A stretch of DNA of 33,979 nucleotides from Pontibacterium granulatum. GTDB taxonomy: Bacteria; Pseudomonadota; Gammaproteobacteria; Pseudomonadales; Balneatricaceae. A model generated the notes under the pieces. The model was not told the origin of the DNA and did not search any database. It was given only the letters and a program-made list of their open reading frames with translations. Location: the NCBI RefSeq assembly GCF_029961155.1, contig NZ_JASBRH010000036.1, positions 1-33,979 of the forward strand. The letters run 5' to 3'. The position numbers and the translations under genes are program-made. This document shows, piece after piece, positions 1 to 33,979 of this stretch; position 1 is the first letter of the stretch; each line of letters starts with the position of its first letter.

Positions 1-363
1 CCGTTGTTGTCGGCTTGCATGGAGTTGGAGCGGTCCGGCCACCCCGAAGGGCTTGGCGTTTACTTTCTCGGTAAGCGGGTTATCGGCGACACGGTTCAGG
101 ATCACTGCCCAACCAAAGCCATAGTCGGTCAAGGGGTGACTTCACCCCTTGCGGGGAAGCCGCCCGGCTGGGGCAGCGCCCCAATGAGGTTGCAAAGACC
201 GCCGACTTGTCGGCGCTATATCGCGTCAGTAGTCCCGGCTAATGCTTCGAACCGTCTCGGATTGGGGTCGGGAATCAGGTTTGAACCGGCCGGGTCGTTA
301 CCGGCGGGGGTACGTTAAGACGCCCAAGTAACCAAGCATCAACAACGCAACGGAGAACCACCA
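1..363. other. Left-edge segment without a convincing gene, rich in stem-loops
   Basis: I see no credible complete gene here. The plus strand is open for about 100 codons, but the translation is rich in Pro, Gly and Arg, has no recognisable domain, and reads straight through strong palindromes. On the minus strand a frame starting near 132 stays open to the left edge for about 44 codons; it could be the start of a gene lying outside the window, but nothing confirms this. The main content is the stem-loop cluster at 131-215, followed by a Shine-Dalgarno-like ACGGAGAA just before the small gene at 364. The likely role is non-coding DNA of a rolling-circle or phage-like element. Confidence 0.4.
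131..215. repeat. Cluster of three consecutive stem-loops
   Basis: Three inverted repeats follow one another. AAGGGGTGA pairs with TCACCCCTT (131-150, 2-base loop). GGGGC pairs with GCCCC (170-182). CGCCGAC pairs with GTCGGCG (200-215, 2-base loop). Such clusters are typical of single-strand origins, packaging signals or rolling-circle origins in ssDNA phages and plasmids. The assignment is inference from the nearby replication-initiator gene; no U-tract follows, so a terminator is less likely. Confidence 0.55.
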
Positions 364-642
364 ATGGCATACACAGAAGAACAAGTCGTCAGCCTCATCA
401 ACCAAATCTTAATCACAGACATATCCCTCACAGTGCTTTTTGCTCTGTGCGCATTGCCCGTAATCAATCAGCTCCTACGTCTACTGATCGACCTGCTTCC
501 TGTCCGACTGCGAAGGGTCCAGGCAGAGAATGACAAGCTTCGCCTCATGCTCACATTGGCAACTAACGCCCCTGAAGAGCTTCTGAGCCTTTCTGAGCAG
601 GCGGGACGCATCATCACAGAAACGGAGCAACAAGCCATATAA
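364..642 (+). CDS. Small single-span membrane protein of the accessory element
   Basis: A 92-residue protein I do not recognise. A hydrophobic stretch at about residues 18-45 probably crosses the inner membrane. It is followed by a basic patch with RLRR and then a charged, probably helical tail with heptad-like Leu spacing, likely cytoplasmic. The start is supported by ACGGAGAA about 8 bases upstream. It lies just before the 15-bp inverted repeat and the replication initiator gene, the position where filamentous phages and small rolling-circle elements keep short accessory or structural genes. It is too long and lacks the signal-peptide layout of a typical major coat protein. Function unknown. 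Confidence 0.55.
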   Translation: MAYTEEQVVSLINQILITDISLTVLFALCALPVINQLLRLLIDLLPVRLRRVQAENDKLRLMLTLATNAPEELLSLSEQAGRIITETEQQAI

Positions 643-653
643 AAGCGACTAGA

Positions 654-739
654 GCCGCCCTGCGCCGCTGGTAACGACGCTATGCGAGGCGCAGGCGGCG
701 CAGGGCGGCACCCTGGTCACGTTCCCTGTAACACGTGAC
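654..739. other. Candidate rolling-circle origin: perfect 15-bp inverted repeat plus a second stem-loop
   Basis: The arm at 654-668 (GCCGCCCTGCGCCGC) is the exact reverse complement of 695-709, enclosing a 26-base loop. A second stem (GTCACGT at 716-722, ACGTGAC at 733-739) follows at once. The pair sits between a small gene and the probable Rep gene at 801. Rolling-circle initiators usually nick in an extruded hairpin next to their own gene, so a double-strand origin is the natural reading. A simple transcription terminator is disfavoured because no T-tract follows on either strand. Confidence 0.55.
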
Positions 740-800
740 GAAAACAACAGTAAAAGTACCAGTTAGCACCCCATTACGACCCGGTTTTATAAGGTGAGAT

Positions 801-2096
801 ATGAAACTAACACACGCAGAACGCTTCGATAGCTGGCTATTTGAAGAACACCCTCAAGGAAAATACTTTGCCTGCCCTGAGTTCGCAGAAAACCTCAGTA
901 ATATTCACGTTCTGATGTCTTCAGTGGACACCGTAAGACAACTCTACCGGGGCACCATCGATCCAGAATGGTACGCGAAACTGGAATCAGACTATGAAGC
1001 AGCTCGTTTAGAAACCCGTATCGTCCACATACACGGCTATGACTTTGTAGTTCGTCCAGGTGGCAGTTCTGGCTTTAAGTTCCGCCTACAGAACAACGAC
1101 GAAGGCTTGATCATCTTCGTAAAATCGCACTACGCCAAAGAGAACTTCACTGGCACACACGTAAAGATCGAATGCTCTCCCAAGCTGTTACTCACTACAG
1201 AACCAACTGACGTACAAGACGCTATGGACGGGATCGCCCGTACCCTACTCGATGGTGACATGTGTTATGGCGGTGTGGCTCTTCACCTTGCGGTAGATGT
1301 TCAGGGATACACCCCAGCTCAAGACTTCGATAAGCGTCTGGTGTGCCGCTCTAGTCGCCAATTTACTCACGATGGTATAGACCGTGCTGAAATAGACCTC
1401 GCCTCCGCTTCCGTCACCTACGGTAAAGGCGAAACCTACACATTTGGTTCAGTCACCGCACTACAGCTCTGTCACTACAACAAAAGCAAAGAGATCATCA
1501 GGTCCGATAAGCGCGAGTTCATGCACGCAGCATGGTCCGGGGAATTCTCTGGTGCGTTCCACCCTGCACATATGTCCTTCGATCCTGAAGGTGGCGAAGT
1601 GTGGCGGTTAGAAATGCGCTTTAGTCACCAAGTCCTCAACCAGTTCCACGATGGGTTTCAGTCACTGCCAGATACCAGCGTTAAAGACCTGTACATGAAA
1701 TCTTATGCGGACGCATTCGGTCACCTCTCCGCTCTTTGGGAATACGCCCTATCCCAGTTTCAACTACCAAGAGGCAAGTTCTATGCCCCTGAATGGACAC
1801 TGTTCATGAAGGACGCCAACTTCAACCAGCATCATCAAGATGTGATCTACAAACGGGTCTACAAAGAACCTGGAATCGATAACGCCCGTAACGTTGCCCT
1901 GGCACTGGGAAACATCCTCTCCATCCACGCCCGTCATGGCTACAGCGCTCAAGCTAGCTGGAAGTTTTTGAAGAACACCGGTATCTGGGACGACGTACTT
2001 GGCTACATACAGCAGAAAGGTATTTCAAAGAGTGAGTTCTTCGACAACTGGCGAGACCGGTTGTTAGAGCGAAGGATGATAGGTAAAGCAGCTTAA
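801..2096 (+). CDS. Probable rolling-circle replication initiation protein (Rep_trans/RstA-like)
   Basis: A 431-residue soluble protein whose layout fits the replication-initiation factors of filamentous phages and rolling-circle plasmids. These nick the double-strand origin and stay attached to the 5' end. Supporting segments are a strand with an acidic pair (LHLAVDVQGY, near residue 155), a central block TYTFGSVTALQLCHYNKSKE (near 215) resembling the GS...YDK..E motif of the family, and VWRLEMRF (near 265) matching the R-x-E strand. I cannot name the catalytic tyrosine with certainty. The start is backed by AAGGTGAG just upstream of ATG 801. The palindromes at 654-739 are a natural target. 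No partner phage genes are in the window. A plasmid or satellite origin is equally possible; the family call is by motif memory only. Confidence 0.6.
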   Translation: MKLTHAERFDSWLFEEHPQGKYFACPEFAENLSNIHVLMSSVDTVRQLYRGTIDPEWYAKLESDYEAARLETRIVHIHGYDFVVRPGGSSGFKFRLQNNDEGLIIFVKSHYAKENFTGTHVKIECSPKLLLTTEPTDVQDAMDGIARTLLDGDMCYGGVALHLAVDVQGYTPAQDFDKRLVCRSSRQFTHDGIDRAEIDLASASVTYGKGETYTFGSVTALQLCHYNKSKEIIRSDKREFMHAAWSGEFSGAFHPAHMSFDPEGGEVWRLEMRFSHQVLNQFHDGFQSLPDTSVKDLYMKSYADAFGHLSALWEYALSQFQLPRGKFYAPEWTLFMKDANFNQHHQDVIYKRVYKEPGIDNARNVALALGNILSIHARHGYSAQASWKFLKNTGIWDDVLGYIQQKGISKSEFFDNWRDRLLERRMIGKAA

Positions 2097-2145
2097 GTTA
2101 CGATTGCAACGTCACAAAATCGATTAGGGATGATTAGAGGTCTAA

Positions 2146-3042
2146 ATGGAACGTTTGCGTCTTGCAGTCTTGGGCTTGGGCTCAATTTCTTTGTTTGTCT
2201 TTTCGGCAGTAGTGCTTTCAGCGCTGCATGTCCTTTTTCCTGCAACATTTGACATTGGGTTTTGGGATATCTTATCTAGCGGTGCTACTGCCTTAGGAGC
2301 AATAGCAACCGCATTAGCTGCATTCACAGCCCTGTCTGTATACAAACACCAAAGATTACGTGAAGAACGGCACGACGAAGAACTAGACTCAAAATACTAT
2401 ATGGAGCAATGCCAAGAAGCCGCCGAAAAAGCAATGAAATTGCTTGTAGATAGAAACGGGAATAGTGAGTCAATAATCTCTGCGGGATTGCTCTTAGGCG
2501 AGGTTACTCAGCTTGAGCAGTTCATAACGAACCCAAAGCATCAGCGCGTATATAGTATTCACCGTGAGGCCCTTATAAGTAGATATGAGGAAACATTAGT
2601 TTCGATATCTCCAATCGAGTTGACCGGCGTATCAACCAAAAGCGAGTCGGGTGCTCCGATCCCGTTACCATTAGATAGATCCTTGATTGGAAAAGCAGTT
2701 AAGCTGGATAGGTATTTTGAAGAATCTTTGCTTGATGGTCAGGTTTTTCATACCCCGTTTCAAGGAGTGCCACTGGGAAGGCTACTTTGCTTATTGCGCT
2801 TTTGTGTGAACGACGCTCATTTCAATCCCCCAGATGAACGCATTACGGCTAGAGAGCTAGGTGAACTGAAACATTTGCGGGAGATTAGGCACATCAGAGA
2901 TTACATTTTCTCTTGTCTCAATCTCGACTTTCATCAAGGCCAAATGGTACTTCGTAACGACCCGGTAGATATCCGTTCAATCAACATGAACTATGATTTA
3001 AATATCGTACGAGTTCACTTTGATAGGGTGCATCAATTATAA
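2146..3042 (+). CDS. Unrecognised two-TM membrane protein with a large cytoplasmic domain
   Basis: A 298-residue protein of no family I recognise. Two hydrophobic segments (about residues 8-33 and 42-66) form an N-terminal membrane hairpin. A charged stretch with QRLREERHDEE follows, then a roughly 220-residue soluble part containing DRYFEESLLDG and a late, charged helical block. Gene and flanks look more AT-rich than the chromosomal genes downstream, which suggests acquired DNA. It sits about 50 bases behind the Rep gene on the same strand and may be cargo of the same element. A short membrane anchor plus a soluble domain is common in accessory and phage-defence proteins, but that is only analogy; no catalytic motif is visible. 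Confidence 0.6.
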   Translation: MERLRLAVLGLGSISLFVFSAVVLSALHVLFPATFDIGFWDILSSGATALGAIATALAAFTALSVYKHQRLREERHDEELDSKYYMEQCQEAAEKAMKLLVDRNGNSESIISAGLLLGEVTQLEQFITNPKHQRVYSIHREALISRYEETLVSISPIELTGVSTKSESGAPIPLPLDRSLIGKAVKLDRYFEESLLDGQVFHTPFQGVPLGRLLCLLRFCVNDAHFNPPDERITARELGELKHLREIRHIRDYIFSCLNLDFHQGQMVLRNDPVDIRSINMNYDLNIVRVHFDRVHQL

Positions 3043-3056
3043 AGTGGTATTGGATA

Positions 3057-3136
3057 TGGACACTGAATTTTGGTGACACAAGCGTCCACATTCTGTCCAC
3101 TTTGACCGGTAACAACCGGGTATCAATGAGTGTCCA
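3057..3136. repeat. Short inverted repeat and TGTCCAC direct repeats at the element/chromosome boundary
   Basis: TGGACACT (3057-3064) is the exact reverse complement of AGTGTCCA (3129-3136). Between and including them, the motif (G/T)TCCAC recurs three times, twice as TGTCCACTTT. ACCGGT and AACCGGGT lie in the middle. This could be a remnant of a small insertion sequence or MITE, a Rep or regulator binding array, or the element boundary. None of these is established. Confidence 0.35.
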
Positions 3137-3182
3137 CTTTCAACGAAAGCTTCTAACCATGTGCAACATTGGTCTAACCAGC

Positions 3183-3206
3183 ATTAGAAAATGGTATATT
3201 AGAAAA
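3183..3206 (+). promoter_or_regulatory. Direct repeat overlapping a promoter-like region upstream of the hlyU-like gene
   Basis: ATTAGAAAA occurs at 3183-3191 and again at 3198-3206, a 15-base period, with a -10-like TATATT between and overlapping them. It lies about 70 bases before the ArsR-family gene. AT-rich repeats of this kind are typical ArsR/SmtB-type targets, so autoregulation is plausible. A matching -35 box is not obvious. Confidence 0.35.
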
Positions 3207-3276
3207 TTGAGATAGAAGGGCACATTCAGTAAAATTTGCAGCAATAATAATAAACCTACAAACCTTAGGTGATAGA

Positions 3277-3618
3277 TTGAACGAAATGAACCAAGCTGCT
3301 CTGCCGCCGATGGATCCGGCGACGCTAGAGATGATGAAAGAGAACGCCAGCAAAGCGGCGAAACTTATGAAAGCTCTGGGGAATGAAAGCCGCCTTCTGA
3401 TTTTGTGTTATCTCGACGGCAAAGAATTATCCGTATCTGAGTTGAACGCGTGCCTGGACCTGAGTCAGTCTGCGCTGTCTCAGCATCTGGCGGTTCTGCG
3501 CAAAGATGGCCTTGTGACAACCCGCCGGGAGTCCCAGACCATCTACTATTCACTGGAGGGCGATACTGCGCAGCGTATTATCCATACCCTGCACGAGATG
3601 TTCTGCCCGTCTGTTTAA
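3277..3618 (+). CDS. hlyU: HlyU-type ArsR/SmtB family redox-sensing transcriptional regulator
   Basis: A winged-helix DNA-binding regulator of 113 residues. The core runs from ALGNESRLLILCYL (about 33-46) through the recognition helix SQSALSQHLAVLRKDGLV (about 63-80) to the wing QTIYYSL. There is no ArsR metal-binding CVC motif. Instead Cys44 (ILCYL) and Cys110 (MFCPS) lie 66 residues apart, the same spacing as the redox pair Cys38/Cys104 of Vibrio HlyU, which responds to oxidants or reactive sulfur by disulfide formation. TTG at 3277 has AGGTGA a few bases upstream and is preferred; ATG at 3286 is the alternative, set further from that site. It stands alone between the accessory element and azlCD. 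The regulon is unknown; an AT-rich direct repeat upstream may be its operator. Confidence 0.8.
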   Translation: MNEMNQAALPPMDPATLEMMKENASKAAKLMKALGNESRLLILCYLDGKELSVSELNACLDLSQSALSQHLAVLRKDGLVTTRRESQTIYYSLEGDTAQRIIHTLHEMFCPSV

Positions 3619-3643
3619 TTAAAACCGGACCCACCGCCACGTT

Positions 3644-3679
3644 GAATCCCTGCTGTTGCTGCACCAACAGCAAGGATTC
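3644..3679. terminator. Long stem-loop between converging hlyU-like and azlD genes
   Basis: GAATCC-c-TGCTGTTG pairs with CAACAGCA-a-GGATTC around a 6-base loop, giving about 14 base pairs. It overlaps the azlD stop codon. Neither strand has a clear U-tract, so it is a weak intrinsic terminator at best. It may protect 3' ends or act with Rho. Confidence 0.4.
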
Positions 3680-4007
3680 AGGCAAATCCCCCCAGCTGAA
3701 TCAGCGCCATATAACACCCGGTTCCCCCCAGGATACTTACCAATGCATTACGCATCGACAGGTGCAGAACAAGTACCGCGAACAAGCCCGCCAGTTCCGG
3801 CAGGAAATCGTTGCTAAACAGGTCTTCGTTTTTAAACGAGTAGATCAGCAACAACACCATCATCACCGGCGGCAGAAAACGACCGAGGTAGCGCAACAAC
3901 GGATGATCTGCCACCTTGTATAGCACCACAAAGGGCAACACCCGCGTCAGGAAGGTCGCAGCCGTCATCACGGCAATGACCGCGATCAGGTACGGTACGG
4001 ATTCCAT
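3678..4007 (-). CDS. azlD: AzlD family branched-chain amino acid export subunit
   Basis: A 109-residue, almost wholly hydrophobic protein with three to four predicted membrane helices. It contains the family's RVLPFVVLY segment (about 22-30) and a central SFKNEDLF loop. AzlD is the small partner of AzlC in the LIV-E branched-chain amino acid exporter of the inner membrane. Its start overlaps the end of azlC by 22 bases, so the pair is translationally coupled and the two-subunit exporter is complete. Expected job: efflux of leucine, isoleucine, valine or analogues. The substrate is inferred from the family. Confidence 0.88.
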   Translation of the reverse strand: MESVPYLIAVIAVMTAATFLTRVLPFVVLYKVADHPLLRYLGRFLPPVMMVLLLIYSFKNEDLFSNDFLPELAGLFAVLVLHLSMRNALVSILGGTGCYMALIQLGGFA

Positions 4008-4681
4008 CGCTCCCCTCCTCTATACAGCAGCAACACCGCCACCGAGATCATAATGGAGATCAGCAACATCTGATCACGACTGATAAGCAACAACACCAGC
4101 AACCCAATCACCAGTGCCATCACAAACGGCATCGCACGTCGCAGGTGACGGAACTGTTCGATCGCCAGTACCATGAACAACGCGGGCAACACAAACTCGA
4201 TACCGGCGGTCGAAAAGCTGATCTGCGACCCCAGCCAACCACCCAGAGTACATCCCAGCACCCAATAGCTTTGATTAAAGAAGGTCACCCTCAGTTGATA
4301 ATCGGTGCGATCAGTACCTTCCGGCGGCTGGGTTGAGGTGAGCAGCGAAAAGGTTTCGTCGGTGAGACCAAAGATCAGATAGAAACGTCGCCAGCCTTTG
4401 GCTTTCATGCTACTGATCAGCGAGATGCCGTAAAACACATGGCGGGAATTGAGCAGAAAGGTGGTGATAAAGATCTCCAGCAAGCCGGCCTGGTTGGCAA
4501 GCAAGCCCACTGCGAGAAACTGCGCCGCACCCGCAAAGATAAAGATGCCCATCGCACTGGCAAATAACCAGTGGTAGCCCAGCTCACTGAAGAGTACGCC
4601 GAAGGCCATACCAAGCGGGATGTATCCGAACATCACCGGCACAGTTGCCTTGAATACGGTTTGATTAAGAGAGGTAGCCAT
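3986..4681 (-). CDS. azlC: AzlC family branched-chain amino acid exporter, large subunit
   Basis: A multi-spanning inner-membrane protein with the AzlC hallmarks: PVMFGYIPLGMAFGVL near the N-terminus, FAGAAQF, LLNSRHVFYGISL, and the loop FGLTDETFSL. The frame is open 23 codons further upstream. I place the start at ATG 4681 because AGGAA precedes it at good spacing and the extra residues are unlike the family; this gives 231 residues, a normal length. It is the first gene of a two-gene minus-strand operon with azlD. TGCATAGC occurs twice (4732-4739 and 4751-4758) upstream and might be a regulator site, for example for an Lrp-type protein, but this is a guess. Confidence 0.9.
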   Translation of the reverse strand: MATSLNQTVFKATVPVMFGYIPLGMAFGVLFSELGYHWLFASAMGIFIFAGAAQFLAVGLLANQAGLLEIFITTFLLNSRHVFYGISLISSMKAKGWRRFYLIFGLTDETFSLLTSTQPPEGTDRTDYQLRVTFFNQSYWVLGCTLGGWLGSQISFSTAGIEFVLPALFMVLAIEQFRHLRRAMPFVMALVIGLLVLLLISRDQMLLISIMISVAVLLLYRGGERWNPYRT

Positions 4682-4795
4682 TGTTCCTGCTGGCAAGTAA
4701 GGTCCGAAAAACAGAGGCGGAATGCTAGCACTGCATAGCTTAACTGCCAATGCATAGCCCGTTATGCAATGCGTTGGACGTCAAATTCGATACAT

Positions 4796-4820
4796 AAAAA
4801 AGCCGCTCCCAAGGAGCGGC
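4796..4820 (-). terminator. Rho-independent terminator downstream of patZ
   Basis: GCCGCTCC/GGAGCGGC with a 3-base loop, followed on the minus strand by a run of six T. It lies about 155 bases past the patZ stop codon and upstream of azlC, so it separates the two minus-strand units. Confidence 0.85.
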
Positions 4821-4974
4821 CCAAATGCTTACTTACCTGCTACGGAGAAGATGTCCTAACCTGCGTATTGCGTCTTGCTAATCCAGAGTACAAATAAACA
4901 GCTAAAACGAAACCTGTATTCAGTGTAGCAGCTAATTTTGAGGTTGCTGGAATTTAAACAAAGTTTTAATCCAC

Positions 4975-7710
4975 TTAGTGCTGGAGCCTGTATATCTGCC
5001 AGTCTTCGACCGGGTCATTCAGCATCATCTTCATGTCCACCACCTCCTCTTCCGCATTAAAGCTGTTGCGGAAACCCAGCTTTTTCGCCAGCCCCTGCAT
5101 CCCTTTATTTGACGGCAGAGTCGAGCCGATAATCTCGAGCGTTCCGCGATCACGACAGTAGTCGATTACCTTCTGCATCAGCATCTCACCCAGGCCTTCG
5201 CCCTGCAGATCATCACGGATCACGATTGAGAACTCGCTGCGAATATTGTCCGCATCAGTCACGGCACGCACGACACCCAAAGTCTCGGAGCCCTTTCCTT
5301 CCAGCTTCGGTGCAGAGATGATAAAGGCCATCTCGCGGTCGTAGTCGATCTGGGTCCAGGTTGCCAGCTCTTGATGAGTAGGCACACCGCGGCTGTAGAA
5401 GTAGCGCATGCGGATCGATTCCGGGCTTAGCGTGTTGTAGAAAGCCAGGTGGTTCGGCTCATCTTCACCACGAATCGGACGGATCTCAGCGGCACGCTTG
5501 GAGCGTCGCAGGGTGATATCTTCGCTCAGATGTTCCGGGTACGGCGAGATCGCCGGTTCCACCGCCTCACCCAGAGATACGGTTGCATCTACTACCAGCA
5601 GACCGCGTTTGTTCAGAAGCAGTGGATTGATCTCCAGGCATGCCAGGTTCGGCAGGTCGACCACCATCTCGGACAGCTTGATCAACAGCTCGCACAGCTG
5701 CTCCAGATCACGCTCCGGCTGGTAGCTGTTGGCCTGGATAACACTGTATACGCGGGAGCGCTTCACCAGCTCTTTTGCCAACGCCGTGTTCAGTGGCGGC
5801 AGCATAACCTGTCGGTCCGCCTGCACGTCCACTGCGTAACCACCCACACCGAAGATAATCATCGGGCCGAAGGTTGGGTCACGCGTAATACCCACGTTTA
5901 TCTGCAGGGACTGGAAGCCTCGCTTCATCTGCTGTACGCAGAAGCCCATACATTCCTGATCTTCATAGCGCTCACCCACACGGTAGGCCAGCTTGGTCAC
6001 CGCATGCTTCACTTCGCTGATGGAGTACAGATCCAGTGCCAGATCTTTCCAACGCTGGTTAGACTTTTCATCATAGAAAAACGGATAGACGTTGTCTTTG
6101 TGCAGCGCCTTTACGGCGACAGATCCGCCCAGGTTCTTGGCGATCTCCACCACGCCGTTAATGTCATCAGCGTACGCGGTGTTGATGGTCGGCACGTCGT
6201 ACAGATCCAGCAGGTCACCCACTTCCGGGTGAGTCAGGTAATCACGCTTCTCATCCAGCGCAGCGTGCACCAACTCCCGTGCCCGCACGTGGTTCGGTCC
6301 ATTCTGCTCGGTATACGGCATCGGGGTCTGGCGCATGACATCTTGGTTACGGTGGTAATCCACCATGTGCATAAACGCGTCTACGCTCTCTTCCGGCGAG
6401 ATAAAGGTCGGAATGCCCGCGCTGGTAAAGTGGTTGCGAGATTCAATCGCCGTCGCACGCCCCATCCAGCAGGTCAGCACATTACGCGGGGTTTTCCGCG
6501 CCACCTTTACCACTTCGTCGGCCGTTTCCACGCCCGATGCAAGCCGTGTAGGCGCATGCAGCACCATGATGCCGTCGACGTTTTTATCTTTGGACAGAAT
6601 TCGAATTGTTTCTGCAAAGCGTTCCGGCGTTGCATCGGCGTGCAGATCCACCGGATTGAGGCCATCCCAATGACCCGGCATATGCGCCCGCAACTGCTCA
6701 ATGGTCTGTTCCGTCAGATCACTCAGCTGACCACCTTTTTTCAGCAGACGATCGGTCGCCAGGGAGATCAGCCCGGACCCGTTGGACACAATGGCCACAC
6801 GCTCGCCACGCATCGGTTTCATGCGTGACAGCGTTTCCAGCGCATTAAACAGCTCATCCGAGGTATCAACCCGCACAGCACCGGCACGACGCAAGGCTGC
6901 GTCATACACCTGGTCTTCGTCATCCAGGCCCGGTGCCACATCACTCTGCACCTGCTGGTTACAAATCACGTCAGATTTCAGCACCAGTACCAGCTTATTC
7001 CGGGATGCAGAACGGATCGCAGAGAGGAAGTTACGGGACGAGCCTTTTACGCTGTCAATCTGCAGAAGGATCGACTGGGTAAAAGGATCCTTGGCCAGAT
7101 AATCCACTACCGATGGCAGATCCACGTCAACACCGTCCCCCAGGGTCAGGAAGTGGGAAAAACCGATATCGTGACCGTTGGCCCAGTCAATCATGGCGGT
7201 CCCTAGCAGTCCCGACTGCCCAACGTACGCCACCTTGCCCTTCTGGATATTCACGTGGGAGTAGCTGGCGTTCATCTTGTTCCCCGGCACCAGCATGCCC
7301 ATACAATCAGGTCCCAGGATACGGATACCGTACGGGCGTGCCGCTTCTCGCACCTCGTCATGTAACGTGCGCTTGGTTTCCGCATTCAAACTGGAAAGCC
7401 CGCCGGTCAGAATCACCGCGGCCTTCACCATGTTGGCGCCCAGCTTGCGGATGATGCCCGGTACCGTCTCCGGTGGAGAACAGATAATCGCCAGATCAGG
7501 CATCTGGGGCAGATCACCGACGTTTTTCACACAAGGCACACCAAATACCTTGTCGTAGCCTTGTGAGTTAACGGCCATCAACTCTCCCTGATAGCCACCT
7601 TCCAACAGGTTTTGCAACACTGCACCTCCCATGCTGTTCTCTTTTTCGGACGCACCGAATACAGCGATGGAGGTAGGTTTAAAAAAGCGTTTGAGATACT
7701 TGGTACTCAA
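4975..7710 (-). CDS. patZ: PatZ/Pat-type protein lysine acetyltransferase (NDP-forming acyl-CoA synthetase-like, GNAT C-terminus)
   Basis: Large cytoplasmic enzyme of about 911 residues with the PatZ (YfiQ/Pka) architecture. A CoA-binding Rossmann domain comes first (KPTSIAVFGASE near residue 12), then succinyl-CoA-ligase-like domains (VGQSGLLGTAM, LGPDCMGM), an ATP-grasp region, and a C-terminal GNAT domain from about residue 743 with the acetyl-CoA loop QGEGLG. In enteric bacteria PatZ acetylates lysines, notably of acetyl-CoA synthetase, using acetyl-CoA, while the synthetase-like part is regulatory and not catalytic. I prefer TTG 7710 because GAGG lies 6 bases upstream and the protein then begins MSTKYLKRFF like its relatives; TTG 7734 is the other option. 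It is monocistronic with a terminator about 155 bases downstream. An FNR-like site lies about 110 bases upstream. Confidence 0.88.
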   Translation of the reverse strand: MSTKYLKRFFKPTSIAVFGASEKENSMGGAVLQNLLEGGYQGELMAVNSQGYDKVFGVPCVKNVGDLPQMPDLAIICSPPETVPGIIRKLGANMVKAAVILTGGLSSLNAETKRTLHDEVREAARPYGIRILGPDCMGMLVPGNKMNASYSHVNIQKGKVAYVGQSGLLGTAMIDWANGHDIGFSHFLTLGDGVDVDLPSVVDYLAKDPFTQSILLQIDSVKGSSRNFLSAIRSASRNKLVLVLKSDVICNQQVQSDVAPGLDDEDQVYDAALRRAGAVRVDTSDELFNALETLSRMKPMRGERVAIVSNGSGLISLATDRLLKKGGQLSDLTEQTIEQLRAHMPGHWDGLNPVDLHADATPERFAETIRILSKDKNVDGIMVLHAPTRLASGVETADEVVKVARKTPRNVLTCWMGRATAIESRNHFTSAGIPTFISPEESVDAFMHMVDYHRNQDVMRQTPMPYTEQNGPNHVRARELVHAALDEKRDYLTHPEVGDLLDLYDVPTINTAYADDINGVVEIAKNLGGSVAVKALHKDNVYPFFYDEKSNQRWKDLALDLYSISEVKHAVTKLAYRVGERYEDQECMGFCVQQMKRGFQSLQINVGITRDPTFGPMIIFGVGGYAVDVQADRQVMLPPLNTALAKELVKRSRVYSVIQANSYQPERDLEQLCELLIKLSEMVVDLPNLACLEINPLLLNKRGLLVVDATVSLGEAVEPAISPYPEHLSEDITLRRSKRAAEIRPIRGEDEPNHLAFYNTLSPESIRMRYFYSRGVPTHQELATWTQIDYDREMAFIISAPKLEGKGSETLGVVRAVTDADNIRSEFSIVIRDDLQGEGLGEMLMQKVIDYCRDRGTLEIIGSTLPSNKGMQGLAKKLGFRNSFNAEEEVVDMKMMLNDPVEDWQIYRLQH

Positions 7711-7820
7711 GTGGGACCTCGAAGCGTGCAACAAATCTAATGACGTTATAGCAGGGATATATTACGGTGGTTGATTCTACTACCATCGTCTAAATTTCGC
7801 AGGTGCAAAATTAGAACCCT

Positions 7821-7834
7821 TTGATATTGATCAT
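7821..7834. promoter_or_regulatory. FNR/Anr-like palindrome upstream of patZ
   Basis: TTGATATTGATCAT matches the FNR/Anr consensus TTGAT-N4-ATCAA except for the last base. It lies about 110 bases before the chosen patZ start. A matching -10 at the usual distance is not convincing, so the site could be fortuitous. Confidence 0.3.
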
Positions 7835-7861
7835 AGTTAGCCGCTGCAAATGGCGTGCATT

Positions 7862-8010
7862 AAAAAACGCGGTACGGAACACGCCCATACCGCGCTTTGA
7901 AAAGACACCTGTTGCGCGGCAACACCGCCATCCAGACGGGCTTAGAAGCCGCGAAATGGTGTCGTAGATCTCCCATACAGGGATTCGTTTAAACCGCCAC
8001 CTTGACAATA
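7862..8010 (-). ncRNA. Candidate structured small RNA with its own terminator
   Basis: Read on the minus strand, this roughly 150-base stretch has a promoter-like start (8018-8047), nested pairing and a terminator. GGTGTC at 7958-7963 pairs with GACACC at 7904-7909. Inside it GCCGCG (7948-7953) pairs with CGCGGC (7915-7920), leaving a 27-base loop with further self-complementarity. The transcript would end in a TACCGCG/CGCGGTA stem (7868-7894) followed by six T. A 65-codon frame overlaps it but runs through the terminator and lacks a good start. It lies between patZ and a small acidic protein gene. I do not recognise a known RNA family. Confidence 0.5.
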
Positions 8011-8017
8011 GTTTTGA

Positions 8018-8047
8018 TTATTAAATGAACAATAGTTCAATTATCAA
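8018..8047 (-). promoter_or_regulatory. Promoter with a palindromic operator in the spacer
   Basis: On the minus strand TTGATA (8047-8042) is a good -35 box, and an AT-rich TAATAA-like -10 lies 17-18 bases further. The whole spacer is occupied by the palindrome TGAAC-AATA-GTTCA (8026-8039). A dimeric repressor of TetR or MarR type binding there would block RNA polymerase. It would drive the candidate RNA at 7862-8010. Confidence 0.5.
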
Positions 8048-8177
8048 ACGTAGCACGCCTCTCTATCTGAAAATTTCTCATCCAGTTGGACGATTCCCGC
8101 CCAGAATTTCTCTGTTCATTTTTCCGTAATTTGGGCCATACTCAGCACATACTCGATAATCAAACGGGGTGGTGATC

Positions 8178-8387
8178 ATGGCTAGAAACCCGCGACACGA
8201 CCAGACATCTGATTCGGTCGAAGAGGAATGGCTGGCGGATGGAGAGTATGACTCCGCCGAAGAAGAATCCAGCGTTATCTACAAGTCCTCCGGTATCAAT
8301 CCGAGCAAGCGACGCCGCATAGAGATGATGCAGGAAGAACGAGAACTGCAAAAAGCATTGCGTGAAGTGTTCGACGACGAAGACTGA
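8178..8387 (+). CDS. Small highly charged protein, PA3496-like
   Basis: A 69-residue acidic and basic, probably disordered-to-helical protein. The N-terminal half is rich in Glu, Asp and Ser. A KRRRIE patch (near residue 45) leads into a final helix ending LREVFDDED. This shape, with a basic R-x-IE segment and an acidic DVFDE-like end, recalls the small Pseudomonas PA3496 family, tentatively linked to the envelope; that match is from memory and moderate. ATG 8178 is chosen because GGGGTGG lies just upstream; GTG 8169 would add three residues. It precedes arfB by about 40 bases on the same strand and may share its transcript. Confidence 0.6.
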   Translation: MARNPRHDQTSDSVEEEWLADGEYDSAEEESSVIYKSSGINPSKRRRIEMMQEERELQKALREVFDDED

Positions 8388-8428
8388 AATACTTTACCCC
8401 GATCCGTCTGATCGCATAGAGTATCGGG

Positions 8429-8842
8429 ATGCTAAAGATATCCAACAACGTCTCTATCCCGGATGAGGAGATTGAGCTACGTGCGATTCGTGCACAAGGT
8501 GCTGGTGGCCAGAACGTAAACAAGGTTTCCAGCGCTATCCACCTCCGGTTCGATATCCGGGCATCGTCCTTGCCCGAATTTTACAAAGAACGCCTACTCG
8601 CCCTCAGTGATAGCCGTATCAGCAACGACGGTGTCATTGTGCTCAAATCTCAGGAACACCGTAGCCAGGAACTTAACCGCGAAGCCGCACTCGCACGCCT
8701 GGTTATGCTGATCACGCAGGCAACCTCTGTCCAGAAGAGCCGCCGTGCCACCAAGCCTACCCGTTCATCCCAGCGCAAACGTATGGATAGGAAAACCCAG
8801 CGTGGCCAAACCAAAGCACTGCGCGGCAAGGTTAATTACTAG
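8429..8842 (+). CDS. arfB: Alternative ribosome-rescue factor ArfB (peptidyl-tRNA hydrolase)
   Basis: A 137-residue release-factor-like protein. The catalytic GGQ sits at residues 26-28 within [15 protein letters not shown], and the C-terminal 40 residues form a basic tail ([18 protein letters not shown] and onward). In ArfB (YaeJ) this tail enters the empty mRNA channel of stalled ribosomes while GGQ hydrolyses the peptidyl-tRNA. Length and both parts match the family, and no stop-codon-reading domain is present. The gene runs towards the Na/phosphate transporter gene, and the two 3' ends overlap by 11 bases with no terminator between them. Confidence 0.93.
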
Positions 8843-10408
8843 GTAGTTTGCCATCCTGCTGCATGGCATCCTGCAGATGGGAATCGATGCGGGACAGATG
8901 TTTGCTGACCCGCACCAGCCATCGCAGCGCTTCCAGTTGATCCGTGCCCTTCTCTACTTCCAGATCACCACTGACCATATCGGCAATCACCGCTTGCCGG
9001 ATGCGCGTCCGATGGTGCTCCAGCCGATAGTATTCAGCCTCCAGCACCGCAGGATCAGGATGGGCAGCCTGTAGATACTGACGCAAAGACACCAGTGGTG
9101 AGCGCAGCAATTTCATTGTGCACGCGGTGATACCCCGCTCTGGCTCTTCGTCACAGCGTTCGTGCAGGCGTTGCAGGTGGTCCATACCATGCATCATTGA
9201 CGTCAATGTATGCCACAGGCGTGCCTGATCGGGTTTAAGGTCTATTGCGTCAAGAAATTTGTGCAGGTGATCCAGATTATGCTGCAGCTCTACCAACCTT
9301 CGCCGGTCAGCTCGCTCACCCCGCAGTAATAACGCGAGCTGCTCACACACCAGATCACGTTGCTGCTTGAGCTGAGGCAGGGCTGCGTGCAGAGCTATAG
9401 AAGGTTCACGCAGCAACAACGGATCAAGCCGCAAGGCGGGTGTTTCAGTACGATCAGGCACCAGATACTCGATGAAACGTGCAAACAGGTGCACAAATGG
9501 CAACATCACCACCACAGCAGCCAAGTTAAACGCCGAGTGGAAGGCTACCAGTGCGATTTCTGCCGACTGCTCAATGTTCTGTCCAGCCACATGCTCCCAG
9601 ACATGGATAAAGGGCTCCAGCATCAGCAACGCAATCACCACGGTGGCCAGATTAAACACCAAGTGGGACACCCCCGTGCGGCGAGCTTCTGCCCGCCCCC
9701 CCCCCCCAGAGTGACGATTAGCGCCTTAACGGATGTGGCCAGATCCATTCCGATCACCACGGCCGCCGCCTGAGCAAAGTTGACGCTCCCGGCATACAAC
9801 AGCGTTAACATGGTGGCCACACCGGCACTTGAGGATTGGGTAATCAGCGTGATGGCGATCCCCAATCCGATCAGCTGCAGGCGACCGGTGAAACTGTCGT
9901 CAGGAAAGGCATCGGGGGTCAGCACATCGCCAAAATCCTGCATGCCAAGCTGCATCTGACCGATACCCAGAAAGATAAGACCAAACCCTGCCAGCGCGTA
10001 TCCCAGATCTGACAATCGTCCACGGGCAAAGATACGCAGCATGGCGCCCAGAAAGATAAGCGGCAACAGCAACGTACCCAGTTTGAGTTTGAATCCCAGA
10101 AAGACTACAAGCCAGCCGGTGACGGTGGTACCAAGGTTGGCACCGTAGACGATTCCCAGGGCTTGGGGAAAGGAGAGCAAGCCCGCACTCACGAAACCCA
10201 CCGCTGCGATGGTCGTGGCACTGGAGGATTGCAGAATTGAGGTGGACGCCGCACCGGTGATTGCGCCGGTAAGCGGACTACGTGTGGAACGCGCCAGCAG
10301 CCGCTGCAGCCCCTCGCCTGCCCCCGAATGCAATCCATCGACCATGATCACCATGCCGAGAATAAACACCCCGAGGCCACCCAGTGCCTGCAGCAGTCCT
10401 AATAGCAT
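8832..10408 (-). pseudogene. Na+/phosphate cotransporter (NptA/YjbB family) split by a frameshift in a poly-G tract
   Basis: Two adjacent frames make up one protein. The upstream part holds membrane helices and both QSSSA repeats of the PNaS family (LQSSSATT near residue 60 and TQSSSAG near 195). The downstream part continues with RAEARRTGVSHLVFNLATVV, two more helices and a PhoU-like helical cytoplasmic domain. The frames switch at a run of 12 G on the coding strand (9696-9707). With 10 or 13 G the frame would be continuous and the protein about 525 residues, a normal length. As read, translation leaves the frame and ends at 9635. ATG 10408 is favoured by GGGAG just upstream; GTG 10441 lacks a ribosome site. 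The cause may be true slippage, phase variation or a sequencing error. Confidence 0.8.
9696..9707. repeat. Homopolymer run of 12 C (G12 on the coding strand)
   Basis: The run is followed on the coding strand by CGGG, so 15 of 16 bases are G. It lies at a Gly-rich loop of the transporter where relatives usually have LGGS or similar. Runs of this length are prone to slippage in replication and transcription, and to miscounting by sequencers. Confidence 0.95.
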
Positions 10409-10474
10409 CGCCGCTCCCGTCAGCAACATATCCGTATGCACAAAGCATAGTTGCTGCGACGGCGACTGCCTGCG

Positions 10475-11008
10475 TTAAGACAGTTTTTGCAGGCTCAGGC
10501 TTACCTGGTGTTGATCGTCGGCAATAAACAGGTCGCCGTCGCTGATGGTCAGAGTCAGTTCCATATTACGCATCACCATCGGCGTCAACGCCTGGATCTC
10601 CCCCCAGTTGAAACGGTAGATCGACAGCTTCGGCAATGCCTGCAGGCTATCCTTGTTCTTCTCCCACCAGATATCGGTTTCACTGCCGTAGGCGTACAGA
10701 GATACCTCAGGTGCCCGGCTGATCCCTTTGCGAATACGGTCTGCCGATGCCTGGCCTACCTCTATCCAGTGATCAACACTACCGTCCGGGCGGATAATCC
10801 ACAGGTCCGGCTCATCGGTGGCTGAAAGACCGCGGCTGAACTGCAGGTCCTGATCCTGATTCAGCCCGTACACCAGCAAACGCACCATCATCCGCTCGGG
10901 CGTCTCCGACGGGTGTAGCGCGACCGTCAGCTTGCACTGCTGGTAGTTGTTGCGGTCCATATCGACCAGGTTCAGATCCACTTTGTAGATGGTCGGTTTC
11001 AGCGCCAT
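10475..11008 (-). CDS. yaeQ: YaeQ family protein (PD-(D/E)XK fold)
   Basis: A 177-residue cytoplasmic protein matching YaeQ over its length: the start KPTIYKVDLNLVDMDRNNYQ, the central DLWIIRPDGSVDHWIEVGQ (about 86-104), and the end NMELTLTISDG. YaeQ structures adopt a PD-(D/E)XK nuclease-like fold. The D...IEVGQ strand here is the expected acidic core, but the enterobacterial protein has no firmly established activity. AGGAAG lies a good distance before ATG 11008. It follows no gene on its strand, and its stop is about 65 bases before the Na/phosphate transporter, so the two may be co-transcribed. Confidence 0.9.
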   Translation of the reverse strand: MALKPTIYKVDLNLVDMDRNNYQQCKLTVALHPSETPERMMVRLLVYGLNQDQDLQFSRGLSATDEPDLWIIRPDGSVDHWIEVGQASADRIRKGISRAPEVSLYAYGSETDIWWEKNKDSLQALPKLSIYRFNWGEIQALTPMVMRNMELTLTISDGDLFIADDQHQVSLSLQKLS

Positions 11009-11061
11009 AGCGGCAAGCTTCCTGTAGGCAAAAAACGAAAGACGGCATTATACGTTAAGCC

Positions 11062-11073
11062 ACCTGATCAGGT
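11062..11073. promoter_or_regulatory. 12-bp perfect palindrome between yaeQ and ndpA
   Basis: ACCTGATCAGGT lies midway between the divergent yaeQ and ndpA starts, the right place for a shared operator. A -10-like TAGAAT follows at 11098 for ndpA. No family can be named, and a 12-bp palindrome containing GATC could occur by chance. Confidence 0.25.
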
Positions 11074-11143
11074 ATCGCAGTGACTCGATAAATTGCGCTA
11101 GAATTGCTCTCTTATCTGCCTTACCCAGCCTGCCGGAGAAACG

Positions 11144-12214
11144 ATGGAACTCAAACACCTTGCCATTCGTGAGTTGTTAAAAGAAGCCGACGAAGAAACT
11201 GCCAAGATCAGCGATAAGGGCGGTATCATGGATACCGACAACAGCATGATCCAAAACCTGTTTGATTCGCTGCTCAACGCCTTCGAGCGCCGTTCCTCCC
11301 TCACCCACGGCTCTTTCAACCAGGAAAACGAAGAGGGTTACCCGTTTATCTCCTCTTTTGAAAAATTCCTGGTCAATGAAGAAGCCCCTGAAAACTTCGA
11401 GCAACTGGTAGAAGCCGGCATGTCCCAGCTGGCTGTGGCCATCGCGGCCCCTTCCGCTCGCTCGGCAACCGGTGGATACGTGATCTTTGCGGTTTACGGC
11501 AGTGACCGTGCCGACTATCTATTGGCCGCTCTGGTGCGTGACCGCAGCAGCATTGCCCTGAACGATAGCTTGCAACCGACTGAAGTGATTGAGGTTAACC
11601 TGGAACAGCTACACCAGGCCGCGCGCATCAACATCACCACCTTCAAACAGGGCAAAGACAGTTACCTGAGCTTTATCGGCAGTAAGCAAAAGGGCGAGAT
11701 TACCCACTACTTCTCTACCGCCTTTGGTTGCACTGACGTAACGCCGTCGCGCAAATCTACCGGTGAGTTGATCAAAGCAGCCAAGGATTTCTGCAGCCAA
11801 CACGATCTGGGCGAAAAGAAGGAAGAGATCGTCGAAGACGTGGTGAGCTACCTGGAGCGTCAGCGCTCAGAAAAACAGACCGCCAACCTGAACGATATCG
11901 AAAACCTGTTTGATGCCTACATTCCACCGGAGCAGGCAGAAACCATGGCAGGCACCTTTGGTACGTTCGCCAACGGCGGACCATACAACGTCAGCCACGA
12001 ATTCCAGCCGCACACCAGTACAATCAATCGCTTCTCCAAGCTAAAGGCGAAGGCAGATAACTGGCAACTGGATTTCACCAAGAAAGCTCTGGGTCCTGCG
12101 CAATCCGGCAAGGATATCGAGTTTGATGAAGCCAGCGGCACACTGACGCTGAAGCGCCTGCCCAGCAAAGTACTCGACCAGATTCGCGCCACACTGGAAG
12201 AGGAAAACAGCTAA
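11144..12214 (+). CDS. ndpA: Nucleoid-associated protein NdpA/YejK
   Basis: A 356-residue protein of the 37-kDa nucleoid-associated family, with matching segments throughout: HLAIRELLKE at the N-terminus, the SSFEKFL helix region, SYLSFIGSKQKGEITHYFSTAFGC (about 173-196), and a C-terminal part with LDFTKKALG. YejK binds DNA in the nucleoid and interacts with topoisomerase IV; its cellular role is otherwise modest. Length is slightly above the E. coli 335. The start ATG has GGAGAAACG upstream. It is divergent from yaeQ and ends in a strong stem-loop about 27 bases downstream, so it is probably monocistronic. Confidence 0.9.
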   Translation: MELKHLAIRELLKEADEETAKISDKGGIMDTDNSMIQNLFDSLLNAFERRSSLTHGSFNQENEEGYPFISSFEKFLVNEEAPENFEQLVEAGMSQLAVAIAAPSARSATGGYVIFAVYGSDRADYLLAALVRDRSSIALNDSLQPTEVIEVNLEQLHQAARINITTFKQGKDSYLSFIGSKQKGEITHYFSTAFGCTDVTPSRKSTGELIKAAKDFCSQHDLGEKKEEIVEDVVSYLERQRSEKQTANLNDIENLFDAYIPPEQAETMAGTFGTFANGGPYNVSHEFQPHTSTINRFSKLKAKADNWQLDFTKKALGPAQSGKDIEFDEASGTLTLKRLPSKVLDQIRATLEEENS

Positions 12215-12240
12215 CACCAACTGGCTGATCCTCCCCGGCG

Positions 12241-12266
12241 GGGGGCACTGCAATAAAAGTGCCCCC
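12241..12266 (+). terminator. Stem-loop terminator after ndpA
   Basis: GGGGGCACT pairs with AGTGCCCCC around an 8-base loop, giving a 9-bp GC-rich stem. The following T-run is short, so termination may be partial. Confidence 0.6.
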
Positions 12267-12353
12267 TTGCCGACATATCCTCGTCACATTCTGCCGCCAG
12301 ACTAACTACATTCGTGCGCAGCCATAAAACAGTTTACGGTCTGACGATCCGAA

Positions 12354-12425
12354 TTGTGCAACGCACAAAAAGATATTGACTCGATCAATTTTTCACCTAA
12401 AATAAAATCCAATTGTGCATCGCAA
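12354..12425 (+). promoter_or_regulatory. Promoter of phasin gene 1 with two PhaR-like palindromes
   Basis: TTGTGC-AAC-GCACAA (12354-12368) is a perfect palindrome ending 7 bases before a -35 box TTGACT (12376-12381). A 17-base spacer leads to AAAATA. A second, imperfect palindrome TTGTGCATCGCAA (12413-12425) overlaps the early transcript, just before the ribosome site. TGC/GCA-rich palindromes at phasin promoters are known targets of PhaR, which senses polyhydroxybutyrate granules. That regulator is inferred, as no phaR gene is in the window. Confidence 0.65.
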
Positions 12426-12447
12426 CATACTTACGGAGAAGATAAAG

Positions 12448-12753
12448 ATGAACGCACCTGTAGACTTCCAGAAGCCTTTCGAAGCAGTTAAAACCCTGAT
12501 GAACATCCAGGCTGACGCTATCACCAAATCTGTTGAACAGCAGAAAAAATCCGGTGAAGAGCTGGCTGAGTTCTTCAAAACTGAAGCTGAAAAAGCTAAA
12601 GAGCTGAAAACTCCAGAAGACGTAATCAAGTACAACATGGACGCAAACAAAGCACTGTTCGAACTGATGAAAGCTCAGGGCGAAGCGTTCACTGCGATTG
12701 CTACTGAAGCTCGTGAAGCTGCTATGACTGAAGTGTCTAACCTGACTAAGTAA
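12448..12753 (+). CDS. Phasin family protein (copy 1)
   Basis: A 101-residue amphipathic helical protein with the Phasin_2-type pattern: FQKPFEAVKTLMNIQADAI at the start, EELAEFFKTEAEKAKELKTP in the middle, ELMKAQGEAFTAIATEAREA near the end. Phasins coat polyhydroxyalkanoate granules in the cytoplasm and control their size; some also act as chaperones. ATG 12448 is preceded by ACGGAGAAG. By my count 79 of 101 residues match the second copy at 13006. It has its own promoter and its own terminator, so the two copies are separate units. No PHA synthase gene is nearby. Confidence 0.85.
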   Translation: MNAPVDFQKPFEAVKTLMNIQADAITKSVEQQKKSGEELAEFFKTEAEKAKELKTPEDVIKYNMDANKALFELMKAQGEAFTAIATEAREAAMTEVSNLTK

Positions 12754-12772
12754 TCTCAGTCGGTTAGTACCT

Positions 12773-12807
12773 GGAAACCCCGCCGATAGGATATCGCCGG
12801 GGTTTTC
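12773..12807 (+). terminator. Rho-independent terminator of phasin gene 1
   Basis: GGAAACCCCG pairs with CGGGGTTTTC, extended inside by CGAT/ATCG, and is followed by T-rich sequence about 20 bases past the stop. The copy-2 terminator has the same outer stem, so it was probably duplicated with the gene. Confidence 0.85.
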
Positions 12808-12905
12808 TTATGTCTGGACACTACGTCCTGCCAGACTATCCCCTCTCCGTTCTAAGCCTCATAACACCATCGATTCCAGTCACTGCAAAATACTCAGATT
12901 ATTTT

Positions 12906-12983
12906 TTGTGCACCGCACAAAAAAGTGTTGACTGTACGATTTTTCACCAGTAATATGGCCTCATACTCAATTTTGCACTGCAA
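12906..12983 (+). promoter_or_regulatory. Promoter of phasin gene 2 with two PhaR-like palindromes
   Basis: TTGTGC-ACC-GCACAA (12906-12920) lies exactly 22 bases before TTGACT (12928-12933), the same spacing as in copy 1. A 17-base spacer leads to TAATAT, a better -10 than copy 1 has. The downstream palindrome TTGCA-C-TGCAA (12973-12983) is perfect here. This predicts co-regulation with copy 1 and possibly stronger expression or tighter repression. Confidence 0.68.
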
Positions 12984-13005
12984 CAAAATTATTGGAGCAT
13001 CGATC

Positions 13006-13311
13006 ATGACTAACCCAGTAGACTTCCAGAAGCCATTCGAAGCAGTTAAAACCCTGATGACTATCCAGGCTAACGCTATCTCCAAATCTGTTGCTCAGCA
13101 GCAGAAAACTGGCGAAGAGCTGACTAACTTCTTCAAATCCGAAGCGGAAAAAGCTAAAAGCCTGAAAACTCCTGAAGAAGTAATCACGTTCAACGTAGAA
13201 GCAAACACTGCTCTGTTCGAACTGCTGAAAGCCCAGGGCGAAGCATTCACTGCAATCGCTACTGAAGCTCGCGAAGCAGCTATGGCTGAAGTTTCTAACA
13301 TGGCTAAGTAA
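13006..13311 (+). CDS. Phasin family protein (copy 2)
   Basis: A 101-residue phasin, collinear with copy 1 without gaps. The ends are most alike: the N-terminal FQKPFEAVKTLM and the run LKAQGEAFTAIATEAREAAM are nearly unchanged. The middle differs most, for example K/S/T swaps around TNFFKSEAEKAKSLKTPEE. The start is ATG 13006, preceded by TTGGAG; an upstream in-frame stretch is promoter DNA and not coding. The tandem arrangement with duplicated promoter, gene and terminator points to unit duplication followed by divergence. Confidence 0.85.
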   Translation: MTNPVDFQKPFEAVKTLMTIQANAISKSVAQQQKTGEELTNFFKSEAEKAKSLKTPEEVITFNVEANTALFELLKAQGEAFTAIATEAREAAMAEVSNMAK

Positions 13312-13333
13312 TAGCCCCTGTTAGATCTTCCGG

Positions 13334-13367
13334 GAAACCCCGCCAACTTCTGGTTGCCGGGGTTTTC
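13334..13367 (+). terminator. Rho-independent terminator of phasin gene 2
   Basis: AAACCCCGgCAAC-type stem against GTTGcCGGGGTTTT, followed by CTTTTGC. It ends about 30 bases before the stop of the converging marR gene and may serve only the plus strand efficiently. Confidence 0.85.
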
Positions 13368-13394
13368 TTTTGCTTTCAGAAAGCCTCTCACACC

Positions 13395-13898
13395 TTACTC
13401 ATCCAGCACCCGTAGCAACGCGCTTAAGCCTTTATCCAGCGCATCCCGCTCATCCTTGCTCAACGGCTCCAGCATAGAGGTCATGTTGGCGGTGTGTGCC
13501 TCTACTGCTTTATCGATCAGCATCAATCCCTCTGCTGTAAGTTGCACTAATTTACTGCGCGCATCCTCCGGATTGGCAACCCGCTCCACCAAGCCGGCTG
13601 ACTCCAACCGCTGCATTCGGTGGGTCATAGTGCCCGATGTCACCATCAAAGCGGAAAACAGGACCGTAGGTGCCAGGCAATAGGGCGGCCCCGACCGTCT
13701 GAGTGTCGCCAACACATCAAACTCCCAACCGCTCATATTGAACTCGTTAAATACCTGTTCCAGTCGTCGCTGCAGCAATGCACCACTACGCTTCATGCGA
13801 CCAACGGTTCCCATCGCTGTCACATCCAGATCCGGACGTTCACGTGTCCATTGCTTCAATATCAGGTCTACCGCGTCTTGGCGCTGATTCTCATCCAT
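13395..13898 (-). CDS. MarR family transcriptional regulator
   Basis: A 167-residue winged-helix repressor. The recognition region is LFSALMVTSGTMTHRMQRLESAGLV (about 82-106, quoted here only as a span), followed by the wing with DARSKLVQLT and the C-terminal dimerisation helices. No cysteine stands in an OhrR-like N-terminal position, so a small-molecule ligand is more likely than peroxide sensing. It is divergent from a DMT-family exporter and nitroreductase pair. Two identical-type 22-bp palindromes sit in the shared promoter region. This strongly suggests that it represses both itself and the exporter operon until a toxic compound binds. Confidence 0.88.
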   Translation of the reverse strand: MDENQRQDAVDLILKQWTRERPDLDVTAMGTVGRMKRSGALLQRRLEQVFNEFNMSGWEFDVLATLRRSGPPYCLAPTVLFSALMVTSGTMTHRMQRLESAGLVERVANPEDARSKLVQLTAEGLMLIDKAVEAHTANMTSMLEPLSKDERDALDKGLSALLRVLDE

Positions 13899-13932
13899 TT
13901 ATGCATCTCACTGTTCGCACAATGCGTCTAAA

Positions 13933-13993
13933 TTTATCTTGATATTAAGATAAACACCTGCAAGACTCCAATTTATCTTGAAGTTAAGATAAA
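13933..13993. promoter_or_regulatory. Twin MarR operators in the divergent promoter
   Basis: TTTATCTT-N6-AAGATAAA occurs at 13933-13954 (spacer GATATT) and 13972-13993 (spacer GAAGTT). The centres are 39 bases apart, close to four helical turns. The first lies 35 bases upstream of marR and the second 19 bases upstream of the exporter ATG, so each can cover one promoter. Palindrome length and AT-rich make-up fit MarR family targets. Confidence 0.8.
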
Positions 13994-14011
13994 TATTATG
14001 GAGCTCAACTC

Positions 14012-14908
14012 ATGGGTTACACCACGATCTACAATATGCTGCTCACCGCGCTGGCACCCATTATCTGGGGATCGACCTATATCGTGACAACGGAATTACT
14101 GCCACCGGATCGCCCTTTTACGGCCGCTCTGATCCGCACCTTACCTGCCGGACTCATACTGATCCTGTTAACCACCCGCCATATGCGACAGGTTAATTGG
14201 TGGCGCATCTCGGTGCTGTCAGCTCTGAATATTGGTGTCTTCCAGGCGCTGTTGTTTATCGCTGCCTACCGACTCCCCGGTGGATTGGCTGCCGTGTTGG
14301 GTGCCATACAACCGTTGCTGGTAATGGCGCTTGTCTGGTTATGCGACCGTCATGCCCCCACCCCTTTAGCGGTATTTGCCAGCGTGATAGGCGTGATCGG
14401 GATGGCAGCACTGCTCCTATCGCCAGATAGCCTGCTTGATCCCGTCGGTGCACTGGCCGCAATTGCTGGCGCCGCCTGTATGGCTGCTGGCACCTACCTG
14501 TCGCAACGCTGGAAAAACGACTTACCGTTGATGGCTAATACCGGTTGGCAACTCTTGATCGGCGGATTGATGCTGCTGCCAGTGGCCATGCTGGTAGACC
14601 CACCACTTCCGGAGCTGGGCATAAAACAGTTACTTGGATACGCATACCTGACATTGATTGGCGCCGTGCTTTCATACGTGCTGTGGTTCAGAGGGTTGCG
14701 CAGCCTACCGCCGGTTGCCGTGTCTTCCCTCGCCCTACTCAGCCCACTCAGCGCTGCAGTACTAGGCTGGCTATTGCTCGGCGAGCGCCTTGCCGATATT
14801 GCGCTGTTGGGCTTTGTCACCGTGCTGATCAGCGTGGTTCTGGTGCAGTGGAGCGCAACCCAACCACAGCGCCCAGAACAACCGACGCACGCATTTCGCA
14901 AACCTTAA
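14012..14908 (+). CDS. EamA/DMT family transporter
   Basis: A 298-residue inner-membrane protein with about ten predicted helices arranged as two EamA repeats. The first begins ALAPIIWGSTYIVTTELLPPDRP, typical of the DMT exporters, and the second covers about residues 150-285 with LLGERLADIALLGFVTV at its end. Members export amino acids, nucleobases or drugs; the substrate cannot be read from sequence. TATGGAGC provides the ribosome site. It is followed 26 bases later by a nitroreductase gene and divergent from marR, which suggests detoxification of a quinone or nitroaromatic-like compound: reduction plus efflux. That pairing is inference. Confidence 0.88.
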   Translation: MGYTTIYNMLLTALAPIIWGSTYIVTTELLPPDRPFTAALIRTLPAGLILILLTTRHMRQVNWWRISVLSALNIGVFQALLFIAAYRLPGGLAAVLGAIQPLLVMALVWLCDRHAPTPLAVFASVIGVIGMAALLLSPDSLLDPVGALAAIAGAACMAAGTYLSQRWKNDLPLMANTGWQLLIGGLMLLPVAMLVDPPLPELGIKQLLGYAYLTLIGAVLSYVLWFRGLRSLPPVAVSSLALLSPLSAAVLGWLLLGERLADIALLGFVTVLISVVLVQWSATQPQRPEQPTHAFRKP

Positions 14909-14934
14909 TCCACCTCACAGCAAGGAGAACGCTT

Positions 14935-15561
14935 ATGTCTTTCACTGCCAATCCAGTTACACCAATTCTTGAAGCCCGTACCTCCACCACCCGTTACCGG
15001 CCAGGCATGCCTGTCACAAACGACCAGGTCATCGAACTCGTGCGCTGCGCCACGCTGGCACCCTCCGCCTACAACCTACAAAACTGGCGCTTTATTGCCG
15101 TGATGTCCGATGCGGCAAAAGCCCGTTTGTGCGAAGCGGCCTACGGTCAGCCGCAGGTTAAGGATGCAGGGGTAACCTTTATCGTTTGCGGCACAACCAA
15201 TGCACACAAATCGTTGGCTAACGCACTGCAGGCATCCGTTGATGCAGAGATTATCAGTCCCCAGGTGCAAACAAGTTGGGTCGATGCCGCCACCGCATCG
15301 CACCAGGACAACCCTCAGTTACAGCGGGATGAAGCGTTCCGCTCCGCATCCCTGGCGGCAATGACCTTGATGATCAGCGCACAGGGGATGGGCCTGGCCA
15401 GTGGCGCTATGAGTGGTTTTGATGAACAAGTACTGCGTCAGGCATTTGAGCTGTCTGACCAGGAACTGCCGGTGATGCTGGTGACCGTAGGACATGGTGC
15501 GGAAAACAACTGGCCACAGAAATGCCGGCTTCCGGTTGAGAAAGTACTGCGCTTTGCCTGA
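14935..15561 (+). CDS. Nitroreductase family protein
   Basis: A 208-residue FMN enzyme of the nitroreductase fold. RTSTTRYRPGMPV near the start, the FMN-phosphate segment LAPSAYNLQNWRFIAV (about 42-57), and a late GAENNWPQKCRLPVEKVL match the family. It reduces nitro groups, quinones or flavins with NAD(P)H in the cytoplasm. ATG 14935 is chosen for AAGGAG at good spacing; a much longer upstream open frame is an artefact lying over the transporter gene. It is the second gene of the MarR-controlled unit and ends at a strong terminator. Confidence 0.88.
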   Translation: MSFTANPVTPILEARTSTTRYRPGMPVTNDQVIELVRCATLAPSAYNLQNWRFIAVMSDAAKARLCEAAYGQPQVKDAGVTFIVCGTTNAHKSLANALQASVDAEIISPQVQTSWVDAATASHQDNPQLQRDEAFRSASLAAMTLMISAQGMGLASGAMSGFDEQVLRQAFELSDQELPVMLVTVGHGAENNWPQKCRLPVEKVLRFA

Positions 15562-15585
15562 AACGGCTCTGTTTATTGCGGGCAC

Positions 15586-15625
15586 AAAAAAGGCGGAGCT
15601 GGTAATGCCCAGGTCCGCCCTTTTT
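15586..15625. terminator. Bidirectional terminator between nitroreductase and aspartokinase genes
   Basis: GGCGGA-g-CTGG pairs with CCAG-g-TCCGCC. The stem is flanked by six A on one side and five T on the other, so it can end both converging transcripts. Confidence 0.9.
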
Positions 15626-15638
15626 CTAGGAGCTCTGA

Positions 15639-17066
15639 TCAGGCCGCGTTGTGCATGTTGTTGCCGTTTTCAATCAGCGCCTGATGCAACGCGATAATCG
15701 CCTGCTCGTAATCTTCCTCGTTGACGATGCACTGCATCTCTACCTGGCGAATAGACTGATGTAAGGCCTGAACGCTGATACCAGCGTCAGCCAGTGCAGT
15801 TACGGTACGCGCCAGAATGCCTTTCACCTTCATGTGTGAACCGATTGCGGAAACAATCGCCAGGTTGTGAAGCTGAACCGCACCTTCCGGGTATTTGTCT
15901 TCGATCAGACGGGTCGCGCGATTTACCATCTTCAGAGAGCCAGCCACGTAGTAGGTGATACTGTTCGCATCCGCGTCTTTGTTCACGACATACAGTTTCA
16001 ACTGACGCAGCAGCGTGGAGATCTCAATGTCATAACCTGCATCCCCCAACATCTCCTGGTCGAAGATCTCGATACCAAAAACATCCTTGCGGCCCGCGAC
16101 AATTTCAACACGCGGTACTTCACTACGGTAATCCTGGCTGATCAGGGTACCTTCGTCTTCTGGTTGGAATGCGTTCTTGATACGCAACTGAACACCACAA
16201 CGGCGCAAACCTTTAGCCGCTTTCGGGTGGATTGCCTCCATCCCCAGATTGGACAGCTGATCCGCTACATCGTAGTTGGTGCGACCAATGGTTACGACGT
16301 TGTCCGGGCCTACCAGCATTGGGTCAGCAGAGCTCAGGTGGTATTCCTTGTGGATAATCGCTTCCTCTGCACCGGTAACCGTCGCAATGGCACTAAAGGT
16401 CATTTCGCTGTAACCACGGTCGAACGTGTTCATCAGACCTTCTTCGCAGTGGGTGTAACCGGTCGCAATTACCAGTTCTTTATCGAACTCGATACCGTCG
16501 AACTGCTTTGCAACCATCTCTTCAAATGGCAGCGGGGTTGCCATGTGCCAGCCGGTCAGGTCAACAAAACGTGCATTTACACCGGCTTTACGCAGCGCCA
16601 GTACAGAGTTGTAAGCACTGTGGGCTTCACCGATGGAGGCCAGCATCTCGCGCACCTTCATCAGGTGCTCTTCCAACTGGAAGTGGCCGTAAGAGCAAAG
16701 GTGGTGCAGACTCTTCATGCAATCGCGCACATCGTTCAGGCGTTCGGCAACGAAGTTGTTGGCTGCGGTCAGCTCGTATTCGCTCTCGCCAAACAGTTCC
16801 GCGTTGATCTCCTGCATGTTGACCTGCAGCTTGTTCAGCGCTTCAACCCAGGCTTCTTCGCTCTCCGCATTGGCAAAGCGTGCGTAAACGCCAGGCTCAC
16901 CGGTTTTCTTGTGTTCCAGCAACTGGTTGGTAATACCGCCGTATGCAGACACCACAAAAATTCGGTTATACAGCTGATCTTCACTACGGTTACCGATCAG
17001 AATAGTGTCCATCAATTCCTGGAAGCGGCTCATGGACGTGCCGCCGATCTTTTCGACTGTATGCAT
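15639..17066 (-). CDS. Aspartate kinase of the ectoine-associated (Ask_Ect) type
   Basis: A 475-residue aspartokinase (aspartate to 4-phosphoaspartate). The opening MHTVEKIGGTSMSRF and the motif FVVSAYGGITN... are those of the Ask_Ect subclass found next to ectABC in halotolerant bacteria, unlike the common LysC-type start. The kinase domain spans about residues 1-300 with TFDRGYSEMTFSAIA. Two ACT-type segments follow, the second with GILARTVTALADAGISVQ. Ask_Ect enzymes are usually less sensitive to lysine and threonine feedback. No ectA, ectB or ectC lies nearby, so it may serve general aspartate-family synthesis or a distant ectoine locus. The ribosome site is weak. It stands alone with a terminator behind it. 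Confidence 0.85.
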   Translation of the reverse strand: MHTVEKIGGTSMSRFQELMDTILIGNRSEDQLYNRIFVVSAYGGITNQLLEHKKTGEPGVYARFANAESEEAWVEALNKLQVNMQEINAELFGESEYELTAANNFVAERLNDVRDCMKSLHHLCSYGHFQLEEHLMKVREMLASIGEAHSAYNSVLALRKAGVNARFVDLTGWHMATPLPFEEMVAKQFDGIEFDKELVIATGYTHCEEGLMNTFDRGYSEMTFSAIATVTGAEEAIIHKEYHLSSADPMLVGPDNVVTIGRTNYDVADQLSNLGMEAIHPKAAKGLRRCGVQLRIKNAFQPEDEGTLISQDYRSEVPRVEIVAGRKDVFGIEIFDQEMLGDAGYDIEISTLLRQLKLYVVNKDADANSITYYVAGSLKMVNRATRLIEDKYPEGAVQLHNLAIVSAIGSHMKVKGILARTVTALADAGISVQALHQSIRQVEMQCIVNEEDYEQAIIALHQALIENGNNMHNAA

Positions 17067-17277
17067 ACTTAACTTCGGTTTCTCAGTTACTGCCGTTTGG
17101 GTTTCGCACTGTGAGTGAGCACAAACCTGCCCCGCTCTGAAGCGTTCGCAAAATAATCATCCCACCCGATCGCGAAAATACGGAAAAATGTGGCGCAAAA
17201 TTATACACCAAAAGTATGAATAAGTGAGTAGTCGCCCATTAACCTATTGGCTAATAACTGTATGTCTGAGGAATGGA

Positions 17278-18018
17278 TCAGCTTTTGCCGGCTGACGGTC
17301 CAACCACCCGATTGCGCCCTTCATTTTTCGCCCAGTACAAGCGCTCGTCGGTCCGGTGCATCAGATCGGCGTAGGATTCCCCTTTCCGCAACTGAGAAAC
17401 ACCAAAGCTAGCGGTTACCGCACGATCAAGACCAAAGCTTTCGGTTTCCACCTGCAGGCGCAGACGCTCAGCAATATCCGTTGCCAAATCACCATCGGTT
17501 TCGGTAACGATCAGCATAAACTCCTCACCTCCAATACGCGCCAGATAATCGTAGCTACGCACATACTGCCCAACACTGCGCACAAACTGCTGAAGCACCC
17601 GATCACCGGTGGGATGCCCGTAGGTATCGTTGATCAGCTTAAAATGGTCGATATCAAAAACAATCAGGGAAAGTGGAGACCCTGAGCGGTGGGAGCGGCG
17701 TACTTCGTTGATCAGGATCTCGAGGGCTCGACGCCGGTTGAGCACGCCGGTGAGTGAATCGGTACCCGCCTGGGATACCAGAGTTTCGATCTCGCGCTTG
17801 CGTCGTAGCGCGAATACGAACAAATAAAGCGGCAGAATAAACATCAAGCTGAACACAATATCAGCCAGATACAGACCTTCAATGCTGTCCAGAAAGCCGA
17901 AAACCCGATTCGCTGCATCAAATTCGATGTTCAGCAGAATGATTCCGAGGAACAGGGGGCTGCAAAACAACAGCTCCTTCCAGAGCCGCCTTTGCTTAAG
18001 AAACCGGTGACTATTCAA
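17278..18018 (-). CDS. Membrane-anchored diguanylate cyclase with intact GGEEF and I-site
   Basis: A 246-residue inner-membrane enzyme. Two hydrophobic spans (about 16-31 and 52-71) come first, then a basic RRKRE boundary and a GGDEF domain from about residue 85. The domain has FDIDHFKLINDTYGH (121-135) for metal and substrate, GGEEF at 163-167, and the inhibitory RSYD at 154-157 exactly five residues earlier. It should make c-di-GMP from two GTP and be limited by product. No sensor domain other than the membrane part is present. The start is TTG 18018 with AGAGG upstream at long spacing, so the N-terminus is not certain. It is monocistronic. Confidence 0.88.
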   Translation of the reverse strand: MNSHRFLKQRRLWKELLFCSPLFLGIILLNIEFDAANRVFGFLDSIEGLYLADIVFSLMFILPLYLFVFALRRKREIETLVSQAGTDSLTGVLNRRRALEILINEVRRSHRSGSPLSLIVFDIDHFKLINDTYGHPTGDRVLQQFVRSVGQYVRSYDYLARIGGEEFMLIVTETDGDLATDIAERLRLQVETESFGLDRAVTASFGVSQLRKGESYADLMHRTDERLYWAKNEGRNRVVGPSAGKS

Positions 18019-18208
18019 ACGCTCATTTAACCTCTAACTGCGTGCCAAGCCTTTATAATTTGGCACTTCAGGCCCTATTCCCAAAAAATATTGTAGCGCG
18101 ATTATCCTTAAACCTAAAACATATAGGGAGCCTGACCTGACAGATCCTCCCCCTCTTATCGGCAGTCAAAACTGAATCCATAGCGCCCAGTGCGAGCAAC
18201 GTCTGAAA

Positions 18209-18250
18209 TTGACTTCCATCAATCGCCGGATCTGATGTTTCGGCTACTGT
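18209..18250 (+). promoter_or_regulatory. FNR/Anr-type box with correctly placed -10 for the hemerythrin gene
   Basis: TTGACTTCCATCAA (18209-18222) differs from TTGAT-N4-ATCAA at one base. TACTGT at 18245-18250 lies where the -10 of a class II FNR promoter should be: start near 18257, box centred close to -41.5. An oxygen-responsive promoter suits a hemerythrin gene. This is inferred from sequence only. Confidence 0.5.
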
Positions 18251-18284
18251 GACCTCGCTAATTCATCTATATCGGAGTCCCATT

Positions 18285-18707
18285 ATGAGCAGCCTGCCGC
18301 TGACAAACATTCCAAGCGTGATGCTTGATTTCATGAACGACGACCACCGAGAAGCTACTCTGATGACCAACAAGCTACACACCCTGCTGTTGGACGCTCG
18401 AGAGGTAGAAGATTTCGACCGCGATCTAATCACTGCTGCTCTGACTGAAATCTACACACACGACAAGGAACACTTCGCCCGTGAAGAGGCTGAAATGGAA
18501 CGCACCGGTTTCCCTGCGTACGGCTGCCACAAAGGCGAGCACGAGCGCGTATTGAACGAACTGCAGGATGTACTCAATGCCTGGCAGGACGGTATGCCCC
18601 CGGAAGCCCTGGAAACCTACCTGAGCGAAACCATGGTTCCGTGGTTTATCAACCACATCAATACCATGGATACAGTGACGGCGATGTTTGTTTCACGACA
18701 AGGTTAA
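18285..18707 (+). CDS. Bacteriohemerythrin-like oxygen-binding protein
   Basis: A 140-residue four-helix-bundle protein with the di-iron ligand pattern of hemerythrins. The ligands are His21, His63 and Glu67 (HxxxE), His82 and His86 (CHKGEHE), and His124 with Asp129 (HINTMD). Members bind O2 reversibly at a non-heme di-iron site in the cytoplasm and serve in oxygen sensing or delivery, and sometimes in NO handling. ATG 18285 follows CGGAG; the 12 codons upstream are out of keeping with the family. A single-domain protein with no attached methyl-accepting or GGDEF module. It is divergent from the diguanylate cyclase at 17278, so the two may share a signalling theme. Confidence 0.85.
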   Translation: MSSLPLTNIPSVMLDFMNDDHREATLMTNKLHTLLLDAREVEDFDRDLITAALTEIYTHDKEHFAREEAEMERTGFPAYGCHKGEHERVLNELQDVLNAWQDGMPPEALETYLSETMVPWFINHINTMDTVTAMFVSRQG

Positions 18708-18848
18708 AATTTTCAAGGCAATCACGAAACTTATCCAAACGTTCATTAATGGCAGCGTCTAAACTCATTTATAAGGAGCATTAAACGACGCCCTGTCTAT
18801 TTTTTGCGCTGTTTAAACTCTGATCTGAACGAATTTTATTCGCGTATA

Positions 18849-19018
18849 TTGAAATATACTGATATTTAGTTATAAAGTTCGTTCTCCTCTTTTATCAGGA
18901 GCCTGGCTAAACCGTGCAAGCACTTTGTTTGCTATGCGGTTTCATCCGGGAGAAGGGACTACAATTAATAAGCCCAAGTACCTGAGTATCTATTCCAATC
19001 ATGTATCTTGAGCTTATT
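18849..19018 (+). ncRNA. Promoter and long structured leader (or small RNA) before a small unknown gene
   Basis: A 363-base gap follows the hemerythrin gene. It contains a promoter-like TTGAAA (18849) with TATAAA 16 bases later, giving a start near 18880. Three stems follow: CTCCT/AGGAG (18884-18901), AAACCG/CGGTTT (18909-18942, extended by CCTGG/CCGGG), and AATAAGC-CAAG/CTTG-GCTTATT (18967-19018). TTCTCC of the first stem can instead pair with GGAGAA near 18951, so two mutually exclusive folds are possible. I do not recognise a riboswitch class. It may be the leader of the gene at 19071, about 50 bases further on, or a separate RNA. Confidence 0.4.
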
Positions 19019-19070
19019 TGAAGTAATAAGGACGTCCTGATCATCCGTTCGGTTGTGAATATAGCGCTTT

Positions 19071-19283
19071 ATGATAAACGACGAAATCAGTCAGAAACTG
19101 ATGCCACTTTCCCTGGAACAATTGGACCAGGTTCAGAAAAAACTGGAAGAATTGGTAGCCGAGAAAAAGGAAGCCAAAAAACGCGCCAGCCGTTTTCCGC
19201 CGGTCGCTACTGATCTCGATTCCCTTGCGTCCATGCAGGATCTGGATCTGAGCGGTCTGATGCGTGAGATTTCGCGCCGTTAA
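19071..19283 (+). CDS. Small coiled-coil protein of unknown function
   Basis: A 70-residue protein I do not recognise. A strongly amphipathic helix with LSLEQLDQVQKKLEELVAE (about 13-32) leads into the basic EKKEAKKRASRFPPV. The C-terminal third is acidic, with a repeated short pattern DLDSL/DLDLSGL, ending in ISRR. The helix resembles the oligomerisation helix of H-NS-like proteins in composition, but no DNA-binding motif follows, so I leave it unnamed. No good ribosome site lies close to ATG 19071, which weakens the start call; no better in-frame start is visible. It follows a long structured leader and precedes hisC by 158 bases. Confidence 0.55.
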   Translation: MINDEISQKLMPLSLEQLDQVQKKLEELVAEKKEAKKRASRFPPVATDLDSLASMQDLDLSGLMREISRR

Positions 19284-19441
19284 ACTGTCCTCCAGTTTTC
19301 TAAACAGCCACGCCATTTATAGGTGCCGCCACGCCTGCACAGGGTTTCGTTTTTGCGGATTTCATGCCCCGACTCTGGTATGCTCCAGCTGTCCTGTGTC
19401 CAGTGTGACACCCCACATTTACAGAGAAGATAGTCAGCACC

Positions 19442-20515
19442 ATGAGTAAATACTGGAGCGAGGCGATCAACGGCCTCACCCCTTATGTACCCGGTGAACA
19501 ACCAAAAGACACTGGGATCACTAAGTTAAACACCAACGAAAACCCGTATCCGCCGTCACCAAAAGCTGAAGCGGCGATCCGTGAATTCCCGATGGATCGA
19601 CTGCGCCTGTACTCCGATCCGGATTGTGGCGCACTGAAACAGGCACTGGCTGATCATTTCTCTGTCGATAAGCATAACGTCTTTGTTGGGAACGGCTCCG
19701 ATGAAGTCCTGGCGTTGACCTTTATGGCGTTTTTCCGCCAACCGCGTCCGCTGCTGTTGCCGGAAACCACTTACAGCTTCTACGACGTTTACTGCAACTT
19801 GTACGACATCGAGTACAAGCAGATCCCACTGCGTGAGGATTTCTGCATCGACTTGAACGATTACAACGAGCCGAATGCAGGGATTATCTTTGCCAACCCG
19901 AACGCGCCAACCGGACGCGCACTGGCGCTAAGCGAGATCGAAGCGCTGCTGCAGCATAACACCGAGTCTCTGGTCGTGGTTGATGAAGCGTACGTAGATT
20001 TCGGTGCTGACAGCGCTATTGAGCTGACCCGCCGTTATGACAACGTATTGGTGATCCAGACCTTCTCCAAGTCCCGCTCTCTGGCAGGTATGCGTGTGGG
20101 TTATGCGATTGGTCACGAAGATCTGATTGCAGGTCTGGAACGCGTGAAGAACAGCTTCAACTCCTACCCACTGGATATGCTGGCGATCGCCTCTTCCGTG
20201 GCGGCAATCGAGGACGATGCTTACTTCCGCGACACCACGCAGAAGATCATCGAAACCCGCGACTGGACAGAAAAAGCGCTGGCCGAGCTGGGCTTTATCA
20301 CCACGCCATCCAAAACCAATTTTGTATTTACCGCCCACCGTTACGTGGAAGCGGCTGAGTTGATGGGTTTCCTGCGTGCCAACAAGATTCTGGTGCGTCA
20401 CTTCAGCAAGCCGGGCATCGACAACCACCTACGCATCACCATCGGCACCCAGGACGAGATGCAGCTGCTGATCGATACCCTGAAGCAGCACCCTGACATC
20501 ATTGCGATGGGCTAG
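19442..20515 (+). CDS. hisC: Histidinol-phosphate aminotransferase
   Basis: A 357-residue PLP enzyme (imidazole-acetol phosphate plus glutamate to histidinol phosphate), fold type I. Matching elements are LNTNENPYPP (29-38), GNGSDEVL (83-90), NPNAPTG (152-158), VVVDEAYVDF (178-187) with Asp181 and Tyr184 near the cofactor, and the Schiff-base Lys210 in FSKSRSLAGMR. Some hisC-like proteins act on aromatic or arginine-derived substrates, but the length and the NPNAPTG/FSKSRSLAG set fit HisC. Here hisC stands alone, away from other his genes, as in many gammaproteobacteria. AGAGAAG precedes the start. A terminator follows. Confidence 0.9.
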   Translation: MSKYWSEAINGLTPYVPGEQPKDTGITKLNTNENPYPPSPKAEAAIREFPMDRLRLYSDPDCGALKQALADHFSVDKHNVFVGNGSDEVLALTFMAFFRQPRPLLLPETTYSFYDVYCNLYDIEYKQIPLREDFCIDLNDYNEPNAGIIFANPNAPTGRALALSEIEALLQHNTESLVVVDEAYVDFGADSAIELTRRYDNVLVIQTFSKSRSLAGMRVGYAIGHEDLIAGLERVKNSFNSYPLDMLAIASSVAAIEDDAYFRDTTQKIIETRDWTEKALAELGFITTPSKTNFVFTAHRYVEAAELMGFLRANKILVRHFSKPGIDNHLRITIGTQDEMQLLIDTLKQHPDIIAMG

Positions 20516-20531
20516 CATCCACGCGCTATCC

Positions 20532-20567
20532 AAACCTCAGGTGGCACCTGCCGCCTGGGGTTTTCTT
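20532..20567. terminator. Terminator between converging hisC and rnz
   Basis: AACC-t-CAGG-t-GGC pairs with GCC-g-CCTG-g-GGTT and is followed by TTTTCTTT on the plus strand. It serves hisC clearly and may also end rnz, whose stop lies 9 bases further. Confidence 0.8.
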
Positions 20568-20575
20568 TCAGACCT

Positions 20576-21601
20576 TTACCCGCTTTTACTCTCCACATCA
20601 CGTTTGCTGCGCAGACTCTCACACTGCAACTCCCCCTTGCGAGTCAGGTTGTAACGTTCCAGATCCGCAGCCATACGCAGGTTCCCGCTGTACAGCGTTT
20701 TAGCCTCTGCACGCAGATCGTCCACCGACAACCCTTTCTGCTCGCCCGTCACCGGGTTGGTGGCGGGTATATCGAGGTAACGCGGGCTGAAATGGGTCAG
20801 GATCAGGTGCGACAAGCCAACCCGCTCGGCAAACTCAGCAACCTGTGCCGCGGTGCTGTGTTGCGGCTCCGGCCCCACTTTGGCGGCGATCTCCAGCGTA
20901 TAGGTGGACTCATGTACCAGCAGATCAGCATCCTCGCACAGAGGTTCCAGCAACGCGGGCTGGTCATTGTCGCCTCCGACCACAACCACCCGCCCCTTGC
21001 GGGAAGGCTGCGAATAGCACAGGCCATCCAGAATACGCCCATCCTCCAGCGTGATGCGCTCCCCTTTCTGCAACCGGTTCCATTCAGGACCACTGGGAAT
21101 ACCCTCTTCACGCAACTTTTCCACCAGCAAGCGGCGCTCCACATTGGTTTCTTCAAAGCGGTAGCCGTAACTCGGCACCCGGTGAGATAATTTACAGCGG
21201 GTAATACGCATTCCTAGCGCGTCCCATACCAGCTCGTTGTCAGCCACATCGATGAAGTGCAGCTCATAGTCCAGGCTCAGCTCGGCAAACTGCATCATCG
21301 CCTGCAGAAAAGGCTCAAGCGCCCGTGGACCAATCAGTGTCAGTGGCTCAGCACGCCCCGACAACTGTGCCGATGCCAACATACCTGGCAGACCATAGCA
21401 GTGATCACCGTGCATATGGGTAATCAGTACCGCACGCAGTTTCAGCAGCGAAAGCGGCGCTCTGAGCAGACGATGCTGGGTTCCTTCACCACAGTCCACC
21501 AGATACCACTCCCGTGTGCGCTCCAACCCGACAGCGATAGCACTAACGTTCCGGCTGCGTGTGGGTGTACCTGATGAGGTGCCCAAAAAGGTAATCTGCA
21601 T
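20576..21601 (-). CDS. rnz: Ribonuclease Z
   Basis: A 341-residue metallo-beta-lactamase-fold endonuclease. THMHGDH at residues 61-67 is the core zinc motif. FLGTSSGTPT opens the protein, LSHRVPSYGYRF is the family's substrate-side segment, and HESTY, HSTAAQ and LTHFSPRY carry later ligands. RNase Z (ElaC) trims tRNA 3' trailers and has exonuclease activity in E. coli. It is about 35 residues longer than the E. coli form, partly by a charged C-terminal tail. AGGAGAA precedes the start. An AraC-type gene ends 25 bases upstream on the same strand, so they may be co-transcribed. Confidence 0.93.
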   Translation of the reverse strand: MQITFLGTSSGTPTRSRNVSAIAVGLERTREWYLVDCGEGTQHRLLRAPLSLLKLRAVLITHMHGDHCYGLPGMLASAQLSGRAEPLTLIGPRALEPFLQAMMQFAELSLDYELHFIDVADNELVWDALGMRITRCKLSHRVPSYGYRFEETNVERRLLVEKLREEGIPSGPEWNRLQKGERITLEDGRILDGLCYSQPSRKGRVVVVGGDNDQPALLEPLCEDADLLVHESTYTLEIAAKVGPEPQHSTAAQVAEFAERVGLSHLILTHFSPRYLDIPATNPVTGEQKGLSVDDLRAEAKTLYSGNLRMAADLERYNLTRKGELQCESLRSKRDVESKSG

Positions 21602-21626
21602 CGTTACTTTTCTCCTTTCAATGCCG

Positions 21627-22433
21627 TTAACTTGCGTCCGGCCCCGGCATTAGCTCAAGGCAATACTGCTTGGGCGGTTTACCCAATGCTTTACGAAACA
21701 TCGCCACAAAAGCACTGGGACTGCGATACCCCAAAATCAGCGCCACTTCGGTCACACCTTTGCCTTCCCCCAACAGTTTGACCGCCTCCTGCAAACGTAA
21801 CTGCTGCCGCCACTGGCCAAAACTCAAACCGGTTTCGCGCAGAAACAACCGGCCCAACGTGCGCCCGCTGGCACCCACATCCGCCGCCCATTCCTCCAGG
21901 CCACGGCTGTCGGCCGGATTATCCCGCAGCATCGACATCACCCGCACCACCCGCCGATCCTCCGCCAACGGCAGATAGAGCGACGACGGTTCCAAAGCCT
22001 GAAGTTCATCGCCAATCACCGCCATTAAGCGCGCTGCTGGGCTGTCCGGCAGGTAATCACGCCCATGACTGATCGCCCGGATAATCAACCCACGTAAAAA
22101 AGCGGAAACCTCCAACACGCTGCACTGGGTCGGCAGCGCATCAAACTGCCGTTGGTCGATAAACAGGTGGTGCACCTCCGCTGCAGATACCGCTATCACC
22201 TGATGCTCCATATCACCCGGCACCCATACCGCCTGTGTCGGCGGAATCACCCAGGTACCGTCGGCTGTATTCACCCGCAGCACTCCGGCCGAGGCGTAAG
22301 CCAGCTGCGCCCGGGGATGGGTATGGGGGATTACCTCTTCATTCCCTTGCATGACACCGCGCATACCCAATATCGGCCGCAACGGATCGTCGATACAGCC
22401 AATACCGCTGGGCGTTGTTTTTGTCTGTTTCAC
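21627..22433 (-). CDS. AraC family transcriptional regulator (cupin plus HTH)
   Basis: About 268 residues. An N-terminal cupin-like ligand domain (HTHPRAQLAYASAGVLRV, PTQAVWVPGDMEHQV) is followed by a C-terminal double HTH with ASGRTLGRLFLRETGLSF and VTEVALILGYRSPSAFVAMFRKALGKPP. I place the start at GTG 22433 because ACAGG lies just before it and because the perfect inverted repeat at 22443-22490 then stays non-coding; ATG 22472 and TTG 22499 would extend it by 13 or 22 residues. It is divergent from an SLC13 permease and upstream of rnz. It probably regulates the permease. The ligand is unknown. Confidence 0.85.
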   Translation of the reverse strand: MKQTKTTPSGIGCIDDPLRPILGMRGVMQGNEEVIPHTHPRAQLAYASAGVLRVNTADGTWVIPPTQAVWVPGDMEHQVIAVSAAEVHHLFIDQRQFDALPTQCSVLEVSAFLRGLIIRAISHGRDYLPDSPAARLMAVIGDELQALEPSSLYLPLAEDRRVVRVMSMLRDNPADSRGLEEWAADVGASGRTLGRLFLRETGLSFGQWRQQLRLQEAVKLLGEGKGVTEVALILGYRSPSAFVAMFRKALGKPPKQYCLELMPGPDAS

Positions 22434-22442
22434 AACATTACC

Positions 22443-22490
22443 TGTCCATTTATCGTATGCGTACCTTTTCATTAAGGCGCAGAATGGACA
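22443..22490. promoter_or_regulatory. Inverted repeat between araC-type gene and SLC13 gene
   Basis: TGTCCATT (22443-22450) is the exact reverse complement of AATGGACA (22483-22490), 32 bases apart. It lies just upstream of the permease start at 22520. Two facing half-sites fit an AraC-type dimer and a shared divergent control region. Confidence 0.55.
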
Positions 22491-22519
22491 CCTTAGCAAT
22501 ACAATGACGAGTTACGACC

Positions 22520-23884
22520 ATGCCCAAGCTCATTACCGCGATACTGACACTGCTGTGCGGTTTGCTCCTGATCATCCTGCAACCTGCGGGTCTGACGTTA
22601 CAGCAGGCCACCGGGGCAGCCCTGGTGCTGTTCGCGATCTTGTTCTGGGCGATGGCGATCCTGCCGGATTACCTCACGGCGCTGATCTTTATGCTGGCGG
22701 CGATCCTGTTTTCGGTCGCGCCACCCGAAGTGGTGTTTGCCGGATTCAGCTCGGCGGCGATGTGGCTCATCTTTTCCGGCCTGGTGTTTGGTATGGCAAT
22801 CAACAGCACCGGCCTCGGCCAACGCATCGCCGGTGCACTCAGCCATCAGGTCAATGGCAGCTATGTGCGTCTGATCAGCGGTATTGTCATCGCCTCGGTA
22901 TTGGTAGGCTTTGTGATGCCCTCCTCGCTTGGACGTGCCGTGCTGCTGATTCCCATTGTGATGGCCCTGGCCGACAGCTGCGGCTTTAAGCCAGGCAGCA
23001 AAGGCCGCACCGGAACTGCGCTGGCAGGCGCGTTGGGTTGTCACGTTCCCACGTTTGCCGTACTGCCGGCCAACGTCCCGAACATGGTGTTTATAGGCGC
23101 CGCAGAAACCATCCATGGCGTAACACCAGGCTATTCGGAATACCTGTTTCTGCACTTTCCGGTCTTAGGTTTTCTGAAAGCGGTGCTGATCATTGGACTG
23201 ATCCTGCTGCTGTTTCCCGATACGCCTCAGCACCAACCGGCTCAGACCACTCAAACAAGTGGTAACGGCGGCCAACGCAAACTGATCCTCGTGCTGGGCA
23301 CCGCGCTGGCGTTCTGGTTTACCGACTCAATCCACCACATTTCACCGGCGTGGGTAGGCCTTACCGCTGCGTTGTTCCTGCTGATGCCCGGAGTGGGTCT
23401 GGTGGACGGTAAGACATTCAACGACAAAATGAACTTCAGCCTGATGGTATTTCTGGCGGGGATTCTGGCTCTGGGCACGGTAATCAACACCACGGGGCTC
23501 GGTGGCGTCTTAGCCAATACCTTCAACACCTGGGTGCCGCTGAACCCGGACAATCCGGCCCTAAACTTCGCCTCCCTTTCCGGCTCTGCAATCCTCACCG
23601 CACTGGTGGCCACGTTGCCGGGAGTGCCGGCAGTATTAACCCCCTTTGCCGACCAGATGGCAGACAAAAGCGGTATGACACTGGAAGCGGTGCTGATGAC
23701 CCAGGTGCTGGGTTTCTCCACCATCCTGATGCCGTACCAGTCCGCACCGTTGGTGGTAGCGATGCAACTGGCCAAAGAACCTCTGCGCCATGCGATCCGC
23801 TTCTGCCTTATCTCCGGGGCGCTAACCATTCTGATTCTGCTGCCGCTGGACTACCTGTGGTGGCAATGGCTGGGCTGGATCTGA
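22520..23884 (+). CDS. SLC13/DASS family sodium-coupled permease
   Basis: A 454-residue inner-membrane protein with about eleven predicted helices. It resembles the divalent anion:Na+ symporters: an N-terminal cluster with PPEVVFAGFSSAAMWLIFSG, a mid-protein SS-containing VMPSSLGRAVLLIPIVMALAD re-entrant region (about 130-151), and a second half with GILALGTVINTTGLG. Substrates of the family include C4-dicarboxylates, citrate and sulfate; the sequence alone does not say which. Ribosome site is weak (GACGAG). It is divergent from an AraC regulator with a shared inverted repeat, so expression is probably induced by its substrate. Confidence 0.85.
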   Translation: MPKLITAILTLLCGLLLIILQPAGLTLQQATGAALVLFAILFWAMAILPDYLTALIFMLAAILFSVAPPEVVFAGFSSAAMWLIFSGLVFGMAINSTGLGQRIAGALSHQVNGSYVRLISGIVIASVLVGFVMPSSLGRAVLLIPIVMALADSCGFKPGSKGRTGTALAGALGCHVPTFAVLPANVPNMVFIGAAETIHGVTPGYSEYLFLHFPVLGFLKAVLIIGLILLLFPDTPQHQPAQTTQTSGNGGQRKLILVLGTALAFWFTDSIHHISPAWVGLTAALFLLMPGVGLVDGKTFNDKMNFSLMVFLAGILALGTVINTTGLGGVLANTFNTWVPLNPDNPALNFASLSGSAILTALVATLPGVPAVLTPFADQMADKSGMTLEAVLMTQVLGFSTILMPYQSAPLVVAMQLAKEPLRHAIRFCLISGALTILILLPLDYLWWQWLGWI

Positions 23885-24017
23885 CCAGGTCTTTACACAA
23901 ATCCAATCCGCCCGGATTGGGTAAAAAAGTGATACAGAAAATTGCATATTTTTCTGCTGCGGTTACACACAAAGGGGCGTACAATCGGCGCCCTTTTACG
24001 CGCCACACGGATTTTTC

Positions 24018-24917
24018 ATGCCTACCAATACCGCCCAACAAGGACTGTTGTACGCCCTGATCGCCTATGGCCTCTGGGGCTTTTTCCCGCTGTTTTTTAA
24101 GCAGGTAACCGACCTGCCCGCACTGGAAGTGCTCGCCCATCGCGTAATCTGGGCCTGCGTATTCACCGGACTGGTTCTGACACTGATGCGCAGCTGGAAA
24201 ACAACGGTCACACATCTTAAAAATGCGCGAATATGGGCGGCCCTGGGCTTCTCAGCCCTGCTGATCGCCGTAAACTGGGGCGTGTTTATCTACGCCGTGG
24301 GCGAAGGCCAGGTACTGGCCTCCAGTCTGGGGTACTTCCTCACTCCGCTAGTCAACGTATTGCTGGGCACGCTGGTACTGGGTGAAAAGCAGGACAAATT
24401 CCGTAAATTCGCGTTAGTGCTGGCAACAGCAGGCGTACTCTGGCAGATCATTGCCTTGGGTGAACTGCCCTGGATATCTCTGATTCTGGCCAGCTCTTTC
24501 GGTGTATACGGCCTGGTGCGCAAGCAAGCGCCTGTGGACACTCTGTCAGGGTTGCTGATAGAAACCCTCGTACTGTGCCCGATTGCGTTTGCCTATTGGT
24601 ACTGGCTGCTGGATACCGGACAAGACCACTTTTTGGAAAGTGGCTTCGATGCCGGTCGCCTGATCGCTATGGGAGTCCTGACCTCGGTGCCGCTGCTGGC
24701 ATTTGCTGCCGCAGCCCAGCGCCTGAGCCTGACCGTCGTCGGCTTCCTGACCTACATGGCGCCAACCTGCCACTTCCTGCTGGCAGTGTTCCTGTATAAC
24801 GAGCCGTTTGGCACCCACCAGTTGATCAGTTTCTCACTGATCTGGGCAGCATTGTTCGTATTCAGCGGCGGCGCACTGCTCAATAAGGGAAATAAAGCAC
24901 AGAAAAAAGCCGTCTGA
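24018..24917 (+). CDS. rarD: RarD, EamA/DMT family transporter
   Basis: A 299-residue inner-membrane protein with ten predicted helices. It matches RarD closely: GLLYALIAYGLWGFFPLFFKQ at the start (span 8-28), AHRVIWA (about 41-47), NWGVFIYAVGEGQVLASSLGYF, YGLVRKQAPVDTLSGLLIET and AAQRLSLTVVGFLTYMAPT. RarD was named for chloramphenicol resistance; its true substrate is unsettled. It stands alone on the plus strand, 133 bases after the SLC13 gene. A palindromic terminator overlaps its last codons. Confidence 0.92.
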   Translation: MPTNTAQQGLLYALIAYGLWGFFPLFFKQVTDLPALEVLAHRVIWACVFTGLVLTLMRSWKTTVTHLKNARIWAALGFSALLIAVNWGVFIYAVGEGQVLASSLGYFLTPLVNVLLGTLVLGEKQDKFRKFALVLATAGVLWQIIALGELPWISLILASSFGVYGLVRKQAPVDTLSGLLIETLVLCPIAFAYWYWLLDTGQDHFLESGFDAGRLIAMGVLTSVPLLAFAAAAQRLSLTVVGFLTYMAPTCHFLLAVFLYNEPFGTHQLISFSLIWAALFVFSGGALLNKGNKAQKKAV

Positions 24918-24940
24918 TGTTTCCATCAGCCGGCCTTTGA
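24902..24940. terminator. Terminator between rarD and the degenerate GGDEF gene
   Basis: GCCG-t-CTGATG pairs with CATCAG-c-CGGC around TTTC. Six A precede the stem, giving a U-run on the minus strand. It overlaps the rarD stop codon and is best suited to end the minus-strand gene. Confidence 0.75.
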
Positions 24941-24970
24941 ATCTGAAATCGTGTGTGAAAGGTTTCGACC

Positions 24971-25867
24971 TTAGGTGTCGTCACCTTCCGCCCGGTTGCC
25001 ACCGCTCTGAGCCGCAATAGCCAGGTTATCTTCCGCGCGATCCAGCATCTTGGCTGCAGTATCGTCTACACCATTCAGCGTTGCCGCACCGATGCTGACG
25101 GTGAAAGAGATTGCTCCCCCTTCGACCGGAATGCTCATCTCACCGGCCAGGTTGATAATACGCTGTGCCGCCAGCAGTGCCTGTTCACGGTTGGTTTCCG
25201 GCAGGAACAACGCCAGCTGGTCATCCGCAATACGCGCCAGGAAATCCGCGGTACGTTTGGTTGCATCCAGAGTCTGCACCAACTGCTGCAAGATCTGGTC
25301 ACCCGCATCCCAACCGTACTTGTTGTTGATGGCAGTCAGACCATCTACGTCAATCGCCAGAATCGAACAGATCCAGTCATAACGCTGCGCCTGAGCGACC
25401 GCTTGCTCAACAACCGGCATCAACGTGCGGCGGTTGTAGGCCCCTGTCAGCATATCGCGCTGGGACTGACCACCGGAGCGGCGGGAGAGGCGCTTCTGCT
25501 CACTCACATCACGCAGGACCATCAGCCAGCCAGTGCCCGACCGGGCAACGATCAGACGGAACCAAAGCGCTTCGCTCAGCCCCGCATCTTTTAGCAGCGG
25601 AGCACTGTCCGGGCGGATCAGCTGTTCCATCTGCTGAGGACCGTCGGTAGCGGCCTTATCCAGCACTGTTGTCAGCGATGCAACGACAGATTCCGGAATC
25701 ACTTCATTTGCGTTGTGGCCCAGCAGAATCATTGGGTTCATCCAATCATTGGTACCAATCGAGTAGCTGATCACCTCAGCTTTCTCGTTAAGGAAAAGCA
25801 CCGATTCTTCCAGGGTAGAGATCAACGCATCCAGCTGGGTTACTGCGAGGCTGCTGTCAACAGACAT
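24971..25867 (-). CDS. Degenerate GGDEF protein with PAS-like N-terminus and intact c-di-GMP I-site
   Basis: A 298-residue cytoplasmic protein. Residues 10-125 look PAS-like (VLFLNEKAEVISYS, then GWLMVLRDVSEQKRL, a typical PAS/PAC exit). Residues 135-285 are a GGDEF fold, with RDMLTGAYNRRTL and AIDVDGLTAINNKYGWDAGD. The signature loop reads ADDQL (214-218) in place of GGDEF, and the usual HFK..ND..GH is altered to GLT..NN..GW. Catalysis is therefore very unlikely. The RxxD inhibitory site (RTAD, 205-208) is kept at the exact five-residue spacing. This pattern fits a c-di-GMP receptor of the PelD or PopA kind. It is a single-gene unit. Confidence 0.82.
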   Translation of the reverse strand: MSVDSSLAVTQLDALISTLEESVLFLNEKAEVISYSIGTNDWMNPMILLGHNANEVIPESVVASLTTVLDKAATDGPQQMEQLIRPDSAPLLKDAGLSEALWFRLIVARSGTGWLMVLRDVSEQKRLSRRSGGQSQRDMLTGAYNRRTLMPVVEQAVAQAQRYDWICSILAIDVDGLTAINNKYGWDAGDQILQQLVQTLDATKRTADFLARIADDQLALFLPETNREQALLAAQRIINLAGEMSIPVEGGAISFTVSIGAATLNGVDDTAAKMLDRAEDNLAIAAQSGGNRAEGDDT

Positions 25868-25982
25868 CCGAATACTCCGTCATCTAAACGAACAAAACAT
25901 TGGTAGGAAGTTATAGCACAATTTGTAGTGTTTTGAGTTGCAGCATTCTGTATCTGGCAAAACTCAGGATATACTCCGCTGC

Positions 25983-26546
25983 ATGAACATTCTAAAGATC
26001 TTCACACTGGTGGGCCTGCTGTTTGCAAACAGCGTCTGGGCCAACTCAGCGGAGCAATTTGATCCGGCGCTGCGCGATGCACTGAAGCGAAGCTTTGCCA
26101 CCGCGGATAGCTTTGAAGACCGCTACGTGGCGGAGGTCTGGTTGGTGGATATGGGCGGACGTATCCGCAACTACGTGAAGGATGATCTGGAACGGGTTGA
26201 GATCCTGCGGTACGCCCATGCCGAAGCCCAACGCCACGAGTTACCCATCGATCTGGTACTGGGGCTGATCCACACCGAAAGCCTGTTCAACCGTTTTGCG
26301 ATCTCCGGGGCGGGCGCACAAGGCCTGATGCAGGTGATGCCGTTCTGGAAAAACGAGATCGGTCGTCCCAACGACAACCTCACCAACATCAAAACCAATC
26401 TGCGCTACGGCTGTACGATCCTGAAACACTACCTGAAAGTAGCCAAGGGTGACTGGACCGAAGCACTGGCCCGCTACAACGGCTCTTACGGTAAAACCTG
26501 GTATCCGGAACGGGTCTATAAAAACCAAACACGGTACAGGGAGTAG
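25983..26546 (+). CDS. Secreted lytic transglycosylase (SLT domain)
   Basis: A 187-residue envelope enzyme that cleaves peptidoglycan glycan strands to 1,6-anhydro products. A signal peptide (MNILKIFTLVGLLFANSVWA, about 1-20) leads to an SLT domain with the catalytic Glu99 in IHTESLFN, GLMQVMP at 114-120, and ALARYNG at 161-167, the ordered hallmarks of the family. ATG 25983 gives a proper signal peptide; 15 extra upstream codons would spoil it. It is a small, MltC/EmtA-like single-domain form with no LysM or lipobox Cys. It is divergent from the degenerate GGDEF gene and points towards acyP. Confidence 0.9.
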   Translation: MNILKIFTLVGLLFANSVWANSAEQFDPALRDALKRSFATADSFEDRYVAEVWLVDMGGRIRNYVKDDLERVEILRYAHAEAQRHELPIDLVLGLIHTESLFNRFAISGAGAQGLMQVMPFWKNEIGRPNDNLTNIKTNLRYGCTILKHYLKVAKGDWTEALARYNGSYGKTWYPERVYKNQTRYRE

Positions 26547-26581
26547 CTGTACCGCATAAACAGTGAGAGCGATCTTCAGCT

Positions 26582-26857
26582 TCAGATGATCTGAAAATCC
26601 ACCAACTCGTCGGATACTTCAACTTCTTCGGATTTCACCTCCGCTACAGTGGCCAGTTCCGGCCCCTGGCTCAACCACGCTTCCACGTGACGCACAGCTT
26701 GCTCGTCGCCCTGCAACATCACCTCAACACTGCCGTCGCTCAGGTTGCGCACCCAACCGACCAACCCGGCGCGCTCAGCTTCTTCTAACGTAGACTGACG
26801 GTACCAAACACCCTGCACCCGTCCGGTGACCCATGCATGTATACAGATTTTTGCCAT
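26582..26857 (-). CDS. acyP: Acylphosphatase
   Basis: A 91-residue cytoplasmic enzyme that hydrolyses acyl phosphates such as carbamoyl or acetyl phosphate. GRVQGVWYR ends in Arg20, the phosphate-binding residue, and GWVRNLSDGSVE contains Asn38, which orients the water. Length and both signatures are normal. It starts 8 bases after the yihY stop and should be co-transcribed with it; the link between the two functions is unclear. Confidence 0.94.
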   Translation of the reverse strand: MAKICIHAWVTGRVQGVWYRQSTLEEAERAGLVGWVRNLSDGSVEVMLQGDEQAVRHVEAWLSQGPELATVAEVKSEEVEVSDELVDFQII

Positions 26858-26865
26858 GTTCTTAG

Positions 26866-28149
26866 TTACCTCACCTCGTCGGCGCTGCTGTCCCCTGCGC
26901 TGCGCTCGCTATATTGCGCCACGCCACTATCCTGTTCGGCATCTGAAAATAACGTTTCCAGCGAAATATTCAATGCATCTTTACGCTGGTCACAGACACG
27001 CCCCAAACGTTGGTTGAGCTCGCGCTCCCATGCCGAGATCGATTCAGCCACCGGCGCATCAGGCAACGGCCAGGGTAACAAGCGGTTCAGCTCATCCAGC
27101 GACATCCGGCCCGCATTGCGACTCAACAGGTAGTCTCCCCGATCGCTGCGACTGATGATGCGGCCATTCAGCAGAATTTGCACATATTGATCCCAACGCC
27201 CCTGATCCAGCCCCGGCACCTCTTTCAGCAACACCCGGTCAGGCACGGCCTCACCTCGGCCCTGAGCCTGCCAAAGCCGGTGAATCACCGCCACCATGAT
27301 ATGCAGTTCGGAGACGCCATGGGCATCATCCAGACGGCTGTATACAGTCAGCCCACGGGTTAGCTCACAACCCAGCAGGATGATAATCCAGGAGATAAAG
27401 ATCCAGAGCAGGAACAGCGGCACGGCGGCAAACGCACCGTAGATCAGCTCGTAGGAGGGGAACTGGGTCACAAACAGGGCAAAACCACGTTTGGCGGTCT
27501 CAAACAGAATTGCCACCACCAACCCGCCATAAAGGGCGTTTTTGATCGGCACACGGCAATTCGGTACCGCCGCGTAGAGTAAGGTAAATGCCGCAGCAGA
27601 GAGAATCATCGGCAGGATCGACAGCAATCGTGTCCGCCCTACCAGCTCAGTGGCTTCCGAGATCACCGAAATGGAAGCGATATACGAGGTGACGCCCAAG
27701 CCCAGACCGATCAACACAGGCCCAAGACTCAGTACAGCCCAGTAAAGCAGGAAACTGGAGAGACCTTTGCGAGGTTCCGACACCCGCCACACCCGGTTAA
27801 AGGCCGCCTCGATGTTTTTCATCATCATGATGGCCGTCACGGCCAGCACCGCAACACCCACCGCGGTCAGTTGGCGCGCTTGGTTAGCGAAATTGCTCAG
27901 GTAATCCTGCACCACGGCACCGGTGGTCGGTACAAAGTTACTGAATACCCACCCTTGCAGCTCTTGCCCCACCCCCTGAAAGGACGGCACCGCCGCCAAC
28001 ACGGCATAAGAAACGGTCATCAACGGGACCACAGCAAACAGCGTGGTATAGGTGAGCGCAGAGGCATTCAGCACGCCCTGATTCGCGATGAACTGGCGGA
28101 ACAGATAGGCCAAAAAGCGGATTGCCGGTTTATCTAACAACTGACGCAT
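26866..28149 (-). CDS. yihY: YihY/BrkB family inner-membrane protein (UPF0761)
   Basis: A 427-residue protein. The first 285 residues hold six predicted helices and family markers: ASALTYTTLFAVVPLMTV (about 29-46), FNRVWRV, and the late PLFLLWIFISWIIILLG (about 245-261). A cytoplasmic C-terminal extension of about 140 residues follows, longer than in E. coli YihY but usual in Pseudomonas-like relatives. Its role is uncertain; the old ribonuclease BN label was wrong for this family. It is first in a two-gene minus-strand unit with acyP and divergent from arsC. Confidence 0.9.
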   Translation of the reverse strand: MRQLLDKPAIRFLAYLFRQFIANQGVLNASALTYTTLFAVVPLMTVSYAVLAAVPSFQGVGQELQGWVFSNFVPTTGAVVQDYLSNFANQARQLTAVGVAVLAVTAIMMMKNIEAAFNRVWRVSEPRKGLSSFLLYWAVLSLGPVLIGLGLGVTSYIASISVISEATELVGRTRLLSILPMILSAAAFTLLYAAVPNCRVPIKNALYGGLVVAILFETAKRGFALFVTQFPSYELIYGAFAAVPLFLLWIFISWIIILLGCELTRGLTVYSRLDDAHGVSELHIMVAVIHRLWQAQGRGEAVPDRVLLKEVPGLDQGRWDQYVQILLNGRIISRSDRGDYLLSRNAGRMSLDELNRLLPWPLPDAPVAESISAWERELNQRLGRVCDQRKDALNISLETLFSDAEQDSGVAQYSERSAGDSSADEVR

Positions 28150-28235
28150 GACGTTTCCTTTGTCGCGGGAGATCAGACGTATACAATACAGGGCTTAAAC
28201 CCAACATCGCATTAATTATAAATCGGTATTGCATA

Positions 28236-28586
28236 ATGAGTGACGTGACTATTTACCACAACCCACGCTGTTCCAAATCCCGCCAGACGCTGGCGCTGCT
28301 GGAAGAACAGGGTATCGAACCTCAGATCGTTAAGTACCTGGAAGACACCCCAAATGCCGATGAGCTGAAAGCGGTACTCGCTAAGCTGGGCATCTCTGCA
28401 CGCGACCTGCTGCGTAAGAAAGAAGCGGAATACAAAGAAGCGGGCCTGGACAACGAAGGTCTGAGCGACGATGAAGTCATCGCTAAGATGATCGAATTCC
28501 CAAAACTGATCGAGCGTCCAATCGTCGTTAAAGGCGACGCAGCACGTATCGGCCGTCCACCGGAGTCCGTTCTGGAGATCCTGTAA
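28236..28586 (+). CDS. arsC: Arsenate reductase, glutaredoxin-dependent type
   Basis: A 116-residue thioredoxin-fold enzyme. Cys12 (NPRCSKSRQ) and Arg60, Arg94 and Arg107 stand at exactly the positions of the catalytic Cys and arsenate-binding arginines of the R773 plasmid ArsC, so true arsenate reduction is plausible, unlike YffB/Spx-type relatives that lose these. There is no arsR or arsB next to it. It opens a tight plus-strand operon with wrbA, a DUF2069 gene, a sufS-sufE fusion and a MazG-like gene. Ribosome site weak. In this chromosomal context it may serve a general oxyanion or thiol role. Confidence 0.9.
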   Translation: MSDVTIYHNPRCSKSRQTLALLEEQGIEPQIVKYLEDTPNADELKAVLAKLGISARDLLRKKEAEYKEAGLDNEGLSDDEVIAKMIEFPKLIERPIVVKGDAARIGRPPESVLEIL

Positions 28587-29186
<600 letters not shown>

Positions 29187-29191
29187 TTTCC

Positions 29192-29572
29192 ATGGCTGAA
29201 GACTACCGCCTGAAAGCGCGCCTGAGCCGTTACATCACCGTTGCATCGTACTTCGCACTGCTTGCCCTGTTTGTACTGTGGCACTTCGTGCTGGTACCGG
29301 TACCAGACGCAAACCCACTGACCATCGTGTTGGTGAAAAGCGCGCTACTACTGGCTTTCCTGCCAACCATCATCAGCGGCAACCCTCGCAACCATGCCTG
29401 GCTCTGCTTTGTGCTGATGCCGTATTTCATGGTAGCCGTGATTGACGCCAGCATCCCGGGCACCTTCGCTGTAGGCACCGCATCCTGCATCCTGATCGGC
29501 ATCCTGTTTACCAGTGCCATGATGTATGCCCGTTGGCAGAGCCGTTACAACAAACAGCTAAACAACCAGTAA
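29192..29572 (+). CDS. DUF2069 family membrane protein
   Basis: A 126-residue inner-membrane protein with four predicted helices. FALLALFVLWHF, NPLTIVLVKSALLLAFLP and a short basic tail (RWQSRYNKQ) match the DUF2069 family, which is commonly found just behind wrbA. No function is established. The start is 5 bases after the wrbA stop, and GGAG near the wrbA end serves it. The next gene starts one base after its stop. Confidence 0.85.
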   Translation: MAEDYRLKARLSRYITVASYFALLALFVLWHFVLVPVPDANPLTIVLVKSALLLAFLPTIISGNPRNHAWLCFVLMPYFMVAVIDASIPGTFAVGTASCILIGILFTSAMMYARWQSRYNKQLNNQ

Positions 29573-29573
29573 G

Positions 29574-31247
<1,674 letters not shown>

Positions 31248-31258
31248 CAGGAGCCTCA

Positions 31259-31729
31259 ATGAGCAACTTTACCGATGTATCCTTCCTGAACACCGTTTTT
31301 GGTAACGAAAAAGGTGACTACAGCAATCCAAAATGGGAAAAGGCAGCAAAACAGCTGCACCTGGTTCAGGAAGAGATGGCTGAGTTGGTTGAAGGTATCG
31401 ACAACAAAGATATCACCGAAGTACGCGACGCAATCGCTGACGTGCTGGTTACCACCTACGGCATGGCCCACATTCTGGGCATCGACGCCGATGCGGACAT
31501 GGCAGCGGTTCAGGAAAGTAACCTGTCCAAGCTGTGCAAAACCGAAGAAGAGATCAACGCAACACTGGCCTACTACGGTGAAGAGATCGGCATCGAAGTC
31601 TACGCCGGTGGCGAGTTGCCAGAAGCGTTCATCAAGTCCGCCAAGGATCAGGAAGGCAAAGACGGCAAGTTCTACCCGGCTCACAAGTTCCTGAAGAACA
31701 CCAACTGGCACGAGCCTAAGCTGGGCTAA
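31259..31729 (+). CDS. MazG-like NTP pyrophosphohydrolase (all-alpha)
   Basis: A 156-residue protein of the all-alpha NTP-PPase superfamily. EEMAE (38-42) and EVRDAIAD (54-61) supply the acidic ExxE/ExxD magnesium ligands. Relatives hydrolyse dNTPs or aberrant nucleotides to monophosphates, cleaning the pool under stress. The C-terminal third (YAGGELPEAFIKSAKDQE onwards) is an extension seen in a phage-like subgroup; I do not know its role. AGGAG precedes the start. It is the last gene of the arsC operon, and a strong terminator follows within 40 bases. Confidence 0.8.
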   Translation: MSNFTDVSFLNTVFGNEKGDYSNPKWEKAAKQLHLVQEEMAELVEGIDNKDITEVRDAIADVLVTTYGMAHILGIDADADMAAVQESNLSKLCKTEEEINATLAYYGEEIGIEVYAGGELPEAFIKSAKDQEGKDGKFYPAHKFLKNTNWHEPKLG

Positions 31730-31759
31730 GTAAGCCGTGTAAGCGGCACCAGGTACTAT

Positions 31760-31790
31760 AAAAAAGGGTCTATCAAAAAGACCCTTTTTT
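31760..31790 (+). terminator. Strong Rho-independent terminator of the arsC operon
   Basis: GGGTCT pairs with AGACCC around a 7-base A-rich loop. Six A precede and seven T follow, so the stem extends by A-T pairs and works in either direction. Confidence 0.93.
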
Positions 31791-32047
31791 TGTTTCTGGC
31801 GACCACATCACGATCTAAATCAAACGTTTAAATTATCCGCCGTTGACTGCAACAAATGATCCACGTTAAGTTTGTGTGACATTAACGAAATTTCATGCAA
31901 GTTCAGCATTTGTTAAGAAAACTTCAACAATCGCTCCGTATGATTTTCGCTCGGCATTTTGGATGCCGCCAATAGAGTTAAAGGCTGCTGACAAAGATCA
32001 GCAAAAAAGAGATGCCCGAGCATACGGGCAGAAAATAAATAAACTGG
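31791..32047 (+). promoter_or_regulatory. Gap before dsbB: promoter-like site and small hairpins
   Basis: Non-coding. TTGACT (31844-31849) is a good -35, with only a poor -10 17 bases on. CGTTAA/TTAACG (31864-31887) is a short palindrome. Further on, TGCTGA/TCAGCA and GCCCG/CGGGC can form small hairpins in the presumed leader. A plus frame stays open from 31876, but it runs through dsbB in the wrong frame and is not a gene. Confidence 0.35.
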
Positions 32048-32596
32048 ATGTCCTCCATGAGTGGTTATGTCGGTACTACGAAGTACAACTATCGACGCCT
32101 GAATGGCTTGGGGTTTATTGTCTGCGCGGGGGCAATAGCCTTCACAACAGCGTATCTACAGGAGCAGTTGGCTCAAGAGCCCTGTATTCTCTGCTCCCTC
32201 ACCCGTTTAATCACCCTGTCCATCGCTTCGATTTTCCTTCTCGCATTTCTGCACAACCCCGGTTCCATTGGCCAGCGCATCTACGGCTTCCTTGCTTTCC
32301 TGCTTACCCTGACCGGTATCTCCGCCACCCTGAAGCACGTCTGGATTCAGGCACAGTTGATCAACGGCTCTTCGGTAGCAAATTGTGAAGTTAACGTCAG
32401 TCAGGTCTTTGATACAATGCCAACAGTTGAAACACTGTCCGCTATCTTTCAAGGAGCCAGCGAATGCCACGTAAGCCAATGGACCTTTTTGGGGCTAAGC
32501 ATTCCAGAACAGGCGTTGATGCTGTTCTCAATCCTGCTGATCATTACATGGAAGCTGATCAGAAGGCGTCGCCAATCACGCGATCTGTTCCGCTGA
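32048..32596 (+). CDS. dsbB: Disulfide bond formation protein B
   Basis: A 182-residue inner-membrane protein with four predicted helices. It passes electrons from periplasmic DsbA to quinone. CILC (Cys46, Cys49) is the quinone-side pair, placed after the first helix. Cys113 and Cys140 lie in the second periplasmic loop as the DsbA-side pair, followed by FLGLSIPEQAL, close to the family's end. ATG 32057 is a second possible start; neither has a clear ribosome site. The 3' end overlaps the downstream gene. No dsbA is in view. Confidence 0.88.
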   Translation: MSSMSGYVGTTKYNYRRLNGLGFIVCAGAIAFTTAYLQEQLAQEPCILCSLTRLITLSIASIFLLAFLHNPGSIGQRIYGFLAFLLTLTGISATLKHVWIQAQLINGSSVANCEVNVSQVFDTMPTVETLSAIFQGASECHVSQWTFLGLSIPEQALMLFSILLIITWKLIRRRRQSRDLFR

Positions 32597-33657
32597 TTGC
32601 GGCGTTACTGCTTGGCAGTGCCGCTCCCCAGGTCGCAGCAGAAACCTGCAGCGACCGCCTGGATCAGCGTAAGGACCCATGGACGGCCAACTTCTACCTC
32701 GATAACGACCTGTTCACCAACACGGACCGTAACTACACCAACGGCATTCGTGTTTCGTTGGTGTCACCTGATATAGATAACTTTTTAACCGACGACTGCC
32801 TCCCGAAATGGGTCTTGGGGGTTAACCAATACCTGCCATTTCTCGATGCGGAAACCAACGGCAACGAAAAAATACGCCGCAACGTGGTTATTACCTTCGC
32901 CCAGCAGATCTATACGCCCAACGACCTTAACCGCACCACCGTTGATCCTAACGACCGCCCATACGCGGGCTGGTTGTACGGTGGTCTGGCATACCAGAGC
33001 CGAAACGAAGCGGTGTTGCGTACCACCCAGCTGAATCTGGGCATCGTTGGCCCGGCGGCACTGGGGCAGGAAGCCCAGGACTTTATCCACGACCTGCGTG
33101 GCTTCGAGAAATTCCAGGGTTGGGATAACCAGCTGGAAAACGAACTGGGCTTACAGCTGGTGCATGAAATGAAGTACCGCTTTGCCCCCGAACCGCTTAC
33201 CGGCGTGCTCGCCTACGACACCATCTTCCACCTGGGCGGCAGCCTGGGCAACGTCGCCACCTACGCCAATGCCGGTGCTGAATTCCGTCTCGGCTGGCGG
33301 CTGCCGGACGACTTTGGTTCCTCCGCACTGCGTCCAGGTGGTGACAACAGCTCCCCGGGGCCGGCGGATGATCGCTACAGGACACATAGCAGGGACAACA
33401 GTCTGGGGGCACACGTGTTTGTCGCGACCAATGGGCGTTACGTCGTTCGGGATATTTTCCTGGATGGAAACACCTTCCGCGATAGCCACTCTGTTGATAA
33501 AGAGCATTGGGTGGGTGAAGTAACCTTCGGCTGGGCGGTACTGTATCGCGGCGCCAAACTCTCTTTTTCGCGTGTACACCGCAGCCGAGAGTTTAAGGGC
33601 CAGCCAGAAGGTCATAACTATGGCGCAATCTCGCTGAGTTACAGCTTCGAGTTTTGA
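32548..33657 (+). CDS. LpxR-like lipid A 3'-O-deacylase (outer membrane)
   Basis: About 369 residues. A signal peptide (hydrophobic VPLIAALLLGSAAPQVAA, cleaved near AAE) is followed by a beta-barrel sequence that matches LpxR/DUF2219: NFYLDNDLFTNTDRNYTNGIR, RPYAGWLYGGLAY and ALGQEAQDFIHDLRG, with a His in the position expected for the catalytic one. The protein ends SYSFEF, with the terminal Phe typical of outer-membrane barrels. LpxR removes the 3'-acyloxyacyl chain of lipid A. ATG 32548 lies inside dsbB, giving a 49-base overlap in another frame; an earlier in-frame start would spoil the signal peptide. No good ribosome site, so translation may be coupled to dsbB. Confidence 0.88.
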   Translation: MEADQKASPITRSVPLIAALLLGSAAPQVAAETCSDRLDQRKDPWTANFYLDNDLFTNTDRNYTNGIRVSLVSPDIDNFLTDDCLPKWVLGVNQYLPFLDAETNGNEKIRRNVVITFAQQIYTPNDLNRTTVDPNDRPYAGWLYGGLAYQSRNEAVLRTTQLNLGIVGPAALGQEAQDFIHDLRGFEKFQGWDNQLENELGLQLVHEMKYRFAPEPLTGVLAYDTIFHLGGSLGNVATYANAGAEFRLGWRLPDDFGSSALRPGGDNSSPGPADDRYRTHSRDNSLGAHVFVATNGRYVVRDIFLDGNTFRDSHSVDKEHWVGEVTFGWAVLYRGAKLSFSRVHRSREFKGQPEGHNYGAISLSYSFEF

Positions 33658-33676
33658 TTTAGCCTGAAGGCTTAGA

Positions 33677-33740
33677 TGTAGGGCAGCCTTTAGGCTGCCG
33701 GCAGCTTAATCACCTTCGATGGCGACGAAGCTGCCCTACA
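33677..33740. repeat. REP-like palindrome 1
   Basis: TGTAGGGCAGC (33677-33687) pairs with GCTGCCCTACA (33730-33740); the middle includes GGCTGCCGGCAGC, itself palindromic. It starts 20 bases after the lpxR-like stop and could also end that transcript. Confidence 0.75.
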
Positions 33741-33757
33741 TTGAACGTGACACACCT

Positions 33758-33847
33758 CTGTAGCAGCGGGCGGTTATGTCTTTGGAGTGCCGACCGTGCC
33801 TCATTCAATCCTTCGAATCATGTCGCCCTCGGAGCGGGCTGCTACAG
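33758..33847. repeat. REP-like palindrome 2
   Basis: CTGTAGCAGC (33758-33767) pairs with GCTGCTACAG (33838-33847), with GCGGGC near the left arm and GAGCGGGC at the right. The ends share TGTAG/CTACA with the first unit although the rest differs. Confidence 0.7.
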
Positions 33848-33886
33848 CCAGGCTCTATCTCGCTTCAATGCTTCGGAATACCCGCC

Positions 33887-33952
33887 TGTAGGTTGGCCAC
33901 CGCAACGCGGTGCCCAACACGTCAGGCATCGCTTCGCGATGGCTGACCTACG
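33887..33952. repeat. REP-like element 3 with two hairpins
   Basis: An outer TAGGT/ACCTA pair (33889-33950) encloses two adjacent hairpins: TTGG-c-CACCGC with GCGGTG-c-CCAA, and GTCAG-g-CATCGC with GCGATG-g-CTGAC. The layout resembles a BIME. A fourth copy, TTTGTAGCAGG, begins at the right edge of the window. Confidence 0.75.
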
Positions 33953-33979
33953 AACCGTAAGAAGCACCTTTGTAGCAGG

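Follow-up and report, generated by a model that had tools for sequence, protein, structure and literature searches.

Known RNA partners of 6S RNA and related small RNAs

6S RNA is a widespread regulator of RNA polymerase, and its release is described as proceeding via the synthesis of a pRNA. According to the part of the source available to us, pRNA is short and pairs with the central region of 6S RNA, and this pairing is incompatible with polymerase binding (PMC10406553). The small RNA (sRNA) described here is predicted to be similar in this respect, but pRNA is synthesised by the polymerase from the 5' strand of 6S RNA, whereas the sRNA has a gene and a terminator of its own and a predicted pairing to the 3' strand. 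Another RNA complementary to 6S RNA is a transcript antisense to it in Enterococcus faecalis V583, for which a role in the degradation or maturation of 6S RNA was proposed, as cited in a paper that, in its accessible part, gives the transcript as not found in the 115 RNA-Seq libraries screened (PMC8414754). The Enterococcus transcript, as far as the excerpt describes it, originates at the 6S locus, whereas the sRNA is encoded elsewhere, is structured, and matches 6S RNA only with its first 13-22 nt.

That sRNAs can act on other sRNAs is already known. An example, in the portion of the source at hand, is StsR of Rhodobacter sphaeroides, which is controlled by a stress sigma factor and acts on another sRNA, UpsM (PMC8307010). 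StsR is alphaproteobacterial and its targets, as far as that portion goes, are UpsM and the dcw 5' UTR and not 6S RNA, so that we rejected it as a precedent for 6S targeting (PMC8307010). ErsA of the gammaproteobacterium Pseudomonas aeruginosa depends on the envelope-stress sigma factor sigma22 (AlgT/U) and is set beside the sRNA by its description only; the targets named for it in the available excerpt are algC and amrZ (PMC7565897).

Within the accessible parts of the open-licence papers searched, no sRNA that targets 6S RNA from a gene of its own was found, and pRNA apart, only the Enterococcus antisense transcript appeared. As for layout, RybB and MicA are generally known as sigma-E sRNAs of E. 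coli with a 5' seed, a terminator and outer-membrane mRNA targets. The sRNA shares with them the 5' seed, the terminator and possibly a sigma-E promoter, and the RybB and MicA seed sequences presumably differ from its own.

The locus between patZ and the PA3496-like gene

The window is a stretch of 33,979 nucleotides of Pontibacterium granulatum DNA. A preliminary description had placed a candidate regulated sRNA on the minus strand of the spacer between patZ and a PA3496-like gene, and the palindrome, the nested stems and the terminator that it named are all present there; the sRNA gene occupies this intergenic region from about 8006 to 7862. The features are the following:

4975-7734, minus strand: patZ (gene name from the preliminary description), with the Pfam domains CoA-binding, Succ_CoA_lig, ATP-grasp_5 and GNAT.
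7862-7898, minus strand: intrinsic terminator with a 15-bp stem and a T-run; the stem is kept, with one both-sided and a few one-sided changes.
7862-8006, minus strand: sRNA of about 145 nt with a putative start at G8006; the invariant block opens with GTCAAGG.
7904-7963, minus strand: central three-tier hairpin, which includes the nested stems; its shape is conserved at 25-40 identical columns out of 75 aligned.
7966-7983, minus strand: small hairpin TCCC-N5-GGGA, followed by GATCT; GGGAGATCT is invariant in four of four carriers and the stem is kept.
7989-8005, minus strand: predicted 6S-pairing stretch, sRNA nt 2-18, with 17 consecutive pairs to 6S nt 117-133 in the window genome.
7993-8006, minus strand: invariant 5' block GTCAAGGTGGCGGT, 14 nt, whose nt 2-13 are a perfect complement of CCGCCACCUUGA in 6S RNA.
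8013-8017, minus strand: TCAAA, candidate ECF -10; the relatives have TCTGA, TCTGA and TCTAA.
8026-8039, minus strand: palindrome TGAAC-TATT-GTTCA (TGAACTATTGTTCA, read from 8039 to 8026), operator candidate overlapping the -35; 14 of 14 bases are invariant in the four carriers.
8034-8038, minus strand: GAACT, candidate -35 of putative RpoE/AlgU (ECF) type, invariant in four of four carriers.
8178-8387, plus strand: PA3496-like short gene (label from the preliminary description), without a Pfam match.
Next after the PA3496-like gene: an RF-1-domain protein of 137 aa.

None of the 4227 Rfam families reached its gathering cut-off in the window, and for the sRNA stretch none came near it, the match of lowest E-value having 18 bits with a cut-off of 58. 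A scan of viral contigs with the PA3496-like protein returned no relative.

Conservation and distribution

Matches to the sRNA were found by a first search in 4 of 57 genomes, the window's own genome (G000) counted, all within the genus. The carriers are G000, G002, G003 and G004. A search of the genus (Pontibacterium/Marinobacterium) shows the sRNA in four of its five genomes; it was not found in the other genera searched. G001, whose sequence is identical to that of M. jannaschii DSM 6295, gave no sRNA match, and its fetched stretches hold the PA3496-like gene without patZ. As G003 and G004 are nearly identical at the sRNA locus, the number of independent lineages among the carriers is no more than about three.

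Inside the element, the four aligned carriers have the following invariant runs of at least 6 columns: TGAACTATTGTTCA, GTCAAGGTGGCGGT, GGGAGATCT, CGCGGTATG and CCGCGTTT. The distance from the start of the palindrome to the start of the 5' block is 33 nt in all four, and some further bases between the two are likewise invariant. The list of open reading frames includes a frame of 65 codons in the window sequence, which is closed in G004 and G002, and the reading as an ORF was rejected. Since all three sense frames contain stops in G004 and G002 (one is open in G000), the sRNA is not a conserved peptide gene.

A covariance model, which was built including the window sequence itself, matches that sequence at 7861-8006. 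Among 390 genomes of the order, of which G000 is the sole carrier, it also matched G210 and G326, but these matches are bidirectional terminators and were rejected as homologues. Applied to 31 loci, the model gave seven matches, six of them the G210/G326 terminators and one of 11.9 bits (E 0.19). Other genera of the family contain the exact 13-mer of the 5' block at 41 places. Of the 30 places inspected by eye, none has the operator or GGGAGATCT, and 27 fall within a frame that stays open for 100 codons or more on one of the strands. At the level of sequence comparison, the carriers demonstrate a gene conserved in one lineage, with an RNA structure under selection and an invariant stretch of the first 14 nt.

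RNA structure and terminator

In the nested stems, GACACC (7963-7958) pairs with GGTGTC (7909-7904) and encloses CGCGGC/GCCGCG. The minus strand of this region, taken as 149 nt, folds with -62.6 kcal/mol against -45.9 +/- 3.8 kcal/mol for shuffled sequences (z -4.39, 0/200). A consensus scan of positions 6000-10000 lists another hairpin, at 7924-7910, and not the main terminator.

From GATCT to the terminator, 40 of 75 columns are identical between G000 and G004, 25 between G000 and G002 and 27 between G004 and G002, and each of these sequences folded alone gives the same three-tier hairpin. For the hairpins of G000, G004 and G002, the pairwise tree distances add up to 58, whereas 1000 shuffled triples average 149 and never fall below 92 (0/1000); G003 was omitted from this shape test as a near copy of G004. 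Judged by the energy of the single-sequence hairpin, shuffled sequences were as low in 0/1000 cases for G000, in 3/1000 for G004 and in 159/1000 for G002. For the full-length G002 RNA the minimum-energy fold differs, and the three-tier hairpin forms once the 5' end is kept unpaired.

On a plain MAFFT alignment, RNAalifold finds a change on both sides in 7 of 37 pairs, while 8 of the 37 are broken in one sequence, 7 of these within the central hairpin, over which G002 is aligned out of register. When the helices are aligned by hand, which was done after the folds had been seen, G004 and G002 differ on both sides in 5 of 8 pairs of the outer tier and in 3 of 5 of the innermost tier; these helices are unbroken by construction, because they were taken from each sequence's own fold. 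The compensatory stem changes in relatives that the preliminary description had set as a test of its proposal were therefore found, by RNAalifold (7/37) as well as in the hand-aligned helices (5/8 and 3/5) and next to a shared shape reached by 0/1000 shuffles. The nested stems and the terminator are present as it had described them, with the hairpin architecture and the terminator conserved in relatives, and its claim of a new regulated sRNA is likewise supported by the compensatory changes and the shape shared beyond 1000 shuffles, with two parts in need of change, the promoter and the omission of the 5' block. Judged by its sequence, that the locus is a stand-alone, regulated sRNA gene appears nearly certain.

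Complementarity of the 5' block to 6S RNA

The preliminary list lacked what turned out to be the most informative part of the element, a 5' block that does not vary and is complementary to 6S RNA. The exact 11-mer complement CCGCCACCTTG was searched for in G000, G002 and G004, and this search was not aimed at 6S RNA. It returned 18 places in the three genomes (8 + 6 + 4), three of them at the sRNA gene itself, three in 6S RNA and 12 elsewhere. The 6S RNA is the sole non-self place common to all three genomes; 2 of the 12 other places, in G000 and G004, are by eye antisense to the same gene. The match is identified as 6S RNA by Rfam family RF00013 with 96-98 bits, and 6S RNA was detected in all 27 genomes scanned. 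Its segment CCGCCACCTTGAA is found in the 6S RNA of all four carriers, of G001 and of G021, and is absent from that of the other 21 of the 27 genomes, two of which are without the site by the search pattern. As CCGCCACCTTGAA also occurs in G001 and G021, non-carriers in which no sRNA was found, the 6S site did not evolve for the sRNA.

All four carriers have 12 perfect (Watson-Crick) pairs plus one with 6S RNA. The uninterrupted run from nt 2 comprises 17 pairs in G000 (one G-U), 22 in G004 and G003 (the first 19 Watson-Crick) and 13 in G002 (one G-U). Duplex energies were compared with a background of 4000 of 4018 windows of 180 nt, a mixture of DNA from many genomes that excludes loci retrieved on account of the motif and any window containing the 12-mer, and net gains including folding costs were compared with 200 controls with a shuffled 5' end. 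The values, in kcal/mol, are:

G000: RNAduplex -31.1, reached by 0 of 4000 background windows; net gain -13.9, reached by 0 of 200 controls, best control -13.1.
G004: RNAduplex -40.8, reached by 0 of 4000; net gain -14.3, reached by 0 of 200, best control -11.2.
G003: RNAduplex -40.2, reached by 0 of 4000; net gain -13.6, reached by 0 of 200, best control -13.5.
G002: RNAduplex -28.0, reached by 10 of 4000; net gain -2.2, reached by 18 of 200, best control -6.7.

The margins over the best control are small in G000 and G003, and G002, the most diverged carrier, is the weak point for the pairing with 6S RNA. Among the four 6S RNAs, the best partner of each sRNA is its own, with a tie between G003 and G004 because their 6S RNAs are identical; the G004 sRNA reaches -40.3 kcal/mol with the 6S RNA of G001, almost equal to the value with its own. 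In the extension of the pairing, one pair has changed on both sides between G004 and G000 (C-G to A-U) and one has become U-G.

The target corresponds to nt 126-137 of E. coli 6S RNA, at the junction of the upper stem with the 3' strand of the central bubble, and the target strand is predicted to be partly paired in free 6S RNA. In the available part of the source, nt U134-G143 of 6S RNA are described as single-stranded, as contacting E-sigma70 and as being drawn into a stem in the pRNA-driven release (PMC10406553); the overlap of the sRNA target with this segment is 4 nt, nt 134-137. The first 13-22 nt of the sRNA most likely pair with 6S RNA, as far as the modelled duplexes indicate. The broader proposal that a regulated sRNA base-pairs with 6S RNA and thereby blocks or remodels it is, in our judgement, about evenly balanced.

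Promoter and palindrome

A sigma-70 promoter had been proposed for the sRNA at first. The consensus scan of positions 6000-10000 gives only one promoter-like site, at 6098, and the -35 that such a promoter would need, TTGATA, is not conserved in relatives, so that this promoter was rejected. Instead, GAACT is followed after 16 nt by a candidate -10, of which the T, the C and the last A are invariant and the two middle bases vary, and which ends 6 nt before the 5' block. A GAACT-N16-TCnnA arrangement is close to the layout of RpoE/AlgU promoters, and the site reads better as a putative GAACT-N16-TCwrA promoter of this type than as sigma-70. The operator that the preliminary description had put into the promoter spacer stands as a palindrome, present and invariant in the four carriers, but it is probably not within a plain sigma-70 spacer. 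The second half of the palindrome is more conserved than a spacer requires, which counts against the RpoE/AlgU reading, and a repressor may possibly act on the palindrome together with either sigma factor. The palindrome brings to mind sites that we take to be of the FabR/DesT type of TetR regulators or of the ArsR type (TGAA-N6-TTCA).

These promoter elements bear on one of the two main rivals, the other being a titration of the sRNA by 6S RNA. The sRNA could be an ordinary trans-acting, mRNA-directed envelope-stress RNA, transcribed by RpoE/AlgU and using the 5' seed GGUGGCGG on mRNAs, with the 6S match as an incidental or side interaction. The arrangement GAACT-N16-TC(A/T)(A/G)A is kept in four of four carriers with the 6-nt gap to the invariant block, and an exposed 5' seed with a terminator behind it is also how sigma-E sRNAs like RybB and MicA are laid out. 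RpoE itself is above the curated cut-off in all five genus genomes, and GGAACTwA...TCATA, with a related -35, lies upstream of rpoE in the four genomes examined for it. However, copies of the strict consensus GGAACTT-N15/16-TCTGA number 0 in G000, 1 in G002 and 2 in G004, and none of the five rpoE loci gave a hit in a scan with GAACYY. At the level of exact 11-mers there is also no mRNA site common to the three genomes, and by our estimate a Watson-Crick run of 19 nt with 6S RNA, as in G004, is very unlikely to arise by chance. We therefore regard this explanation as unlikely, while giving it real weight.

Upstream of rpoE, the loci L086, L088 and L089 have GGGAACTAAC...GTTCATAGAGTGTAGTTCG in common, which is possibly an autoregulatory rpoE promoter and presumably departs from the E. 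coli sigma-E consensus.

Among the TGAACWNNWGTTCA sites of the five genus genomes, whose contexts were compared by eye, the palindrome of the sRNA is the only shared one. A second exact copy of TGAACAATAGTTCA lies in the window's genome at C12:26607-26620 (L078 1501-1514), by eye between an aminotransferase-like gene and dksA. This copy is not kept in G002-G004 and, by eye, no other TGAACWNNWGTTCA site is shared, so that a wider regulon of the palindrome was rejected. At G000:C9:37808-37821 (L073), the neighbouring palindromes TGAACACATGTTCA and TGAACGTGTGTTCA were seen by eye between a Rieske-type oxygenase-like gene and a regulator gene. The available parts of the literature yielded nothing on the palindrome beyond a paper on Corynebacterium AtsR.

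Proposed action on 6S RNA

A more far-reaching reading, to which we give somewhat less than even confidence, is that of a lineage-specific, stress-induced anti-6S RNA that invades the 3' bubble strand of 6S RNA and frees the sigma-70 polymerase or triggers the decay of 6S RNA. Transcription would run from at or near G8006 to the terminator at about 7862, and the 5' end of the sRNA would serve as a seed for base-pairing with 6S RNA. The pairing may push the 5' arm out of the upper 6S stem and extend into the strand that contacts the sigma-70 RNA polymerase and is later folded into the release hairpin, whereby 6S RNA would be kept from holding the polymerase or be marked for cleavage. The sRNA would in this way be an antisense-type counterpart, acting in trans, of the pRNA that is made from the other 6S strand. 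More weakly, its expression may depend on an RpoE/AlgU-type sigma factor, on a regulator binding to the palindrome, or on both, and 6S RNA would therefore be neutralised under a particular stress.

If this is true, cells can also switch 6S RNA off through another promoter and another stress signal, and a genetic off-switch is added to a brake whose known release is its own pRNA. Envelope stress or another stress would be tied directly to global transcription, and the sRNA would be a natural tool for dissecting 6S RNA. The prediction is precise, as sRNA nt 2-13 should pair with CCGCCACCUUGA of 6S RNA, with species-specific extensions.

The same complementarity would be expected if the abundant 6S RNA acted as a sponge that titrates the sRNA, whose true targets would then lie elsewhere, and the 6S site is indeed older than the sRNA. 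The run of 17-22 pairs exceeds, however, what a shared seed needs, and it points to 6S RNA as the partner in G000, G003 and G004, so that we think such a titration decidedly improbable.

Relation to patZ and neighbouring elements

The patZ frame begins about 130 bp downstream of the sRNA on the same strand, and a conserved element is also found upstream of patZ; the sRNA could accordingly be a patZ leader or attenuator, with transcription from its promoter continuing past the terminator into patZ in certain conditions. Against this, the terminator is both strong and conserved, a separate conserved block precedes patZ, and in the g16 genomes patZ adjoins the PA3496-like gene across another and shorter spacer (L018, L020-L022) that gives no sRNA match. 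A leader function is highly improbable on these grounds. That unrelated sites and a terminator came together by chance, without function, would fit the narrow distribution and the lack of an Rfam match, but is barely credible in view of the conserved structure, the invariant blocks and the both-sided pair changes.

The conserved block before patZ is non-coding and lies at 7745-7828 on the minus strand, between the terminator and patZ; it is strongly conserved, with the invariant runs AATATCAAA, GTTCTAATT, TGCACCTGCG, AGACGAT, GTAGTAG and TGCTATAACG. It presumably carries the promoter of patZ along with a site for a regulator. In the g16 genomes another palindrome-like element is found upstream of patZ, for example TTTTGCTGCAGTGCAAAA. 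At the loci L017, L024, L026, L031 and L040, from several other genomes, the PA3496-like gene and patZ are some 1.2 kb apart, with what appears to be an additional gene between them.
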